From Aedoeadaptatus ivorii (lineage in GTDB: Bacteria; Bacillota; Clostridia; Tissierellales; Peptoniphilaceae): a stretch of DNA of 64,000 nt. The DNA lies in contig NZ_LR134523.1 of assembly GCF_900638585.1 (NCBI RefSeq), positions 248,001-312,000 on the forward strand, written 5' to 3'. Both the position numbers and the translations under genes were made by a program. Positions 1 to 64,000 of the stretch are shown piece by piece (the stretch's first letter is position 1; each line of letters opens with the position of its first letter). The notes beneath the pieces are model-generated. The model saw nothing but the letters and a program-made list of their open reading frames with translations, made no database searches and was not told the origin of the DNA.

Positions 1-905
1 AGGATTTTATCGTCAATGTGTCACGCAATAGCCCACTGGAGATCGTTCATGACCTAACAGAAATCTTTGATTTCGTCGTAGGTCAGATGTCGCGCAGTCC
101 AAATCTTTGATTTGGCTAACGAAAGCGGCCCGACTCCGCTCAGGATGACAGGGGCGGGGAGTATGGTGCGCCCGACTTCGCTTCGGATGACAGGGCCTTG
201 TTCTGCACATTTGCTCTTTATTGTCATCTTGAGCAAGGGGCGAAGCCCCGCGTCGAAAGATCTCTTTCGCTAGATAGAGTCCGCAAAGAAGCCGGTGCCG
301 AAACGCACGAATAGGATTTTATCGTCAATATGTCACGCAATAGCCCACTGGAGATCGTTCATGACCTAACAGAAATCTTTGATTTCGTCGTAGGTCAGAT
401 GTCGCGCAGCCCAAATCTTTGATTTGGCTAACGAAAGCGGCCCGACTCCGCTCAGGATGACAGGGGCGGGGAGTATGGTGCGCCCGACTTCGCTTCGGAT
501 GACAGGGCCTTGTTCTGCACATTTGCTCTTTATTGTCATCTTGAGCAAGGGGCGGAGCCCCGCGTCGAAAGATCTCTTTCCCTACATAGAGTCTGCATAG
601 AAGCCGGTGCCGAAACGCACGACGTCTCTTTCTGTTTGGGGGAATAATACACGCAATAGCCCACTGGAGATCCTTCGACTCCGCTTCGCTCTGCTCAGGA
701 TGACATGGATGGGGAGTATGGTGCGGCCCGACTCCGTTCAGGCTGACAGGGGTGGGGGTGCAATAGCCTTTGGAGCGGCGCGACTCCGCTTCACTCCGCT
801 CAGGCTGACAGGGGCGGGGAGTATGGTACGCCCGACCTCGCTTAGGATAATAAGGGTGGGGGCAATAGCCTAAAGAGCGATTGGCTTCCCATCCAAAGAT
901 CTCCA
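1..905 (-). repeat. Interspersed repeat cluster 1 (reverse orientation)
   Basis: No gene is credible here. The stretch is made of the intergenic repeat family that recurs at 12.4, 20.4, 30.3 and 43 kb. A block of about 312 bp is tandemly duplicated (1-312 and 313-624) with few changes. Units bounded by inverted ends lie at 221-463 and 533-705. Each runs from TTGTCATCTTGAGC at the left to GCTCAGGATGACA at the right, with a GGGGCgaaGCCCC hairpin in the left arm. Decayed copies of the right end follow at 725-870. The array faces the 5' side of the gntR operon. Open frames here read repeated CHPERSEAESKDL-like peptides and are spurious. Confidence 0.85.
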
Positions 906-932
906 TTTCGACAAAGCATTGACAGAACCGAG

Positions 933-962
933 CTGTTATACTACAATTAAAACAGTTATAAC
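933..962 (+). promoter_or_regulatory. Promoter and putative operator of the gntR-ABC operon
   Basis: An extended -10 element (TG-T-TATACT, 934-942) lies 35 bp upstream of the gntR start. GTTATA occurs twice, 20 bp apart (935-940 and 955-960). The second copy is part of the perfect palindrome GTTATAAC (955-962), next to the ribosome site. YtrA-type GntR proteins usually repress their own operon from such sites, so this is a likely autoregulatory operator by inference. A TTGACA at 919 is too close (12 bp) to serve as the -35 of this -10. Confidence 0.45.
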
Positions 963-977
963 ACAGGAGGGCCTACG

Positions 978-1358
978 CTGAATATTCACATACGAAATAC
1001 CGACAACGAGCCGATTTATCTGCAAATCGCCCGTCAGATTCGCGCGCAGATTGTATCCGGCGTTTTGCAGGAAGGGGAACAGTTGCCTTCGATCCGCGTG
1101 CTCGCCAAGGAGCTTAAGATCAGTATGCTTACGGCGAAGCGGGCGTATGACGAGCTGGAAGCGGAAGGGTTCGTGAATTCGGTACAGGGAAAGGGAAATT
1201 TTGTCGCGCCGCAGAATCGCGAATTTCTGCGGGAGGCGTATTTGAAGAAGATGGAAGCATTGTTGCAGGAGGCATCGGATCTCGCGGCTATGGCGGGGGT
1301 CGATGACGAAGCGTTGTTGCGTATGCTGTCGAATATGTTGGAGGGAAGGTATGAATAA
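978..1358 (+). CDS. GntR family regulator, YtrA type
   Basis: A 126-residue DNA-binding repressor. It has the N-terminal signature of short GntR/YtrA regulators (EPIYLQIARQIRAQI near residues 12-26) and a winged helix through about residue 75, with the recognition helix around MLTAKRAYDELEAEG. Only a short helical tail follows, as usual for this subfamily. The first ATG (1065) would cut off the first helix. The frame stays open upstream to a CTG at 978, seven bases after AGGAGG, so I place the start there. It overlaps the downstream ATPase gene by 8 bp and very probably controls this ABC transporter. The inducer is unknown; related systems respond to cell-wall stress or amphipathic peptides. 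Confidence 0.85.
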   Translation: MNIHIRNTDNEPIYLQIARQIRAQIVSGVLQEGEQLPSIRVLAKELKISMLTAKRAYDELEAEGFVNSVQGKGNFVAPQNREFLREAYLKKMEALLQEASDLAAMAGVDDEALLRMLSNMLEGRYE

Positions 1359-2205
1359 ATCGGCGATTGCGCTCTACGAAGTGGTGAAGCAGTTGGGAGA
1401 ATTTCGCCTGGGACCCATTGATTTTTCGGTGCCGCAGGGGTCGGTGGTCGGCTTTATCGGCCAAAACGGAGCGGGTAAGTCGACGACAATGAAGCTGATT
1501 TTGGGTTTGTTGCGCGCCGATTCGGGCACGATTACCGTATCGGATGCTCCCATCGGCACGACGCAGTATAAGGATTCTATCGGGGTGGTGTTCGACGATC
1601 TCTTTTTGCCGGAGGAGATGGACGCGAAGGCCGTAGAGGCGTTTGCGGCGCGGGTGTATTCCCATTGGTCGAAGGAGCGGTTTTTTTCGTATATCCGGCG
1701 CTTCGACATTCCCGAGACGCGCATTCTGAAGCAGTATTCCCGGGGGATGAAGATGAAGCTGTCGATCGCGATGGCACTTTCGCATGAACCGAAGCTATTG
1801 CTTTTGGATGAGGCGACGAGTGGGCTGGATCCCATTGTGCGGGAAGAGATTCTCGACATTCTTCGGGATTATATGGCAGATGGCGAGCGGACAATTTTGA
1901 TTTCATCGCATATTCTTTCGGATTTGGAAAAGATCGCGGATTATATCGCCTTTATTCACAAGGGGCAGTTGCTGTTTATGGAACCGAAGTACAGGCTGGA
2001 AGAAGAATACGGCATCTTAAGGATTTCGAAGGAAGAGGCCAAGGAACTGGATCCGGCAGCGGTGATCGGAAGGCGCGACAATGCGTTTGGCGAGGAGATA
2101 TTGGTTCGTCGCGACCGCATCCCCGCCGGGATGGCGATGGAGAGGCCGTCGATCGAGGAGATTATGATCTTTTTTGTGAAGGGGGCAGAAGTATGCGGGC
2201 GTTGA
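1351..2205 (+). CDS. ABC transporter ATP-binding protein
   Basis: A 284-residue nucleotide-binding subunit of an ABC-2 type exporter. Walker A is GQNGAGKST (about residues 37-45), the signature is YSRGMKMKLS and Walker B is LLLLDEATSGLD (about 149-160). The start ATG has GGAGGG just upstream and overlaps the gntR end by 8 bp. Its own end overlaps the permease by 13 bp, so the three genes are translationally coupled. The order GntR, ATPase, small permease is that of YtrAB or PmtRAB-like exporters, which expel antimicrobial or cytolytic peptides. The actual substrate cannot be read from the sequence. Confidence 0.9.
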   Translation: MNKSAIALYEVVKQLGEFRLGPIDFSVPQGSVVGFIGQNGAGKSTTMKLILGLLRADSGTITVSDAPIGTTQYKDSIGVVFDDLFLPEEMDAKAVEAFAARVYSHWSKERFFSYIRRFDIPETRILKQYSRGMKMKLSIAMALSHEPKLLLLDEATSGLDPIVREEILDILRDYMADGERTILISSHILSDLEKIADYIAFIHKGQLLFMEPKYRLEEEYGILRISKEEAKELDPAAVIGRRDNAFGEEILVRRDRIPAGMAMERPSIEEIMIFFVKGAEVCGR

Positions 2206-2816
2206 TTATTAAGGATTTGGCGACGATGAAAAAGAGCCTTGTGCTGGTGACGGTGCTCGCCGTGGCGATCGGCTATGTGGGCATTTCGCAGGAGTCGCTG
2301 TTGATGGTGGCGGGGTTGAGTGTGATGATCCCCATTATTTTGAGTTCGATCTCCTTCGGCTACGATGCGCGCTCGAATTTTCAGCAGCTCGCCTTTTCGA
2401 TGCCGATTTCGCGTCGCGAATATGTGTTGAGCAAGTTCTTTTTTGCCTTTGTCTTCGGGCTGGCGGGGGCGATCGCGATTTTCTGCGCCCGCATCGCCGG
2501 GGGCGAGGGTTCGGTGGCGACGGCGCTGATTCTTTCCCTCGCGGTGCTCTTTATAACGCTATTGGTGCTCGCCGTGCAGCTTCCCTTTATTTTGCGATAT
2601 GGTGCGGAGAAAGGGCGGCTGATTTTGGTGGTGACGTATTTTGTGATCTTCGGTGCCGTGCGGGTACTCAGGGATTTTCCCGGTCTCTTGCCGAATCGCT
2701 TGTTCGGCGGCGTGTCGCTCGTAACGGCGGGGGTGGTGTTTCTGCTCGCAAGTGCCCTCGCTACATATGCGCTGTATCGCGTGTCGGTGAAGGTGATGGA
2801 AGAGAAGGAGATATAA
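2193..2816 (+). CDS. ABC-2 family permease
   Basis: A 207-residue integral membrane protein with about six hydrophobic segments. It begins MRALIIKDLATMKKS and contains PISRREYVLSKFF after the first two segments, a pattern typical of ABC-2 permeases. It is shorter than classic 250-400 residue ABC-2 subunits but normal for those paired with YtrA-type regulators. It would form the transmembrane path for the ATPase encoded just upstream, probably as a homodimer. A strong bidirectional terminator follows. The family is clear; the substrate is unknown. Confidence 0.85.
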   Translation: MRALIIKDLATMKKSLVLVTVLAVAIGYVGISQESLLMVAGLSVMIPIILSSISFGYDARSNFQQLAFSMPISRREYVLSKFFFAFVFGLAGAIAIFCARIAGGEGSVATALILSLAVLFITLLVLAVQLPFILRYGAEKGRLILVVTYFVIFGAVRVLRDFPGLLPNRLFGGVSLVTAGVVFLLASALATYALYRVSVKVMEEKEI

Positions 2817-2846
2817 TCTATCACAAGGCGACGCGTATCCTTTTAG

Positions 2847-2888
2847 ACACAAAAACGGCTCCGTTTTGCCGCGGAGCCGTTTTTGTGT
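2847..2888. terminator. Bidirectional terminator
   Basis: A perfect 17-bp inverted repeat (ACACAAAAACGGCTCCG and its complement, 8-nt loop) flanked by A and T runs. It ends both the gntR-ABC operon from the left and the CNNM gene from the right. Confidence 0.9.
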
Positions 2889-2890
2889 TC

Positions 2891-4228
2891 TTATTCTTCG
2901 TCTTCGTCCTCCTCGAGATCCAGCAGTTTGATCTCCACCCGGGCGATGCGCTTGTCGGTAACGCCGAGGGTGGTGAGTTGAATGCTGTTGTCGTAGAGGA
3001 CGGTATATTTTTTGGTGTCGCCGGCTTCGGGAATAAAGCCCAGCCGCTCGATGGTAAGGCCCGAGATGGTCTCGTGGTTTTCGCTCTCGAGTTCCAGGTC
3101 GAGGAAGTCGTTGATGTCGTCGATGTCGGTCATGCCGTCGGCGACATAGGTGTGTTCGTCGAGCTTTAAGATGGGAAGAATGTCGTCGTCGTATTCGTCT
3201 TCGATTTCGCCGACGATTTCTTCGACGATGTCTTCGATGGTGACCATGCCCGCCAGGCCGCCGTATTCGTCGATGAGGATGGCGAGGTAGTTTTTGGTGG
3301 TCTGAAGTTCCTGCAGCAGGGTGTCGATGTTTTTGGTTTCGGGCACGAAGTAGGGTTTTTTCATGACCTTATCGATGTCGATGGAGCGATAGTTTGCCTT
3401 GGCGTATTCTACAAAGAGGTCTTTGATGTAGATGGTGCCGACGATGTTGTCGGGATTTTCTCGATAGACGGGTGCGCGGGAATAGCCGGAGCGCAGCATT
3501 TCTTGAATTTTATCGGTGTCGAATTCGTCGTAGTCGAGCATATATAGGCCCGTGCGGGGGGTCATGATCTCGTAGGCGAGTTTGTCGTCAAACGCCATAA
3601 TGTTGACCATCATAACTTCGCCGCTTTCGTTGATGACGCCGTGTTGCTGGCCCACTTTGAGATAGCTCTTGATTTCTTCTTCGCTGATGTTTTTTTCCAC
3701 ATCGGTGGAATATTTTCCCATCATTTTCAGAATGCCGGTGGTGGTGAGGCCGGTGAGTGCCACAAAGGGAGAGACCAAGGTATAAAAGCCCGAAATAAAT
3801 TTAACGCGCTTTAAGGCGATGCGCTCGGCGTCTTGGAGCGCCAACCGCTTGGGAACGAGCTCGCCCAAGACGAGGGTAATGTAGGAAAGCAAGATCAGGA
3901 CCAGCACAAAGGCGATGGTGTGGCCGTAGGGCACGCCCGCACGCGCTAGCGCCGTGCCGGGATAGGCGGCGAGGTCTTTGGAAGCGATGGCGGCGGCAAA
4001 AAACCCCGCAAGGGTGATGGCCACTTGTATGGTCGCCAAAAAACGCGTTTGATCGCGCGTGATCTCCAAAAGCAATTTGGCGCGGCGATTGCCGTCCTCG
4101 GCGAGTTCTTTGATGCGCTGGGGATTGGCGGAAACGACGGCCATTTCGGTGGCGGTAAAGAATCCGTTGATCCAGGTGAGCGCGGCGATGATCAAAAGTT
4201 GGGGCAGTATCTGCGGGCCCGGGTCCAT
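2891..4228 (-). CDS. CNNM/CorC (HlyC) family membrane protein
   Basis: A 445-residue protein with three parts. The N-terminal CNNM (DUF21) domain has about four membrane segments (residues 8-165, including LILLSYITLVLGELVPKRLA). A CBS pair follows (about 205-330; MTPR, YSRAPVY, LAILIDEYGGLAGMVTIEDI). The C-terminal CorC/HlyC domain covers about 350-435. The family is linked to Mg2+/Co2+ efflux or homeostasis and is often mislabelled hemolysin. An acidic tail (DLEEDEDEE) ends the protein. A -10 TATAAT on this strand lies at 4258-4263 and AAAGGAGG precedes the ATG. It is monocistronic and diverges from the M18 peptidase gene. Confidence 0.92.
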   Translation of the reverse strand: MDPGPQILPQLLIIAALTWINGFFTATEMAVVSANPQRIKELAEDGNRRAKLLLEITRDQTRFLATIQVAITLAGFFAAAIASKDLAAYPGTALARAGVPYGHTIAFVLVLILLSYITLVLGELVPKRLALQDAERIALKRVKFISGFYTLVSPFVALTGLTTTGILKMMGKYSTDVEKNISEEEIKSYLKVGQQHGVINESGEVMMVNIMAFDDKLAYEIMTPRTGLYMLDYDEFDTDKIQEMLRSGYSRAPVYRENPDNIVGTIYIKDLFVEYAKANYRSIDIDKVMKKPYFVPETKNIDTLLQELQTTKNYLAILIDEYGGLAGMVTIEDIVEEIVGEIEDEYDDDILPILKLDEHTYVADGMTDIDDINDFLDLELESENHETISGLTIERLGFIPEAGDTKKYTVLYDNSIQLTTLGVTDKRIARVEIKLLDLEEDEDEE

Positions 4229-4257
4229 GTGTGCATTCCTCCTTTGTTCTTAATTTT

Positions 4258-4328
4258 CATTATACCCCGTATCGTCTTCTGTGCCTACGTTTTGCGGCGT
4301 TTCTATCCCATTTTCCTTCTGGTATACT
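4258..4328. promoter_or_regulatory. Divergent promoter region
   Basis: On the minus strand a TATAAT (4258-4263) serves the CNNM gene. On the plus strand an extended -10, TGG-TATACT (4320-4328), serves the M18 aminopeptidase. Neither has a convincing -35 box. Confidence 0.5.
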
Positions 4329-4362
4329 GAACGTATGGAAAACGCATAGAAAGGATGATCCA

Positions 4363-5619
4363 ATGATAGCCAAAGATGTAATGGAATTTATAGATCGCAG
4401 TCCCACCTCGTATCATGTGGTGGATAACATCCGCATGATGGCGGCGGGTTTTGTAGAATTAGACCCGGCGGAAGCGTGGCAGCTCGAAAAGGGCGGTCGC
4501 TATTTTCTCGTCAACGACGACGGCGCGGTGGTGCTGTTTCGCATGGGGAGCGACGATCCCGAGACGATGCTCTTTCGGATTGCCACCAGCCATTCGGACA
4601 GCCCGGGCTTTCGCCTGTTGCCCGGCGGCATAGAAGACGGGGACGACCACGTGCGTTTGGACGTGGAAGTGTACGGATCGCCGATTTTTTCCGCCTGGAT
4701 GGACCGGCCATTGTCGATCGCGGGGCGGGTGTTGGTCCACGACGGCGACGCGGTACGGAGTCGCTTGGTGGATTTTAATGCGCCGGTAGTGACGATCCCC
4801 AATCTTGCGTTGCACTTAAACGGCGAGGTGAACAAAGGGCACGTCTATAAAATAGGAAAAGATCTCGTGCCCATCGGGAGCGCCGCCTGGAAGGACGGCG
4901 GATTTTTGCGCGCCTTGGCAGAACTCGCCGATGCGCGCCCCGAAGATGTGCTCGACTACGACTTGTACCTCTACCCCTACGAAGCGTCGTCTGTGATCGG
5001 GGCGGAGGAAGAGTGGATTCAGGCGCCGCGCCTCGACAATCTCGCCACCGCCTATACGGCCGTGCGGGCGCTGTTCGATGCCGATGCACCGGCAGATACC
5101 ACCGCGGTGGTGCTGATTACCGACAACGAAGAGATCGGGAGCACCACCAAAAGCGGCGGCGACAGTACCTTTTTTGCCAATACGCTCCGCCGCATCGCGA
5201 GAGGCGCCGGGGAAGAGGGTTTTTACCGCGCGCTGGCACGCAGCTTTATCCTATCGGCCGATATGACCCACGCCTCGCACCCCAACTATCCAGAGCGGGG
5301 CAACAAGAGCTGTGCGCCGGTACTGGGCGGGGGCGTCACGGTAAAGGTGGCCGCCAGCCGCAGCTACGCCACCCAGGGCATGAGTGCGGCGCGATTCAAG
5401 TATTTGATGCGCACCCTGGGTCTTACGGTGCAGGACTTTGCCAATCCCCACGGCCAACGGGGCGGCACGACCATCGGTCCTTTAGGGCTCCGCCATTTAG
5501 ATATCCTCTCTGCCGATGTGGGGATTCCGCTTTGGTCTATGCATTCGGTGCGCGAAACCGTCGCCGCAAAGGATGTGGACGATATGTACCGCGCTTTCGT
5601 GGGGTACTTCCGGTTTTAG
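4363..5619 (+). CDS. apeB: M18 family aminopeptidase
   Basis: A 418-residue cytoplasmic metalloaminopeptidase that removes N-terminal residues, typically acidic or neutral ones, from peptides. The M18 metal ligands and motifs are present in order: TSHSDSPGF, LDNLATAYTAV, TDNEEIGSTTKSG, SADMTHASHPNY, GQRGGTTIGP and MHSVRE. These supply the co-catalytic zinc ligands. An in-frame extension to 4231 has no M18 homology. The ATG at 4363 starts the conserved MIAKDVMEFIDRSPTSYHV segment and has AAAGGATG upstream. It is monocistronic, with an intrinsic terminator after it. Confidence 0.93.
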   Translation: MIAKDVMEFIDRSPTSYHVVDNIRMMAAGFVELDPAEAWQLEKGGRYFLVNDDGAVVLFRMGSDDPETMLFRIATSHSDSPGFRLLPGGIEDGDDHVRLDVEVYGSPIFSAWMDRPLSIAGRVLVHDGDAVRSRLVDFNAPVVTIPNLALHLNGEVNKGHVYKIGKDLVPIGSAAWKDGGFLRALAELADARPEDVLDYDLYLYPYEASSVIGAEEEWIQAPRLDNLATAYTAVRALFDADAPADTTAVVLITDNEEIGSTTKSGGDSTFFANTLRRIARGAGEEGFYRALARSFILSADMTHASHPNYPERGNKSCAPVLGGGVTVKVAASRSYATQGMSAARFKYLMRTLGLTVQDFANPHGQRGGTTIGPLGLRHLDILSADVGIPLWSMHSVRETVAAKDVDDMYRAFVGYFRF

Positions 5620-5633
5620 GAACCGCTCAGAAT

Positions 5634-5655
5634 GCCGCCGAGAGGCGGTTTTTTT
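5634..5655 (+). terminator. Terminator after M18 peptidase
   Basis: A GCCGCC-gaga-GGCGG hairpin is followed by seven T, 15 bp after the stop codon. Confidence 0.8.
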
Positions 5656-5856
5656 GATGGAACGGTTCCGAATGCGAAAAAATACGACGCGGTTTTTTGT
5701 CGCATTTCCGAAAGATTTTATACTGATAGCCGCCGCAATTTGCAGATTATAAAATATATGGGTGTTTTTACGCCGATATTTCACAAATTTCCCTTATCTT
5801 CTATATTCTTTCCCCAAAATTGGTATAGGTTATAGTGTGAATAGGAGGAAATTCTT

Positions 5857-7086
5857 TTGAAAAAAATAATGATCATCGCCCTGGCCTATGTGGGTGTACT
5901 TACCGGTGCCGGACTTGCATCGGGTCAGGAGCTGTTGCAATATTTTACCGCATTCGGCAAAAAGGGCTTGATCGGCGTCCTCCTGGCAGGGGTATTACAC
6001 GCCCTGGTAGGCGGTGCGATCCTGCAGCTGGGTTCGTATTTTCGCGCCGACGACCATCAGCAGGTCTTAGATGAGATCGCGCCCTCCGGTCTGGCGAAGT
6101 TTCTCGACATCGGGCTGGTGATTACCTGTTTTGTGGTCGGCTTTGTCATGATCGCCGGCGCCGGCAGCAACCTGCACCAGCAATACGGGCTCGCCCCGTG
6201 GATCGGTTCCGCCATTTGCGTGGCGCTCACCATCGTGATCGGCATGATGGACTTTAAGAAGGTGGCGCAGGCGATCGGCGCCTTTACGCCGGTGATCGTC
6301 GCCTTTATCGCGGTCGCCGCGATCTATACGCTGTGGGGATTCGACGGCGATTGGGATGCGCTGGACGCGGTGGCCCGCATCATTCCCACCAATCTCCCCA
6401 ACTGGCAGCTCTCGCTGGTGAACTACTTCGCCATGTGCATGATCACCGGCACCAGTATGGCGCTGGTGCTCGGCGGGAGCGTAATGTATCCGAAGAAGGC
6501 GAAGCGAAGCGGGCTGATCGGCGGCGGCATCGTCGGCGTGATTACGGCACTATTGGGCTTTACGTTATTCGTAAAGGTCGATGCGGTAAAGGATGCGGAT
6601 CTGCCGCTTCAGCTTTTGGTATCGGAGATCCACCCGGCATTCGGGGTGATTATGTCCGTGGTGATCTACGGCATGATCTTTAATACCTGCATCAGCCTGT
6701 TTTATGCCCTCGCCTCCCGCTTTAGCGGCGGCGACGACAAGCGCTTTAAGTGGCTGCTCGTGGGCATCACTTTGGTGGGCTATGCCGTCAGTTTTCTCGG
6801 CTTTAAGCGCCTGATCTCGATTATGTATCCGATCCTCGGCTATATGGGTATGGTGCTGATCGCCACTTTGATCTATGGCTGGGCAAAGAGAAAGCGCGCC
6901 ATTCTCCGCGAAGACAAAAAACGACACGCCATCACACAGATTTTGGCGCGCAAACATACCGACACAAAGAAATTTACCCCGAGGGACCAAGAGCGGCTCG
7001 AAGCCATGGCAGAAGATGCCCATGTGGATCTGGAAGATATCGATGCCTTTGTCAAAGAGGTGGTCGAGTTCGGGGAAGCCTATTGA
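5857..7086 (+). CDS. YkvI family membrane transporter
   Basis: A 409-residue polytopic membrane protein with about ten hydrophobic segments. It opens with MKKIMIIALAYVGVLTGAGLASGQELLQYF, shown here by its core TGAGLASGQELLQYF (residues 16-30), a glycine-rich broken helix typical of the YkvI family within the LeuT-fold (APC) transporters. A charged cytoplasmic tail of about 70 residues follows the last segment. The start is TTG, eight bases after AGGAGGAA, and no in-frame ATG fits as well. It stands alone between two terminators. The substrate is unknown; amino acid or amine uptake is a guess from the fold. Confidence 0.85.
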   Translation: MKKIMIIALAYVGVLTGAGLASGQELLQYFTAFGKKGLIGVLLAGVLHALVGGAILQLGSYFRADDHQQVLDEIAPSGLAKFLDIGLVITCFVVGFVMIAGAGSNLHQQYGLAPWIGSAICVALTIVIGMMDFKKVAQAIGAFTPVIVAFIAVAAIYTLWGFDGDWDALDAVARIIPTNLPNWQLSLVNYFAMCMITGTSMALVLGGSVMYPKKAKRSGLIGGGIVGVITALLGFTLFVKVDAVKDADLPLQLLVSEIHPAFGVIMSVVIYGMIFNTCISLFYALASRFSGGDDKRFKWLLVGITLVGYAVSFLGFKRLISIMYPILGYMGMVLIATLIYGWAKRKRAILREDKKRHAITQILARKHTDTKKFTPRDQERLEAMAEDAHVDLEDIDAFVKEVVEFGEAY

Positions 7087-7087
7087 G

Positions 7088-7110
7088 AAAGTGCCTGCGG
7101 GCACTTTTTT
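7088..7110 (+). terminator. Terminator after ykvI-like gene
   Basis: An AAAGTGCC-tgc-GGGCACTTT hairpin is followed by a T run, immediately after the stop codon. Confidence 0.85.
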
Positions 7111-7170
7111 GCTTTTTTTGAAGATTTCGGACCGATTCGGTGTAAGTATAGTATAGAGAGGAGTGGGAGA

Positions 7171-8208
7171 ATGAAAAACAGACGGAGGGGACTTTGGGCC
7201 TTCGGCCTCGCCGCATTGGCAATTCCCCAAGTGGCGCGCTGGGTGCGCAAGGAGTGCTCGGTCAAAGCGATGCTCGACTGGCAAAAAGAGGGCATGTTCG
7301 ATGCGGTGCAGATCCTCTACGAAGACGAGGCGCGCATCGACGGCATCTATTATTCGGTGGTGGACCGGCTGCCGCTGTCCTTTTCCATTCTAAAGGCAGA
7401 GCGTCCCGAGGGACTTTTGCAGGTGGTACACGGGGCACAGGAGCACAAAGGCTATTACGAGGATTTTGCGCAAAAAATGGCGGAGGCGGGCTTTACCACC
7501 CTGCTTTCGGACAACCGGGGGCATGGCGATTCGGTGTCTACGGCGCATCCGCGGGGCTTTATCTCTTCCATAGACGATATCGTCATCGACCAATACGCCC
7601 TGGCGGTATATTTTAAGCGGCGCTTCCCCGGGCTTTCTCTCGCCATGTTCGGCCATTCGTTCGGTTCTTTGATCGTACGAAACTTTATCATGCGCCACGA
7701 CGACATACTCGACAAACTGATAATGACCGGCGTGGTGGCCTATCCCCCTTCGGCGCACTTCGGTCTCTTTGTGGGCAATGTGGAAGGCTTTTATACCGAC
7801 GAGCAAAAGCGCGGCTTTTTTATCCGCATGATGGACCACAAGACCAAGGCGGCGCTCCATACCGTAAGCAACAACGCCGATTTTCTGCGCGCTTTCAAAG
7901 AAGATCCGTTGGTAATCGAAAACTACACCAATGGCGGCGCCATGGCGATTTGGGAGGCGGCGGCGCGGCTCAAGGACTACGGCCGGTATTTGGTCAAAAA
8001 CCCAAATCTCGAAGTCCTCGCCCTAAACGGCACCCGCGACCCGTTGACCGCAGGCGCCAAGGGACTCGCGGATACGGCGAAGACATTTTACCGCTTGGGG
8101 TATCATAATTACGAGAACATCGTCTACCCCGCGATGTGCCACGACTTGCTGCACGAATCGGCGAGTCGGTATATTTTTGAAGACATGCAGGAATTTTTAC
8201 AACGATAA
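7171..8208 (+). CDS. Alpha/beta hydrolase, monoacylglycerol-lipase-like
   Basis: A 345-residue serine hydrolase of the Hydrolase_4 (S33 serine aminopeptidase/monoglyceride lipase) group. The triad is visible: the nucleophile in GHSFGS (about residue 166), Asp in NGTRDPLT (about 290) and His in CHDLLHE (about 327). DNRGHGDS forms the family motif before it. The first 18 residues are basic then hydrophobic, which may give a weak membrane anchor. A TATAGT -10 lies at 7147-7152 and GAGAGGAG precedes the ATG. It is followed after 13 bp by the thiamine-binding protein gene. The likely substrates are lysophospholipids or monoglycerides; this is inference from the fold. Confidence 0.85.
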   Translation: MKNRRRGLWAFGLAALAIPQVARWVRKECSVKAMLDWQKEGMFDAVQILYEDEARIDGIYYSVVDRLPLSFSILKAERPEGLLQVVHGAQEHKGYYEDFAQKMAEAGFTTLLSDNRGHGDSVSTAHPRGFISSIDDIVIDQYALAVYFKRRFPGLSLAMFGHSFGSLIVRNFIMRHDDILDKLIMTGVVAYPPSAHFGLFVGNVEGFYTDEQKRGFFIRMMDHKTKAALHTVSNNADFLRAFKEDPLVIENYTNGGAMAIWEAAARLKDYGRYLVKNPNLEVLALNGTRDPLTAGAKGLADTAKTFYRLGYHNYENIVYPAMCHDLLHESASRYIFEDMQEFLQR

Positions 8209-8221
8209 CAGGAGGCATACT

Positions 8222-8524
8222 ATGGCAGTACTGGAACTTACCCTCGTGCCCATCGGCACCCAAACGACATCTTGCAGCGGCTATGTGGCAAAGGCATACG
8301 ACGCGGTCAAAGACGACGAGAAGATCGACATCCGCCTAAATCCCATGGGGACCGTGCTCGAAGGCGAGATCGACGATCTGTTCGCCGCCGTACGCAAAAT
8401 GCAGGAAGCGGTTTTTACCGCCGGCGCTCACCGGGTGTATTCGGTGGTAAAAATCGACGATAGGCGCGACAAAAAAGCGAATCTCGACCAAAAGGTCAAT
8501 TCCGTAATGGAGAAACTCATCTAG
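8222..8524 (+). CDS. MTH1187 family thiamine-binding protein
   Basis: A 100-residue protein of the MTH1187/YkoF (DUF77) family. These ferredoxin-like-fold proteins bind thiamine or its HMP moiety. Conserved parts are ELTLVPIGT at the start, LNPMGTVLEGEIDDL mid-protein and VYSVVKIDDRRDK toward the end. The ATG has AGGAGGC ahead of it; an in-frame start at 8177 lies inside the preceding gene. It sits 13 bp after the hydrolase gene and probably shares its transcript, although no functional link is obvious. Confidence 0.88.
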   Translation: MAVLELTLVPIGTQTTSCSGYVAKAYDAVKDDEKIDIRLNPMGTVLEGEIDDLFAAVRKMQEAVFTAGAHRVYSVVKIDDRRDKKANLDQKVNSVMEKLI

Positions 8525-8546
8525 GTCCGTAAACGGAGATTCTTTG

Positions 8547-8555
8547 TGTTAAAAT
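8547..8555 (+). promoter_or_regulatory. Extended -10 promoter of the Mrp gene
   Basis: TGT-TAAAAT lies 23 bp upstream of the start codon. No matching -35 is seen. Confidence 0.4.
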
Positions 8556-8577
8556 ATCCCCATGGAAGGGATGAGTT

Positions 8578-9366
8578 ATGGATAAAAAACAATCGTTAAA
8601 AAAACCGCTGAACGAACATTCCAAGATCGATAAGGCCATCGCGGTCTTAAGCGGAAAGGGCGGGGTCGGCAAGTCCATGTTTACGGGCCTGTTGTCCTCG
8701 GAAATGCGCCGCCGAGGCCATTCCGTGGGCGTGCTCGATGCCGACATTTTGGGGCCTTCAATCCCCAAAATCTTTGGCGCGGACGAGACGGTCTTTCAGA
8801 CGGAAAAGGGGATTCGCCCCATCAAGACCTCTTCGGGCCTGGAGCTGATGAGCGTCAACTTGATCCTCGAAAGCCCCACCGATCCCGTGCTGTGGCGCGC
8901 GCCGGTGGTGGGCAATATGCTGACCACCTTTTGGAGCGACGTATATTGGGGTGAGAAGGACTATCTCTTTGTGGACATGCCGCCGGGCACCGGCGATGTG
9001 GCGCTCACCGTGTTTCAGACCATGGACATCGACGGCATCGTCATCGTTACCTCTCCCCAGGATCTGGTGTCGATGATCGTGGAAAAGGCGCTGAATATGG
9101 CGAAGATGATGGGTATTCCCGTGGTGGGGATCGTCGAGAATATGAGCTATTTTGTGGCGCCCGACACCGGCGTTCGATACGATATCTTCGGCAAGAGCAA
9201 AACCGAGGCGATCGCAAAAGAGCGGGGCATTCCCTTTTTGGGGGCGCTTCCCATCGATCCCAAACTCGCCGAAGCGGCGGATGGAGGCTCTATCGAATAT
9301 TACCAAAACGACGCCCTACAAGCCGTGGGCGATGCGCTGGAAGCCTTCGAAAAGAGACAAAAATAG
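8578..9366 (+). CDS. Mrp/NBP35 family P-loop ATPase, no cysteines
   Basis: A 262-residue MinD-like ATPase of the Mrp/ApbC/NBP35 family, normally an iron-sulfur cluster carrier. It has the deviant Walker A GKGGVGKS (about residues 26-33), DADILGPSIPK, the Walker B region YLFVDMPPGTGD and the IVTSPQDL motif. In most family members the ENMSYF segment is followed by a CxxC that holds a bridging cluster. Here it reads ENMSYFVAPDTGVRYDIFG, and the whole protein contains no cysteine. ATPase function looks intact but classic cluster binding does not. An extended -10 and GGAAGGG precede the ATG. It is monocistronic. Confidence 0.9.
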   Translation: MDKKQSLKKPLNEHSKIDKAIAVLSGKGGVGKSMFTGLLSSEMRRRGHSVGVLDADILGPSIPKIFGADETVFQTEKGIRPIKTSSGLELMSVNLILESPTDPVLWRAPVVGNMLTTFWSDVYWGEKDYLFVDMPPGTGDVALTVFQTMDIDGIVIVTSPQDLVSMIVEKALNMAKMMGIPVVGIVENMSYFVAPDTGVRYDIFGKSKTEAIAKERGIPFLGALPIDPKLAEAADGGSIEYYQNDALQAVGDALEAFEKRQK

Positions 9367-9393
9367 AGAAAACGCCCGCGGGGGCGTTTTTTT
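9367..9393 (+). terminator. Terminator after Mrp gene
   Basis: An AAACGCCC-gcg-GGGGCGTTT hairpin with a seven-T tail, overlapping the end of the gene by a few bases. Confidence 0.85.
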
Positions 9394-9542
9394 ATGACGA
9401 GTTTTAACAATGGCAAAAATATGTCTAAATCGGCGGTTTTTTGCCCCTTTCGACGCATTCGGACGGCCGGTGCGGTTTTTTCCCACGCGGTTTCGGTATA
9501 TACTATAAATAGAAACAGTACAATCGAACAGGAGGAAAAAAG

Positions 9543-10256
9543 ATGGATAGGGATGTAATCATCGCCTTGGACTTTTCTTCCCGCGACGAAGCGGCGCGTT
9601 TTCTCGCCCCCTTTGCCGATGCGGAACAAAAGCCCTATGTAAAGGTGGGAATGGAATTGTTTTATGCCGCCGGGGCGGATTTTGTGCGGGATCTGAAGGC
9701 GAAGGGATATAAAGTCTTTCTCGACCTGAAACTCCACGACATCCCCAACACCGTCGCTGGGGCGGTGGCCTCTCTTGCGGCGCTCTCTGCAGATATGCTG
9801 ACCCTGCACGCATCGGGCGGGCGCGAAATGATTCGCCGCGCCCGAGAAGCGGCGGATGCGTGGGACCGGGCGCCGATCCTATTGGGCGTCACCGTCCTCA
9901 CCTCCTTCGACGACGCGTCCCGAAGCGAGGTGCTCTTGGGCGAAGGCCATACCGCCGAAGAAGCGGTACTCGCCCTGGCCGATGTGGCGCTCGATGCGGG
10001 CTGTGGGGGCATCGTGTCCTCGGCCATGGAGGGAAAGGTGCTCCGGGAAAAGCTCGGCACAGATTTTCCCCTCGTGTGCCCGGGCATTCGGCCCGCGGGT
10101 ACAGAGGTCGGCGATCAAAAGCGAGTTGTCACCCCGGCGGATGCCCGCGATCTCGGCGTAGACTATATCGTCGTCGGACGGCCCATTACCCGGGCAGAGG
10201 ACCCCTTGGCCGCGTATCGCGCGATTTGTGAAGAATTTTTAGGAGGAAATCGGTGA
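9543..10256 (+). CDS. pyrF: Orotidine 5'-phosphate decarboxylase
   Basis: A 237-residue enzyme that decarboxylates OMP to UMP in the last step of pyrimidine synthesis. The catalytic segment FLDLKLHDIPNT (about residues 59-70) carries the Asp-Lys-His-Asp set. The substrate phosphate motif is VCPGIRP, and VVGRPITRAEDP closes the barrel. Length and layout match group 1 PyrF. A TATACT -10 (9499-9504) and AGGAGGAAAAA precede the ATG. It overlaps pyrE by 4 bp. Confidence 0.95.
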   Translation: MDRDVIIALDFSSRDEAARFLAPFADAEQKPYVKVGMELFYAAGADFVRDLKAKGYKVFLDLKLHDIPNTVAGAVASLAALSADMLTLHASGGREMIRRAREAADAWDRAPILLGVTVLTSFDDASRSEVLLGEGHTAEEAVLALADVALDAGCGGIVSSAMEGKVLREKLGTDFPLVCPGIRPAGTEVGDQKRVVTPADARDLGVDYIVVGRPITRAEDPLAAYRAICEEFLGGNR

Positions 10257-10879
10257 AAGAAGTATGTGAGATCTTATTGGACATCGGGGCGGTAAGCCTT
10301 TCGCCCCAGGCGCCCTTTACCTGGGCGAGCGGCATCAAAAGCCCCATCTACTGCGACAACCGCCTTATCCTCTCGTATCCCGAGGAGCGCGAAGTGGTCG
10401 AAAAGGCACTGGCGGAGACCGTGCAGATGCAGTTTCCCGGTGCCGAGGGCATTTTGGGAACCGCCACAGCGGGCATTCCCCACGCCTCTTATATTTCGTG
10501 GATCCTTCACTTGCCGGCGGGCTTTATTCGCTCCAAGGCCAAGGATCACGGCAAGAACAAGCGCATTGAAGGGGCGTTCCGCCGCGGACAAAAGGTCGTG
10601 ATCGTCGAAGACCTGTTTTCCACCGGCGGCAGCTCCATCGACGCCGCCAAAGCGGCAGAAGAAGAGGGGCTCGAGGTAATGGGCATCCTCGCCATCTTCA
10701 GCTATGATCTGAAGGCGGCGGAGGAAAACTTCCGCGCGGCGGGCTTTCGCCACGTGGCCCTCGCGAACTTTCCCGAACTCGCCCTGGTGGCGCGCGAACG
10801 GGGCGATCTCACCGCAGAAGACATCGAAAAACTGGAGAAATGGAGAATGAACCCCCGCGACGAAGGGTGGTTCCGATAG
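10253..10879 (+). CDS. pyrE: Orotate phosphoribosyltransferase
   Basis: A 208-residue enzyme that joins orotate to PRPP to give OMP, the substrate of PyrF encoded just upstream. The PRPP-binding loop is VVIVEDLFSTGGSS (about residues 114-127). WASGIKSPIYCDNR near the N-terminus and KAKDHGKNKRIEG (catalytic loop) agree with the family. The GTG start overlaps the pyrF stop (GTGA) and has AGGAGG seven bases upstream, so the pair is translationally coupled. Confidence 0.95.
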   Translation: MKEVCEILLDIGAVSLSPQAPFTWASGIKSPIYCDNRLILSYPEEREVVEKALAETVQMQFPGAEGILGTATAGIPHASYISWILHLPAGFIRSKAKDHGKNKRIEGAFRRGQKVVIVEDLFSTGGSSIDAAKAAEEEGLEVMGILAIFSYDLKAAEENFRAAGFRHVALANFPELALVARERGDLTAEDIEKLEKWRMNPRDEGWFR

Positions 10880-10887
10880 GAGGTCCC

Positions 10888-11322
10888 ATGAACTGGTCCG
10901 GATTGTTACAACGCAAAATGCCCGGGGCGTCCCGGGTGGTGTCCGATCCCGATCGCCTAAAAAAATTGGCGAAGGACGGGTTTTCCATCGTAAAGGGAAA
11001 AAAGAAATTTTCCGAAGTGCAAAACGAGATCACGACCCTGATCACCATGGTCACCGATTCCGTGCGGGGCAGCTACAAGGGCTTGGGCAAAAAGAACCTG
11101 CTGATGATCGTGGCGGGGTTGATCTACTTGGTCAATCCCCTGGATATCGTACCGGATTTTATCTTCGGCATCGGTTTTGCCGACGACTTGAGCGTGTTGG
11201 TGTATATCATCTCCAAACTCAGCGAGGAAATGGCGAAATATAGATTTTGGAAGAAAGGGGAGGTCGAGACCGAAGAAGCGCCCGATTTGGAGGGCTATAC
11301 GGTCATCGAAGATGAAAAATAA
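10888..11322 (+). CDS. YkvA family (DUF1232) protein
   Basis: A 144-residue protein with the DUF1232 core LLMIVAGLIYLVNPLDIVPD, about 36 residues long in full (residues 72-108), including the conserved NPxDxxPD. The ATG at 10888 follows AGGAGGTCCC. An upstream ATG at 10840 lies inside pyrE and is less likely. It starts 8 bp after pyrE, so it is probably in the same transcript. The function of this family is not established; a small membrane-associated role is inferred from the hydrophobic core. Confidence 0.85.
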   Translation: MNWSGLLQRKMPGASRVVSDPDRLKKLAKDGFSIVKGKKKFSEVQNEITTLITMVTDSVRGSYKGLGKKNLLMIVAGLIYLVNPLDIVPDFIFGIGFADDLSVLVYIISKLSEEMAKYRFWKKGEVETEEAPDLEGYTVIEDEK

Positions 11323-11334
11323 CAGGAGGAACCC

Positions 11335-12366
11335 ATGAAAAAGACAGCGACTTTGTTGGCAGCACTCCTTTTGGCGACGAGCGCGGCCGCATCGTACGAA
11401 AGCGTCGCCTACGCCTCCGCCGTCGAGGCGCGCGTCGATAAGGGCGTCGTCGCCGTACACCACGGCAGGGTCGCCGAAGACGGCAGCGTGCGCGGCATAT
11501 TTATCGACAAAATTCTCTCCGGCGCCCGGACCGTCACCGGCATCGCCGCCGTAGAAAAAGACATCGTCGTAAAAAACGAAAAGGGCGTCGTGCTCGGGCA
11601 GGGCAAAAGCGACGAAAACGGCAGATTTTCCGTCGCCCTCAGCCGCAGCATCCAAAAGGGCGAAAAAATCGTCGTAGAGGATGCCTCCCAAGGCGCGGCG
11701 GAAGAAGTCGCGGTCGCCGTCGCTTCCGAGGGGCGCGCCGCCTATGTTCGGGGAAAGAACAACCGTATGCGTCCGGACGACGGCGTATCCCGCGCCGAGG
11801 TGGCCATGATGCTCGCACGGTTGCGCGCGGGGCGTATGGACATTTACGGCAAGAAAAAGACCGGCTACAAAGACGCCTCCCACGCGTGGTTTACCACCGC
11901 CGTCGACGATATGAGCCGAATCGGCGTCTTAAAGGGCTACCCGGGCAACAGCTTTCGGCCCCACCGCAACATGAGTCGGGGCGAATTCGCCGCCGTGCTT
12001 TCGCGCATGGCGCCCGTATCCGATCGCGATACGCACCCCTTTACCGACGCCGCCCGCCACTGGTCGAGCAAGTCCGTGGGACGCGCCTACAACGCCGGCT
12101 ACTTACAGGGCTATCCCGACGGGCGCTTTCAGCCCGAGAAGAAAATCACCCGCGCCGAAGCCGTCGCCATACTCAACCGCGCAGCGCATCGCAATACCGC
12201 CGCCGCGAGCTTTCGCGACACGCGGGATATGCACAAACTCACCGGCTTTATCGACGTGCGCCCCGATCACTGGGCGTACTTCCACATCCTCGATGCGGCA
12301 AACGACCACCGCATTGGCGAGAAGAGCGATGCCAAGGACGTCGATCAATGGATTCGCGTGGAGTGA
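11335..12366 (+). CDS. SLH-domain surface protein
   Basis: A 343-residue exported protein. Residues 1-28 are a Sec signal peptide (MKKTATLLAALLLATSAAAS). A region of about 100 residues of unknown fold follows. Three S-layer homology repeats then run from about residue 140 to the end. Recognisable pieces are GVSRAEVAMMLARL, YKDASHAWFTTAVDDM, GVLKGYPGNSFRPHRNMSR, GYLQGYPDGRFQPEKKITR and DVRPDHWAYFHI. SLH triplets bind pyruvylated wall polymers, so the product should coat the cell. It lies 12 bp after the ykvA-like gene with AGGAGGAA, so read-through from pyrFE is possible. Confidence 0.88.
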   Translation: MKKTATLLAALLLATSAAASYESVAYASAVEARVDKGVVAVHHGRVAEDGSVRGIFIDKILSGARTVTGIAAVEKDIVVKNEKGVVLGQGKSDENGRFSVALSRSIQKGEKIVVEDASQGAAEEVAVAVASEGRAAYVRGKNNRMRPDDGVSRAEVAMMLARLRAGRMDIYGKKKTGYKDASHAWFTTAVDDMSRIGVLKGYPGNSFRPHRNMSRGEFAAVLSRMAPVSDRDTHPFTDAARHWSSKSVGRAYNAGYLQGYPDGRFQPEKKITRAEAVAILNRAAHRNTAAASFRDTRDMHKLTGFIDVRPDHWAYFHILDAANDHRIGEKSDAKDVDQWIRVE

Positions 12367-12370
12367 TCGA

Positions 12371-12396
12371 GAAGAACCCGAAAGGGTTCTTTTTTA
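12371..12396 (+). terminator. Terminator after SLH gene
   Basis: An AAGAACCC-gaa-AGGGTTCTT hairpin is followed by T6. Confidence 0.85.
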
Positions 12397-12434
12397 TTGT
12401 GGGGATTGGTATTTGGTATCTTGAGCGGGGGAGG

Positions 12435-13395
12435 GGCGTGCGCTCCGGCAACAGCTTCTTTGCGGGCTTTAGGTTGGGGAGAGATTCTTCGACTCGGAAC
12501 GAGTTCCTCGCTCAGAATGACAAAGGGGCGTGACAAGAACCTATCATCCTGAGCGGAGCGCAGCGAAGTCGGGCCGCTGCGTTGGCCAAATCAAAGATTT
12601 GGACTGCGCGGCATCTGACCTACGACGAAATCGAAGATTTCTGTTAGGTCATGAACAATCTCCGTCGGCTATTGCGGGTCGACAGGTTACACGGTACCCA
12701 CTTCGGGTCTTATTGCCCGAAAGAGAAGGTACATCGTGCGGTTCGGCAATGGCTTTGTTGTGTACTCTGTATAGGGAAAGAGATCTTTCGACGCGGGGCT
12801 TCGCCCCTTGCTCAAGATGACAATAGGGGGTGTGGTCGACGGGTTGCGCGGTCTCTACGGTGTGTTCTATTGCTCAAAATAAAGGAGGGTCGTGCGTTTC
12901 AGCCCCGGCTTCTATGCGGGCTTTAGGTAGGGAAAGAGATTCTTCGACTCGGAACTAAAGTTCCTCGCTCAGAATGACAAAGAGGGAGGATCGTGTGTGG
13001 CGGCAGAGGCCATTGCGTTTAATATCCTTGTCATCCTGAGCGACGCCGAAGACGGAGTCGAATGGATCTCCGTCGGCTATTGCGGGTTGAAGGATTGTAC
13101 GGTACCTATTGCGTGATGTATTACCTGAAACAGGAGGAGGGGGAGGCTCGTGCGCTCCTGCAATGGCTTTGTTGTGTACCCCGTGTAAAGAGAGAGATCT
13201 TTCGAAGCGGGGCTTCGCCCCTTGCTTAAGATGACAATAGGGGGTGTGGTCGACGGGTTGCGCGGTCTCTACGGTGTGTTCTATTGCTCAAAATAAAGGA
13301 GGGTCGTGCGTTTCGGCACCGGCTTCCTTGCGGGCTTTAGGTAGGGAGAGAGATTCTTCGACTCGGAACGAGTTCCTCGCTCAGAATGACAATGG
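12435..13395 (+). repeat. Interspersed repeat cluster 2
   Basis: There is no gene between the SLH gene and the next terminator. A long unit (12542-12824) runs from a left end TCATCCTGAGC to GCTCAAGATGACAAT; a shorter one lies at 13029-13238. Arms of the third type (TTCGACTCGGAAC...GTTCCTCGCTCAGAATGACA) sit at about 12484, 12940 and 13352. A segment of about 155 bp beginning GGGGTGTGGTCGACGGGTTG (12826) is repeated 414 bp downstream (13240). Clusters 3 and 5 have the same orientation. Confidence 0.85.
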
Positions 13396-13433
13396 GGGAG
13401 GGTCGTTCGTTTCGCACCGGCTCCCTCTTCTCC

Positions 13434-13466
13434 ACAAAAAAACCGCCCCTTGGGGCGGTCCTCTTT
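13434..13466 (-). terminator. Terminator of the lipoprotein operon
   Basis: On the minus strand GACCGCCCC-aa-GGGGCGGTTTTTTTG follows the lipoprotein stop by a few bases. Confidence 0.85.
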
Positions 13467-13469
13467 CCA

Positions 13470-14285
13470 CTATTCCTTTGAAAGGTCGGTCTGTTTCTTT
13501 TTGGTCTGTCCGTCGCCGGTCTTGGCATCGGTCTTAGTCGAGTTCGCCTTGGTCCCGGTTTTGGTCGCGGTGCTGTCTTTTGTCGCAGCGGTCTTTTTGT
13601 TATCCGTATCGTTCGAGGTTTTCTTTGTATCGTTCGTAGTCGTCGTCTTTTTCGTATCGTTTGTCGTGGTCGCGGACGGTTTCGTATCGGTTTTGGTATC
13701 CTTTTTATCGGTCTTTTCGTCGTCGCTTAGGCGATCGTCGACTTCGGCGTACTTTTTTTCCATATAGCGAAGCAAGGCGTCGTCGCTTCCGTCGACGCGG
13801 TAGAATCCGTTGGTGGCGTGGGTGGGCGCCACGGTGCCGTCGGCTTCATCGCGGTAGAAGATGATGTATTCTCGGTTGGGGGTAAGTCCCTTGGGGGCGG
13901 GAAGTTCAACGGTGCTCAGGGCGCCTTTGTAGTTTTTCACGAACTCGAGCCCCACCTCTCCGTTGGCGGCGGTGGAAAGTTCCACCAGGGCGATATAGTC
14001 GCTGGCGTCTTCCAATGCGGCGTAGCGGGTTTTTTCATCTTCGCTTTCAAAGAGCTCTTTTTCCTTTTTTTCCCGATCGCCTTCGGGGTCGTAGTCCGCA
14101 TTTTCGTCGGCGGTGTCTTTGTCTTCTTCGCCATTCGTCGTATTTTTTTCGCCGGCGGCATCCCGTTCGGCGGCGAGGGCCTCTTCGCGCTGTGCCTCTG
14201 CATCGGCGGTGTCTTTGGCACCGTTGCCGCAGCCGAATAGGAAGAGGCAGGCCGCCAAGAGGGGTACGAGTTTTCTGAATTTCAT
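13470..14285 (-). CDS. Lipoprotein with Thr/Lys/Asp-rich tail
   Basis: A 271-residue predicted lipoprotein of unknown function. The N-terminus MKFRKLVPLLAACLFLFGCG has a lipobox (LFGC), giving a membrane-anchored extracellular protein. An acidic, low-complexity linker (about residues 25-75) leads to a compact domain (about 80-175, with YIALVELSTAANG and PNREYIIFYRDEADG). The last 80 residues are a repetitive T/K/D/N tail (blocks like TTNDTKKT). Its ribosome site lies within the end of the aldo/keto reductase gene, one base upstream, so the two are co-transcribed. Confidence 0.75.
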   Translation of the reverse strand: MKFRKLVPLLAACLFLFGCGNGAKDTADAEAQREEALAAERDAAGEKNTTNGEEDKDTADENADYDPEGDREKKEKELFESEDEKTRYAALEDASDYIALVELSTAANGEVGLEFVKNYKGALSTVELPAPKGLTPNREYIIFYRDEADGTVAPTHATNGFYRVDGSDDALLRYMEKKYAEVDDRLSDDEKTDKKDTKTDTKPSATTTNDTKKTTTTNDTKKTSNDTDNKKTAATKDSTATKTGTKANSTKTDAKTGDGQTKKKQTDLSKE

Positions 14286-14286
14286 G

Positions 14287-15414
14287 CTAAACCTCCGTCA
14301 GTGCCCGGTGGGCGTTTCGCAAGTCTTCGATTATACTCAGGTGCTGGGGACATATGGATTCGCAGCGGCCGCAGGCGACGCAGGCGCTTTGGTCGGTGCC
14401 GGCGGCGGTGAGCTTTGTATAGCTCGCTTTGTTCTTGAGTTCGCCGTAGGTATATAGGTTGTTGTAGAGTTTAAAGATTTTGGGGATCTCTACGCCGGCG
14501 GGGCAGGGCAGGCAGTATTCGCAGGCGGTACAGCCCACGGCGGTGCGGGCGTCCAAAATCTGCTTTGCCATGCGGTAGCTTTCGGTTTCTTCGCTCGAAA
14601 GACAGCCCGGCGTCGCCTCCGAGGCGGTGGCGATATTGTCCTTTACCTGCTCCATGGTACTCATGCCACTCAAGACCACCGAAACCTCGGGGCGGTTGAA
14701 CAAAAAGCGCAGGGCGTGGGAGGCCATGGTGCGCTCGTCGGAAAAGAGCGCCCGCACGTCGTTCGGCGGATAGGCGAGTTTGCCGCCCTTGACCGGCTCC
14801 ATAATCACGACCGAGATGCCGCGCTCGCCGGCGGTCGAAAGGCCCGTCAGGCCCGCTTGGTGGTAGATGTCCATGTAGTTCAGCTGGATCTGGCAAAAAT
14901 CCCAATCCCGATAGGAGAGGATTTCTTCGAATACGCTGTATTCGTCGTGGAAGGAAAATCCCAGATTGCCGATCAGCCCCTCGGACAGAGCGCGTTCCAT
15001 ATCGGAAAAGGCATCGAGGGCGAGGAGGGCCTCCCATCGTTCTTTATCCAGTGCGTGGAGCAGATAAAAATCCAGGCGATCGGTCTGAAGCCGCGCGAGT
15101 TGCGATTTCAGCAGGCGGTAAAAGTCACCCTTTTCCTTTGCCTTCCATACGGGACATTTGGAGACGAGAAAGATCTCGTCGCGCCGCCCGTTTTTGCGAA
15201 AGTATTCGCCCAAAAAGATCTCCGATTGTTCTCCGTGGTAGGGATATGCGGTATCTATGTAGTTGACGCCGTGGTCGATGGCGTAATCCAAAATCTCTGT
15301 GGTGAGCGCTTCGTCGATGTGGCTGTTGTCGCCGTCTACGACGGGAAATCGCATACATCCGAAGCCCAGTTGCGAGACCCGATGCTCGTCGGGGGTAAAA
15401 CTTCTGTATAACAT
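14287..15414 (-). CDS. Aldo/keto reductase with C-terminal ferredoxin domain
   Basis: A 375-residue protein. An aldo/keto reductase barrel (about 1-275) has GFGCMRFP, the catalytic-type DTAYPYHGEQSE and LLHALDKE. A C-terminal 4Fe-4S ferredoxin-type domain has the cysteine groups CTACEYCLPCPAGVEIP and CVACGRCESICPQHL. Such fusions are common in anaerobes; the physiological substrate is not known. I start at ATG 15414, preceded by AAAGGAGG; an ATG six codons further upstream lacks a ribosome site. A TATAAT (15434-15439, minus strand) gives the -10. It is divergent from cca. Confidence 0.9.
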   Translation of the reverse strand: MLYRSFTPDEHRVSQLGFGCMRFPVVDGDNSHIDEALTTEILDYAIDHGVNYIDTAYPYHGEQSEIFLGEYFRKNGRRDEIFLVSKCPVWKAKEKGDFYRLLKSQLARLQTDRLDFYLLHALDKERWEALLALDAFSDMERALSEGLIGNLGFSFHDEYSVFEEILSYRDWDFCQIQLNYMDIYHQAGLTGLSTAGERGISVVIMEPVKGGKLAYPPNDVRALFSDERTMASHALRFLFNRPEVSVVLSGMSTMEQVKDNIATASEATPGCLSSEETESYRMAKQILDARTAVGCTACEYCLPCPAGVEIPKIFKLYNNLYTYGELKNKASYTKLTAAGTDQSACVACGRCESICPQHLSIIEDLRNAHRALTEV

Positions 15415-15433
15415 AGATGACCTCCTTTTCATG

Positions 15434-15502
15434 ATTATACCATAGGGACAGAGGGCGGACTGTGGGAAAACGGAGAAAAAACTTGCGAGATAGTGATATA
15501 AT
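15434..15502. promoter_or_regulatory. Divergent promoters: aldo/keto reductase and cca
   Basis: A minus-strand TATAAT lies at 15434-15439. A plus-strand extended -10, TGA-TATAAT, lies at 15494-15502. The plus-strand -10 ends only six bases before the cca ATG, so transcription should start at or beside the start codon. Confidence 0.6.
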
Positions 15503-15508
15503 ATCCCT

Positions 15509-16864
15509 ATGAAACTACCGGCTGATATAAAATATATATGGAACCGCTTTGCCCAAGCGGGCGCAGAAGTGTATGTGGTGGGCGGCGCGGTGCGGGACTC
15601 ACTTATGGGTAGAGTCCCCCACGACTACGACCTCACCACGGCAGCGCTTCCCAACGAGATCGTGGAAATGTTTGCCGATCACACCACCTTTCGCGCCGGC
15701 GCAGCCTATGGCACCGTGGGCGTCGCGATGGATTCGGGGGTGGTGGAAATCACCACCTTTCGGGTGGACGGCACCTACGGCGATAGCCGCAGGCCCGATT
15801 CGGTGCGCTTTACCCGCTCTTTGGAAGAGGACCTGGCGCGGCGCGATTTCACCGTAAACGCCATGGCATACAGCCCGGAGCGGGGCATTGTGGATCCCTT
15901 CGGCGGACGTGACGCCATTCGAAGACGCGCGATCGAGACGGTGGGGGATGCGGAGCTGCGCTTTCGAGAAGATGCATTGCGCATACTTCGAGCGCTGCGC
16001 TTTCGGGGACAACTGGGTTTCGATTTGACGGAATCGGTACGAACGGCCATCCGCCGAGAGCGGGACCGCCTCAGCGCCCTTTCCGGCGAGAGAATCGCCG
16101 ATGAAATGGGTAAAATACTAGCAATCGAGCGGCCGTCCACGGTGTTTTACGAAATGGAAGCCCTGGGCGTGCTAGCGGTGCTTTTTCCCGAACTCGTGCC
16201 CACCGTAGGCTACGACCAAAGGAGTCCCTACCACGACAAGACGCTGTTCGACCATATTTTGTGTGTGGTGGATCATACACCGCCCAAGCTCCCCGTCCGC
16301 TATGCGGCGCTCTTTCACGATGTGAAAAAGCCCGACACATTGAGCATAGACGAAGACGGCAAAGGCCACTTTTTCGGCCACGACACCTTGGGCGCCGAGA
16401 CGGCGGCCGAGATCCTTCGGCGCTACAAGGCGTCAAAGCGCCTGGTGCACGAGGTTTCGGCGCTGATCCGCGAGCATATGAAGGTGCACGATGTGATGAC
16501 CGACCGGGCGCTCCGGCGGCAGATTCGGCGGGTGGGCGAAGAGTATATTTTAGACCTATACGATCTGATGGCGGCGGATATGGCTTGTACCTACGGCGCC
16601 AGAGATATTTCCTTTATAATAGAACGCAAGGCGCGCATACGCGCGTTGATGGAAGAAGGCGTGCCCAAGCGATGCGATCTCGCCGTAGACGGCAACGATT
16701 TGATCGAAATCGGCATCGCGCCCGGCCCCCTTATGGGGAAAATCCTCGGGGAAATGGAAGCGCGCTTTATCGACAATCCGGAGGAGAACGACAAGGCGCA
16801 TTGGCTCGCCTATGCCGAGCGGCGCTACGACGAGCTCCGAGGAGACGACAGGAGGAACAGATGA
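15509..16864 (+). CDS. cca: CCA tRNA nucleotidyltransferase
   Basis: A 451-residue enzyme that adds or repairs the CCA end of tRNAs. The class II nucleotidyltransferase head has VYVVGGAVRDSLMG and HDYDLTTAAL (metal-binding Asp pair) near residues 21-45. RRDFTVNAMAYS and the ERxADE-like SGERIADEMGKI follow. The C-terminal half carries an HD domain (ALFHDVKKPDT, HDTLGAE). No ribosome site exists and the -10 ends six bases before the ATG, suggesting a leaderless message. The end overlaps glmM by 4 bp (ATGA). Confidence 0.93.
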   Translation: MKLPADIKYIWNRFAQAGAEVYVVGGAVRDSLMGRVPHDYDLTTAALPNEIVEMFADHTTFRAGAAYGTVGVAMDSGVVEITTFRVDGTYGDSRRPDSVRFTRSLEEDLARRDFTVNAMAYSPERGIVDPFGGRDAIRRRAIETVGDAELRFREDALRILRALRFRGQLGFDLTESVRTAIRRERDRLSALSGERIADEMGKILAIERPSTVFYEMEALGVLAVLFPELVPTVGYDQRSPYHDKTLFDHILCVVDHTPPKLPVRYAALFHDVKKPDTLSIDEDGKGHFFGHDTLGAETAAEILRRYKASKRLVHEVSALIREHMKVHDVMTDRALRRQIRRVGEEYILDLYDLMAADMACTYGARDISFIIERKARIRALMEEGVPKRCDLAVDGNDLIEIGIAPGPLMGKILGEMEARFIDNPEENDKAHWLAYAERRYDELRGDDRRNR

Positions 16865-18207
16865 AACTTTTCGGAACCGACGGAATACGCGGCGTGGCCA
16901 ACGAGGACCTTACGCCCGAACTCGCCATGCGCACCGGCGCCGTCCTGGGCGATCGGATTGCAAAGAACAGCGCGGAGCGTGGCTTTGTGCTCTTGGGGCG
17001 AGACACGAGAAAGTCCGGGGAGATGCTCGCCTCCGCCGTCGCGGCGGGTATTATGTCCGCCGGCGTGGACGTGGTGGACCTTTCGGTCATCCCCACCCCG
17101 GGCGTGGCGTATTTGGTGCGCAAATACGGCGCCCGGGCGGGCATCGTCATCTCCGCCTCCCACAATCCCTATCCCTATAACGGCATCAAAATCTTTGCCG
17201 ATACCGGCTACAAACTGCCCGATGCCGTAGAAGAGGAGATCGAAGCCCATATCGTCGACGATCACTTTCAACCCCGCCGCGCGGTGGGGGCGGCGGTGGG
17301 GACCTACCGCCGGGAATTTACCGGCGCGGGCGACTACGAGGCCTATCTGAAAAGCCTTATCGGCGGCGACCTGAAGGGCTTAAAAATCGCCATCGATCCC
17401 GGAAACGGCGCGCTCTATGCCATGGCGCCACGGGTGCTCACCGAACTCGGCGCCGAGGTGATCGCCATCTCCACCGCACCGGACGGCGAAAACATCAACG
17501 CCGAATGCGGCTCCACCGCGCCGGAAAAGATCCAACTACTGGTCAAACAAACCGGCGCCCATATCGGATTTTCCTTCGACGGCGACGCCGACCGCATCAT
17601 CGCCGTCGACGAGACCGGCGCCATCGTAGACGGCGACCACATCCTCGCCATCTGCGCCGCCCAACTCAAGGAAAAGGGCGAACTCGACGGCAACACCGTC
17701 GTCGGCACCGTGATGACCAATATCGGACTGGATCGCTACTTGAAGGAACAGGGCATCGACCTCATCAAGACCAAAGTCGGCGACCGCTACGTATTGGAAG
17801 CCATGCGCGATGCGGGCTATGTACTCGGCGGCGAGCAGTCGGGGCATATTATCTTCAGCCGCTACAACACCACCGGCGACGGCCTCGCTACGGGCCTGCA
17901 CCTATTGGACGTCCTAAAGGAGCGGGGCGTTCCCATGAGCGCGCTGAACGGCCTGATGACATCCTATCCCCAGGTCCTCGTCAACGCCACGGTGGACAAA
18001 CACAAAAAAGAAGCCTATAAAGAACATCCTGGCATACAAAAGCGCATTCGCGAAATCGAAGCCCGCTTTCAAGACGAAGGACGCGTCGTCATCCGCCCCT
18101 CCGGCACCGAACCCTTGGTGCGGGTGATGATCGAAGGCGAGGACCAAGCGGTGTTGGACCGGGAAGCCCGGGCCCTGGCCGCGTACATCGAAAAGGAGTT
18201 GCAATGA
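16861..18207 (+). CDS. glmM: Phosphoglucosamine mutase
   Basis: A 448-residue enzyme converting glucosamine-6-phosphate to glucosamine-1-phosphate for peptidoglycan precursors. The start KLFGTDGIRGVAN, the phosphoserine loop ISASHNPYPYNGIK (about residues 98-111), the metal loop SFDGDADRII, the sugar loop GGEQSGHII and the phosphate loop RPSGTEPLVRV are all present. The ATG overlaps the cca stop and follows GACAGGAGGAACAG. It overlaps degV by 4 bp at its end. Confidence 0.96.
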   Translation: MKLFGTDGIRGVANEDLTPELAMRTGAVLGDRIAKNSAERGFVLLGRDTRKSGEMLASAVAAGIMSAGVDVVDLSVIPTPGVAYLVRKYGARAGIVISASHNPYPYNGIKIFADTGYKLPDAVEEEIEAHIVDDHFQPRRAVGAAVGTYRREFTGAGDYEAYLKSLIGGDLKGLKIAIDPGNGALYAMAPRVLTELGAEVIAISTAPDGENINAECGSTAPEKIQLLVKQTGAHIGFSFDGDADRIIAVDETGAIVDGDHILAICAAQLKEKGELDGNTVVGTVMTNIGLDRYLKEQGIDLIKTKVGDRYVLEAMRDAGYVLGGEQSGHIIFSRYNTTGDGLATGLHLLDVLKERGVPMSALNGLMTSYPQVLVNATVDKHKKEAYKEHPGIQKRIREIEARFQDEGRVVIRPSGTEPLVRVMIEGEDQAVLDREARALAAYIEKELQ

Positions 18208-19046
18208 CAAAGATCAGAATCATCGCGGATACCTCCGCGGACTTTACCCGAGAAGAAGCGGAAGCCATAGATCTTATCTTCGTGCCCTTTACCATCGAAG
18301 TGGGGGGAAAGACCTATGTGGACGATTACGACGTAGACATTGACGCCATGTATAAAGATATGGCGGCGTCGAAAGATCCCATCCGCACCGCCTGCCCCTC
18401 GCCTTACCATTATGAGACGGCACTGGAAGAAGCGGATGCCGACGCGGTGTTCGTCGTCACCATCTCCTCGAAACTTTCCGGCAGCTACAACGCCGCCTAT
18501 ACCGCCGTGGAGCGCTATAAGCGCGAACACCCCGATCGCAAAGTCGCCTTGATCGACTCCAAATCCGCCTCCGCCGGCACCGCCAATGTGGTGGATCGGA
18601 TCGCATCGGGCATCGAAAAGGGTGCGGACTTCGACGAAATCTTGCGCGATGTCGAACGCTATGTCGACGAGCAGACCACCTTCTTTATCCTCGAGACCAT
18701 GGACCAACTCGTGAAAAACGGCCGCGTCCGCAAACTCACCGGACGCGCCATGAACGCCTTAAATGTAAAGCCCATCATGCGTTCTAACGACGGCAACATC
18801 GAACTGCACCAGGTCAACCGGGGCTTCAAAAAGAGCCTGGCGCGCTTGGGCGAGCACATCGTAAAAATGGCAAAGGAGAAGAGCTACGAGCTCATCACCA
18901 TCTCCCATTCCGAGGCGGAAGAGAAGGCGAAAGAGCTCAAAGACATCATCGCCAAAGAGATCTTCGACGTCACCATCCGCATCGTACACACCAAGGCATT
19001 GGCAAGCGGTTACGCCGACTTCGGGGGCATCGTCGTCGCCCTATAG
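18204..19046 (+). CDS. DegV family fatty-acid-binding protein
   Basis: A 280-residue DegV/FakB-type protein that holds a fatty acid for phosphorylation by a FakA kinase. The N-terminal IIADTSADFT, the mid-protein TACPSPYHYETAL and TISSKLSGSYNAA (fatty-acid carboxylate contacts), and GRVRKLTGR agree with the family. Its partner kinase FakA is not in this window. ATGA overlap with glmM makes it the last gene of cca-glmM-degV. Confidence 0.9.
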   Translation: MTKIRIIADTSADFTREEAEAIDLIFVPFTIEVGGKTYVDDYDVDIDAMYKDMAASKDPIRTACPSPYHYETALEEADADAVFVVTISSKLSGSYNAAYTAVERYKREHPDRKVALIDSKSASAGTANVVDRIASGIEKGADFDEILRDVERYVDEQTTFFILETMDQLVKNGRVRKLTGRAMNALNVKPIMRSNDGNIELHQVNRGFKKSLARLGEHIVKMAKEKSYELITISHSEAEEKAKELKDIIAKEIFDVTIRIVHTKALASGYADFGGIVVAL

Positions 19047-19051
19047 AAATC

Positions 19052-19080
19052 TTGCATTTTCCCGAAATTTGGGGTAACAT
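19052..19080 (+). promoter_or_regulatory. Promoter of tuf
   Basis: TTGCAT (19052-19057) and TAACAT (19075-19080) are separated by exactly 17 bp. AGGAGG follows before the tuf ATG. Confidence 0.6.
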
Positions 19081-19116
19081 ACACGTATATACTCTGCGAA
19101 AATTAGGAGGACAATT

Positions 19117-20310
<1,194 letters not shown>

Positions 20311-20320
20311 GAACCGAAAG

Positions 20321-20351
20321 AAAAAGAGCGCGGCACGCCGCGTTCTTTTTT
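20321..20351 (+). terminator. Terminator after tuf
   Basis: An AAAGAGCGCGG-cacg-CCGCGTTCTTT hairpin (one G-T pair) is followed by a T run. Confidence 0.85.
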
Positions 20352-20429
20352 GTGGGTAAAAAGGCTGTTGGTGGCGTTGTGCGCTATTAAAAACAAAAGG
20401 TACGTCGTGCGTTTCGGCAATGGCTTCGT

Positions 20430-20806
20430 TGCATACCCCTTGTAGGGAGAGAGATTCTTCGACTCGGAACTAAAGTTCCTCGCTCAGAATGACAAAGAGG
20501 GCGGTTCGTGAAAAAACAATTGTCATCCTGAGCGGAGTGTAGCGAAGTCGGCCGCTCCGTTAGCCAAATCAAAGATATGGACTGCGCGGCATCTGACCTA
20601 CGACGAAATCGAAGATTTCTGTTAGGTCATGAAAGGATCTCAAGTTGGCTATTGCGGGTCGACTGCTTGCATGGTGTCGATTGCGTGTCTTATGGTCCGA
20701 ACCAGAAATGTACATCGTGCGTTTCGGCAATGGCCTCGTCGTGTACCCCATGTCGGGAGAGAGATCTTTCGACGTGGGGCTTCGCCCCTTGCTCAAGATG
20801 ACAATG
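20430..20806 (+). repeat. Interspersed repeat cluster 3
   Basis: A half-arm of the GGAAC/GTTCC type (about 20455-20495) is followed by one complete long unit (20520-20805, 286 bp) with inverted ends TTGTCATCCTGAGC and GCTCAAGATGACAAT. It includes the 82-bp nested palindromic segment (20553-20635). There is no gene between the tuf terminator and the radical SAM terminator. Confidence 0.85.
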
Positions 20807-20825
20807 TGGTTGCGGTTTTCCGCAC

Positions 20826-20858
20826 ACAAAAAGAGCGAGGGGGTCCCTCGCTCTGTAT
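20826..20858 (-). terminator. Terminator after radical SAM gene
   Basis: On the minus strand AGAGCGAGGG-acc-CCCTCGCTCT is followed by TTTTTG. Confidence 0.85.
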
Positions 20859-20868
20859 CCGCGCGGCA

Positions 20869-22221
20869 TCAGCGGGCGTGCACTTTTTCTTTTCGTTCGC
20901 GTAAGGTCTTTTCCCAAAGCTTGCCGGAGGTCTCGGCCCACATATCGGCGGTGTCGTGGCATTTGGCGCAGAGGTCGTCGACGTTTTCGGGGTTAAGCAG
21001 ATCGGTCGACTTGGCGCCGGAGGCGTGGACCATATCCGCCAAGCGGTCTTTGTTGTCCAAGAGGGGACAGGGACGCAGCAGATTGTCGTTGAAGGGCTGT
21101 CCGTCTCGGTAGGCCCGAAAGAGGGGGTTGGTGAGGGCATCGAGCAGCGAAACTTCGCGGATGTTGGCGTCGGAGTAGTGGATAAAGGCACAGGGCTCCA
21201 CGTCGCCATTGGCGTTGATGTGCAGATAGTTGCGGCCGCCGGCGATACAACCGTGTACGTATTCGCTGTCGTTCCAGAAGTCAATGGTAAAGATCGGCTT
21301 TTCGTTGCGGAATTTGCGGATGGTGTGATAGATCTCTTCCCGCTGTTCGGGCGTCGCCATCAGTTCGGTGGGAGAGCCGACTCCGACGGGCATAAAGGTG
21401 AAGAACCAAGCGAAGAGGGCGCCCTTTTCGACCATAAAGTCGAAATATTCTTCGGAGGCGATGGCCTCGGTATTTTGCGAAGTATAGGCGCAGGATACGC
21501 CGAAGGGCAAATGGTGGGCCTTCAAAATATCCATGGCGCGCTCGATTTGGGCAAAGGTGCCGCTGCCGCGGCGGCCGTCGGTGGCGGCTTCAAAACCTTC
21601 CACGCTGATGGCGGGCACGAAGTTTTTGACCCGGAGCATCTCCTCGGCAAAGGCGTCGTCGATCAGGGTGCCGTTGGTAAAGGCGAGGAAAAAGCAGTCG
21701 TCGTGCTTTTCACAGAGCCGGATGACGTCGTCTTTGCGCACCAAGGGCTCGCCGCCCGAGAACAAGAACACGTGCATGCCCAGTTCTTTGCCCTGGCGGA
21801 TGATGTCGTCGAGCTCCTCGAATCGCAAATTCAAGTGGTCGTCATACTGCGCCGCCCAGCAGCCATCGCAGGCCAGGTTGCAGGCGGTGGTGGGGTCGAT
21901 GAGCATTGTCCAGGGAATATTGCAGTCGTATTTTTTCTCGAGGGCGTCTTTTTTCGGCGCCCAGTCCACGAATCCGTTGATGACGAAGTTTTGGAAAAAG
22001 GCGTCGATGACGCCGGGGTCGATGTCTTCGAACACGTGGTCCATAAGTATATGCCAATTGTTGTTCGGGTCCTTGACCATGGGACGCAGGAACTGAAATT
22101 GGGAGTAACCCGCGAGTTTGGGATAGAATTTCTCTAAGAAATCGTATGCCTTTTCTATATTGTCGGCGGGATCTTCTTGCACAAATTGAATCAGTTTTTT
22201 GACCGTAAAATTTTTTAACAT
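20869..22221 (-). CDS. Radical SAM protein with SPASM-like tail
   Basis: A 450-residue radical SAM enzyme. The cluster motif CNLACDGC (CxxxCxxC, about residue 115) follows an N-terminal region of about 100 residues that has no known catalytic motif. FLFSGGEPLVRKDD is the SAM-binding GGEP stretch. The C-terminal third has further cysteines (HGCIAGGRNYLHI, EPCAFIHY, CPLLDN, LCAKCHD) like a SPASM auxiliary-cluster domain. The reaction and substrate are unknown. I start at ATG 22221 (GGGAGG upstream); the frame is open to 22575 but shows no homology there. A TetR gene lies upstream on the same strand. Confidence 0.87.
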   Translation of the reverse strand: MLKNFTVKKLIQFVQEDPADNIEKAYDFLEKFYPKLAGYSQFQFLRPMVKDPNNNWHILMDHVFEDIDPGVIDAFFQNFVINGFVDWAPKKDALEKKYDCNIPWTMLIDPTTACNLACDGCWAAQYDDHLNLRFEELDDIIRQGKELGMHVFLFSGGEPLVRKDDVIRLCEKHDDCFFLAFTNGTLIDDAFAEEMLRVKNFVPAISVEGFEAATDGRRGSGTFAQIERAMDILKAHHLPFGVSCAYTSQNTEAIASEEYFDFMVEKGALFAWFFTFMPVGVGSPTELMATPEQREEIYHTIRKFRNEKPIFTIDFWNDSEYVHGCIAGGRNYLHINANGDVEPCAFIHYSDANIREVSLLDALTNPLFRAYRDGQPFNDNLLRPCPLLDNKDRLADMVHASGAKSTDLLNPENVDDLCAKCHDTADMWAETSGKLWEKTLRERKEKVHAR

Positions 22222-22316
22222 AAGAACCTCCCTTGTAGCTATATCATAGTCTCCACCGGGTCGGATTGATATAGACAAATGAAGCGTTCTGTCTGAAAAT
22301 CGCGTTTTTTGTAGAT

Positions 22317-22859
22317 TTACGAAGATTTTGCCATGGAATCGAGGGTATGAGAAAGGCTTTCTTTGAGCAAAAAGCGAATCTGATCCCGATACACCTGAAA
22401 ATTCTCGTCCATATTGCGCTGTACCCAGTAGAGATAGATGCCGGTAAAGCTGTAGGTAAAAAAGTCGACGAGGAGTTCGGCGGCGTCCGGATCGACGGGG
22501 CGCCGCGGCGCATCCGCTTCGATGCGCTTGCGAATAAAAGGCCGCATATGGCCCATGATATAGTCGCCGATCCACTTGGGGTTGACGGAGTGGTAGATGT
22601 TTAAGATGATTTTTTTCTGCTTCAACGACTCCTCGAAGATCTTGAGCAGAAGATCGTCACCGCCCGCGAACAAAGGCGAAATGTCTTCGTCCAGGGTGTA
22701 TCGCAAGAGGTCATAAATGTCTTCGAAGTGGTAGTAAAAGGTCTGCCGGTTGACCCCCGCCTGATCGGAGATTTCTTTGACGGTGATCTCGTCGAGACTG
22801 CGGGTCTTTAGGCAATCGACCAATGCCTCCGCCAATGCGTTTTTCGTATCGTGGGCCAC
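22317..22859 (-). CDS. TetR family regulator
   Basis: A 180-residue TetR/AcrR-type repressor. The helix-turn-helix is at about residues 20-45 (ITVKEISDQAGVNRQTFYYHF). The C-terminal half resembles the TetR_C_8 (DhaS-like) ligand domain, with FFTYSFTGIYLYWV near residue 135. The start is GTG, preceded by AAAGGAGGGACACC. It lies 95 bp upstream of the radical SAM gene on the same strand and most likely controls it. The ligand is unknown. Confidence 0.88.
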   Translation of the reverse strand: MAHDTKNALAEALVDCLKTRSLDEITVKEISDQAGVNRQTFYYHFEDIYDLLRYTLDEDISPLFAGGDDLLLKIFEESLKQKKIILNIYHSVNPKWIGDYIMGHMRPFIRKRIEADAPRRPVDPDAAELLVDFFTYSFTGIYLYWVQRNMDENFQVYRDQIRFLLKESLSHTLDSMAKSS

Positions 22860-22951
22860 GGTGTCCCTCCTTTCTGCGGTTTTTTCGCCGTTACTATATC
22901 TTTACCCAATCGCAGCATGAAAATTTGTCGCAAAGAAAAGCGGAAATACGG

Positions 22952-22978
22952 TTGACAGCGTACGGATCTATGTAGTAT
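22952..22978 (+). promoter_or_regulatory. Promoter of the T-box leader
   Basis: A consensus TTGACA (22952-22957) is followed after 15 bp by TAGTAT (22973-22978). The spacing is short but the position fits the T-box start. Confidence 0.5.
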
Positions 22979-22984
22979 CCTTTC

Positions 22985-23241
22985 TAACAACAGCAAACCA
23001 CAGAAAAGAAGAGTACCCTTCCGAGATGCGTACAGAGAGCTTTGTTTGGTGAGAAAAGCGGATTCGACGGAGGCGAAGATGGTCTTTTGTCCGGGAGACT
23101 TCGATACTAGGGGTCTACGGGGGCGCCCGTTATAGCGCTAGGGTATGATGGTACCTGAAGAGGCTTTTGCCGCGAGGCATAGGCGAAATAAGGTGGTAAC
23201 ACGGAGTAAAACTCTCGTCCTTTGGGACGGGAGTTTTTTTG
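22985..23241 (+). promoter_or_regulatory. T-box riboswitch (methionine tRNA)
   Basis: A leader of about 255 nt upstream of metY-metA. Near the 5' end is the AG-rich stretch ACAGAGAGC with GGTGAGAAAAGC typical of stem I. A plausible specifier ATG (23079-23081) matches methionine. The conserved T-box is AAATAAGGTGGTAACACGG (23186-23204). A terminator hairpin follows (ACTCTCGTCC-ttt-GGGACGGGAGT, then T7; 23208-23241). Uncharged tRNA-Met would stabilise the antiterminator and switch on the methionine genes. The T-box itself is certain; the specifier assignment rests on position and on the genes controlled. Confidence 0.9.
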
Positions 23242-23262
23242 TTGGCAAAAGGAGGATTTACA

Positions 23263-24543
23263 ATGACGGATTTGAATCGCATCGACATCGAGAGCTTGTG
23301 TGTGCAGGGCGGCTATCAGCCGAAGAGCGGCGCGCTCAGAACGCTTCCGATCGCGCAGGGCACTACCTACAAATACGACGACGCCGACGAAGTGGCGGAG
23401 CTGTTCGACTTAAAGCGCGAAGGGCATTTGTATACGCGCATCTCCAACCCCACCACGGCGGCATTTGAAGAAAAGATCGCCCAACTGGAAGGCGGCATCG
23501 GCGCCGTCGCCACGGCATCGGGACAGGCGGCGAATTTGATGGCGGTCCTCACCATCACCAAGGCCGGCGAAAATGTCGTCGCCATGAACAATATTTACGG
23601 CGGCACCTATACGTTGTTGGGTTCCACCCTAGAAAAATTCGGCATCGAATGCCGCTTTGTGGCCCTAAACGATTTCGAAGCGCTCGATGCCGCCATCGAC
23701 GAGAACACCAAGCTCGTATTCGGCGAAACCGTAGGCAACCCCGGCGTCGCGGTGTTGGATATCGAAGGGGCGGCGGAAATCGCCCACGCCCACGACATTC
23801 CCCTCGTGGTCGACAACACCTTTGCCACGCCGTATCTGTGCCGGCCCTTCCGATTTGGCGCCGACATCGTCACCCATTCCGCGAGCAAATATATCGACGG
23901 TCATTCCTTCTGCATGGGCGGGGTCGTCATCGACGGCGGCCGCTTCGACTGGACCGGCGGCAAATTCCCCTGCCTGACCGAAGCGGACCCGAACTACCAC
24001 GGCCTCAGCTATACCGAGACCTTCGGCGATGCCGCCTATATCACCAAGGCGCGGGCGGTGTTTCTGAGGGATTTGGGCGCATCGCTCAGCCCCCTGCACG
24101 CCGCGAGCTTTCACAAAAGCCTAGAAACGCTGGCGCTGCGTATGGAACGCCACAGCGCCAACGCCCTCGAGATCGCGAAATATCTGGCGAATCACTCCAA
24201 GGTGGAATGGGTGCACTACCCCCATCTGCCCGATTCCGAAAGCTATGCGCTCGCCCAAAAGTACCTGCCCGACGGCGGAAGCGGCGTGATCTCCTTCGGC
24301 GTAAAGGGCGGTTTGGAAGAGACCAAGGCGTGGATCAACGGCCTCGAGATGGTGAGCCTGGTGGTGCACGTGGCAGATACGAGAAGCCATGCCCTTCACC
24401 CAGCGAGCATGACCCATCGCCAGCTCAGCGACGAAGCCCTAAAGGCGGCGGGGATCTCGCCCAATATGGTGCGACTCTCCGTGGGAATCGAAAAAGTAGA
24501 CGACATCATTCGCGATTTGGACGCATCGTTTTCGAAGCTATAA
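23263..24543 (+). CDS. metY: O-acetylhomoserine sulfhydrylase
   Basis: A 426-residue PLP enzyme of the Cys/Met metabolism family, replacing the acetyl group of O-acetylhomoserine with sulfide to give homocysteine. TGAT-like motifs are SGQAANLMAVL, VDNTFATPYLCRPF and the PLP lysine region SASKYIDGHSFCMGGVVIDG (about residue 205). Length (about 425) and THSASKYIDGH favour MetY over MetB/MetC (about 380-400), with an insertion around FPCLTEADPNYHGLSY. The ATG at 23263 follows AAAGGAGG. It is controlled by the T-box and followed by metA. Confidence 0.92.
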   Translation: MTDLNRIDIESLCVQGGYQPKSGALRTLPIAQGTTYKYDDADEVAELFDLKREGHLYTRISNPTTAAFEEKIAQLEGGIGAVATASGQAANLMAVLTITKAGENVVAMNNIYGGTYTLLGSTLEKFGIECRFVALNDFEALDAAIDENTKLVFGETVGNPGVAVLDIEGAAEIAHAHDIPLVVDNTFATPYLCRPFRFGADIVTHSASKYIDGHSFCMGGVVIDGGRFDWTGGKFPCLTEADPNYHGLSYTETFGDAAYITKARAVFLRDLGASLSPLHAASFHKSLETLALRMERHSANALEIAKYLANHSKVEWVHYPHLPDSESYALAQKYLPDGGSGVISFGVKGGLEETKAWINGLEMVSLVVHVADTRSHALHPASMTHRQLSDEALKAAGISPNMVRLSVGIEKVDDIIRDLDASFSKL

Positions 24544-24566
24544 CAAGACGAAATCAGGAGGGAAGG

Positions 24567-25427
24567 ATGACGGCGTTGTTTGGTACAAAGGAAGGGAAAC
24601 AGAATATAGACACACGAAAGAGCGCGCGGCATAACGCGCCGCTTCGCATCGCGCTGGTCAATCTGATGCCCGACAAACGCGCGACCGAAATGCAGTTTCG
24701 CGCCCTGCTTTCGCGGAGCGGGGCCGAAATCGACTGTATCCGCATGGCGAGCTATACGAGCAAGCGCGGCAGAGATCTGGACTGCGTGCGGCGGTACAAA
24801 ACCTACGACGAGATCCAAGGCGAGCACTACGACGCCATGATCTTTACCGGCGCGCCGGTGGAATGCATCGACTACGCGGATATCGTCTACTGGGAGGAAC
24901 TGACCCGGCTTTTCGACTACGCCGAGAGGCGCGTCGAGAGCACCATGTTTATCTGCTGGGCGGCGCAGGCGGCCCTCCACTACTTTTACGGCATCGGCCA
25001 TCGAACCGCGTCGCACAAAATCTTCGGCGTATACGACTACCCGCGGCGCGAGGAAAATGCCCTATTTGCGGGCTTCGACGACCGCTACTATATTCCCCAT
25101 TCCCGCCACACCTATGTGCGAAGTGGGGATGTGGCAGTGGATTCCATCGACATCCTGGCGGCGAGAGAAGAGACCGGCATCAGCCTCGCGGCAGATGGTA
25201 ACCGCGGCTTTCTCTTCAACTTCGGCCACTGGGAATACGACCGCAACACCCTCCACCGGGAATACCTGCGCGATCTGTCCCGCCAAAAACCCATACGTCC
25301 GCCCGAAAACTACTACCGCGGCGACGATCCGGCGGCGGAAATCTGCGTGCGCTGGCGGGCATCGGCGACGCTGTTTTTCGAAAACTGGGCGCATCTCGCC
25401 CGCCAAAAGGCAAGAGCGGTGCAGTAA
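24567..25427 (+). CDS. metA: Homoserine O-acyltransferase (MetA)
   Basis: A 286-residue enzyme that activates homoserine by O-acylation, supplying the substrate of MetY. Family motifs are LVNLMPDKRATEMQFRALL, FTGAPVECIDY, the nucleophile in FICWAAQAAL (about residue 133), PHSRHT, and the His-Glu pair in FNFGHWEYD. The neighbour MetY suggests that acetyl-CoA is the donor, giving O-acetylhomoserine, although MetA proteins are often labelled succinyltransferases. ATG at 24567 follows AGGAGGGAAGG, 23 bp after metY. The operon ends in a terminator shared with mgtE. Confidence 0.93.
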   Translation: MTALFGTKEGKQNIDTRKSARHNAPLRIALVNLMPDKRATEMQFRALLSRSGAEIDCIRMASYTSKRGRDLDCVRRYKTYDEIQGEHYDAMIFTGAPVECIDYADIVYWEELTRLFDYAERRVESTMFICWAAQAALHYFYGIGHRTASHKIFGVYDYPRREENALFAGFDDRYYIPHSRHTYVRSGDVAVDSIDILAAREETGISLAADGNRGFLFNFGHWEYDRNTLHREYLRDLSRQKPIRPPENYYRGDDPAAEICVRWRASATLFFENWAHLARQKARAVQ

Positions 25428-25432
25428 GACGA

Positions 25433-25467
25433 AAAAAACATCTCCTGTCAACACGGGAGATGTTTTT
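25433..25467. terminator. Bidirectional terminator, metYA / mgtE
   Basis: AAAAACATCTCC and its complement around a 10-nt loop, flanked by A and T runs; it serves both convergent units. Confidence 0.85.
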
Positions 25468-25478
25468 GATTGCGCAGA

Positions 25479-26234
25479 TTATAGATACGGAATCACCGCC
25501 GTCGCCAGGCCGAAATAGACGATCAGTGCAAAGGCGTCGCAGAGGGTGGTGATAAAGGGGCCCGATGCCACCGCGGGATCGATCCCGATTTTGTCGAAGA
25601 GCGTGGGGATAATATAGCCGATGGCGGCAGAAATCGTAAGCGTCAACAGGATCGACGTGCCCACCACCGCGGCGAGCAGCAGATTGCCTTCCACCACCAG
25701 CACCACGATCCCGATGGCGAGAAAAGCCGCCATCCCGATAAAAAAGCCCGAAGCGAGTTCGCGGAGAATGCTCTTTATAAAGCTCTGGTTGCGGTCTTGG
25801 TGAAACGCCAAGCGGCGAATGGCGAGGGCGAGGGATTGGGTGCCCACATTGCCGGCGCTGTCCAAAATAATCGGCATAAAAATCGCGAGCGCCACTACTT
25901 CCTCGATCGTGTCTTCAAAGAACGAAATCAGATTGGCGGAGATTAGGCCCAAAAAAATCAAAGTCACGATCCAGGGCACCCGCGCCTTTACCGCTTCGAA
26001 CACGGAATCCGCGGGGGAAGGCCGGCTATCTGTGTCTTCTACCAGCGTAAACAACCGCGTGAGCTCGTCGCCGTCCAAGCAGGCGGTAAGGCGGGTTTTG
26101 TTGACGGGGTAGAGGGATTGGAACAGCCGCTTTTGTTCGTTCGTTCGCAGGGAAAAAAACATATCCCGGAACTTTTCGTACTCTTCGTATTTTAAGAACC
26201 GATACATCAGGTCGAATTTCTTTTCGGTGGTCAT
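25479..26234 (-). CDS. mgtE: Short MgtE-type Mg2+ transporter lacking CBS domains
   Basis: A 251-residue protein containing the MgtE membrane domain (about residues 85-251, about five segments), with the family motif DSAGNVGTQSLALAIR (about 123-138) and an Asp-containing last segments region (FITTLCDAFALIVYFGLA). The N-terminal 80 residues are soluble and partly resemble the MgtE_N domain. The two CBS domains that gate classical 450-residue MgtE are absent. ATG at 26234 has AAAGGAGAT upstream. An M-box Mg2+ riboswitch lies in its leader, which strongly supports Mg2+ transport. Confidence 0.88.
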   Translation of the reverse strand: MTTEKKFDLMYRFLKYEEYEKFRDMFFSLRTNEQKRLFQSLYPVNKTRLTACLDGDELTRLFTLVEDTDSRPSPADSVFEAVKARVPWIVTLIFLGLISANLISFFEDTIEEVVALAIFMPIILDSAGNVGTQSLALAIRRLAFHQDRNQSFIKSILRELASGFFIGMAAFLAIGIVVLVVEGNLLLAAVVGTSILLTLTISAAIGYIIPTLFDKIGIDPAVASGPFITTLCDAFALIVYFGLATAVIPYL

Positions 26235-26354
26235 ATTTCTATCTCCTTTCGGTCGTGCGTTATTCGCGCTTCCAGTAGCGTCTCTCTCGGGGAAGAGGGT
26301 CTGACATAGTATGCTCCTTTCTGTGGGAGGACGATACAGAAACCCCGGAAGATA

Positions 26355-26558
26355 GAAAACCCCCACTGCGCAAGTGGGGGCATAACCGATACTTTCTATT
26401 GAGTTTCAGCACTTTACAACGTAACGTGAGGTAGCTGCATTATGTCTTTCCTTGGCGAAAAGACCTGTTCGACCCGTTGGCGTCTCTCGACATTTCCGGG
26501 CAGCAGCGTGTATTTGTAAAGGAGCCTCCCTTAATAACTGTATGATATTCATTTTTAC
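26355..26558 (-). promoter_or_regulatory. M-box (ykoK) magnesium riboswitch
   Basis: Read on the minus strand, the leader contains the conserved M-box pieces in order: GGGAGGCTCCTTTACAAATA, CGCTGCTGCCCGGAAATGTC, GAGACGCCAACGGGTCGA, AATGCAGCTACCTCACG and GTAAAGTGCTGAAACTC. A terminator hairpin follows (CCCCCACTTGCGCAGTGGGGG plus T4, positions 26355-26381, trimmed here to its arms CCCCCACT and AGTGGGGG). Mg2+ binding should favour termination, so mgtE is made when Mg2+ is scarce. The remaining 120 bp to the mgtE start hold no further element that I can recognise. Confidence 0.93.
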
Positions 26559-26564
26559 TATGTC

Positions 26565-26593
26565 ATCATATCATGGATTCCGAATCGGGGCAA
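26565..26593 (-). promoter_or_regulatory. Promoter of the M-box / mgtE transcript
   Basis: On the minus strand TTGCCC (26588-26593) and TATGAT (26565-26570) are 17 bp apart; the predicted start near 26558 is exactly where the M-box begins. Confidence 0.7.
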
Positions 26594-26640
26594 GGTGTGA
26601 AAATTTACATGGGGATCACGCAAATTTTAACCACCCCGTA

Positions 26641-26668
26641 TTGTTTTTTTTCCTCGGAAGCGTATAAT
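26641..26668 (+). promoter_or_regulatory. Promoter of serC operon
   Basis: TTGTTT (26641-26646), 16-bp spacer, TATAAT (26663-26668); CAGGAGGG precedes the serC ATG. Confidence 0.6.
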
Positions 26669-26723
26669 GGGGAACAATATATTTTAGCACGGTAATGTGT
26701 GAATTGATCCAGGAGGGATTGCT

Positions 26724-27812
26724 ATGGCGAGAAAACGAAACTTCTCAGCGGGTCCGGCGACTCTGCCCGAGGCGGTATTGAACAGAGCCGCGGCGGAGAT
26801 GACGAATTTCAAGGACAGCGGTATGTCTGTGATGGAGCTGAGCCACCGCAGCGCGCTGTACGAGTCTATCCACGACGAAGTAAAAAGTCGGCTCTCTCGT
26901 TTGCTCTCACTTCCGGCGGATCGGGAGGTTCTCCTCCTACAAGGCGGGGCATCTTTACAGTTTGCCATGGTTCCCATGAATCTATTAGAACCGGAGGATA
27001 GGGCGTCCTATCTGATCACCGGATCTTGGGCAAAGAAGGCCTATAAGGAAGCGCAGTTTTTCGGCCATCCCGAGATCCTCGCCTCGACGGAAGCGGAGGG
27101 ATTTCGACGGATTCCGTCCTTTTCGGTAGAGGACGTGCCGAAGGCCGCCCGCTATCTCTATCTATGTACCAACAACACCATCTACGGCACCCGCATTGCC
27201 CCGGAAACGATCCCCGAGGTGGGGGTGCCCTTGGTGGCGGATATGTCGTCGAACATTTTGTCGGAACCTTACGATATGCGCCACTTCGACCTCGTCTTTG
27301 CCGGGGCCCAAAAAAATCTGGGGCCTGCAGGGCTTACGGTGGTCATTCTTAAAAAGGGGCTGCTCCGCAAAGCGTCGGGGGCCCTGCCCGCTATACTGGA
27401 CTACCGCACCCATATGGAGAAGGGGTCTTTGTATAACACGCCCCCGACCTACGCCATCTATATCTGCAATCTGGTTTTGGCGTGGATCGAGGAGATGGGC
27501 GGATTGGATGCCGTGGCGGAACGAAATCGGGACAAAGTGCAGATGCTCTACGATTGCATCGACGAGAGCGATCTGTTTTTTAACGACCGCGCCCGAGAAG
27601 ATCGCTCCCGCACCAATGTGGTCTTTACCACAGGGGACGCAGACATCGACCGCGCCTTTGTGGATGGGGCGGCGGAGCGGGGGCTTATAAACCTCAAGGG
27701 GCATCGAAGCGTCGGCGGTATGCGGGCGAGTTTGTATAACGCCATGGAACCGGAAGGGGTGGCGGAATTGGTGACTTACATGAAGGAATTTGAGGTGCGA
27801 AATGGACGCTGA
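26724..27812 (+). CDS. serC: Phosphoserine aminotransferase
   Basis: A 362-residue PLP enzyme that transaminates 3-phosphohydroxypyruvate to phosphoserine. It begins with the typical RKRNFSAGPATLPEAVL. Other family marks are GMSVMELSHRS, LLLQGGASLQFAMVPMNL, CTNNTIYGTR, the PLP lysine in FAGAQKNLGPAGLTVV (about residue 198) and TPPTYAIYI. It overlaps the serA-like gene by 11 bp if that gene starts at 27802. First gene of serC-serA-DUF1015. Confidence 0.95.
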   Translation: MARKRNFSAGPATLPEAVLNRAAAEMTNFKDSGMSVMELSHRSALYESIHDEVKSRLSRLLSLPADREVLLLQGGASLQFAMVPMNLLEPEDRASYLITGSWAKKAYKEAQFFGHPEILASTEAEGFRRIPSFSVEDVPKAARYLYLCTNNTIYGTRIAPETIPEVGVPLVADMSSNILSEPYDMRHFDLVFAGAQKNLGPAGLTVVILKKGLLRKASGALPAILDYRTHMEKGSLYNTPPTYAIYICNLVLAWIEEMGGLDAVAERNRDKVQMLYDCIDESDLFFNDRAREDRSRTNVVFTTGDADIDRAFVDGAAERGLINLKGHRSVGGMRASLYNAMEPEGVAELVTYMKEFEVRNGR

Positions 27813-28992
27813 GCGGAAAAAAGAAAGCAGAATGTATAAGATTCGAACCATCAACGAGATCTCCAAGGAGGGACTGAAGCTCTTGCCGCCGAACTTTTTT
27901 GCCAGCCCGGAGGAGCCGAATCCGGATGCGATCCTGGTGCGTAGTGCCGACCTCCACGATTTTGATTTTACCGAGAACATTCGCTTTATCGGCAGAGCCG
28001 GTGCCGGGGTGAATAACATCCCCGTGGCGCGCTGTTCGGAAAAAGGCATCGTCGTCTCCAAAGCGCCGGGGGCCAATGCCAACGGCGTCAAGGAACTGGC
28101 CCTTTGCGCCCTGCTCTTGGCTTCAAGAAATATCGTCGGGGGCATCGATTGGGTGCGGGGCTGCGAGGAGATCGACCTGCCCAAGGCCGTGGAGTCCAAC
28201 AAAAAGCGATTTGCCGGCCCCGAACTCGCCGGAAAGACCTTGGGGGTGATAGGGCTCGGAGCCACCGGGCGTTTGGTGGCCAAGGCGGCCATCGATCTGG
28301 GCATGGATGTATTCGGCTACGATCCCTACCTTTCCGTAGAAAACGCCCTTCATTTGGACAGCCGGGTCTCTGTCGTAAACTTTAGCCGCACCTTGTTCAA
28401 AAATTGCGACTACATTTCCCTACATTTGCCCCTGACCGAGGAAAACAAACACTTCGTCGGCGCCGAACTCCTCTCCGTCGCCAAGCCCGGCTTGCGTCTG
28501 ATCAACATCGCCCGGGGCGGATTGGTGGACCACGCCGCCTTAAAGGCGTATATCGATTCCGACATCGTCGCCGCCTATGTGGTGGACTTTCCCGACGCCG
28601 AAACCCTGGCTTTGCCGAACACCGTCAACATTCCCCATTTGGGGGCATCCACCCCGGAAAGCGAGGAAAACTCCGTGCGCCTGGTAGTGCGGCAGCTCGT
28701 CGACTATCTGAACAACGGGAATATCAAAAACTCGGTGAATTTTCCCGATTCCGATATGGGCGTCTGCAAAAGCGCTTGGCGAATCACCGTGAACCACCGC
28801 AACATCCCCAATATGATCGGGCAGATCACCACCGTACTGGCGGAGGAAGGCATCAACATCGCCAATCTGCTGAATCGACACAAAAATGGTTGGGCCTACA
28901 CCATGATCGACGTCGATTCCCCGGTAGACGAGACCATGCGCGATCGCCTGTGGGCCATCGACGGCGTCGTGCGGGTTCGCTTTATGAAATAG
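27802..28992 (+). CDS. serA: D-3-phosphoglycerate dehydrogenase
   Basis: A 396-residue dehydrogenase that oxidises 3-phosphoglycerate, the first step of serine synthesis. The D-2-hydroxyacid dehydrogenase fold shows IGRAGAGVNNIPVARC, the NAD site GVIGLGATGRLVAKAA, the catalytic Arg in NIARGGLVDH and His in NIPHLGAST. A C-terminal ACT domain (about 320-396, RNIPNMIGQITTVLAEEGIN) suggests serine feedback. No ASB domain is present. The start is uncertain: ATG 27802 has GAGGT upstream, ATG 27832 (MYKIRTINEIS) begins the conserved part but lacks a ribosome site. Confidence 0.93.
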   Translation: MDAERKKESRMYKIRTINEISKEGLKLLPPNFFASPEEPNPDAILVRSADLHDFDFTENIRFIGRAGAGVNNIPVARCSEKGIVVSKAPGANANGVKELALCALLLASRNIVGGIDWVRGCEEIDLPKAVESNKKRFAGPELAGKTLGVIGLGATGRLVAKAAIDLGMDVFGYDPYLSVENALHLDSRVSVVNFSRTLFKNCDYISLHLPLTEENKHFVGAELLSVAKPGLRLINIARGGLVDHAALKAYIDSDIVAAYVVDFPDAETLALPNTVNIPHLGASTPESEENSVRLVVRQLVDYLNNGNIKNSVNFPDSDMGVCKSAWRITVNHRNIPNMIGQITTVLAEEGINIANLLNRHKNGWAYTMIDVDSPVDETMRDRLWAIDGVVRVRFMK

Positions 28993-29000
28993 GAGGAAAT

Positions 29001-30200
29001 ATGGTACAGATACGAGGATTTCGGGCCTTACGGCCGATGCCGAAAGAGGCGGCACAGATTGCGGCCCTGCCCTATGATGTGTATTCGCGAGAAGAAGCCC
29101 GGCGGGAGATCGAAAGCCATCCCCTGTCCTTCTTGCGCATCGACCTTCCCGAGGCGATGATGGCGCCGAAAGAGGCATACGGCGATAGGAATCGCCGCGC
29201 CCGTAGAGAACTCGATGCCATGGTGGCGGAGGGGCATTTTTATCGGGAAGAGGTGCCGGGCCTGTATATCTACGAATTGGAAAGGGAGGGGCGGCGCCAA
29301 AAGGGTTTGGTGTGCTTAGCGTCGGTGGCGGAATACGAAAACGGCACCATTCGACGCCACGAAAAGACCCGCCGAAAAAAAGAAGCCGACCGGGTGGATC
29401 ACATCCGCGCCCTGAACGCCCAAACCGGGCCCATCTTCCTCGCCTATCTGGAGCGGGACGAAATACGGAGACGGATCGACGAGGAGAGTGCCCGCCCGCC
29501 GGAGATCGAATTTACCACAGACGACAAGGTGGTGCACCGCATTTGGAGCCTGCGGGATTCCGATACCGTAACCGCCATCGAAAACCTTTTTCGCGCCGTG
29601 CCGTCGATGTATATCGCCGACGGACACCATCGCTGCGCTGCCGCCGCGCGGGTTGCCGCCGAGACCGAGAAGGAGAATGCGGGCTTCCTCGCCATCCTCT
29701 TCTCCCATAGGGATTTGCAGGTCTACGATTACAACCGCGTCGTAGCGGATCTGGGCGGCCTCAGCGAAAGGGCGTTTTTCGAAAAGCTCGGGGCGCACTT
29801 TGCGGTAATAGAAGCAGAAGGTCCCCTTCGGCCCGCGCAAAAAGCCACATTCGGCATGTATACGGGGGGCCGGTGGTACCGACTGGAATTTACGGGTCAA
29901 ATGCCACGCGATCCCGTGGCCGCTTTGGACGTATCCCTTTTGCAAGACAATGTCTTGGGGCCGATACTGGGCATCGACGATCCCCGCACCTCTGAGCGCA
30001 TCGACTTCGTCGGCGGCGTGCGGGGCATGGAAGCGCTCGAGCGGAGAGTGGATGCGGGCATGGCCGTCGCATTTTCCCTGTATCCCACCGCCCTGGAGGA
30101 ACTTATGGACGTCGCCGATGCCGGTCGCGTAATGCCGCCCAAATCCACATGGTTTGAACCCAAACCTCGATCGGGATTGTTTATTCACGAACTGAGGTGA
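29001..30200 (+). CDS. DUF1015 family protein
   Basis: A 399-residue protein of the DUF1015 family, often encoded beside serA and serC in anaerobic Firmicutes. Conserved stretches are IRGFRALRPMP at the start, LPYDVYSREEAR, IRRHEKTRRKKEADRVDH, YIADGHHRCAAAARV (about residue 210) and FVGGVRGMEALERRV. The ATG follows AGGAGGAAAT, 8 bp after serA, so it is in the operon. The biochemical role is not established. Its fixed place in serine loci suggests a role in serine metabolism, by inference only; some database entries call similar proteins HTH or serine kinases. Confidence 0.88.
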   Translation: MVQIRGFRALRPMPKEAAQIAALPYDVYSREEARREIESHPLSFLRIDLPEAMMAPKEAYGDRNRRARRELDAMVAEGHFYREEVPGLYIYELEREGRRQKGLVCLASVAEYENGTIRRHEKTRRKKEADRVDHIRALNAQTGPIFLAYLERDEIRRRIDEESARPPEIEFTTDDKVVHRIWSLRDSDTVTAIENLFRAVPSMYIADGHHRCAAAARVAAETEKENAGFLAILFSHRDLQVYDYNRVVADLGGLSERAFFEKLGAHFAVIEAEGPLRPAQKATFGMYTGGRWYRLEFTGQMPRDPVAALDVSLLQDNVLGPILGIDDPRTSERIDFVGGVRGMEALERRVDAGMAVAFSLYPTALEELMDVADAGRVMPPKSTWFEPKPRSGLFIHELR

Positions 30201-30299
30201 GTACGGCAACGGGAGAATTGGCGAGATGCACATTCGTTCCCTATTGTCCGGGCGACAAGACACGCAGAAGGTAACGTGCAAACCGTCGACCCGCAATAG

Positions 30300-31195
30300 T
30301 TCTCGGAGATCCTTCGACTCCGCTGCGCTCCGCTCAGGATGACAAATTCTTGTCACGCCTCATATTGTCATTCTGAGCGAGGAATTTATTCCGAGTCGAA
30401 GAATCTCTTTCCCTATATGGGGTACGCAAAAAAGCCCATGCCGAACCGCACGATGTACCTTCTCTTTCGGACAACAAGACCCGCAGTAGGTACCGTGCAA
30501 ACAGGCAACCCGCAATAGCTGTCGGAGATCCTTCGACTCCGCTTCGCTCCGCTCAGGATGACAGGGTTGGGGGTGCAATAGCCTACGGAGCGTCCGACTT
30601 TACTTAGGATGACAAGTATATTTCCACGTTACACCCTTATTGTCATCTTGAGCAAGGGGCGAAGCCCCGCGTCGAAAGATCTCTTTCCCTACACGGGGCC
30701 CGAAACGAAGCCATAGCTGAACCGCTCGATGTACCTTCTCTTTCGGGCAATAAGATCCGAAGTGGGTACTGTGAAATCCGTCGACCCGCAATAGTTCTCG
30801 GAGATCCTTCGACTCCGCTGCGCTCCGCTCAGGATGACAAAGGGGATTCGCGACCCGCCCCTTATTGTCATCTTGAGCAAGGGGCGAAGCCCCGCGTCGA
30901 AAGATCTCTTTCCCTATATGGGGTACGCAAAAAAGCCCATGCCGAACCGCACGATGTACCTTCTCTTTCGGACAACAAGACCCGCAGTAGGTACCGTGCA
31001 AACAGGCAACCCGCAATAGCTGTCGGAGATCCTTCGACTCCGCTGCGCTCCGCTCAGGATGACAAAGGGGATTCGCGACCCGCCCCTTATTGTCATCTTG
31101 AGCAAGGGGCGAAGCCCCGCGTCGAAAGATCTCTCTTCCTACACGGGATCCGAAACGAGGCCATTGCCGAGCCGCACGAATAGGATTTTATCGTA
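30300..31195 (-). repeat. Interspersed repeat cluster 4 (reverse orientation)
   Basis: There is no gene between DUF1015 and the CAP-SLH gene. Three complete short units lack the 82-bp nested segment: 30365-30563, 30640-30840 and 30865-31065. The last two are near-identical over 201 bp and 225 bp apart. The first has a GGAATttatTCC-type arm, the others the GGGGCgaaGCCCC arm. A truncated unit starts at 31090. All face left-to-right with the arm order of cluster 1. No terminator for DUF1015 is seen before the repeats begin, so the repeat hairpins may act there. Confidence 0.85.
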
Positions 31196-31202
31196 AATTT
31201 CC

Positions 31203-31240
31203 ACACAAAAAGAGGTATACCACACGGTATACCTCTTCTC
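31203..31240 (-). terminator. Terminator after CAP-SLH gene
   Basis: On the minus strand AGAGGTATACC-gtgt-GGTATACCTCT is followed by TTTTTG. Confidence 0.85.
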
Positions 31241-31246
31241 TTTCCC

Positions 31247-32428
31247 CTATCGACAGAAGGCGGTGGCGCCGACGAGGATGCCGACGTTTTTTGCCCCCGG
31301 CTCTTCGCGCATTTCCTCTCCCGCGTAGAGTTGTACGTTCACGGTAGAGTAGAGGGGCGACAGCATGTTCTCCCGGTGTCCGGGGCTCTTCCACCAGGCG
31401 TTAAAGCTGTGGTGGGCGAGATACACGGGATCGGTCATGATCTGCCGCGTATTCTCGTCCATTTCTTTTTTGAGGGGCACCTGAATCAGGTTTTCGCCCA
31501 CAAAGTAGCGGGGATTCAGCACGGGCAGGTAGGTGTAGGCGGTGTAGTAGGGCGTGCCGTCGGGACGCACGTGGCGATTGCCGCGGATCCGCATATTGCC
31601 GTAGAGGGCGAGTTCCTTTGCCCGCACATACGCGCCCTGCTGCAAATCCACTGTGAGGCGGAGCGGCTTTTGTCCCGCCGAGGCGCGGGCGTCGTTGATG
31701 AGTTTCAGCAGTTCCTTCTGGTACACGCGGTGGTCGAAGGTGGAGCGGGTGTTAAAGCTGTCTTTGTAGTCGCTGAAGCCCGGCGCCTTTTCTTTTTCCG
31801 GCGGCACGACGAGGGTCGCAAAGCCCTCTTCGTCGGCCATGGCGTCGTAGAGCATGACGAACACATCGCGGCGGAGTGCCGGCGCATTGCCCGCCACATC
31901 CTCGGGGGCGAGACCCAGTTCCCGCGCCCGGTGCATCCACCCGTCGGGCCAAGGTTCGGACGGATCGGGGTAGCGCGCCTCTTTGTCGTCGAGGACGACG
32001 AGGATTTTTGCCACCTCGCCATAGCTCGCTTTGCGATCGGGCTGAAATTTGCCGTCTGCGTAGCCATTCAGTACCGGGGCGGGCCGCTTTGCATTGGCGC
32101 CTTCAAGGGCGGCGATATATCCCTTCGCCCAGTGGGCATCCGCCACGTCGGGGAAGGGGGAGGGGAGCGACTTGGCGGCATCGGCGCTGTCTTTCAAACC
32201 CATGGCGAGCACGATCAGTTTGCTGAGCTCCGCCCGGCTTACGGCGCGGTCGAGCCCTAAGTCGTCGTCTCCGTAGCCGCGCACGATGTTTTTTTCCTGC
32301 AAAATGCGGATCTTTTGCGCTTCGGGGGCGGCGTCCGATTCTGCCGCAAAGGCGCCCGAAGCACAAGAGAAGAGCATCCCCGCGGCGAGGGCCGCCGCGG
32401 CAAGGCCGGATTTGAAAGATGATAACAT
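31247..32428 (-). CDS. SLH and CAP (SCP/PR-1) domain secreted protein
   Basis: A 393-residue exported protein. A signal peptide (about 1-29, ending GAFAAES) is followed by SLH-like repeats (about 35-200: DRAVSRAELSKLIVLAMGL, FPDVADAHWAKGYIAAL, LNGYADGKFQPDRKASYGEV). A CAP domain follows from about residue 235 to the end, with LLKLINDARASAGQKPL, VGENLIQ, HHSFNAWWKSPGHRENML and the final NVGILVGA. CAP proteins are secreted and occur widely in Firmicutes; the activity here is unknown. ATG follows AGGAGGTAGCT, and TATAAT (minus, 32471-32476) is the likely -10. Confidence 0.88.
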   Translation of the reverse strand: MLSSFKSGLAAAALAAGMLFSCASGAFAAESDAAPEAQKIRILQEKNIVRGYGDDDLGLDRAVSRAELSKLIVLAMGLKDSADAAKSLPSPFPDVADAHWAKGYIAALEGANAKRPAPVLNGYADGKFQPDRKASYGEVAKILVVLDDKEARYPDPSEPWPDGWMHRARELGLAPEDVAGNAPALRRDVFVMLYDAMADEEGFATLVVPPEKEKAPGFSDYKDSFNTRSTFDHRVYQKELLKLINDARASAGQKPLRLTVDLQQGAYVRAKELALYGNMRIRGNRHVRPDGTPYYTAYTYLPVLNPRYFVGENLIQVPLKKEMDENTRQIMTDPVYLAHHSFNAWWKSPGHRENMLSPLYSTVNVQLYAGEEMREEPGAKNVGILVGATAFCR

Positions 32429-32589
32429 AGCTACCTCCTAAATTTTACCTGCATTTCATGTAGTACTAGGATTATAACCGAAAATGGGGTCCCGCTAACA
32501 GGAAAATTGCAGTTTGCAGAGACCTCGCGGCGAGATTTTGGGCAAAACACGGGTATGTACCCCATAGACACAGAAAGGAGATTATCTAT

Positions 32590-33795
32590 ATGAAACGTTC
32601 GTTGTCTCCGAGCGTGATCGTCATATTGATTTTTGGCGTCATCAGTTTGTTCGGGGATATGGTATACGAAAGCGCCCGCAGCGCCAACCCCCAATACTTC
32701 CAGTTGCTGGGAATCGGGGCGGCAAAGGTCGGTCTCGTGTTCGGGATCGGCGAATTTTTAGGCTATTTTTTGCGATTGGTGGCGGGCATTTTATCGGATA
32801 AAACCCAGCGGCCTTGGCTGTTTATGTTTATCGGCTACGGCATGTTGATCGCCGTGCCGATTATGGGGCTCTATTACGATTGGAACATCCTCGTGGTGCT
32901 CATCCTCGCCGAGCGGATCGGCAAGGCGCTGAGAAACCCCGCCAAGGACACGGTCCTGTCGGGCGTCGCCCAGGGCGAGGTGGGCGTCGGCTTTGCCTTT
33001 GGCCTGCAGGAAGCCCTCGACCAGCTGGGCGCCTTTTTGGGGCCGCTGATTTTTACCGCGGTGTTTTATTTTTCCGGCGCGCGGGGCGTAGGCGCCTATC
33101 GGCAGGGGTACCGGCTGTTGGCGATTCCCTTTGTCGCCCTTATGCTCTTTTTGTTCTTTGCCTACCGCAAAGTAGAGGGAAACCGCCTCTTGCCCGATGC
33201 CGATACAGCGGGGCTTCGGCAGCAGCGCTTTGAGCCGGTCTTTTGGCTCTATACCGCCTTTACCTTTTTCGCCACATTGGGCTTTGTAAACTTCAGCACC
33301 ATCGGGTATCATCTCAAGGCGGCGAATCTGTTTACCGACGCGCAGATTCCCATGCTCTACGCCTTTGCCATGGTGGTCGACGCCGTCACCGCCCTCGTGG
33401 TGGGGCGCGCCTACGACAAGAAAAAGGAACAATCCGGCGCCCGGGCGGGCCTCGGCGTGTTGATCGTCATCCCCGTCCTCTCGGCGCTATTGCCCCTGGT
33501 TTCCATCACAAAGAACAAAGCCGTCATCGTGGCGGGGATGTTCGTATTCGGCGTCATCCTCGGCATTCACGAGACCATTATGCGCTCGGCGATTTCGGAT
33601 TTGACGCCGTACCACAAGCGGGGCACGGGCTACGGCATCTTTAACGGCGCCTACGGGCTCGCCCTGCTGGGCGGTGCGGCGTCGATGGGCGCCTTTTACG
33701 AAGCGGGGCAGATCGGTGCCATCATCGCCTTTGCCCTCGCGGTAGAAGCGGTGGCGCTCCTTCTGTACTTCCGCATGCGAAAGGTCGCCGGTTAA
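32590..33795 (+). CDS. MFS transporter
   Basis: A 401-residue membrane protein with about 11-12 hydrophobic segments and the major facilitator layout. ISLFGDMVYESARSANPQYF and the loop motif GILSDKTQRPW (between segments 2 and 3) resemble the group of MFS proteins annotated as uncharacterised drug or metabolite exporters. LAERIGKALRNPAKDTVLS is a typical cytoplasmic motif of that group. The substrate is unknown. AGAAAGGAG precedes the ATG, and a GGGTA-tg-TACCC palindrome lies at 32551-32562 in its leader. Confidence 0.87.
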   Translation: MKRSLSPSVIVILIFGVISLFGDMVYESARSANPQYFQLLGIGAAKVGLVFGIGEFLGYFLRLVAGILSDKTQRPWLFMFIGYGMLIAVPIMGLYYDWNILVVLILAERIGKALRNPAKDTVLSGVAQGEVGVGFAFGLQEALDQLGAFLGPLIFTAVFYFSGARGVGAYRQGYRLLAIPFVALMLFLFFAYRKVEGNRLLPDADTAGLRQQRFEPVFWLYTAFTFFATLGFVNFSTIGYHLKAANLFTDAQIPMLYAFAMVVDAVTALVVGRAYDKKKEQSGARAGLGVLIVIPVLSALLPLVSITKNKAVIVAGMFVFGVILGIHETIMRSAISDLTPYHKRGTGYGIFNGAYGLALLGGAASMGAFYEAGQIGAIIAFALAVEAVALLLYFRMRKVAG

Positions 33796-33807
33796 AATAC
33801 GATTGCA

Positions 33808-33850
33808 CACAAAAAGAGACGAGCCATTTTTTTGGCTCGTCTCTTTCTTT
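33808..33850. terminator. Bidirectional terminator, MFS / sortase
   Basis: AAAAGAGACGAGCC and its complement around a T-rich loop, flanked by A and T runs; it lies between two convergent genes. Confidence 0.88.
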
Positions 33851-33859
33851 TGCCTTCGA

Positions 33860-34753
33860 TTATGATTCCGTGCGCACCGCGTGGATCACCATGCGGTCGT
33901 CCCGGTCGGAACAGGTGGAGAGGGTGAGTATTTTTCCGTTTCGCGGCATCGTGTAGGGAAGCAGATTCTCCGCGTCGATCCGCGAAAGGAAGCGCGCCTT
34001 GTCTTCGCCGCTATACTGCGGCTTGCGGTAGTCCGCATAGGCGGAGACGTCGTAGGCCGCCACCACCCGATACGCCATTTGCCCGCGGGGCGTATCGACA
34101 TAGATCAGCGGGTGCGCGGCGCGAAATTCTTCGTCGCCATACTGCACCAACTCGTGGAACACGTGGCCGCTGCGGACATTGTGCCCGTAGAGCACCGTGT
34201 TATAGTCCGAAAAATCCGCCGCGTCTCGCGCGTCCATAAACACCGCGCCGAAGGGGTGGTACTCGCCCTTGTAGTTGTGGTCCAGGTAAAAGGCATTGTC
34301 CTCGCCCTGCACCACCGGAAAGTCCACCGCCGTGCCCGGCACGCGAATGCGGCCCACCACATCGGGGTAGCGGTCTTTTAGGGAGCGGATGGCATTTTTA
34401 GAAGAAGCGGGCGCCGCCTCTGTGCGCGCTTTCTCTGCGGCGGGGGCGGGCGCTTCCTCCCGTGCCGCTTCCCGTGTCTCGGACGCGGGTGCCGCCTCTT
34501 CCGGCTTTGCCTCGGCAGACTTGGCGGGGAGAGGAAGGGCGGGCGTCTCTTCCTTTGCCGCTGGCTCTGCGGGATTCTCGGGCGGGGTAGCGGCAGGCGA
34601 AGCGGCCTCCGCCCTTTCCATCGCCTGCACAAATTCCGCCTGATCCGCCTGAAAGCTTTGGTTGGAATGGTAATAATCGAAGATCTTATAGGCCGAGAAT
34701 AGAATACACAGGACCAACGCCAATTCTACGGCGCGTATCAGATATTTTTTCAT
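33860..34753 (-). CDS. srtB: Class B sortase
   Basis: A 297-residue cell-wall transpeptidase. An N-terminal membrane segment (about 8-25) is followed by an unusually long A/E/P-rich linker (about 45-115), then the class B catalytic domain. The catalytic His is in LYGHNVRSGHVFH, the Cys in LTLSTCSDRDDRMVIHAV and the Arg just after it (RMVIHA). FYLDHNYKGEYHPFG is also characteristic of SrtB. It lies 34 bp downstream of a surface-protein gene on the same strand, its probable substrate. SrtB enzymes recognise NPQTN-like signals; the neighbour ends in an APQTF signal. Confidence 0.92.
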   Translation of the reverse strand: MKKYLIRAVELALVLCILFSAYKIFDYYHSNQSFQADQAEFVQAMERAEAASPAATPPENPAEPAAKEETPALPLPAKSAEAKPEEAAPASETREAAREEAPAPAAEKARTEAAPASSKNAIRSLKDRYPDVVGRIRVPGTAVDFPVVQGEDNAFYLDHNYKGEYHPFGAVFMDARDAADFSDYNTVLYGHNVRSGHVFHELVQYGDEEFRAAHPLIYVDTPRGQMAYRVVAAYDVSAYADYRKPQYSGEDKARFLSRIDAENLLPYTMPRNGKILTLSTCSDRDDRMVIHAVRTES

Positions 34754-34843
34754 GGACGGTCCTTTCTATAACCGGCAAATATCGTGCTTATTTCTTTCTG
34801 CGCTTGGATTCGAAGAAACCGAGAATCGCAGATGCCAAAACGC

Positions 34844-36670
34844 TCAGCCGAAGTAGCCGCTTACACCGGCATCGAAGGTTTGGGGCGCCTTGTCGGCGTC
34901 GTCCTTCGCCTTGGTTTCGACCTTCTTCGTCGTATCGCCCTTGTCGGATTTCTTTACCACGCCGGTCTTTTCGGGGGCGTAGGGTTTGTCCGTAGAGGGC
35001 TTGTCTTTGGGTTGCTTTTCGGGAGCAGTGGGTTCACCCGGCTTATTGGGCGTGGGTTCACTCGGCTTGTTGGGGGTGGGATCTACCGGTCCGCCAGGAG
35101 TGCCGGGGTTCCAGGGCTTGCCGGGCGTCGGGTCGGACGGCGTTCCCGGGGTCGGATCGGACGGACCTTCCGGCGTGGTCGTCTTCGTGTCTTTCTTGTA
35201 GACATAAGTGACCTTGAGTTCTTTTTTGGGAACAAAGTTGTCCTTCACTTCGCTGCCGTCGATGGTCTTCGTGATTTCATCAGACTTTTCAATTCGTTCG
35301 GGAACGAGTTCAAAGTCTTCTTTAGGATTCTCTTCAGTACCGTTAGGTTTGGCAGCGGTAGTAAACTGTTCGTCTTTTGTACCTTCTGTTTTCGGAATGG
35401 TGATGGTATTGGTATTTACCAACTTTCCGTCCTTGTCATATTCATAGTATTCATGAATTTCAGTAAAGGAACCTCTTTCTTCCATGGGATCTTCGGAAGT
35501 GATATCTTTTCTATAGACATAGGTAACTTCAAGATCTTCGTTCGGGATAAAGTGGATGTCTTTTGGTTCTCCATCCAATTCGTCGGTAATCTTATCAGAC
35601 TTTTTGATCTCTTCTTTTACTAGGGTAAATCCTTCTTTTTTGTTATCATCGGTCCCATCGGGCTTGGCAGAAGTGGTAAAAGTTTCTTCCTCTGTACCTT
35701 CGACCTTGTCGAGGTGGATGTTTGTGGTTTGATCTTCTTGCTTTTCACCATCTTTGTATACTTCGTAAATGTGGTGTTCAGTGAAAGAACCCTTTTCTTC
35801 CACGGGATCTTCGGAAGTGATGTCTTTTCTATAGACATAGGTAACTTCAAGATCTTCGTTCGGGATAAAGTGGATGTCTTTCGGTTCTCCATCCAATTCG
35901 TCGGTAATCTTATCAGACTTTTTGATCTCTTCTTTTACTAGGGTAAATCCTTCTTTTTTGTTATCATCGGTCCCGTCGGGCTTGGCAGAAGTGGTAAAAT
36001 TTCCGTCGTTGCCGTAGAATTTAGCGGCGGAATATAGATTTATATTCTCTTTTTTGGGATCGACTTTAGAGACGACTTTAATGACATAGGGATTGTCAAT
36101 GGTCTTTCTATTAAAATTCACTCTGGCCTTGCCGGTTTGATTGTTAAAACCCACCTCACTAGCGGTATCGATCTTGTCATCGGTGAGCCAGTCTCCGTAG
36201 ACGGCATGGGGCATAACGGTATCTTTATCGAGTTTGTATACGGTTACCTTGGTGTTGTCATTGGTGAAGAATACGTTGCTGCGGTAGCCGGTAACTGTTT
36301 CTGCCTCGTTTTCATCGTTTCCATTGTGAAGAATAACGCCGACAGATAGTTGAAGATCGTTTTCCGAAGAATAGTTTACATCTTTAGAGTTGGGGTTAAT
36401 ATAGTAGATTTGGGTAAATTCGCCGGTTTCCGGATTCCATTCGGTGAATTCACTCTTTCCCTCTAAGCCTTCATGATTATAAGGTTCACCATAATCCACA
36501 TTTAAGGTAATGGAATCAGTGGTCTCGCCCATATCAACAGTAAAAGTTTGCTCTTGACTGTTTTGGATCTTCTCTTCCCGGTCAAAAGCGACGTGTTCGG
36601 CGCGTGCCTTAGCGTAGCCTCTTCCATTGATGGCATCGGTAAAAGTATAGACGATTGTGTTTTTATCCAC
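34844..36670 (-). CDS. Adhesin, 3' open frame (608 residues)
   Basis: The largest open piece of the broken adhesin. The nominal start is a GTG (36670) inside the Ig-like segment, without a ribosome site, so it is probably not a true start. The frame holds the SdrD-like or collagen-adhesin-like beta domain, two near-identical repeats and a third diverged repeat (each with FTTSAKPDGTDDNKKEGF or FTTAAKPNGTEENPKEDF and VTYVYRKD). A Pro/Thr/Lys-rich stalk follows, then APQTFDAGVSGYFG, where it stops before the membrane anchor. As read, the product could not be sorted to the wall. Confidence 0.6.
   Translation of the reverse strand: MDKNTIVYTFTDAINGRGYAKARAEHVAFDREEKIQNSQEQTFTVDMGETTDSITLNVDYGEPYNHEGLEGKSEFTEWNPETGEFTQIYYINPNSKDVNYSSENDLQLSVGVILHNGNDENEAETVTGYRSNVFFTNDNTKVTVYKLDKDTVMPHAVYGDWLTDDKIDTASEVGFNNQTGKARVNFNRKTIDNPYVIKVVSKVDPKKENINLYSAAKFYGNDGNFTTSAKPDGTDDNKKEGFTLVKEEIKKSDKITDELDGEPKDIHFIPNEDLEVTYVYRKDITSEDPVEEKGSFTEHHIYEVYKDGEKQEDQTTNIHLDKVEGTEEETFTTSAKPDGTDDNKKEGFTLVKEEIKKSDKITDELDGEPKDIHFIPNEDLEVTYVYRKDITSEDPMEERGSFTEIHEYYEYDKDGKLVNTNTITIPKTEGTKDEQFTTAAKPNGTEENPKEDFELVPERIEKSDEITKTIDGSEVKDNFVPKKELKVTYVYKKDTKTTTPEGPSDPTPGTPSDPTPGKPWNPGTPGGPVDPTPNKPSEPTPNKPGEPTAPEKQPKDKPSTDKPYAPEKTGVVKKSDKGDTTKKVETKAKDDADKAPQTFDAGVSGYFG
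35481..35999 (-). repeat. Near-identical 318-bp-period repeat inside the adhesin
   Basis: Core copies of 201 bp at 35481-35681 and 35799-35999 differ at only a few bases and are in frame (106 codons per period). The third, diverged repeat lies nearer the C-terminus. Such repeats allow length change by recombination. Confidence 0.85.
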
Positions 36671-36777
36671 GTCATACTTTCCAGTTGCAATGACGGTATC
36701 GCCGAATGTGATGTCTAAAAGATCGGTGGGTACCGGCTCGAGTCCCTTTAATCCGAAGTTATCGGAGTGGGTAATGG

Positions 36778-37377
36778 TTACGGTGTCTCCGTCCCGGGTG
36801 TCCTTCGGAGTGACAAAGGAAATTCAAAGGAGAGGGCTTCGCCACCGGCTACGTCTAGCGTGCCTTCAGTATCCTTTGTTTCCGTCTCGCGAATCTTTAC
36901 CACGGGGTTAATTAGTTCGTTGGTAATATCCTTAGCATCTCTTGTAACTTCTTCGGCCAGTGTGGAGGGATCGACTTCGACGGGTGCGATTTCGAGCTTT
37001 TCGGGTTGCAGGGCCTCTGCTTTGAGGAGGGCGTCTTTTTCTTCTTGGGTTCGATCGGCGGGGTCTTTTGCCAAGGCGGCGGCGAGGCGTTCGTCGTTCG
37101 CGTCGGCTTCTTTGGCCTCGGCGGCGGGCGCTTTTTCTTCTGCGGGCTTTGTGTCGGCCTCTTCGATTTCTTCGGGCGCTACCGCTTTGGCGGGCGCTTC
37201 TTGTGCCGGTGCCGATTGGGGCTTGGCGCTTACGGTTTCGTAGGCGGTCTCTGCCACGGATTGGGTGGCAACGAGTGCTGCCACGTCTTCTGCCTCTTGG
37301 GCGTGGACGGTGATTGGCGCCGCCAGTACGGTCATGATGAGAACGTTACGAATGGCGTTCTTTTTAAAGTTGTTCAT
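36778..37377 (-). CDS. Adhesin, 5' open frame (199 residues)
   Basis: The signal-peptide-bearing piece of the broken adhesin: MNNFKKNAIRNVLIMTVLAA begins the export signal (cut after about VHAQ). An Ala/Glu-rich stretch (about 27-115) and the start of the adhesin domain (LDVAGGEALSFEF) follow. After the frameshift it reads 15 unrelated residues to a stop. AAAGGAG precedes the ATG. If the shift is real, the cell secretes only this truncated peptide. Confidence 0.6.
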   Translation of the reverse strand: MNNFKKNAIRNVLIMTVLAAPITVHAQEAEDVAALVATQSVAETAYETVSAKPQSAPAQEAPAKAVAPEEIEEADTKPAEEKAPAAEAKEADANDERLAAALAKDPADRTQEEKDALLKAEALQPEKLEIAPVEVDPSTLAEEVTRDAKDITNELINPVVKIRETETKDTEGTLDVAGGEALSFEFPLSLRRTPGTETP

Positions 37378-37426
37378 GGATCATCTTTTCTCCTTTACAA
37401 TTGACGTTCGAGAACCCCGTGTACCC

Positions 37427-37446
37427 GTGTATATGAATGTATACAC
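37427..37446. promoter_or_regulatory. Palindrome upstream of the adhesin
   Basis: GTGTATA-tgaatg-TATACAC, a perfect 7-bp-arm inverted repeat 50 bp upstream of the adhesin start. A TATAGT (minus strand, about 37464-37469) lies upstream of it, so it would sit in the early transcribed region and could be an operator. The rest of 37378-37756 is AT-rich and holds nothing else that I can recognise. Confidence 0.4.
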
Positions 37447-37756
37447 TTAGTTCTATATGTTACTATACCACGATTGACGGTGTTCAATCTATTGAATTAT
37501 ACAAAGCATGTGTAGTTTTCTGGCGGGAAAGGTTTCCCGTATTTACAGTATTTAAAACCATTTTCACATTATTCAATAAATTAATTTTTGAATTCTCGAA
37601 GAAAACACGCCTTGCATCGGATCGTACGGCGGATGTGGGGCAGGTATATAAAATTTATATATAGATGTCATCCTATGGATTTTGAGGATATATGGTTGCC
37701 TTGTTTTCCCGCCAAAAAAACCGACGCCCATAAATTTGTAATCAGAATGACTTAAA

Positions 37757-37785
37757 TTGCCTTCGGTTTTGCGGATTGCTATACT
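37757..37785 (+). promoter_or_regulatory. Promoter of the btu operon
   Basis: TTGCCT (37757-37762), 17-bp spacer, TATACT (37780-37785), immediately before the cobalamin riboswitch. Confidence 0.7.
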
Positions 37786-37791
37786 ATTTAT

Positions 37792-37950
37792 GTAGGCTCC
37801 TTCGGGATAAAAGGGGAAGTCGCCGTTTGCGCACGGTCCCGCCACTGTATACGTCGAGAGGCCCGCTCACTTTACGGGAAGGGCGCTGCCTCGTTGGAGA
37901 CGGGAAGTCAGGATACCCGCCTACGGTAGGTTTTTCACGCGGTATGAAGA
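37792..37950 (+). promoter_or_regulatory. Cobalamin (B12) riboswitch
   Basis: The leader shows conserved cobalamin-aptamer pieces in order: GGCTCCTTCGGGATAAAAGG, GGGAAGTCGCC, the core GGTCCCGCCACTGTATAC, and GGGAAGTCAGGATACCCGCC. The B12-box-like stretch ends about 20 bp before the ribosome site of btuF. A short CCTA-cgg-TAGG hairpin with T5 follows, too weak to be sure of transcriptional termination, so control may be at translation. The genes downstream are a BtuFC-type uptake system, as expected. Confidence 0.9.
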
Positions 37951-37968
37951 CATACACAGGAGGTTATT

Positions 37969-38949
37969 ATGAAGAGGTTTATTGCGGTCGTATCGATTTT
38001 GTTATTGCTCCTCGTAGGTTGTGGCCGGGACGCAAATGTTTCCGATACGGCAGGTGAAAAGACGGCGGTGCCGTCGGATTATGCACCGGTTACGATCGAC
38101 ACGGTAGACAGCGACGGTAAGCCGGTGGAACAGACTTTTGAGAAGATGCCCGAAAAGGTGCTCTGTGTGTACCAATCGGCGATCGAGAATATGCTGGCGC
38201 TGGGTCTGGAGGATAAGATTGTCACGGCGGCGATGCTCGATATTCCGGTAAAGGAAGAGTATAAGGAAGCCTTTGGCGAGGTAGAATATATGGAAGATGC
38301 GCCCTCGAAGGAAGCGGTGCTCGCCATGGAGCCGGATATGATTCTCTCTTGGTCGTCGTATTTTACCGATAAGATGTTGGGCGATGTGCGCGATTGGCAT
38401 AAAAAGGGCGTACATACGTATATATTAAAAAATAGCGGGGCGGTAAAGCCCAATCGCTTGGAAAATGAGTTCGACGATATTTTGGCGCTCGGCAAGATTT
38501 TTCATAAGGAAGATGTGGCGGAGCAGATTGTACGGGATATGCGCACGCGTCTCGAGGAGACGGAAAAACCCCGCGCGGGTAAGCCCAAGGTGACGGCGGT
38601 GATTCTCGAGATCGAGGACGAAAATTTGTTTCGCAATTACGGCAAGGACACGGTAGGCGGCGAGATCGCCCTGAAGGCGGGCGCGGAACTTCCGATCGAA
38701 GGGGATCGGTTCGGCGCGGAAGAATTGATCGAGAAGGATCCGGAGGCGATCTTTGTGGTGTATTTCGGCGAAGAGAAGACGGAGGGCGAGCAGCTCGCGT
38801 GCGTTCAGGAGAATCCCGCGCTTCGGTCGCTGAGAGCGGTGCAGGAGGATCGGGTATATCCGGTGAGTCTGTCCGAGGTGTACGCTTCGGGTGTGCGCAC
38901 GGCCGACGGGATTGAGACGATTGTAAAAGGGTTGTATCCCGCACTATGA
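37969..38949 (+). CDS. btuF: Corrinoid ABC transporter, substrate-binding lipoprotein
   Basis: A 326-residue lipoprotein with signal MKRFIAVVSILLLLLVGCG (lipobox LVGC) and a periplasmic-binding-protein type III fold (FecB/BtuF family). PEKVLCVYQSAIENMLALGL and MEPDMILSWSSYF match the first lobe, and IEKDPEAIFVVYF the second. By sequence alone it could bind siderophores, but the B12 riboswitch in its leader indicates a corrinoid. AGGAGG precedes the ATG. It overlaps the permease gene by 4 bp (ATGA). Confidence 0.88.
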   Translation: MKRFIAVVSILLLLLVGCGRDANVSDTAGEKTAVPSDYAPVTIDTVDSDGKPVEQTFEKMPEKVLCVYQSAIENMLALGLEDKIVTAAMLDIPVKEEYKEAFGEVEYMEDAPSKEAVLAMEPDMILSWSSYFTDKMLGDVRDWHKKGVHTYILKNSGAVKPNRLENEFDDILALGKIFHKEDVAEQIVRDMRTRLEETEKPRAGKPKVTAVILEIEDENLFRNYGKDTVGGEIALKAGAELPIEGDRFGAEELIEKDPEAIFVVYFGEEKTEGEQLACVQENPALRSLRAVQEDRVYPVSLSEVYASGVRTADGIETIVKGLYPAL

Positions 38950-39962
38950 TTCGGCACAATCGGTTTTTATTGCCGCTTTTGATCGCCTTGTTTCTGGTAT
39001 CGGCGTATATGGGATTGTGTTTGGGCTATGCGAAGATCCCCGGCGCAGAGATTTTTCGGGCGCTGTTTCGCCCGCAAGAAGCGCCTGCGCAGGTGGCGGC
39101 GATTGTCACCGAGATCCGCCTGCCGCGTATGCTCCTCGCGGTGATTGTGGGCGCGGGGCTTTCGGTGGCGGGGCTCGTAATGCAGGCGGTGGTGGGAAAC
39201 CCCATCGCCGACCCGTATATATTGGGGATTTCCTCTGGGGCATCGCTCGGTGCGACGGCATCGATCGTGTTGGGGCTGTTTTCCGCCTTCGGCACCTACG
39301 GACCGGGGATCGGCGCGTTTTTGTTTGCGCTCCTCACCGCGCTCGGGGTGCTCGCCCTTTCGGGCATCGGCGGGCGCGCCACGGCGGAGCGGCTGATTCT
39401 TTCGGGCCTTGCGATTTCGACGGCGGCATCGAGCGCATCGACGCTGCTTTTGTATACGGCAAAGAACCGCGATGCGGTGCGCGAGGTGAGTTTTTGGCTT
39501 ATGGGTTCGCTCTCGGGGGCAAAGCTCGCGGAGTTGAAGTTTTTGGCACCGCTGATTCTCCTCTTGTGCCTGTTTTTAACGGGGCAGTACCGCAATCTGA
39601 ATCTGATGCTGTTGGGCGACGAGACCGCCTATAGCCTGGGGAAGGACCTTGCCAAGATCCGCCTGCTTTACATTGTGTGCGTATCGCTGATGGTAGGGGC
39701 GATGGTCTACGCCGCGGGCACAATCGGATTTTTGGGGTTGATTGTACCCCATATGGCGCGGTTTATGGCGGGCACCGACCACAAGCGGCTGATTCCCGTG
39801 GTAATGCTCTTGGGGGCTATATTTTTGTTGTGGGCCGATATCGCCGCGCGCAATATGGTCCCCGGCGGCGAATTGCCCACCGGGGTGGTGGTATCGGTGG
39901 TGGGGGCGCCGTTTTTCGTATATCTGATCGTAAAGAACGCAAAACGCAGGACCCGGGGCTAA
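38946..39962 (+). CDS. btuC: Corrinoid ABC transporter permease
   Basis: A 338-residue FecCD/BtuC-family permease with about ten membrane segments. Family motifs are ILGISSGASLGAT (about residues 94-106), LILSGLAISTAASS, and the ATPase-coupling region GTIGFLGLIVPHMAR. GGELPTGVVVSVVGAPFF is typical of the last helices. ATG overlaps the btuF stop. In most genomes the ATPase gene follows directly; here an inverted DJ-1 gene intervenes. Confidence 0.92.
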   Translation: MIRHNRFLLPLLIALFLVSAYMGLCLGYAKIPGAEIFRALFRPQEAPAQVAAIVTEIRLPRMLLAVIVGAGLSVAGLVMQAVVGNPIADPYILGISSGASLGATASIVLGLFSAFGTYGPGIGAFLFALLTALGVLALSGIGGRATAERLILSGLAISTAASSASTLLLYTAKNRDAVREVSFWLMGSLSGAKLAELKFLAPLILLLCLFLTGQYRNLNLMLLGDETAYSLGKDLAKIRLLYIVCVSLMVGAMVYAAGTIGFLGLIVPHMARFMAGTDHKRLIPVVMLLGAIFLLWADIAARNMVPGGELPTGVVVSVVGAPFFVYLIVKNAKRRTRG

Positions 39963-39972
39963 GACCGGGCAC

Positions 39973-40002
39973 AAAAAAAGGCCCCCGCGGGGACCTTTTT
40001 CG
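39973..40002. terminator. Terminator, btuC / DJ-1 gene
   Basis: A GC-rich hairpin (GGCCCC-cgcg-GGGACC, one mismatch) between A7 and T5; it can end both convergent genes. Confidence 0.75.
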
Positions 40003-40009
40003 TTTGGGA

Positions 40010-40516
40010 TTAGGATTCCAAGAGTTTGATAAACTCCCGCACGTGTACCGGCAGATCGCCGGGGTTGCGGCTGGTGACGAAGTTGTCCGAAACGACGACT
40101 TCTTCGTCGACCCATTCAGCGCCGGCGTTTTCGAGGTCTACGCGCAAGCTGGGAAAGCTGGTCACCTTTTTGCCCGAAAGATCGGCGGCGGAAGCCAGCA
40201 TCCAGGGGCCGTGGCAGATGGCGCCCACGGGCTTACCGGCCTCTGCCATGGCCTTTACAAAGGCGACGGTGTCGGGAGAGCGGCGCATAAAGTCGGGGGA
40301 GAAGCCGCCGGGAATATACACGCCGGCGTAATCCTCCGCCTTGGCGTCTTGTGAGGCGCGGTCGCTCTTTTTCACAAAGCCCGCCTTGCTCTTGTACTCG
40401 GTCTCGGCGTCGGTGCCGATCAGCTCTACCTCATAGTCTTCCCGCAGGCGGTGGAAGGGGTAGATGAGTTCCTGCTCGTCGAATTGGTTTTCTATTAATA
40501 TGGCTACTTTTTTCAT
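40010..40516 (-). CDS. DJ-1/PfpI family protein
   Basis: A 168-residue protein of the DJ-1/PfpI superfamily (protease/deglycase/chaperone types). The nucleophile elbow is GAICHGPWML (Cys about residue 102, followed by the usual His), with the conserved Glu in IENQFDEQELI near residue 13 and YIPGGFSPDFMR. It is closest to PfpI/YhbO-type stress proteins. AGGAGGTAAGGACAGT precedes the ATG. It lies inverted between btuC and btuD. Confidence 0.9.
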   Translation of the reverse strand: MKKVAILIENQFDEQELIYPFHRLREDYEVELIGTDAETEYKSKAGFVKKSDRASQDAKAEDYAGVYIPGGFSPDFMRRSPDTVAFVKAMAEAGKPVGAICHGPWMLASAADLSGKKVTSFPSLRVDLENAGAEWVDEEVVVSDNFVTSRNPGDLPVHVREFIKLLES

Positions 40517-40597
40517 ACTGTCCTTACCTCCTATACATACTGCATACCCGCAGGGGAGGATCTGACGCAGATATTTTGATGCGAGAAAGGAGGCGCT

Positions 40598-41359
40598 ATG
40601 CTCGAAGCCGAACACCTCATTGTGTCTATCGGAGAAAAGGAAATTTTGAAAGACGTGTCGTTTGCCGCGCGTCCGGGGGAATGTGTAGCCGTGATCGGGC
40701 CCAACGGATCGGGAAAGAGCACTTTGGTGCGCACCCTGGCGCGCATTCTTCCGTATAGCGGGCGGATTTTGCTCGACGGGGCGGAGGTCCGCACCATCTC
40801 TCGGCGCGCGTACGCCCGGCGGGTGGCGCTGGTGAGCCAGTTTCAGAATATGGCGTTCGACATGAACGTGCTCGATATGGTGCTGATGGGCCGCACGCCG
40901 TACAAGTCGTTTTTGGCGCGCGATACCGCCGAGGATGTGGCGCGGGCGCGGGGGTATTTGAAGGCCGTGGGGCTCGAAGACTTTGCCGAGCGCAATCTGT
41001 TGGCACTTTCCGGCGGGGAGCGGCAGCGGGCGGTGCTCGCCCGGGCGCTGAACCAGGAGACGGATATTTTGATCTTGGACGAGGCGACCAATCACTTGGA
41101 CATTTATTATCAGCTCGAGATCCTTTCGCTAATAAAGCGACGGCAGGCGACGGCGATCTGCGTGCTGCACGATGTAAACCTCGCCCTCGCCTATGCCGAC
41201 CGTCTTTACGCCTTAAAAGACGGAAAGATGCTTTCGCCCCGCCGTCCCGAGGAAGTGGATCCCGCCTGGATCCGCGGACTGTACGGGGTAGAGGCGGTGG
41301 CGACGATGATTCCGGGCACGGACACGCACCAGGTGCTTTTTCCGCCCCAGGGACTTTGA
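40598..41359 (+). CDS. btuD: Corrinoid ABC transporter ATP-binding protein
   Basis: A 253-residue FecE/BtuD-type ATPase. Walker A is GPNGSGKST (about residues 34-42), the Q-loop is VALVSQFQNM, the signature is LALSGGERQRAVLARAL and Walker B is ILILDEATNHLD. It would energise BtuFC encoded 640 bp upstream. AAAGGAGGCGCT precedes the ATG. No B12 leader is visible before this gene, so it may be expressed from a separate promoter in the 40517-40597 gap. Confidence 0.9.
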   Translation: MLEAEHLIVSIGEKEILKDVSFAARPGECVAVIGPNGSGKSTLVRTLARILPYSGRILLDGAEVRTISRRAYARRVALVSQFQNMAFDMNVLDMVLMGRTPYKSFLARDTAEDVARARGYLKAVGLEDFAERNLLALSGGERQRAVLARALNQETDILILDEATNHLDIYYQLEILSLIKRRQATAICVLHDVNLALAYADRLYALKDGKMLSPRRPEEVDPAWIRGLYGVEAVATMIPGTDTHQVLFPPQGL

Positions 41360-41399
41360 TAAGCGGCGGCTTTCGTACTTTTTGAATCGCCTACCCTTC

Positions 41400-41420
41400 G
41401 GGTATACAAACCGTATACCC
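41400..41420. promoter_or_regulatory. Palindromic operator-like site before the FAD reductase
   Basis: GGGTATAC-aaacc-GTATACCC, a perfect 8-bp-arm inverted repeat 27 bp upstream of the start. It overlaps a possible -10 (TATACA, 41403-41408; TTGAAT at 41382-41387 is 15 bp upstream), so a bound protein would block RNA polymerase. Confidence 0.55.
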
Positions 41421-41446
41421 ATAGGAATGAAGCATAGGAGGTAAGT

Positions 41447-42931
41447 ATGGAAGTTGTGAATCGAAATTACATCGAGATTTTGGGAAAAGAAGAAGAAATC
41501 CCCGAGATCGCAGAGACATACGCCTACGACGTGGTCGTGGTGGGCGCCGGCACCCCGGGCATTCCCTGTGCACTGCGGGCGCAGGAAAAGGGGCTTTCGG
41601 TGGCGGTGATTCAAAAGGAATCCGCCGCCAGTGCCTGCGGCAATATCGGCGCGGGGATTGTCACCGATGAGAGCAAGCCCGAGGACGTGGCGCGGCTCGT
41701 CTCTATTATGCAGAACCACTCCGGCCATAGGCCCAAGCGCGAGGTGCTCGAGGTGTGGGCAAAGCATTCGGGCGATGCCGTATCGAGCATGATCCACTGG
41801 GGCGAAGAAGCGGGCTGCCAGGTGCAAAATGTGGGCACCGGCCCCCACAAGCCCATGCTCGAAAAATACGACCTCGACATCGGCTTTGTCACCGCCCTAT
41901 TCGGCCCCAAACCGTATAGCGTGGGGCGCGCCGTCAAAGAGCTCGCCGCCTACGGCGAGAAAAAGGGCATCGACTTTTACTATAAGACACGCGGCGTAAA
42001 GCTCGAAAAAGACGGCGATCGCGTGGTCGGCGTCATCGCCCGACGCGGTGAGAATTATCTGCGCTTTGCGGCGAAAAAAGGCGTGGTAATCGCCACCGGC
42101 GACTACCAAAACGACGAGGAAATGTCGAACTTCTTTTTGCCCGACATGGTCCACTACGAGCGCAAAAAGCGCGGACGCACCGGCGACGGTCACCGCATGG
42201 TCGTGCGCGCCGGCGGCCGCATCGAAAACATCGGCCACACCAAAATGGCCCACGACTTCGACGCCGGTCCCGCCGAAATGATGGATATGCCCTTTTTGCG
42301 AGTAAAGCGCGACGGCACGCGCTTCTGCAACGAGGAAGAGGAGATGGCGGTCATGAACTGCTATCTGCTGAGCGAAGAAGACGAGGGGAACTACTTCCAG
42401 ATCTTCGACGACGCCTACCCCGAAAAGGCGAAGGACTTTCCCGGCGAAGTGGCGGACAAAGAGACGATCAAAAACTTTATGCCCGAAGAAGATATCGCCA
42501 AGCGAAAGGGCGTAATTCGCTCACAGATCGGCACCTTTAAGGCAGACAGCCTGGAGGAACTTGCAGAAAAACTGGGCATCGAAGACATCGAAAAATTCGT
42601 CGAAACCGTGGAACGCTACAACGAAAACGCCCGTAAGGGATCCGATCCAGACTTCGGCGTAAATCCGAAGTACTTACAGACCATCGATACCCCGCCGTAT
42701 TACGGCATACACCGGCACTTGCGCCTTACCATGGCATTGGGCGGCGTCGTGGTAGACGGAAACCTCAACTGCCTCGACGAAAACGACAAGCCCATCCCCG
42801 GGTTGTATGCTGCGGGCAATGTGTGCGGCTGCTTCTTCGGCTCCAGGGATTATCCCATGACCGTGCTGGGCCTCAACCACGGGAACAACTACACGCAAGG
42901 GTACTTCCTCGCCGAACACCTGGCGAAATAG
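41447..42931 (+). CDS. FAD-binding fumarate-reductase-like flavoprotein
   Basis: A 494-residue flavoprotein of the FAD_binding_2 family (fumarate reductase/succinate dehydrogenase/3-ketosteroid dehydrogenase group). The dinucleotide fold is DVVVVGAGTPGIPCALRAQEKG (first part DVVVVGAGTPGIPCAL, about residues 28-43). KKGVVIATGDYQNDEEM and the C-terminal GGVVVDGNLNCL...IPGLYAAGNVCG region are conserved family parts. There is no signal peptide, haem motif or FMN-binding domain, so it is cytoplasmic and differs from flavocytochromes. The substrate is unknown. AGGAGG precedes the ATG; it is monocistronic. Confidence 0.87.
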   Translation: MEVVNRNYIEILGKEEEIPEIAETYAYDVVVVGAGTPGIPCALRAQEKGLSVAVIQKESAASACGNIGAGIVTDESKPEDVARLVSIMQNHSGHRPKREVLEVWAKHSGDAVSSMIHWGEEAGCQVQNVGTGPHKPMLEKYDLDIGFVTALFGPKPYSVGRAVKELAAYGEKKGIDFYYKTRGVKLEKDGDRVVGVIARRGENYLRFAAKKGVVIATGDYQNDEEMSNFFLPDMVHYERKKRGRTGDGHRMVVRAGGRIENIGHTKMAHDFDAGPAEMMDMPFLRVKRDGTRFCNEEEEMAVMNCYLLSEEDEGNYFQIFDDAYPEKAKDFPGEVADKETIKNFMPEEDIAKRKGVIRSQIGTFKADSLEELAEKLGIEDIEKFVETVERYNENARKGSDPDFGVNPKYLQTIDTPPYYGIHRHLRLTMALGGVVVDGNLNCLDENDKPIPGLYAAGNVCGCFFGSRDYPMTVLGLNHGNNYTQGYFLAEHLAK

Positions 42932-42937
42932 AGAGAA

Positions 42938-42966
42938 GGGCGCGACATCGGTCGCGTCTTTTTTTG
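42938..42966 (+). terminator. Terminator after FAD reductase
   Basis: AGGGCGCGAC-atcg-GTCGCGTCT hairpin, then T7. Confidence 0.85.
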
Positions 42967-42989
42967 TGGGGATGTAACGCGAAAAACAC

Positions 42990-44286
42990 TTGTCATCCTG
43001 AGCGGAGCGAAGCGGAGTCGGCCGCTCCGTTAGCCAAATCAAAGATTTGGACTGCGCGGCATCTGACCTATGACGAAATCGAAGATTTCTGTTAGGTCAT
43101 GAATGCATCTCCGTGGCCTATTGCGGGTCGACTGTTTGCACAGAGCCTACTGCGTGTAGTGTTGCCCGAAAGAGAGGGCGGGTCTTGCGTTTCGGCCATG
43201 CATCTTTGCGTGCCCCGTGTAGGGAGAGAGATCTTTCGACGCGGGGCTTCGCCCCTTGCTCAAGATGACAATAAGGGGAGGGTCGCGAAAAACCACTTGT
43301 CATCCTGAGCGGAGCCGAAGGCGAAGTCGGCCGCACCGTTAGCCAAATCAAAGATTTGGACTGCGCGGCATCTGACCTACGACGAAATCGAAGATTTCTG
43401 TTAGGTCATGAATGGATCTCCGTGGGCTATTGCGGGTCGACAGATTGCACAGAGCCTACTGCGTGTAGTGGTTCCGAAACATAGGGTACGTCGTGCGTTT
43501 CGGGGATGGCTTTGTCGTGTACCCTATGTAGGAAAAGAGATCTTTCGACGCGGGGCTTCGCCCCTTGCTCAAGATGACAATAAGGGGAGGGTCGCGAAAA
43601 AACACTTGTCATCCTGAGCGGAGCGAAGCGGAGTCGGCCGCTCCGTTAGCCAAATCAAAGATTTGGACTGCGCGGTATCTGATCTACGACGAAATCGAAG
43701 ATTTCTGTTAGGTCATGAATGCATCTCCGTGGCCTATTGCGGGTCGACTGTTTGCACAGAGCCTACTGCGTGTAGTGTTGCCCGAAAGAGAGGGCGGGTC
43801 TTGCGTTTCGGCCATGCATCTTTGCGTGCCCCGTGTAGGGAGAGAGATCTTTCGACGCGGGGCTTCGCCCCTTGCTCAAGATGACAATAAGGGGAGGGTC
43901 GCGAAAAACCACTTGTCATCCTGAGCGGTGTCTATTGCGTGCGTTGAGTTCCGAAAGAGAGAGTACGTCGTGCGTTTCGGGAATGACTTCGTTGCATGGG
44001 CCATGTAGGGAACGAGATTCTTCGACTCGGAACTAAAGTTCCTCGCTCAGAATGACAATGGGGGGTGGGTCGCGAAAAACTACTTGTCATCCTGAGCGGA
44101 GCGCAGCGAAGTCGAAGGATCTCCCTAAGCTATTGCGGGTTGACGGATTGCACAGAGCCTATTGCGTGCGTTGAGTTCCGAAAGAGAGGGTACGTCGTGC
44201 GTTTCGGGGATGGCTTTGTTGTGTACCCTATGTAGGGAAAGAGATTCTTCGACTCGGAACTAAAGTTCCTCGCTTAGAATGACAAT
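42990..44286 (+). repeat. Interspersed repeat cluster 5 (five-unit array)
   Basis: Five units stand in tandem, each starting TTGTCATCCTGAGC and ending with the inverted form (GCTCAAGATGACAAT, GCTCAGAATGACAAT or GCTTAGAATGACAAT): 42990-43272, 43297-43581, 43606-43888, 43913-44059 (internally deleted) and 44084-44286. All spacers are 24 bp. Units 1-3 contain the 82-bp nested palindromic segment; unit 5 lacks it. Units 1 and 3 are nearly identical, unit 2 differs more. There is no gene in this stretch; the remaining 44287-44449 holds only the promoter region of the rhodanese gene. Confidence 0.9.
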
Positions 44287-44449
44287 GGGGGCGGCGCGAA
44301 TCGAAGGATTGCACGGCGCCAACTGCGTGTCTTATCACCCAATAGAGAAAACCTCACAAACAAAAACCGCATTTAATTTTCCTATATCGATACGTACCGA
44401 TGGGTTCTGTGGTACTATCGATATATATTCATATACAAGGGGTATATTT

Positions 44450-45550
44450 ATGAAAAGAATTTCGCTCGTGTTGAGCATGTGCCTATTGTTGGTACTTACG
44501 GCCTGCGGTGGCGGACAAAACGCGCCGGCGGAAAACGGCAAGAACGGCGCCAATGCCACGAATGCCGCGGCAGAAAATACCGCGACGGAAGATAAGAAGG
44601 CAGAGGATGCCGAAGCAGCCGATGAGACGACGGCAGCGGTGGATCGCAAGGTGTTTATCGACGCCAAGGAACTGGCGGATCTGCAAAAGAACGAGAAGGA
44701 TCTCGTCATCGTAGAAGCCGCCTGGGGCGAAGGCAAGGACGGTATGTACAGGAAGAAGCACATTCCCGGCGCAATCCATATGAATACCGATTCGATCGAA
44801 GAAGGTCCGGTATGGAATCTGCGTGCCGCCGACGAGCTGGAAAAGGCGTTTTTGGAACACGGCATTACGAAAGACACGCCCGTGGTGGTCTACGGGGAAG
44901 ATACGGGTCGCGACCGCGTGGCCTTTACCTTGCTCTATGGCGGGGTGGAAGATGTGAAGGTGCTCGACGGCAATATCGCTACTTGGGAAGCCGCCGGTTT
45001 TGAAACCGAAACCGATGAAGTCAAGCCCGAAGCGGCCAAGGAATTCGGTACGAAGATACCGGCGCATCCGGAATATGTACTCTCCCTCGAAGAAGTGCAG
45101 GAAAAGCTGAAGGACGACAACTTTAAGCTGGTTTCCATCCGTTCCGAAGAGGAATGGATCGGCAAGACCTCCGGCTACACCTACATCCCCAAGGCGGGCG
45201 AACCCAAGGGCGCGGTATGGGGCAAGTCCGGCGAAGGCAATAGCGGCATGGACTACTACGTAAACGAAGACAATACCCACAAGCCCTGGGACGAGATCGT
45301 GGCCATGTGGAAGGAACAGGGATTCGGACCCGAAAACGACCTTTCCTTCTATTGCGGTACGGGTTGGAGAGCGTGCCTGCCCTGGCTGATGGCGTATGAA
45401 AACGGCGTCGATGCGACCTTGTTCGACGGCGGTTGGAACGAATGGCAAATGCACGACGAACTCGAAGTGCAAGTAGGCGATCCCAAGTCCGACGATGTGG
45501 TCTACACCACGGTGGGAGAACTTTCGAATGACAAAGCCGCAGCGGAATAA
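44450..45550 (+). CDS. Tandem rhodanese lipoprotein
   Basis: A 366-residue exported lipoprotein (signal KRISLVLSMCLLLVLTACGG, lipobox LTAC). A low-complexity A/E/T linker (about 25-65) is followed by two rhodanese domains. The first (about 70-185) has an active-site loop reading YGEDTGRDR, without the catalytic cysteine. The second (about 200-340) has FYCGTGWRACLP with the catalytic Cys. This inactive-active arrangement is typical of thiosulfate sulfurtransferases. AAGGGG lies seven bases before the ATG; a more upstream start (44279) would lie in the repeats. It overlaps the next gene by 23 bp. Confidence 0.9.
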   Translation: MKRISLVLSMCLLLVLTACGGGQNAPAENGKNGANATNAAAENTATEDKKAEDAEAADETTAAVDRKVFIDAKELADLQKNEKDLVIVEAAWGEGKDGMYRKKHIPGAIHMNTDSIEEGPVWNLRAADELEKAFLEHGITKDTPVVVYGEDTGRDRVAFTLLYGGVEDVKVLDGNIATWEAAGFETETDEVKPEAAKEFGTKIPAHPEYVLSLEEVQEKLKDDNFKLVSIRSEEEWIGKTSGYTYIPKAGEPKGAVWGKSGEGNSGMDYYVNEDNTHKPWDEIVAMWKEQGFGPENDLSFYCGTGWRACLPWLMAYENGVDATLFDGGWNEWQMHDELEVQVGDPKSDDVVYTTVGELSNDKAAAE

Positions 45551-45884
45551 GCGCATTGTAACGGGGATCCTCGGCATTTCGATGCTGGGGATTCTCTATT
45601 TTAGCGAGACGAAGATGGGGATGGAGCGACATATGCTCTTTATGGAATACGCCTACGAAAAGGCATTTGTCGGCGGCTTTATCTTCCTGCTCTTTGTCAC
45701 GGGCCTGTTGTATGTGAAGCGGGGGTTCGATAAAGTGACGCTGTCGTCTTCGGCGGTGTGCACGCTCTTCGGGATCTACTTTTTCTTCGATCCGGCGAAG
45801 TTTTTTGCCCCCTATCACTACACGGCGGCGATTTTTTGCCTGCTCTTGGGCGCAAACGAGTTGGTTTGGCCCCACCAGCGGTAA
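45528..45884 (+). CDS. Small membrane protein
   Basis: A 118-residue protein with about four hydrophobic segments (about 9-25, 45-62, 70-88, 92-108) and a basic N-terminus (MTKPQRNKR). I do not recognise a family. Its ATG lies inside the end of the rhodanese lipoprotein gene, with GGGAGAA upstream, so translation is coupled. A role beside the lipoprotein, for example in extracellular sulfur handling, is only a guess from position. Confidence 0.75.
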   Translation: MTKPQRNKRIVTGILGISMLGILYFSETKMGMERHMLFMEYAYEKAFVGGFIFLLFVTGLLYVKRGFDKVTLSSSAVCTLFGIYFFFDPAKFFAPYHYTAAIFCLLLGANELVWPHQR

Positions 45885-45905
45885 ATACAACTGCATAAGG
45901 AAACT

Positions 45906-45941
45906 ATATGAAAAGCCGGTCATTCGGCTTTTCATATTTTA
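45906..45941 (+). terminator. Terminator after rhodanese operon
   Basis: ATATGAAAAGCCG-gtcatt-CGGCTTTTCATAT, a 13-bp perfect stem followed by TTTT. Confidence 0.88.
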
Positions 45942-46029
45942 ATGCAGTAAATTGTAAAAGTGCATAGAATCAAGGCTTGCCCGCGGGAAAAATTGCGGAA
46001 TGGGGTTTCTTTAATTTGCTGACTTAGTA

Positions 46030-46058
46030 TTTACATTGATTTATCTTAACTATATAAT
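46030..46058 (+). promoter_or_regulatory. Promoter of the peptide-scavenging operon
   Basis: TTTACA (46030-46035), 17-bp spacer, TATAAT (46053-46058): a near-consensus promoter in an AT-rich gap. It places transcription start near 46065, downstream of the ATG at 46059, which therefore cannot be the start codon. Confidence 0.8.
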
Positions 46059-46100
46059 ATGCACTGTGAATATAGTTTAGCAGGAGAAAGGAGAAAATTG

Positions 46101-47885
46101 GTGCGACAAAGAGTAGATCGTTTGCTTTCTCTGATGAAAGAAAGAGATATAGACGTTTACATAGTACCTTCCGAAGATTTTCACCAAAGCGAATACGTAG
46201 GCGAGTACTTTAAGGCGCGGGCATGGCTTTCGGGCTTTACCGGCAGTGCCGGCACGGTGGTCGCCACCGCCGAGGAAGTATGCCTGTGGACCGACGGCAG
46301 ATATTTCCTGCAGGCGGAAGAACAGTTGAAGGACACGGGCATTGTGCTGCAAAAGATGGGCCAGCCCGATGTACCGACGATCCTTTCGTATGTCAAAGCG
46401 GCGCTTCCCGAAGGGGGCACGCTGGGCTTTGACGGCCGCGTGATTTCGGTCGCAGACGGCGCGGACTACGAAAAGATCGCAGAATCGAAGGCGGCCTCGA
46501 TCGTCTACAATATGGACTTAATCGACGAGCTGTGGGAAGATCGCCCGGCTTTTTCCGAAAAGAAAGCCTTTTCTCTTCCCGTAGAGATCACCGGCGAATC
46601 GGCGGCGAGCAAGGTAGGCCGCGTACGCAAGGCGATAGACGAAAAGGACGCGGATACGCATATTCTCGCGTCTCTCGACGATATTTGCTGGCTGCTGAAT
46701 ATGCGCGGCGACGACGTATTGTACTCGCCCTTGGTCCTCAGCTATTGCGTGGTGGAGGCGGAGCGCGTCGTGCTCTTTGTGGATGCGGCGAAGCTCAACG
46801 ACAAAATTTACGCGTCTTGGGAAGGGATAGACGTCGAAATCTTACCCTATAACGACGTGTACGCCTTTGTAGAGAATCTTTACGATCGCTCGATTCTCTT
46901 GGATCCGTCCAAGATGAACTACGCCCTCTACGAAAACATCCCCGCAGACAATGCGGTGATCGAATCGGCGAACCCGACGATTTTGATGAAGGCGATGAAA
47001 AACGACGTCGAGCTCGAGAATATGGCGATCGCCCACGTAAAAGACGGCGTGGCGTGGACCAAGTTTATGTACTGGATCAAACACCGCATCGGCAAAGAGA
47101 CGATCACCGAAATCGACGCCTCCGACAAACTCGAGGCGTTTCGCAAGGAACAGGACGGCTATATGTGGCCTTCGTTTGCCCCCATCAGCGGCTATGCGGA
47201 ACACGGCGCCATCGTACACTACGAAGCCGACAGCGAAAGCGACAAGACGCTCGAGCCGAAGGGATTGTATTTGTCCGACACGGGCGCGAACTTCCGCGAA
47301 GGCTCGACGGACATTACCCGTACTCTGGCACTGGGCGAGCTGACCGAAGAGGAGATCTTCCACTTTACGCTCGTCTTAAAGAGCCATATCGGCCTGGCGC
47401 GGGCGGTGTTCCCCTACGGCACGCACGGCTATGCCCTCGACGTGCTGGCGCGCAAGCCCTTCTGGGAAAACCACCTGAACTTCGACCACGGCACGGGCCA
47501 CGGAATCGGGCAACTGCTGAATATTCACGAGGGTCCCACGGGATTCCGCTACAAGATCAATCCGGCAAAAGGCGAACACCATCAAATCGAGCCGGGCATG
47601 ATTATCACCATTGAACCGGGCATTTATATTGCCGGAAAGCACGGCATTCGCACGGAAAACTGCATCGTAGTCAAAGAGACCGAGGCGAACGAGTACGGAC
47701 AATTTATGTACTTCGAACCCATCACGCTGGTGCCCTTCGACATGGATGCGGTGGATGTCTCTATGCTGGATGCCGACGAAATCGCGTATCTTAACGCGTA
47801 CAATCAACGGGTTTTCGACACGATCTCGCCCCACCTCGACGAGGACGAGCGGGAATGGTTGAAAGAATACACCAAAGAAATTTAG
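46101..47885 (+). CDS. pepP: Xaa-Pro aminopeptidase (M24B)
   Basis: A 594-residue cytoplasmic metallopeptidase that releases N-terminal residues before proline. Two creatinase-like N-terminal domains (about 1-295; VYIVPSEDFHQSEYVGEYF near residue 20) precede the M24 pita-bread domain. Its metal ligands are in YLSDTGANFREGSTDITRT, FDHGTGHGIGQLLNIHEGP, TIEPGIY and GIRTENCIVV. The length is that of eukaryote-like long APP enzymes. I use GTG 46101, seven bases after AAAGGAG; the ATG at 46059 lies at the promoter. First gene of pepP-POT-pepQ-pip. Confidence 0.92.
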   Translation: MRQRVDRLLSLMKERDIDVYIVPSEDFHQSEYVGEYFKARAWLSGFTGSAGTVVATAEEVCLWTDGRYFLQAEEQLKDTGIVLQKMGQPDVPTILSYVKAALPEGGTLGFDGRVISVADGADYEKIAESKAASIVYNMDLIDELWEDRPAFSEKKAFSLPVEITGESAASKVGRVRKAIDEKDADTHILASLDDICWLLNMRGDDVLYSPLVLSYCVVEAERVVLFVDAAKLNDKIYASWEGIDVEILPYNDVYAFVENLYDRSILLDPSKMNYALYENIPADNAVIESANPTILMKAMKNDVELENMAIAHVKDGVAWTKFMYWIKHRIGKETITEIDASDKLEAFRKEQDGYMWPSFAPISGYAEHGAIVHYEADSESDKTLEPKGLYLSDTGANFREGSTDITRTLALGELTEEEIFHFTLVLKSHIGLARAVFPYGTHGYALDVLARKPFWENHLNFDHGTGHGIGQLLNIHEGPTGFRYKINPAKGEHHQIEPGMIITIEPGIYIAGKHGIRTENCIVVKETEANEYGQFMYFEPITLVPFDMDAVDVSMLDADEIAYLNAYNQRVFDTISPHLDEDEREWLKEYTKEI

Positions 47886-47894
47886 GAGGAAGAA

Positions 47895-49226
47895 ATGAAC
47901 ACGAAAGTAAAAATGCCCTTCGGCTTTTATGTCGTGTCCCTGGGCTTCTCCATGGAGCGGTTTGCTTTTTATTCCGCGAAGTGGCTGATGACCGTAATGG
48001 TAGCCGCCGCCGTAGTGAACGGCGGTTTGGGATTGACCGATGCCGATGCGGCGAAGATGAGTGCAAACCTCGTCGCCATGACCTATATCGCACCGCTGTT
48101 CGGTGCCTATATCTCCGACCGATGGATCGGCGCACGGTACTTAATACCGGTGGGAATGTTTTTAATGGGCGTCGGCTATCTGATCGGATGGCAGGCGGAT
48201 TCCGCATTGATGATCAATATAATGATTGCGGTGGTCTCCATCGGTACGGGGCTATTTAAGCCGCAGGCGAATGCCTTGACCGGTCGACTCTTCGACGATC
48301 CGAAGATCCTCGATACGGCATTTTCGACGCAATATTCTTTTGTTAATATTGGCTCGTTTATCGGGACCACGATCATCGGCGTCTTGGCGCTGAGCAAGGG
48401 CTACTCCTTTTGCTTCTTGGTCTGTGCCATTATGATGTTTGTCAATACCATCTGGTTTATCTTCGGATGGCGTTATTTGGGCGATGCGGGCAAGCGACCC
48501 TTTAAGGTCGACGAACGCGAGAGCGTGGCGGAGCAAAAAGAAGCGGCCGCTACGGTGAAAAAGCCCTTGACGGAAATGGAAAAGAAGAGAGTGGCTGCGA
48601 TCATTTTGGTATCGGCGTTCTCGACGCTGTTCTGGCTGTTCTGGTACCTGGCCTATATGCCCGTGTACTTCCACTGGAGCGGGGACAACCCGGCGGCAAA
48701 CTGGGTCATTTTCGGCTATGAAGTGCCCACCGCTTGGTTCGACTCCCTTAACGCCCTCTGCTGCATTACCTTCGGACCGATTCTCGGCGCCTTCTGGGCG
48801 CGCCGTGCCAGAAGTCCCCGGGGCGACTTCAATATGTTCCAAAAGACCTCTTTCGGTCTTTTGCTCTTGGGCCTCGCCTATATTATTTTTGCGGTGGCCG
48901 ATATCGCCAGAGGCGACGGTCTCGCCAACTTGGGTTGGATTATCGCCTTCGGGATCGTACTTTCTTTGGGCGAAATGGTATTTTCTCCCTTGGGGAACTC
49001 CTTTATCTCGAAGTTCGCCCCGGCGCGTCTGCTCTCGGTGATGATGAGCGTTTGGACCCTGGCGATCTTTATCTCCGCCAAGACCTACGGCTATCTGTAT
49101 GAGTTTACGTTACAGTTCCCCTTCGCACCGACCTACTTTATCATTGCCGCCATCGCCATTGTGGGGGGCATTATCCTCTATATGCTGAGCGGCCGACTGA
49201 ACAAGCTGGTCAAGGAAGACGAATAA
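47895..49226 (+). CDS. POT family peptide transporter
   Basis: A 443-residue membrane protein with 12-13 hydrophobic segments of the proton-coupled oligopeptide transporter (PTR2/POT) family within MFS. The first helix has SMERFAFYSAKWLM, the family ERFxxY core, although the first Glu of the ExxER motif is not present. GTGLFKPQANALTGRLFDD and FSTQYSFVNIGSFIGT match the PTR2 signature regions. It would import di- and tripeptides for the flanking proline-specific peptidases. It starts 10 bp after pepP with AGGAGGAAGAA. Confidence 0.87.
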   Translation: MNTKVKMPFGFYVVSLGFSMERFAFYSAKWLMTVMVAAAVVNGGLGLTDADAAKMSANLVAMTYIAPLFGAYISDRWIGARYLIPVGMFLMGVGYLIGWQADSALMINIMIAVVSIGTGLFKPQANALTGRLFDDPKILDTAFSTQYSFVNIGSFIGTTIIGVLALSKGYSFCFLVCAIMMFVNTIWFIFGWRYLGDAGKRPFKVDERESVAEQKEAAATVKKPLTEMEKKRVAAIILVSAFSTLFWLFWYLAYMPVYFHWSGDNPAANWVIFGYEVPTAWFDSLNALCCITFGPILGAFWARRARSPRGDFNMFQKTSFGLLLLGLAYIIFAVADIARGDGLANLGWIIAFGIVLSLGEMVFSPLGNSFISKFAPARLLSVMMSVWTLAIFISAKTYGYLYEFTLQFPFAPTYFIIAAIAIVGGIILYMLSGRLNKLVKEDE

Positions 49227-49253
49227 TCGCATTTTCAGGAAAGGAGCATCAGT

Positions 49254-50342
49254 ATGCATAAGGAACGAATCGAACGGGTCGTCGCGAGCATGAAAGAGGC
49301 GGGATATTCCCAAATCATCATCTCCGACCCGGTGGCCATCTTCTATCTGCTGGATCGTTGGATCCACCCCGGCGAAAGGATGCTCGTCCTCTATATCCAC
49401 GAGGACGGCACCGCGAAGCTCGTCATCAACGAGCTCTTCCCCCAAGACGGGGACGTGGGCGTGGAACTCGTGTGGTATAACGACATCGAAGACGGGGTCG
49501 CTGTCCTTTCCGAACATATGAAAGACGGAGAAGTGATCGGCGTGGACAAGAACTGGCCTGCCCACTTCTTGCTCCGCTTGCAGGAGATCTTTCCGGATCG
49601 CAAGTACAAAAACGCCTCCCTTCTGGTGGATAAGATTCGCCAGATCAAAGACGAGGAAGAAAAGGAAATCATGCGCGAATCCTCCCGCATTTGCGATGCG
49701 GTGATGGAAGAGCTGATTCCCTGGGTGGTGAAGGGCCTAACCGAAAAGGAACTCGACGCCAAGACCCGCGAACTCTTTGCTGAACACGGCGTCACCGAAA
49801 TGTCCTTTGACCCGATCACCGCCTATGGCAGGGGCGGTGCCGATCCCCACCACGTCACCGACGATTCCAAGGGAAAGCGCGGCGACAGCGTGGTGCTGGA
49901 TATCGGCGGCTTTTACAAGAACTACGCCTCGGATATGACCCGCACGGTCTTTATCGGCGAAGTGTCCGATAAGGCGCGCGAAGTCTACGAGATCGTAAAA
50001 GAAGCGAATCTTCGGGGCATCGCCGCTGCTAAGCCCGGCAACCGCATGTGCGATGTGGACCTCGCCTGCCGCAACTATATCGAAGAGAAGGGGTACGGCA
50101 AGTACTTTACCCACCGCACCGGCCATTCCATCGGATTGGAAGACCACGAATACGGCGATGTGTCTTCGGTGAACGAAGAGATCATTCGCCCGGGCCAAGT
50201 CTTTTCGGTAGAGCCGGGGATCTATCTCCTGGACGAGGGGATCGGCGTACGGATCGAGGACTTGGTGATCGTCACCGAGGACGGCTGCGAGGTCTTAAAC
50301 CATGTCACGAAAGACCTTATCGTCGTCGACGAGGAGGCGTAA
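49254..50342 (+). CDS. pepQ: Xaa-Pro dipeptidase / aminopeptidase (M24)
   Basis: A 362-residue M24 family peptidase. An N-terminal creatinase-like domain covers about 1-130 and the catalytic domain about 135-360. Metal ligands are in VLDIGGFYKNYASDMTRTVF (Asp pair), HRTGHSIGLEDHEYG (His), SVEPGIYL (Glu) and GVRIEDLVIV (Glu). The size fits PepQ prolidases, which cleave Xaa-Pro dipeptides, though a short aminopeptidase P cannot be ruled out. AAAGGAG precedes the ATG. Third gene of the peptide operon, 2 bp before pip. Confidence 0.9.
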   Translation: MHKERIERVVASMKEAGYSQIIISDPVAIFYLLDRWIHPGERMLVLYIHEDGTAKLVINELFPQDGDVGVELVWYNDIEDGVAVLSEHMKDGEVIGVDKNWPAHFLLRLQEIFPDRKYKNASLLVDKIRQIKDEEEKEIMRESSRICDAVMEELIPWVVKGLTEKELDAKTRELFAEHGVTEMSFDPITAYGRGGADPHHVTDDSKGKRGDSVVLDIGGFYKNYASDMTRTVFIGEVSDKAREVYEIVKEANLRGIAAAKPGNRMCDVDLACRNYIEEKGYGKYFTHRTGHSIGLEDHEYGDVSSVNEEIIRPGQVFSVEPGIYLLDEGIGVRIEDLVIVTEDGCEVLNHVTKDLIVVDEEA

Positions 50343-50343
50343 T

Positions 50344-51231
50344 ATGGTTTCTGTGCGCGAAGGCCGCATGCCCTTTCGGGGTTTCGAAACCTATTACCGC
50401 ATCGCGAATCCCGCGGGCAAAAAAGCGCCCTTGGTGCTGCTGCACGGGGGACCGGGCTCGACCCACAACTATTTCGAGGGATTCGACAAAATCGCCGAGA
50501 CACTGGACCGGCCCATTGTGATGTACGACCAGATCGGTTGCGGCGAATCCGCCACGCCAGGGCATACGGAACTCTATACCGCCGAGGTGTGGATGGACGA
50601 GCTCGACGCCCTCAGGGAACACCTCTCGCTGGACAAAGTGCACCTCTTGGGGCAGTCCTGGGGCGGTATGCTCGCCATCAGCTATATGATCGAGAGAAAG
50701 CCCGCGGGCGTACTCTCGGTCGCCCTCGCCTCGACCCTGCACGCCGCGGAGGTTTGGAAGCAGGAACAGTACCGGCGCATCGAGCACTATATGGCGCCGG
50801 AGGATCTGTCGGTGTTTCATACCGCCGAAAAGACGGGAAACTACGACGATCCCGCCTATCTCGACGCACTGGACCGCTTTATGGACCTCTTCTGCGGGCC
50901 CACGGTGACGGACAATGCCCCCGAATACCTCAAACGCGAAAAGAAAAACAGCGGCGAGGTGTATATCACCGGCTGGGGCGCCAATGAGTTCAGCCCCACC
51001 GGCACGCTCTCGGGCTACGATTACCGGGGACGGCTCCACGAGATCGACGCCCCGGTGCTCATCACCAGCGGGCAGATGGACCTCTCCAGTCCCTATATCT
51101 CCAAGAGTATGCACGACGAGATCGAAGGCTCCCGTTGGGAACTGTTCCCCTACTCCCGCCATATGGCATTTGTGGAGGAAGAGGCGCGCTATTTCGAAGT
51201 GCTCGCCGACTGGCTGAAAGATTTTGCGTAA
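50344..51231 (+). CDS. pip: Proline iminopeptidase (S33)
   Basis: A 295-residue alpha/beta hydrolase that releases N-terminal proline from peptides. The oxyanion motif LLHGGPGSTHNYF (about residues 36-48), the nucleophile in LLGQSWGGMLA (Ser about 107), Asp in ITSGQMDLSS and the C-terminal His in YSRHMAF form the active site. Start ATG 50344 has GAGGAGG upstream and sits 1 bp after the pepQ stop; an upstream ATG (50302) is inside pepQ. It completes the proline-peptide pathway with PepP and PepQ. Confidence 0.92.
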   Translation: MVSVREGRMPFRGFETYYRIANPAGKKAPLVLLHGGPGSTHNYFEGFDKIAETLDRPIVMYDQIGCGESATPGHTELYTAEVWMDELDALREHLSLDKVHLLGQSWGGMLAISYMIERKPAGVLSVALASTLHAAEVWKQEQYRRIEHYMAPEDLSVFHTAEKTGNYDDPAYLDALDRFMDLFCGPTVTDNAPEYLKREKKNSGEVYITGWGANEFSPTGTLSGYDYRGRLHEIDAPVLITSGQMDLSSPYISKSMHDEIEGSRWELFPYSRHMAFVEEEARYFEVLADWLKDFA

Positions 51232-51233
51232 AT

Positions 51234-51263
51234 AAAAAAGACCGCGATTGCGGTCTTTTTTTG
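51234..51263 (+). terminator. Terminator after pip
   Basis: AAAAAAGACCGC-gatt-GCGGTCTTTTTT hairpin directly after the stop codon. Confidence 0.9.
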
Positions 51264-51330
51264 TGTGCAAAATTTTAAGAAAAATCCGGTTCCCGAAGAA
51301 ACGGCGTGTAAATCAGAAAGCGGTAGCGCC

Positions 51331-51726
51331 TTAGCCGGCTACGACCTTTACATAGAATGTGCGGGTGCGCGGGCCGTCGAATTCGCAAAAGTAGATGCCC
51401 TGCCAGGTGCCGAGCAAAAGCCGCCCCTCTGTAATCATTACGAGTTCCGAGGCGCCCACCAAGCTCGATTTAATATGGGCACAGGAATTGCCCTCTCCAT
51501 GCAGGAAATCCGCTTGATGGGGCAGATATCTCGCCAGACCGGTCAAGATATCCCGCTGCACATCGGGATCGGCATTTTCGTTGATGGTGATCGCAGCGGT
51601 GGTATGGGGGCAAAAGATAAGGCAATATCCCTCTCGGCAGCCGCTCTCATCGACGCAATCTGCGACTTTGCGCGTGATGTCTATCATCTCTTCGGATTCG
51701 GTGGGAAGGGAAAAACGTTTCAGCAT
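51331..51726 (-). CDS. YjbQ family protein (UPF0047)
   Basis: A 131-residue protein of the YjbQ/UPF0047 family. The conserved signature is FCPHTTAAITINENADPDV with metal-binding-type His and Asp (about residues 39-57), followed by HGEGNSCAHIKSSLVGASE and the C-terminal LGTWQGIYFCEFDGPR. Members show weak thiamine phosphate synthase activity, but the true role is not settled. It is monocistronic or read with the upstream pst genes (44 bp after pstB), and GAAAGGAACTGAT precedes the ATG. Confidence 0.92.
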   Translation of the reverse strand: MLKRFSLPTESEEMIDITRKVADCVDESGCREGYCLIFCPHTTAAITINENADPDVQRDILTGLARYLPHQADFLHGEGNSCAHIKSSLVGASELVMITEGRLLLGTWQGIYFCEFDGPRTRTFYVKVVAG

Positions 51727-51770
51727 ATCAGTTCCTTTCGCATAGATACATGAATCGGGGTTGGTGTCGA

Positions 51771-52442
51771 TTATAGATAGTATAGCATTACAGAGCGATC
51801 TCTTTTAATCCCCATGGCGACGGTGCGATGAGCGATGCGCGCCGCCTGTTCGAGATTGTGGGTGACAAAGAGAATGCTGTGGCGAGCGGAGAGGTCTTGG
51901 ATCAGTTCCTCGATAATGCGGGTATTGGCGGGATCCAAAGAGGCCGAGGGTTCGTCCAACAAGAGCACATCGGGCGCCGTGGCGAGGGCGCGGGCGATAC
52001 AGAGGCGCTGTTTTTGCCCGCCGGAAAGGGAGGCGGCGGGGAGCCGGAGCTTGTCTTTGACCTCGTCGAATAGCCCCACGCGGCGCAGCAGTTCTTCAGT
52101 TTTTTCCGCGCGATCGAGCGCGCCGTAGTAGTCGAGGACATAGTGGATGTTTTTTTCGATGCTCAAGGGAAAGGGGCGGGCGTCTTGAAAGACGGTGCAG
52201 ATGCGCTTTCGCAATTCGCCGTCGGAGAAGGTGACGGTATCGACGCCGTTGAGGCGGATTTCGCCGCGAAAACTTCCGCCTTTGTCGAGGATAAAGCGAT
52301 TGATGCAGTTTAAGAAGGTGGACTTGCCGCCCCCGGAGGGCCCGACGAGAGAGACGATTTCGTTGTTTGCGATGACGAGGTTGCGGTCTTCAAAGACGAT
52401 GCGGTCGCCATACGCTGCGGTGAGATGTTTAATTTCCAGCAC
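51771..52442 (-). CDS. pstB: Phosphate ABC transporter ATP-binding protein
   Basis: A 223-residue ATPase, slightly short for PstB (usually about 250). Walker A is GPSGGGKST (about residues 34-42), the signature is ASLSGGQKQRLCIARAL and Walker B is VLLLDEPSASLDP. INRFILDKGGSFRGEIRLNG resembles the PstB segment. It drives phosphate import through PstCA. The start is GTG, overlapping the end of pstA by 14 bp. No phoU follows. Confidence 0.85.
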   Translation of the reverse strand: MLEIKHLTAAYGDRIVFEDRNLVIANNEIVSLVGPSGGGKSTFLNCINRFILDKGGSFRGEIRLNGVDTVTFSDGELRKRICTVFQDARPFPLSIEKNIHYVLDYYGALDRAEKTEELLRRVGLFDEVKDKLRLPAASLSGGQKQRLCIARALATAPDVLLLDEPSASLDPANTRIIEELIQDLSARHSILFVTHNLEQAARIAHRTVAMGIKRDRSVMLYYL

Positions 52443-53268
52443 GATGTTTTCCCCACTTTCCGACGAGCAGATAGGACAGATAATTTACGAGGACGAGCAG
52501 AAGGATGAGCACAAAGGCGGTGCCATAGGCGTTTTCGGTAGAAATGCCTTGGGTAAGGAGCATATGCAGGTGAAAGGGAAGGGTCATAATCGGATCGGTC
52601 AGATGCTTCGGCGTCTTGGCGACGAGCACCGCGCCCGTCAAAATTACCGGTGCGGTGGCGCCCATCACATAGGCGCCGGCGACGAGTACCGCGGAGAGGA
52701 TGTCCGGTAGCGCCATGGGGAGCAGAAGCCGAAAGACGGTGTATTCTTTCGCGATCCCCAACCCCTCGGAATCGGCGGCGATTCGCGGGTCGATCTCTTC
52801 GAAGATCTTTTCGGTGTGGATTTCGATATAGGGAAACGCCATGGTGGCGAGGGTGAGGCTTACGCTTAACAGCGAGCGCTGTATGCCGAAAAAGACGATA
52901 AATACGCCGTAGCCGAAGAGGCCGAAGAGGATCGAGGGCAGGCCCGCGATATTTTTGGTGATGAAGCGGATGGTGCCCTTTAGCCAGGATTTTTGAGAAA
53001 AGAACGCCGTATAGATCGCCGTAAGTACGGCGAAAATCGCCGAGATCGATAGGGCGAGCAGCATCGAGAACAGGCTTCCCATAATGGCGGGAAAGACGCC
53101 CCCTTCGGTGCCTTGGGGGATGCCCGCAGGTCCCGCGGTCAGAAATTCCCAATCCACCACGGCGATACCCTTTGCGGCGATAAAGCCGACGACAAAGAGT
53201 ACCGCGGCGCAGGTGAGAAAAAAGGCAAAGAAGATAAGTGCTTTTGTGATGGCGTCTTTACATTTCAT
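52429..53268 (-). CDS. pstA: Phosphate ABC transporter permease PstA
   Basis: A 279-residue permease with six membrane segments. The BPD_transp_1 EAA loop is GLGIAKEYTVFRLLLPMALPDIL (core GLGIAKEYTVFRLLLP). GGVFPAIMGSLFSML and FITKNIAGLPSILFGLFGYG are characteristic of PstA. It overlaps pstC by 11 bp. ATG 53268 is taken as the start; a GTG three codons upstream (53277) is equally open and neither has a strong ribosome site, as expected from translational coupling. Confidence 0.9.
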   Translation of the reverse strand: MKCKDAITKALIFFAFFLTCAAVLFVVGFIAAKGIAVVDWEFLTAGPAGIPQGTEGGVFPAIMGSLFSMLLALSISAIFAVLTAIYTAFFSQKSWLKGTIRFITKNIAGLPSILFGLFGYGVFIVFFGIQRSLLSVSLTLATMAFPYIEIHTEKIFEEIDPRIAADSEGLGIAKEYTVFRLLLPMALPDILSAVLVAGAYVMGATAPVILTGAVLVAKTPKHLTDPIMTLPFHLHMLLTQGISTENAYGTAFVLILLLVLVNYLSYLLVGKWGKHRAGN

Positions 53269-54145
53269 GGGAAACACTTCGCTTTCGTATGTGCTCTACG
53301 AGGAGATTGACGGCGCCGATGGCGATAAGGAGCACCAGCCCCGATGCGAACAGGGCGCTGTAATGGGTGCTGCCCACCTCCGCCATGCCCATCTCGAGGG
53401 CGATCAGCCCGGGTATGGTTTCGGCTTTTCCGAGCAAAGTCGGAAAAATGGGCGCGTTTCCGATCACCATCATCACCGCCATGGTCTCGCCGATCACCCG
53501 CGAGAAGGCGAGGATCGTGCCGATGGCGATGGAGCGCCCCAAAGCGGGGAGGGCGACGGCGCGGATAAAATATTCCGTACTGATGCCCAGTGCCTCGGAA
53601 TCGGCGCGGTGGCGTTCGATCATCATGCGGGCGGAATCGGCGACGGCGTTAACGATAAAGGGAATGATCATCGCCGAGACCACCAACCCGCCGGCGAGGA
53701 TGCTTTCGCCGCCGGAAAGATGGAGGCCGCGCTCGATGCCCTTTACCACGACCATAAGGCCGATAAAGCCCATAATTACCGAAGGGATGCCGGCGAGAAT
53801 ACCGATCAGGCGGAGCGCCGGTGCCCGGAGCCTTTGCGGCAGATAAAAGCGGACACAGAGCGCCGTTCCCAAACTGACGGGGAGGGCGATGGCAATGGCG
53901 ATGCCGAAGATATAGAGCGATGCGGCTATCAGATTGAACACGCTGTAACTCGGCGTATTGCCCGTGGGGCGCCACTTGCCCGGGGCGAGGAGGGCAAAGG
54001 CGCCTTCTTCTGTGAGGAAGGGCAAGCTTTCTTTGAGGATAAAGAGAATGACAGAGAGCATCGCCGCCGCCGAGAGCAGGGCGACGACGGCGCTTATCGA
54101 TTTAAGGGGCGCGTAGTTTTTCGGGGCGTTGGGTGTAGCGGACAC
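53258..54145 (-). CDS. pstC: Phosphate ABC transporter permease PstC
   Basis: A 295-residue permease with six membrane segments. The PstC-type EAA loop is DSEALGISTEYFIRAVALPA, preceded by IIPFIVNAVADSARM. FALLAPGKWRPTGNTPSYSV and LIGILAGIPSVIMGFIGLM match PstC. The start is GTG with TCAGGAGGTAAGCC just upstream. It follows pstS by 53 bp; no terminator separates them. Confidence 0.9.
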   Translation of the reverse strand: MSATPNAPKNYAPLKSISAVVALLSAAAMLSVILFILKESLPFLTEEGAFALLAPGKWRPTGNTPSYSVFNLIAASLYIFGIAIAIALPVSLGTALCVRFYLPQRLRAPALRLIGILAGIPSVIMGFIGLMVVVKGIERGLHLSGGESILAGGLVVSAMIIPFIVNAVADSARMMIERHRADSEALGISTEYFIRAVALPALGRSIAIGTILAFSRVIGETMAVMMVIGNAPIFPTLLGKAETIPGLIALEMGMAEVGSTHYSALFASGLVLLIAIGAVNLLVEHIRKRSVSHEM

Positions 54146-54198
54146 GGCTTACCTCCTGAAAAAAGGGGCCCTCAGACAGCGCCGAGAGCCCGTTGGGG

Positions 54199-55182
54199 TT
54201 ATGGAATCGGTACGAATCCCATTTCTTTGATCGTTTCCGTTCCCTTATCGGACTGCAGATAGTCGATAAAGGCCTGTTCGGATGCGGTCGGCTCGCCGGA
54301 TCGAATGGCGATCAGCGGGCGAGAAATGATATAGCTTTCGTCCAAGATATTGGCTTCTGTGGGCGAGACGCCGTCGACGTCCATGGGGATCAGCTTGCCC
54401 TCATTTTGTCCCACCATACCATAGGAAGCGTAGCCGATGGCGTTGGGGTTTTCGATGATCTTGGTGACCAATGCGCCCATCGACGGAGCTTGAATGGCGG
54501 ATTCGGTGACTTCGGTTTCGCCCATAATCTTCTTTTGGAACACCTCGTGGACGCCGCCCGAAAGGTCGCGGGTTACCACGACGATGTCCGTATCGGGAAG
54601 AGAAGCGTCGATGTCGCTCCATTTTTTGTATTCGCCCGAGAAGATTTTTACGATTTCGTCCTTGGTGAGATTTTTGTTCTTCAGCTCGACGATGGGGTTT
54701 TCGGGGTTTACGGAAATCGTAAGCGCGTCGATCCCCAGCTTATATTCCTTGAGATCTTCTAGATTTTCCCGCTCCTCGTCCTTCAATTCGCGGGCGATCA
54801 TGCCGAAGTCGCTGGTGCCGTCCAATACGGACTTGACCCCCGCGCCCGATCCGCCGGCGGAAACATAGATCGAGATATTGTCCTTCGGCATATCGGATTT
54901 TACCTTGTCCCAGGTTTCGTACTCTTCGATAAAGTCGGTGGAAATCGCCGAGATCACCGGCGCCAGGGTAGACGAGCCGTTAAAGGTGAATTGCGCCTTA
55001 AATTCGTCGTCCGTTTTTGCGGCTTCCTTCTCGGGTTTGGCTTCTTCGGTTTGTTCCGCTTGGTTTGCGTTGGCTGAATTATTCGCCTTCGCATCGTCTG
55101 CCTTGGGGCCACAGGCGGTTAAGAGCAGCACGGAAAGCAGCGTCAGAGAAGCGAGCTTCATCCACAAATTGTTCTTTTTCAT
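54199..55182 (-). CDS. pstS: Phosphate-binding lipoprotein PstS
   Basis: A 327-residue lipoprotein: signal and lipobox in NNLWMKLASLTLLSVLLLTAC, shown by its end LLSVLLLTACG. A charged linker (about 25-60) leads to the PstS fold. TFNGSSTLAPVISAISTDF, YVSAGGSGAGVKSVLDGTSD and TRDLSGGVHEVFQKKI are the phosphate-contact regions. GGAGGATTGGACATTT precedes the ATG. It is the first gene of pstSCAB; its promoter region carries Pho-box-like repeats. Confidence 0.93.
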   Translation of the reverse strand: MKKNNLWMKLASLTLLSVLLLTACGPKADDAKANNSANANQAEQTEEAKPEKEAAKTDDEFKAQFTFNGSSTLAPVISAISTDFIEEYETWDKVKSDMPKDNISIYVSAGGSGAGVKSVLDGTSDFGMIARELKDEERENLEDLKEYKLGIDALTISVNPENPIVELKNKNLTKDEIVKIFSGEYKKWSDIDASLPDTDIVVVTRDLSGGVHEVFQKKIMGETEVTESAIQAPSMGALVTKIIENPNAIGYASYGMVGQNEGKLIPMDVDGVSPTEANILDESYIISRPLIAIRSGEPTASEQAFIDYLQSDKGTETIKEMGFVPIP

Positions 55183-55219
55183 AAATGTCCAATCCTCCTT
55201 ATTGATTTGCCCCGATTAC

Positions 55220-55254
55220 ATCATAGAATTTAACATAGCTTAACATTCTTTACT
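55220..55254 (-). promoter_or_regulatory. Pho-box-like repeats and -10 of pstS
   Basis: The -10 on the minus strand is TATGAT (55220-55225), without a good -35. Directly upstream, on the plus strand, TTAACAT occurs twice 10 bp apart (55230-55236 and 55240-55246), followed by TTTACT (55249-55254). Such TTAACA-type direct repeats are PhoP-binding sites in Firmicutes, so activation on phosphate starvation is likely. Confidence 0.55.
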
Positions 55255-55288
55255 CAGCCTAGATTCGATAAAAGATTACATCATTAAA

Positions 55289-55326
55289 AAAGCGGTTTAT
55301 TTGGAATATAATAAACCGCTTAAAAA
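55289..55326 (-). terminator. Terminator of the AT-rich gene pair
   Basis: AAGCGGTTTAT and its complement around a 10-nt loop, with T-runs on both sides; it ends the two orphan genes and shields pstS from them. Confidence 0.85.
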
Positions 55327-55364
55327 TATTAAATCAATAGATAGATTGGATTCAATATTATTTA

Positions 55365-55748
55365 TTATACAGACTTAGAACGGCATCGATTCCAATAATC
55401 AACTACAAAGAAACCTGCAATATATGGCATTGGTGGGAAATATTTGGGTGGATTCATTAACAATTGGAGTGCCATCTGCACATTAAGTTTAGCTAGAATA
55501 TAAATGGTAATTATGATGAGAATAAAGATTCCACCCAATAAGCCTCTAAACCGTTCAGGAATGCTTTCGATGAAAAGATATGAGATTATCCCCATAACTA
55601 AAAGTATTAACCATCTATAAGCTTGCGCGTCGGCAAAAACAACCTTACCTTCGTAAGAAAGATTTATCCAGTTAGGCTCAATCAAGTTCGCAATCCATGA
55701 TATTGCAAATAATATGAGTAGAAATAAGATGCTGTTCCATTTTTTCAT
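55365..55748 (-). CDS. Small membrane protein, AT-rich
   Basis: A 127-residue membrane protein that I do not recognise. It has about three hydrophobic segments (about 5-22, 48-63, 70-88) and a hydrophobic tail (YIAGFFVVDYW). Codon use is AT-rich, clearly unlike the flanking pst and pan genes. AAAAGAGATGG precedes the ATG. It follows the secreted-protein gene by 49 bp on the same strand and shares its terminator. Likely acquired by transfer; no function can be assigned. Confidence 0.65.
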   Translation of the reverse strand: MKKWNSILFLLILFAISWIANLIEPNWINLSYEGKVVFADAQAYRWLILLVMGIISYLFIESIPERFRGLLGGIFILIIITIYILAKLNVQMALQLLMNPPKYFPPMPYIAGFFVVDYWNRCRSKSV

Positions 55749-55797
55749 AATCCATCTCTTTTCTCATGATCTTATAAAGGGAGCTTTGGCGAATTCC

Positions 55798-56430
55798 TTA
55801 ACCATTACTATGATATGCGTTAACTGGTAACACTAAGTCCCACGAGCTCGATCCACGACGAATATGAATGGAGGATTTCCCTCCCATAAGCCCGGAAGCA
55901 TTACCATTTATAGGGGTGGTAAAATTCGTATATTTAATCGTTTTTACCGGATTTACATACCAAGTTTTTATTTGGTTAGTTACAGGAGAACCATTATAAT
56001 AATTCACACCATTACAGATGCCGGTTATTTGGGCATTTGAAAGGACGAAACTAGAATCCTCTTTACGCCAGTTCGCTTCTACGCTTTTTAGCAGGTAGCC
56101 ACCATTCGAATATCCATAACTAATTTTGACCCACGCCTTCAAACCGCCAGTAGAATCCCATTTTATATCTTGTAGGGTGCCCGTATTGCCAAAATTCTGT
56201 GGGGTAACTTCATACATATATTCTTTGGTTAATAGAGAACCTTCAGAAATTAAGGGAATAGTTTTCCTATTGGCATTACGCAAGGTAACATCAATCGGAG
56301 ATAGTTCTATTATTTTTCCTTCTTCTCCAATCAAATATGCCTTATCAACATTAGTTTCTTGTGCATGACTAAAAGAAACAGGGAACAAAATCGAAAAGAC
56401 AAGAAGTATTAGCAAAGTAATTTTTTTCAT
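55798..56430 (-). CDS. Secreted protein of unknown function, AT-rich
   Basis: A 210-residue exported protein: a clear signal peptide (about 1-26, LILLVFSILFPVSFSHAQE) and no membrane anchor. The mature part is rich in Asn, Gly, Tyr and Ser (WVKISYGYSNGGYLL, ICNGVNYYNGSPV), typical of a beta-rich secreted domain. I recognise no family. Start ATG 56430 has AAAGGAGGC upstream; the frame is open to 56511 without a signal. Base composition is much lower in GC than its neighbours. It forms a two-gene unit with the small membrane protein downstream. Confidence 0.7.
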   Translation of the reverse strand: MKKITLLILLVFSILFPVSFSHAQETNVDKAYLIGEEGKIIELSPIDVTLRNANRKTIPLISEGSLLTKEYMYEVTPQNFGNTGTLQDIKWDSTGGLKAWVKISYGYSNGGYLLKSVEANWRKEDSSFVLSNAQITGICNGVNYYNGSPVTNQIKTWYVNPVKTIKYTNFTTPINGNASGLMGGKSSIHIRRGSSSWDLVLPVNAYHSNG

Positions 56431-56621
56431 AATTAGCCTCCTTTCATATCGACAACGCATATTGTATTTATTATCTACATTCTTATACCGAGCAAAATTA
56501 AATGTAGTCATTAAGAATACTCCTCACTGATATGTTTTTATATATTATACATAATACTAAAAATGGTGTCAACTAATTTCCTAAATTAACTGGTAGAATA
56601 CTAATTGTATAAGAATGAGGG

Positions 56622-56650
56622 TTGTAAAAAAAATCACAACCCCCTACAAT
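56622..56650 (+). promoter_or_regulatory. Promoter of the pantothenate operon
   Basis: TTGTAA (56622-56627), 17-bp spacer, TACAAT (56645-56650). A 7-bp inverted repeat (GGGTTGT/ACAACCC, 56619-56643) overlaps it and could be an operator. The rest of the 56431-56747 gap is AT-rich leader and upstream sequence with nothing else recognisable. Confidence 0.6.
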
Positions 56651-56747
56651 AGAGGTGGTAGTATTCGAAGGAAACTATACACTTATTTCTATTACTTAAA
56701 TATTTCGATGTAGAGCTTCAGTATTGCACTCCTACGAGGTGATAACC

Positions 56748-57611
56748 ATGAAAAAACTCGGCATCATCGGCGCCGGCAAGGTCGGCGTCAGTCTGGGGAT
56801 CGGACTGTTCTCGTCCGGCCCCCTGCGCGTCTCGGGCTATTATAGCCGGAGCGAAAAAAGCGCCCGTTACGGGGCGCAGCGGACGAATACGAAGGTATAT
56901 GCGTCCCTAGAGGAGTTGATCCGCGATGCGGATGTGATTCTCTTTGCCACGCCGGACGACGCGATGGAAGCGTTGTGGCGGCAGTGCCTACAATTTAATA
57001 TTTCGGGGAAGATCTTCTGCCATACCGCCGGCAGTCTGTCTTCTTCTCTTTTCTTCGATCGTACTACCAAAGACGTATCCGCCTGTTCTCTGCACCCGGT
57101 GCTCGCCATTTCGAGCCGGGAGGAAGGCCATCGCGACTTGGGCAGTGCGTTTTTTACGTTAGAGGGCGATGCGGCGGCGGTGGAGGTATTTCGCCGCGCT
57201 CTCAACGACCGCGACATTTCGTATAAGGTGATGGAAACGTGGGACAAGGCGGGCTATCACTTGGCGACGGCCGCGATGAGCAATCTCGTGGTGGCGCTGG
57301 GAAAGATGGCGACCGATCTCTTGGCGCCCTATGGGTTTTCGGAAGACGAGGCGATGACGGCGCTTGCGCCGCTTGCCACGCACAATATGGAAAACCTCGT
57401 GAAAAAGGGACCCGCGGCGGCACTCACCGGACCGGTGGAGCGCAACGACCTATCTACGGTGCGCCGCCATCTCGCGGTGCTCGACGACGCGGATTCTGCA
57501 GATCGCTTATACCGGGCGGCGAGTGAGGTGCTCACCCGAATCGCCGAAACGAAGCATCCCGAAAGGAATTACGAACCGATGCGCAAATTGTTGAAAGGAG
57601 AAGACCGTTGA
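56748..57611 (+). CDS. panG: PanG-type ketopantoate reductase (DUF2520)
   Basis: A 287-residue NAD(P)-dependent reductase. An N-terminal Rossmann domain has [15 protein letters not shown] (residues 3-17), followed by [10 protein letters not shown] and [11 protein letters not shown], and the all-helical DUF2520 domain covers about 160-280 ([15 protein letters not shown]). DUF2520 proteins were shown to be the alternative ketopantoate reductase PanG in Francisella, Enterococcus and Clostridioides. Position directly before panB and panC supports that role over a generic oxidoreductase. The ATG follows ACGAGGTGATAACC. It overlaps panB by 4 bp. Confidence 0.9.
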
Positions 57612-58435
57612 AAAAAGTTACCGTCAGTACATTTCAGGAAGCGAAGGAAAAGGGCGAAAAGCTGACTATGCTCACCGCCTACGACTACACCACGGCAAAG
57701 CTGGTGGACGAAGCGGGCGTCGACTCGATTCTCGTGGGCGACAGCCTGGGGATGACGATGCTGGGTTACGAAAACACGCTGCCCGTTACGGTGGATGATA
57801 TGATTCATCACAGTGCCGCCGTGGCGCGGGGGGCGAAGCGACTGTTTATCGTCTGCGATATGCCCTTTTTGTCGTACAGCACGGGAATCCGCGACAGTGT
57901 GATGAATGCGGGTCGCATGATTCAAGAGGGCATGGCCCATGCGGTAAAGCTCGAAGGGGGCGTCGAAGTGGCGGAGATTATCCGCGCGATTGTAGACGCC
58001 AAGATCCCGGTATGCGCCCATATCGGCCTTACGCCGCAGTCGATCAACGCCTTGGGCGGCTTTAAGGTACAGGGCAAGACCGACGATACGGTAAAGAAGT
58101 TGATCGCCGATGCCAAGGCGGTGGAAGAAGCCGGCGCCTTTGCCGTGGTATTAGAATGCGTACCGGCGCCTTTGGCGAAGAAGATCACCGAGATACTCTC
58201 GATTCCCACCATCGGGATCGGCGCGGGCGCGGACTGCGACGGTCAGGTGTTGGTGTATCAGGATATGCTCGGTATGTACGACGATTTTACGCCGAAGTTC
58301 GTCAAACACTTTGCGCAGGTGGGCGAGGCGATGAAGGAAGGATTTTCCGCCTATGACCGGGCGGTAAAGGCAGGCGAGTTTCCCACAAAGGAACACGAAT
58401 TCGCCATGGACGAAGATCTATTGAAAGGGATTTAA
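57608..58435 (+). CDS. panB: 3-methyl-2-oxobutanoate hydroxymethyltransferase
   Basis: A 275-residue enzyme that makes ketopantoate from ketoisovalerate and methylene-tetrahydrofolate. [27 protein letters not shown] (core [14 protein letters not shown]), [27 protein letters not shown] and [15 protein letters not shown] are the family's substrate and metal regions. The start is TTG overlapping the panG stop (TTGA), with AAAGGAGAAG upstream; there is no better start. Second gene of panGBC. Confidence 0.95.
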
Positions 58436-58441
58436 CGGAAT

Positions 58442-59290
58442 ATGGAAATTATACGCAGTCTGGAAGAAATGAAACGCATCGCCGCCGGCGTCTCCGCAGA
58501 CAAGAGCCTGGGCATGGTGCCGACGATGGGTGCACTGCACGAAGGGCACGGTTCGCTGATCAAAAAATGCCGCGCCGAAAACGATACGGTGGTCGTGTCG
58601 GTGTTTGTAAACCCGATCCAGTTCGGACCGGGGGAAGATTACGAGGCCTACCCGCGGGATTTGGAGGCGGACGCCGCCTTTTGCGAATCGCTGGGGGTGG
58701 ACTATCTCTTTCACCCCGACGAATCGGAGATGTATCCCGCACACTTCGGCTTTCGTGTGGTGCCGTCCGCGTCGATGATCCGCATTCTCTGCGGCATCAC
58801 CCGGCCCGATCACTTTCAGGGCGTGGCGACGGTGCTCACCAAGTTCTTCTCGCTGATCCGCCCGGACCGCGCGTACTTCGGCCAAAAGGACGTGCAGCAG
58901 CTCGCCATCGTAGAGGCGATGGTGTCGGATCTGAATCTGGGCACGACGATCGTGCCCTGTCCCATCATCCGCGAGGCCGACGGGTTGGCGAAGAGCAGCC
59001 GCAACAGCTATCTTTCGGCAGAAGAGCGGGACGCCGCAACGGTGCTAAGCCGCTCCATCCGCATGGCGCTCGATGCGAAAAAAGCCGGCGAGCGCAATGT
59101 GGAGGCGCTGAAAAAAATCGTGGTGGAGGAGATCGAAAAGGAACCCTTTGCCAAGATCGACTATGTGGAGATCTTGCGTTTTCCGCATTTTGAACGAGAC
59201 GAGACCGTAGGCGAGGACAGCTTTATCGCCATGGCGGTCTATATCGGCAACACCCGCCTGATCGACAACGCGTTTTTCTCAGAGGCGTAA
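58442..59290 (+). CDS. panC: Pantothenate synthetase
   Basis: A 282-residue ATP-dependent ligase joining pantoate and beta-alanine. MVPTMGALHEGHGSLIKK (residues 21-38) is the ATP-binding HIGH-like region. VFVNPIQFGPGEDYEAYPR, RPDHFQGVATVLTKFF, YFGQKDVQQL and GLAKSSRNSYLS (KMSKS-like) agree with the family. It starts 6 bp after panB; no classic ribosome site, only GAAAGGG inside the panB end. panD, for beta-alanine, is not in this window. Confidence 0.95.
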   Translation: MEIIRSLEEMKRIAAGVSADKSLGMVPTMGALHEGHGSLIKKCRAENDTVVVSVFVNPIQFGPGEDYEAYPRDLEADAAFCESLGVDYLFHPDESEMYPAHFGFRVVPSASMIRILCGITRPDHFQGVATVLTKFFSLIRPDRAYFGQKDVQQLAIVEAMVSDLNLGTTIVPCPIIREADGLAKSSRNSYLSAEERDAATVLSRSIRMALDAKKAGERNVEALKKIVVEEIEKEPFAKIDYVEILRFPHFERDETVGEDSFIAMAVYIGNTRLIDNAFFSEA

Positions 59291-59310
59291 ACGAAATCGA
59301 CGGACACAGA

Positions 59311-59346
59311 AAAAGAGGCCCCGAAGGATTTCGGAGCCTCTTTATT
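59311..59346. terminator. Terminator, panC / small Cys protein
   Basis: AAAGAGGCCCCGAA-gga-TTCGGAGCCTCTTT (one mismatch) flanked by A and T runs; it serves both convergent units. Confidence 0.85.
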
Positions 59347-59502
59347 TTATTTGGAGGAACCTTTGGGGGAAGGCTGGTTCTTTTGGTTTAGGCCGCAACA
59401 ATCCAATTTGCCTTCGCCGAAGTTCTTTTTGTTGTCCTGTCCCATTTTTTCCAGTTTCTTGTCGATCTTTTTCTTCATATCGTCGAAGAATTTCAAGATC
59501 AT
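59347..59502 (-). CDS. 51-residue Lys-rich protein with a CC pair
   Basis: A short open frame: ATG (59500-59502) with AGAAAGG seven bases upstream and the stop TAA abutting a terminator. The product begins ILKFFDDMKKKIDKKLEKM, a probable amphipathic basic helix, then has KNFGEGKLDCCGLNQKNQ with adjacent cysteines and a polar Ser/Pro/Lys tail. It starts 9 bp after the PPK2 stop, so it is co-transcribed with it. I do not recognise the family. The good ribosome site, tight spacing and terminator argue for a real gene. Confidence 0.7.
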   Translation of the reverse strand: MILKFFDDMKKKIDKKLEKMGQDNKKNFGEGKLDCCGLNQKNQPSPKGSSK

Positions 59503-59511
59503 CCGACCTTT

Positions 59512-60375
59512 CTAATCATCCTGTTCCAAAACCGATCGCCAGTGGGCGAGGTGGCTCTTTTCTTCCTCCGGCAGTTCCGGGTATTTCGGGTCCATATCCT
59601 CGAGAACGCGGACGAAGATCTCGGAGACCAGATAGCGACTAAACCACTTATGATTCGCAGGAATCACATACCACGGGGCGTTTTCCGTAGAGGTATTGCT
59701 CAAGAGGTCTTCATACGCTTTTTGGTATTCGCCCCAGTACTCTCTCTCGCTGACGTCGGATTCGGTAAACTTCCAGTTCTTGTCTTCCCGGTCAATGCGC
59801 GAAAGCAGGCGTTTTTTCTGCTCGTCTTTCGACATATGCAGGAAGAATTTGACGACGCGAAATCCGTTGTGGTGAAGATACGCTTCGAAGTTGCGGATCT
59901 CCTCAAACCGGCGCTCCCAAATGTGGTCGTCGACGAGATTTTGGGGGATCTGCTGTACCGCGAGTAAATTATGCACGCGGGTCACCAGAACGTCTTCATA
60001 GTGAGAGCGATTAAAGATGCCGATATTGCCCCGGCGGGGAAGTGCCTGCACCACGCGCCAGAGGTAATCGTGGTCCAATTCCTCTTCGGTGGGTTGTTTA
60101 AAGGGGGTCACCTGCGTTCCCTGGGGGTTTAAGGCGGTGAAGACGTGTTTGATCAGGCCGTCTTTGCCTGCGGCGTCCATAGCCTGCAACACGACGACGA
60201 TGCCCCGGCGGTTTTCCGCATAGAGCGCGCCCTGAAGTTCTGCCATGCGCGCGAGGTTTTTCGGCATCAATTCGTTTTCGACTTCTTTTCTTTTGAGGCC
60301 CGCCTTGTCCGAGGGATCGTAGTCCCGCATACGGGCATTGCACTTTCGGTCGATTTTATATTTTTCTATTTTCAT
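59512..60375 (-). CDS. ppk2: Polyphosphate kinase 2 family protein
   Basis: A 287-residue PPK2-family enzyme using polyphosphate to phosphorylate nucleotides (or the reverse). Walker A-like VLQAMDAAGKDGLIKHVF (about residues 62-79), lid and Walker B-like elements GIFNRSHYEDVLVTRV, KFFLHMSKDEQKKRLLSR and WYVIPANHKWFSRYLV match the family. A single PPK2 domain of this size fits class I-III enzymes such as polyphosphate:AMP or :NDP phosphotransferases; the exact class cannot be decided by eye. ATG follows AGGACGGTGAGTTACG. A 51-residue gene follows. Confidence 0.93.
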   Translation of the reverse strand: MKIEKYKIDRKCNARMRDYDPSDKAGLKRKEVENELMPKNLARMAELQGALYAENRRGIVVVLQAMDAAGKDGLIKHVFTALNPQGTQVTPFKQPTEEELDHDYLWRVVQALPRRGNIGIFNRSHYEDVLVTRVHNLLAVQQIPQNLVDDHIWERRFEEIRNFEAYLHHNGFRVVKFFLHMSKDEQKKRLLSRIDREDKNWKFTESDVSEREYWGEYQKAYEDLLSNTSTENAPWYVIPANHKWFSRYLVSEIFVRVLEDMDPKYPELPEEEKSHLAHWRSVLEQDD

Positions 60376-60453
60376 CGTAACTCACCGTCCTTTTGGGTAT
60401 ATACGCCAATATGAATCGTTTCAAACAGTAACGGAATATAATGGGAGGATACT

Positions 60454-60645
60454 ATGGGAAAGAGATTAACCAGAAGCACGACAGACAGAGTATTTGCAGG
60501 GGTTTGCGGTGGCATTGCCGAGTACTTCGGCATCGACTCGAATTTAGTACGGATTTTGTGGGTGTTGTTCGCCTTGGGCGGCGGCAGCGGGCTATTGGTC
60601 TACATTCTCTGCGCGGTGTTGATCCCCGAAGAGCCTAGCTGGTAG
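60454..60645 (+). CDS. PspC domain protein
   Basis: A 63-residue membrane protein consisting of a single PspC domain: RSTTDRVFAGVCGGIAEYFG, then DSNLVRILWVLFAL and the membrane segment GLLVYILCAVLIPEE. PspC domains take part in envelope stress responses; stand-alone short forms are common in Firmicutes. GGGAGG lies just upstream, and TATAAT (60437-60442) is close to the ATG. It overlaps the convergent downstream gene by 11 bp. Confidence 0.92.
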   Translation: MGKRLTRSTTDRVFAGVCGGIAEYFGIDSNLVRILWVLFALGGGSGLLVYILCAVLIPEEPSW

Positions 60646-61864
60646 GAAACAGGTTGGCGAGCGCTTCGCGGACGTCTCGGTTTTCGGGGTCGTTTGCGAG
60701 GAGGGCGCGCAGTTTTTGTTCCGCGGCCACTTCGTCGCCTTGGGCGGCGTCGGTCTCCGCTTCCCGCACGATGCGCCGGGTGATGGTCTGCATCATCGCC
60801 TCGGCGTTTAGGTAGTTTTGGTGATCGGCGGGTTCGACCTTCATATAATACGCATACGCGGGAATCCAATCACCGGCTCGACTCAGTTCGAGCCCTTTTT
60901 TATAATTCGCCTCGGAGGTCTTGAGGCTCGCCAGCTCCTCGTGTTTGAGCGCCATATCCACATTGTCGACGGTGGGGGGCAGGGTGGCGTAAATGCTCTC
61001 CGCCTCCTCGTAGCGCCCCATGGCAATTAAGTCCTGGGCGCGCTTGTAGTTGCGACTGATGTGGATTTTGTGGTAGATGCGGAAGGAAAAAAAGCTGAAA
61101 AATACGATGCCCAGAGCGATGGCGAGAAAGACTAAAATCCGCCGTCGCTTGGGAACGGGTTTTTCGTCGGCTAAAAGACCGCGCTCGGTGTCGATTTCTG
61201 TCAAAGGGCGTATGGGCATGGTGTGCAGGGTTTCGCTCGCCCGCTGTGCCAGGTCGCGGTCCCGGGAGATATACATTTTATAGAGCTTTTTGTTCACCTG
61301 CCGCTCTGTCATGGCGGAGAGGATAAAGTCTCGGGAGCGGTGGCAGAACCGGCAGTTTTCGTCGTCCTCTCCGTTGGTAAAGCCGCAGATACAGCGCCAA
61401 TAGGGGTTGTAGCGGCCGCCGTAGGTATAGAAGTCGGGGCCGAAGAGCTTTTGCAGCTTTTCCATCTTTTCGGTGGGGATAATGGGCACGGTCTGGTAGT
61501 GTTCGTCCTTGCCGTCGTAGTATTTTCTCGTGGCGTCGTCGAAGTGGACTTCGGCGATGCGGATGCGCACGCCCCGCGCGGTGTGATGGCGCTCGTCGAG
61601 GATCCAGTTGGGCAGATAGGAGAGGGTCTTGGGCGGAATTTTGAGATCCGGGTAGTCGTGGCGGAAGACCGTCTCGTCGAAAATGAGTTTGTCGAAGGCG
61701 TTGATAAACATAACTTCGAGCTTGATCGCCTCGATCGTCTTGGACGTATTGTTGATGACGTCGACGACGAGGGCAAATCCCGTGTCCGCCTGGGCGAGAT
61801 AGGCGTTGGTGACCTGGACTTCGTTGTGGGCGCGCAGGCGCACTTTGGTCGATATGGTTCGCAT
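60635..61864 (-). CDS. Zinc-ribbon membrane protein with TPR-like tail
   Basis: A 409-residue protein. The N-terminal 150 residues form a beta-rich domain that I cannot name (VQVTNAYLAQADTGFALVV, VMFINAFDKLIFDETVF). A four-Cys zinc ribbon follows (CICGFTNGEDDENCRFC, about 165-181). A cytoplasmic helix with RDRDLAQRASETL, a single membrane segment (about 253-275, ILVFLAIALGIVFFSFFSF) and a C-terminal region with TPR-like helices (about 280-409) complete it. Orientation is probably zinc ribbon inside. ATG 61864 has AAGGAGGTTAGC upstream; the longer frame to 61909 lacks one. A minus-strand TATAAT lies at 61882-61887. Function unknown. Confidence 0.8.
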   Translation of the reverse strand: MRTISTKVRLRAHNEVQVTNAYLAQADTGFALVVDVINNTSKTIEAIKLEVMFINAFDKLIFDETVFRHDYPDLKIPPKTLSYLPNWILDERHHTARGVRIRIAEVHFDDATRKYYDGKDEHYQTVPIIPTEKMEKLQKLFGPDFYTYGGRYNPYWRCICGFTNGEDDENCRFCHRSRDFILSAMTERQVNKKLYKMYISRDRDLAQRASETLHTMPIRPLTEIDTERGLLADEKPVPKRRRILVFLAIALGIVFFSFFSFRIYHKIHISRNYKRAQDLIAMGRYEEAESIYATLPPTVDNVDMALKHEELASLKTSEANYKKGLELSRAGDWIPAYAYYMKVEPADHQNYLNAEAMMQTITRRIVREAETDAAQGDEVAAEQKLRALLANDPENRDVREALANLFPTS

Positions 61865-61940
61865 GCTAACCTCCTTATGGCTATTATAGAAAAGGGCGAC
61901 GGCGGGCACAAGTCGCCGCAGAAAGAAAGGAACGAGAAAT

Positions 61941-62723
61941 ATGTATCAGTATAAAGCCGCCGGCGGGGAGATCTTTGCCTATCGTCGGCGGGGGACGGGA
62001 AGGGCGATTCTTCTGCTCCACGGAAACCGCGCCTCGTCGGGTGCCATGGAACCGCTCGCCGCGCCGCTTTCGGCATATGGGGCGGTCTATGTGCCTGATA
62101 TGCCTGGCTTCGGCGAAAGTACCTACAATCACCGCCTGCGCCGCGTGGAGGACTACGGGGCGATGATGGCGGAATTTCTCGCGGCAAAAGAACTGGAGGA
62201 TGTCGTGGTGGTAGGCTGGTCCTTCGGCGGCGCCGTGGCGATGGAACTCGCCAAACAAAGCGAACGCGTAAGCGCTCTGGTGCTCCTTTCCGCCGTCGGC
62301 GTGGGCGGGGTGACCCTACCGGGACTTCGGGGCGAGGCGCAGAAGTATGCCCATCTGCCGCGGCAAGAGGCGAAGCGGATGCGAATCGAGGAGATGCTCG
62401 GCACCTATCTCTTTCACGGCGAGCTCCCCCGGGCGTATCTCCACTTGTTGGAAGAGGCGCTGAAGCAAAAAAACCCGCTGGACATCTACCGGGCGCTTCG
62501 GCGCTATCGATGCACGGCGCCGCGGGATCTGCCGGCACTCATCATCCACGGCAAGGGCGATCGGGTGATTCCCGTATCGGACGCCATGGCCACGGCGGCG
62601 GCCTATCCCCGCAGCGAGTTGCTCTTGTTGGAAGGGGGGCATTTTCTGCTCTACAACCAGCGCGATGCGGTGCTTCGCGCCATCGTGGATTTTCTCGCCG
62701 CGCACCCGAAAAAAGCACCGTAA
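61941..62723 (+). CDS. Alpha/beta hydrolase
   Basis: A 260-residue hydrolase. AILLLHGNRASSGAM (oxyanion region, about 22-36), MPGFGES, the nucleophile elbow VVGWSFGGAVA (Ser about residue 94), Asp in IIHGKGDRVIP and His in LLEGGHFLLY make a complete triad. It is of the general haloperoxidase/esterase-like type; the substrate is not predictable. AGAAAGGAACGAGAAAT precedes the ATG. It is divergent from the zinc-ribbon gene and convergent with the VanZ gene 18 bp downstream, with no clear terminator between. Confidence 0.88.
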   Translation: MYQYKAAGGEIFAYRRRGTGRAILLLHGNRASSGAMEPLAAPLSAYGAVYVPDMPGFGESTYNHRLRRVEDYGAMMAEFLAAKELEDVVVVGWSFGGAVAMELAKQSERVSALVLLSAVGVGGVTLPGLRGEAQKYAHLPRQEAKRMRIEEMLGTYLFHGELPRAYLHLLEEALKQKNPLDIYRALRRYRCTAPRDLPALIIHGKGDRVIPVSDAMATAAAYPRSELLLLEGGHFLLYNQRDAVLRAIVDFLAAHPKKAP

Positions 62724-62741
62724 GCCGAAGTGGCCCCGGTG

Positions 62742-63305
62742 CTATCGATTGTATATGCGGGGATCGAATCGGCGCTGGGCCTTGGCGATGCCGTAGCCGA
62801 TCAGAATGCCGCACATATTCAAGATCCAGTCGTCGATGTCGGCGCTTCGGCCCACGAAGTACTGCAGGGTTTCGATCGCCAAAAACGCCGCTCCATAGAG
62901 AGAAAGGCAGGATAGGAGGCCGCGGAATCGCCGAAACAGAATGGGCGTGGCAAAGCCCAAGGGGATGGCGATCAGGACATTGCCCCATACATTCAAAAAG
63001 AAACCCTGAAAGCTCGCGTAGTCGCGAAAGGAGCGCATGGTGGCAAAGGGCACCAGATTGATGCGCCAATCCTCTGTCGCGGTGTCGATGCCCAAAGTGA
63101 CGCCGCCGTTTTCGAGATTGGTATTGGCGATCAAGAGAAAAAACAGAATCCATAGGCAATAGGTGGAAAAGGCCAAGAGCAATCGCTCCCGCTTGCGATT
63201 GCTCTTTTTTTTGTATTTGCCGAAACACTGGGCGCGTAGAAAGGAAAAGGACAAGAAGGATACGAGCACAATGATCGGCGTCATTTTACAGATGTATCGG
63301 ATCAA
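62742..63305 (-). CDS. VanZ family membrane protein
   Basis: A 187-residue membrane protein with about four to five hydrophobic segments. INLVPFATMRSF, FFLNVWGNVLIAIPLGF and AIETLQYFVGRSADIDDWILN are the VanZ family marks; the last includes the conserved Glu, Arg and Asp pair. VanZ itself gives low teicoplanin resistance, but most members have unknown roles. I prefer TTG 63305, which overlaps the HAD stop (TTGA) like other couplings in this genome. ATG 63284 (MTPIIVLVSF) is the alternative; it lacks a ribosome site. Confidence 0.82.
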   Translation of the reverse strand: MIRYICKMTPIIVLVSFLSFSFLRAQCFGKYKKKSNRKRERLLLAFSTYCLWILFFLLIANTNLENGGVTLGIDTATEDWRINLVPFATMRSFRDYASFQGFFLNVWGNVLIAIPLGFATPILFRRFRGLLSCLSLYGAAFLAIETLQYFVGRSADIDDWILNMCGILIGYGIAKAQRRFDPRIYNR

Positions 63306-63949
63306 ACAAACCGCCCCGGATCCAAATTTTCGAGGTCTTTGACGGTCTCGTCGGAATGGGCCAAGACATCGTCCCAATGGGGTTGGTTGTGTTCGTCCCA
63401 TACGCCTACGGTATAAAAGCCCGCCTCTTTCGCCGAACGCAGCGCATAGGGAGCGTCGTCGAAAAAGACGATGTCCTCGGGCGCGACCTCGAGCCGTTCG
63501 GCCAAGGTGTCGAAATAGCGGCGGTCGCTTTTTTGGAGCCCCACGGAATCGCAGGTCTGAATAAAGGCGAAGTACTTTTTCAAATCGAAGCGGGTGAGCG
63601 CCGGGGCGAGAAGCGCTTCGTTGGTCGCCGTGGCGAGAACGGTGGGAACGAGGCGCGCCGACTTTTCGACCAGCGCCGCCGCACCGGGCTTTAAGAGCAG
63701 CGTCTCGCTATAGCCCAAGTAGAGGATGGAACTCATCTCTTCGTAGATGGCGGGCACGGCGTCTTCGAACTGGAAGTATTCCTTAAAGAACTTCGACGAT
63801 TGCGATAGGCTCATGGTCGAGATGGTCTGATCGATCTCGTCGGTATAGGTAAGCCCCCGGGATTCGATGAAGTTGCGGCCCAAGTGGCGCCACAGACCCA
63901 TGGAATCGATCAGGGTGCCGTCGAAATCGAAAGCGATGGCTTTTTTCAT
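63302..63949 (-). CDS. HAD superfamily hydrolase
   Basis: A 215-residue HAD phosphatase of the beta-phosphoglucomutase/phosphoglycolate phosphatase-like subgroup. Motif I is FDFDGTLIDSMGLW (residues 8-21), motif II TVLATATN (about 107), motif III Lys in GLQKSDRRYF and motif IV VFFDDAPYALRSA. A helical cap lies between motifs I and II. The substrate is unknown. AAGGAG precedes the ATG, 12 bp after the stop of the truncated upstream gene. It overlaps the VanZ gene by 4 bp. Confidence 0.9.
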   Translation of the reverse strand: MKKAIAFDFDGTLIDSMGLWRHLGRNFIESRGLTYTDEIDQTISTMSLSQSSKFFKEYFQFEDAVPAIYEEMSSILYLGYSETLLLKPGAAALVEKSARLVPTVLATATNEALLAPALTRFDLKKYFAFIQTCDSVGLQKSDRRYFDTLAERLEVAPEDIVFFDDAPYALRSAKEAGFYTVGVWDEHNQPHWDDVLAHSDETVKDLENLDPGRFV

Positions 63950-63961
63950 AGCGGACTCCTT

Positions 63962-64000
63962 CTAACTGCGGCAGATGGCTTCGAGCGCCATCAGCATATT
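63962..64000 (-). CDS. 3' end of an unidentified gene (cut by the window edge)
   Basis: An open frame enters from the right edge and ends MLMALEAICRS then TAG (63962-63964). The HAD gene starts 12 bp later with AAGGAG just after this stop, which suggests the two are co-transcribed. Too little is present to name it. Confidence 0.5.
   Translation of the reverse strand, partial: NMLMALEAICRS

What the first reader, a model, noticed from the sequence alone, without database searches (positions are those of the whole stretch)
34788..37377. Sortase B substrate with two single-base deletions, one inside its sorting signal
Restoring one base near 36822 and one near 34847 gives an 863-residue adhesin with signal peptide, Ig-like head, repeats, proline stalk, APQTFDAG motif, membrane segment (LSVLASAILGFF) and tail ESKRRKK. 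The 2590-bp span needs exactly two bases to be a whole number of codons. The second shift removes only the anchor, so an ON/OFF switch between wall-bound and secreted (or no) product is conceivable. The sites are short TTTCC and GGC runs, not long homopolymers, so slippage is not an obvious cause.
Basis: partly seen in the sequence, partly recalled or inferred. Interest (0 to 1): 0.6.

Follow-up and report, generated by a model that had tools for sequence, protein, structure and literature searches.

The report
Broken adhesin beside its sortase
A bacterial surface 'sticky' protein gene carries two one-base frame breaks and most likely no longer makes a working product, although the enzyme gene next to it that would fasten the protein to the cell wall is intact; this looks like ordinary recent gene loss rather than a switch.

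Summary
On the minus strand a 199-aa open frame with a signal peptide (37377-36778) changes frame near 36820 and again at 34847. Homology crosses both breaks: solved ClfA/Sdr N2N3 structures match both sides of the first, and relatives' anchors match both sides of the second, in abutting pieces in different frames. It is one disrupted gene for an MSCRAMM-like adhesin, in an operon with an intact class B sortase.

The ON/OFF reading is not supported. The first break already ends the product inside the N2 domain, neither site is a repeat tract, and there is no phased slippery heptamer. Random consensus error is disfavoured, not excluded: 61 conserved genes (58 kb) of this genome showed no frameshift. 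The best reading is a recently inactivated pseudogene, leaving the sortase without its only detectable substrate. A family relative (G100) shows a later stage: a multiply broken substrate and no sortase.

The broader result is a sorting signal, [APN]P[KQ]T[FY]D[AP]G[IV], with F/Y where LPXTG-type signals have G. It accompanies 12 of 13 members of one SrtB clade and is absent from the other genomes tested, apart from the G100 relic.

The parts
36778..37377 (-). 5' fragment of the adhesin gene: signal peptide, acidic/Ala-rich pro-region and start of the N2 domain; 199-aa ORF of which about the last 13 residues are out of frame
36815..36826 (-). first frame break (about 36820), inside the N2 domain
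   Evidence: ClfA and Sdr N2N3 structures align on both sides; frame analysis and codon model
34847..36820 (-). main open frame: rest of N2, N3 (SdrG_C_C), three repeats, Pro-rich stalk, APQTFDAGVSGYFG signal; no start codon before 36670
35459..35689 (-). internal repeat copy (231 nt, 95% identical to 35777-36007)
35777..36007 (-). internal repeat copy
34844..34888 (-). sorting motif APQTFDAGVSGYFG running into an immediate TGA: second frame break at about 34847
   Evidence: motif unique in the genome
34788..34847 (-). out-of-frame membrane segment and charged tail LSVLASAILGFFESKRRKK
   Evidence: 63% identical to the anchor of L139 over 19 residues, in another frame
33860..34753 (-). intact class B sortase, 297 aa, with the conserved YGHN, TLSTC and DDR active-site regions; 34 bp downstream of the adhesin
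33813..33846 (.). 14-pair stem, terminator-like, between the sortase and the convergent MFS-type transporter gene
   Evidence: pattern match only

Best explanation
The span is a recently inactivated gene (pseudogene) of a secreted, cell-wall-anchored MSCRAMM-like adhesin, in an operon with the sortase that would anchor it. Two independent one-base changes broke it, the first inside the N2 ligand-binding subdomain and the second between the sorting motif and the membrane segment. As sequenced, the gene makes at most a short secreted fragment of about 199 aa without a head, stalk or anchor. The intact sortase then has no other detectable substrate in this genome. Shown here: the frame breaks, homology across both, the intact sortase, the single copy of the motif, and the low frameshift rate elsewhere. 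Inferred: that the changes are real in the cells and fixed, that the ancestral protein bound a host ligand by dock-lock-latch, and that this sortase processed it.
For: Frames and breaks. N2N3 homology across break 1. Family anchors across break 2. Sortase intact and adjacent. Signal found with one SrtB clade and present once in this genome. No frameshift in 61 conserved genes, 58 kb; the single flag falls in 23S rRNA. At a rate of 1 per 58 kb, or at the 95% upper bound of 3 per 58 kb, two breaks in 2.6 kb has probability about 0.001 or 0.008 (Poisson, by hand). Genome completeness 100%. Relative G100 shows advanced decay of the same pair: deletion, frameshift, nonsense codon, sortase gone. Precedent: S. 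aureus Newman fnbA/fnbB nonsense mutations give proteins that cannot be anchored (PMC3369899).
Against: No second isolate or read data could be examined, so both breaks could still be consensus errors. Only two lesions are present, with no in-frame stop, so decay is at most very recent. The error survey covers 58 kb of conserved genes, not low-complexity surface genes.
Confidence: 0.68

Rival explanations
1. Both frame breaks are errors of the genome sequence; the strain carries an ordinary intact SrtB-anchored adhesin.
For: Both breaks go in the same direction (one base missing), the commonest error type of long-read consensus. There are only two lesions and no stop codon in 1.97 kb. The genome is one contig, so long reads are likely (inference).
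Against: No frameshift in 58 kb of conserved genes of the same assembly. Twelve homopolymers of 5 or more lie in the gene, yet neither break is at one.
Confidence: 0.22
2. Reversible phase variation: the gene is caught in an OFF state and slippage restores it.
For: Surface adhesins are frequent targets of phase variation (general knowledge). The coding frames are otherwise intact.
Against: No tract of 4 or more identical bases at the first site, and none that could explain the second. Two separate sites would both have to revert. The first break makes the second irrelevant.
Confidence: 0.05
3. Programmed -1 ribosomal frameshifting twice in one message.
For: Both shifts have the sense of a -1 slip.
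Against: No X_XXY_YYZ heptamer in the right phase in either overlap window. Intact family substrates are continuous frames of 1626 to 2342 codons.
Confidence: 0.02
4. A secreted, anchor-less adhesin, selected by loss of the anchor.
For: Anchor-less truncated adhesins occur in S. aureus Newman (PMC3369899).
Against: The first break removes N2, N3, repeats and stalk as well, so no adhesin is secreted.
Confidence: 0.03

Closest known systems
MSCRAMM adhesins of the ClfA / SdrG type (N2N3, PF10425)
   Same: Signal peptide, N-terminal pro-region, N2N3 head (ClfA E 8e-13 with both fragments), repeats, proline-rich stalk, C-terminal sorting signal
   Different: Repeats are not Ser-Asp repeats; the signal is APQTFDAG with a class B sortase next door rather than LPXTG/SrtA; the gene is broken twice; ligand unknown
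Class B sortases (TIGR03064, (N/S/P)PXTG signals)
   Same: The sortase scores 148.8 bits, E 1.5e-43, just under the curated cut-off of 153.75; gene next to its substrate
   Different: Associated signals read [APN]P[KQ]T[FY]D[AP]G[IV], aromatic at the usual glycine position; substrates are large adhesins, not haem-uptake proteins
S. aureus Newman fnbA/fnbB (truncated, non-anchored FnBPs)
   Same: Wall-anchored adhesin genes of a sequenced strain lost anchoring by small mutations
   Different: There nonsense codons release an otherwise produced protein; here the first break destroys the head
G5-repeat surface proteins with the same signal in family relatives (G005, G053, G119 and others)
   Same: Same type of sorting signal; several lie next to the same SrtB
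   Different: Different head and repeats (G5 domains and a putative adhesin domain in G053, PF07501, PF20592); intact

Membership tests
MSCRAMM (N2N3 adhesin) | Two adjacent IgG-like subdomains N2 and N3 related to ClfA/SdrG | tested here: met
   PF10425 35.3 bits against cut-off 24.4; ClfA chain aligned over residues 8-318 of the query, both fragments
MSCRAMM (N2N3 adhesin) | Sec signal peptide and C-terminal wall-sorting signal in one reading frame | tested here: not met
   Both sequences exist but in three different frames
MSCRAMM (N2N3 adhesin) | Binding of a host ligand by dock-lock-latch | not testable with these tools
   needs protein
Class B sortase | Sortase fold with His, Cys, Arg active site | tested here: met
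   PF04203 55 bits; invariant H191, C281, R287 in the family alignment
Class B sortase | Match to the srtB model above its curated cut-off | tested here: inconclusive
   TIGR03064 148.8 bits against cut-off 153.75, E 1.5e-43
Class B sortase substrate | (N/S/P)PXTG-type motif, hydrophobic segment, charged tail | tested here: not met
   APQTF instead of xPXTG, and the hydrophobic segment and tail are out of frame; the APQTFD form is conserved in relatives
Pseudogene | Disrupted frame against intact homologues on both sides | tested here: met
Pseudogene | Lesions confirmed in reads or other isolates | not testable with these tools
   no second isolate or reads held
Phase-variable contingency locus | Repeat tract, invertible element or other reversible site at the break | tested here: not met
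   no homopolymer of 4 or more able to explain either break; no inverted repeat pairs in the gene

The most novel reading that the evidence does not exclude
One clade of class B sortases in the Peptoniphilaceae recognises its own sorting signal, [APN]P[KQ]T[FY]D[AP]G[IV], with an aromatic residue where almost all known sortase signals have glycine. Each such genome keeps one or few large adhesins for it; in this window the only one has been lost, leaving an orphan sortase.
Probability: 0.6. Interest if true: 0.45.

Novelty: new member of a known kind. Interest (0 to 1): 0.3.

Why it matters
The broken gene is an ordinary example of adhesin loss, useful mainly as a warning that this strain may lack its SrtB-anchored adhesin. 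The by-product matters more. A sortase clade and a shared non-glycine signal were linked by co-occurrence, gene adjacency and a tree. The signal is not covered by the Pfam and NCBIfam models tested here, so such surface proteins are probably missed by annotation, and a peptide assay can test the link directly.

Tried and rejected
Codon-bias scan for frameshifts across the window and 12 sampled stretches: too noisy at 52% G+C, so replaced by homology. Plasmid records: no match. Adhesin homologues in 40 relatives: only weak repeat or domain matches, so no intact allele was found. Own-genome paralogue: none. Gram_pos_anchor PF00746 in the genome: nothing above the cut-off. Programmed frameshift and slippage: rejected. 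The L143 frameshift flag was a 23S rRNA shadow ORF. Literature for the signal strings: no paper in the held library. No structure prediction was run, because sequence matches to solved N2N3 structures were already clear.

Full report
WHAT IS THERE. On the minus strand of the window, a 199-aa ORF starts at 37377 with a signal peptide and a GGAG-type ribosome site and stops at 36778. The protein continues in a second frame that is open from 36823 to the TGA at 34846-34844 but has no start codon before 36670. The last 19 codons, LSVLASAILGFFESKRRKK, lie in a third frame, with their stop at 34790-34788. Both changes of frame have the same sense, equivalent to the loss of one base.

THE BREAKS ARE REAL RELATIVE TO HOMOLOGUES. 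For break 1, a query holding the end of the first frame and the start of the second, with X between them, matches solved N2N3 structures: ClfA E 8e-13, Bbp, SdrE, SdrG. The ClfA alignment covers query residues 8 to 318, so it includes sequence from both frames. The second frame alone matches at 1e-10 and passes the PF10425 cut-off. Break 1 therefore lies within the N2 subdomain. For break 2, the anchor of family relative L139 matches the window in two abutting pieces in different frames: residues 2-14 at 34885-34847 and residues 15-33 at 34847-34791. The two pieces share one base and leave no gap in the query, which fits the loss of a single base.

CONSEQUENCE. As sequenced, translation ends 13 codons after break 1. 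The head, repeats, stalk and anchor are not made with a signal peptide. Break 2 has no effect unless break 1 is bypassed. This removes the basis for the proposed anchored/secreted switch.

SWITCH OR RECODING. Neither break is at a homopolymer of 4 or more that could explain it, although 12 runs of 5 or more exist elsewhere in the gene. The slippery heptamers in the two overlap windows are all in the wrong phase. There are no inverted repeat pairs in the gene.

ERROR OR MUTATION. To estimate the error rate of the assembly, ORFs from sampled stretches of a same-genus genome (G005, plus G003) were compared with the window and 12 sampled stretches of this genome. Sixty-one genes (58 kb) matched, 56 of them over at least 80% of their length. 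One frame change was flagged, and that place is 23S rRNA, so no real gene was broken. If errors struck at 1 per 58 kb, or at the 95% upper bound of 3 per 58 kb, two in this 2.6-kb gene would have probability about 0.001 or 0.008 (Poisson, by hand). Random consensus error is disfavoured, not excluded, because no reads or second isolate could be examined.

AGE. The main frame has no internal stop in 658 codons. The two 231-nt repeat copies differ at ten codons: five changes are silent and five alter the protein, and all five protein changes lie at the ends. The 65 residues between them are identical and carry three silent changes, where about 20% of random changes would be silent. This fits past constraint and a recent loss, but the counts are small.

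THE SORTASE. The gene 34 bp downstream (34753-33860) encodes an intact 297-aa sortase (PF04203 55 bits; TIGR03064 148.8 bits, just under the cut-off), with invariant H191, C281 and R287 in the family alignment. Three further sortase genes lie in a row at about 186-188 kb of the genome.

A SHARED SORTING SIGNAL. The APQTFDAG form is not a degraded LPXTG. Family relatives carry NPKTYDAGVAGY, APQTYDPGVAGY, APKTYDAGIDGY or PPKTFDPGIAGY, and in six of the seven other genomes found with the strict pattern an SrtB gene lies close by. Same-genus genomes G001, G002, G003 and G005, and G019, carry APQT[FY]DPG signals on large proteins located elsewhere in the genome. In the relatives tested with the looser pattern or positive with the strict one, the signal was found in 8 of 9 genomes with an SrtB at least 44% identical to this one, against 0 of 9 genomes with only distant SrtB or none (one-sided Fisher about 0.0002 by hand, not corrected for shared ancestry; G100, with a broken substrate and no SrtB, was found by its signal and is left out of this count). 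In a tree of 22 sortases the signal-bearing genomes fall in one clade of 13 (support 90/90), 12 of which have the signal; G007 is the exception, and the substrate seen in G005 is absent from the corresponding stretch of G007. No Pfam or NCBIfam model recognised these signals, and no paper in the held library contains any of five signal strings searched. A recent paper gives class B signals as (N/S/P)PXTG (PMC13257024).

ORPHAN SORTASE AND A LATER STAGE. This genome has no second copy of the signal. In relative G100 the corresponding G5-type substrate has lost much of its head, is frameshifted, and has a nonsense codon 88 codons before its end; no class B sortase was found in that genome. Loss of the substrate and then of the sortase is a plausible order; this is inference from two genomes.

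PLACE. In four same-genus genomes the B12-transport genes right of the locus (37969 onward) are collinear, but the sortase-adhesin pair is not beside them, so the pair is a species-specific islet here. The family is Peptoniphilaceae: relatives G019 and G053 share contig lengths with Peptoniphilus obesi and Lagierella records. The genus name was not shown by any tool; Aedoeadaptatus is my guess from G+C and size only.

VERDICT. A real and correctly described observation, most likely ordinary recent pseudogenisation of a sortase-anchored adhesin. The sorting-signal clade is the more interesting by-product.

Noticed in passing
L162:7819-10161 (G100): Remnant of a large G5-type substrate with the same signal: large deletion, frameshift and nonsense codon, with no class B sortase left in that genome.
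   Followed up: yes
L196, L194, L195, L199, L198: Same-genus and family genomes carry large proteins ending in APQT[FY]DPG signals away from their SrtB gene; an apparently undescribed signal variant.
   Followed up: partly
window 37777-37938 (+): Cobalamin riboswitch in front of a B12-type ABC transporter operon (37969 onward), divergent from the adhesin.
   Followed up: no
window 26385-26545 (-): M-box magnesium riboswitch, 118 bits.
   Followed up: no
G000:C1 about 185.5-188.5 kb (L144:10627-13316): Three sortase genes in a row, resembling class C pilus sortases by place and C-terminal membrane segments.
   Followed up: no
window 31247-32428 (-): Secreted protein with SLH-like repeats and a YkwD-like C-terminal domain; a similar protein lies at L200:2283-3500.
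   Followed up: no
L200 (G007): G007 keeps the SrtB gene, but the substrate seen in sister genome G005 is missing from the corresponding stretch: possibly a second orphan sortase.
   Followed up: partly
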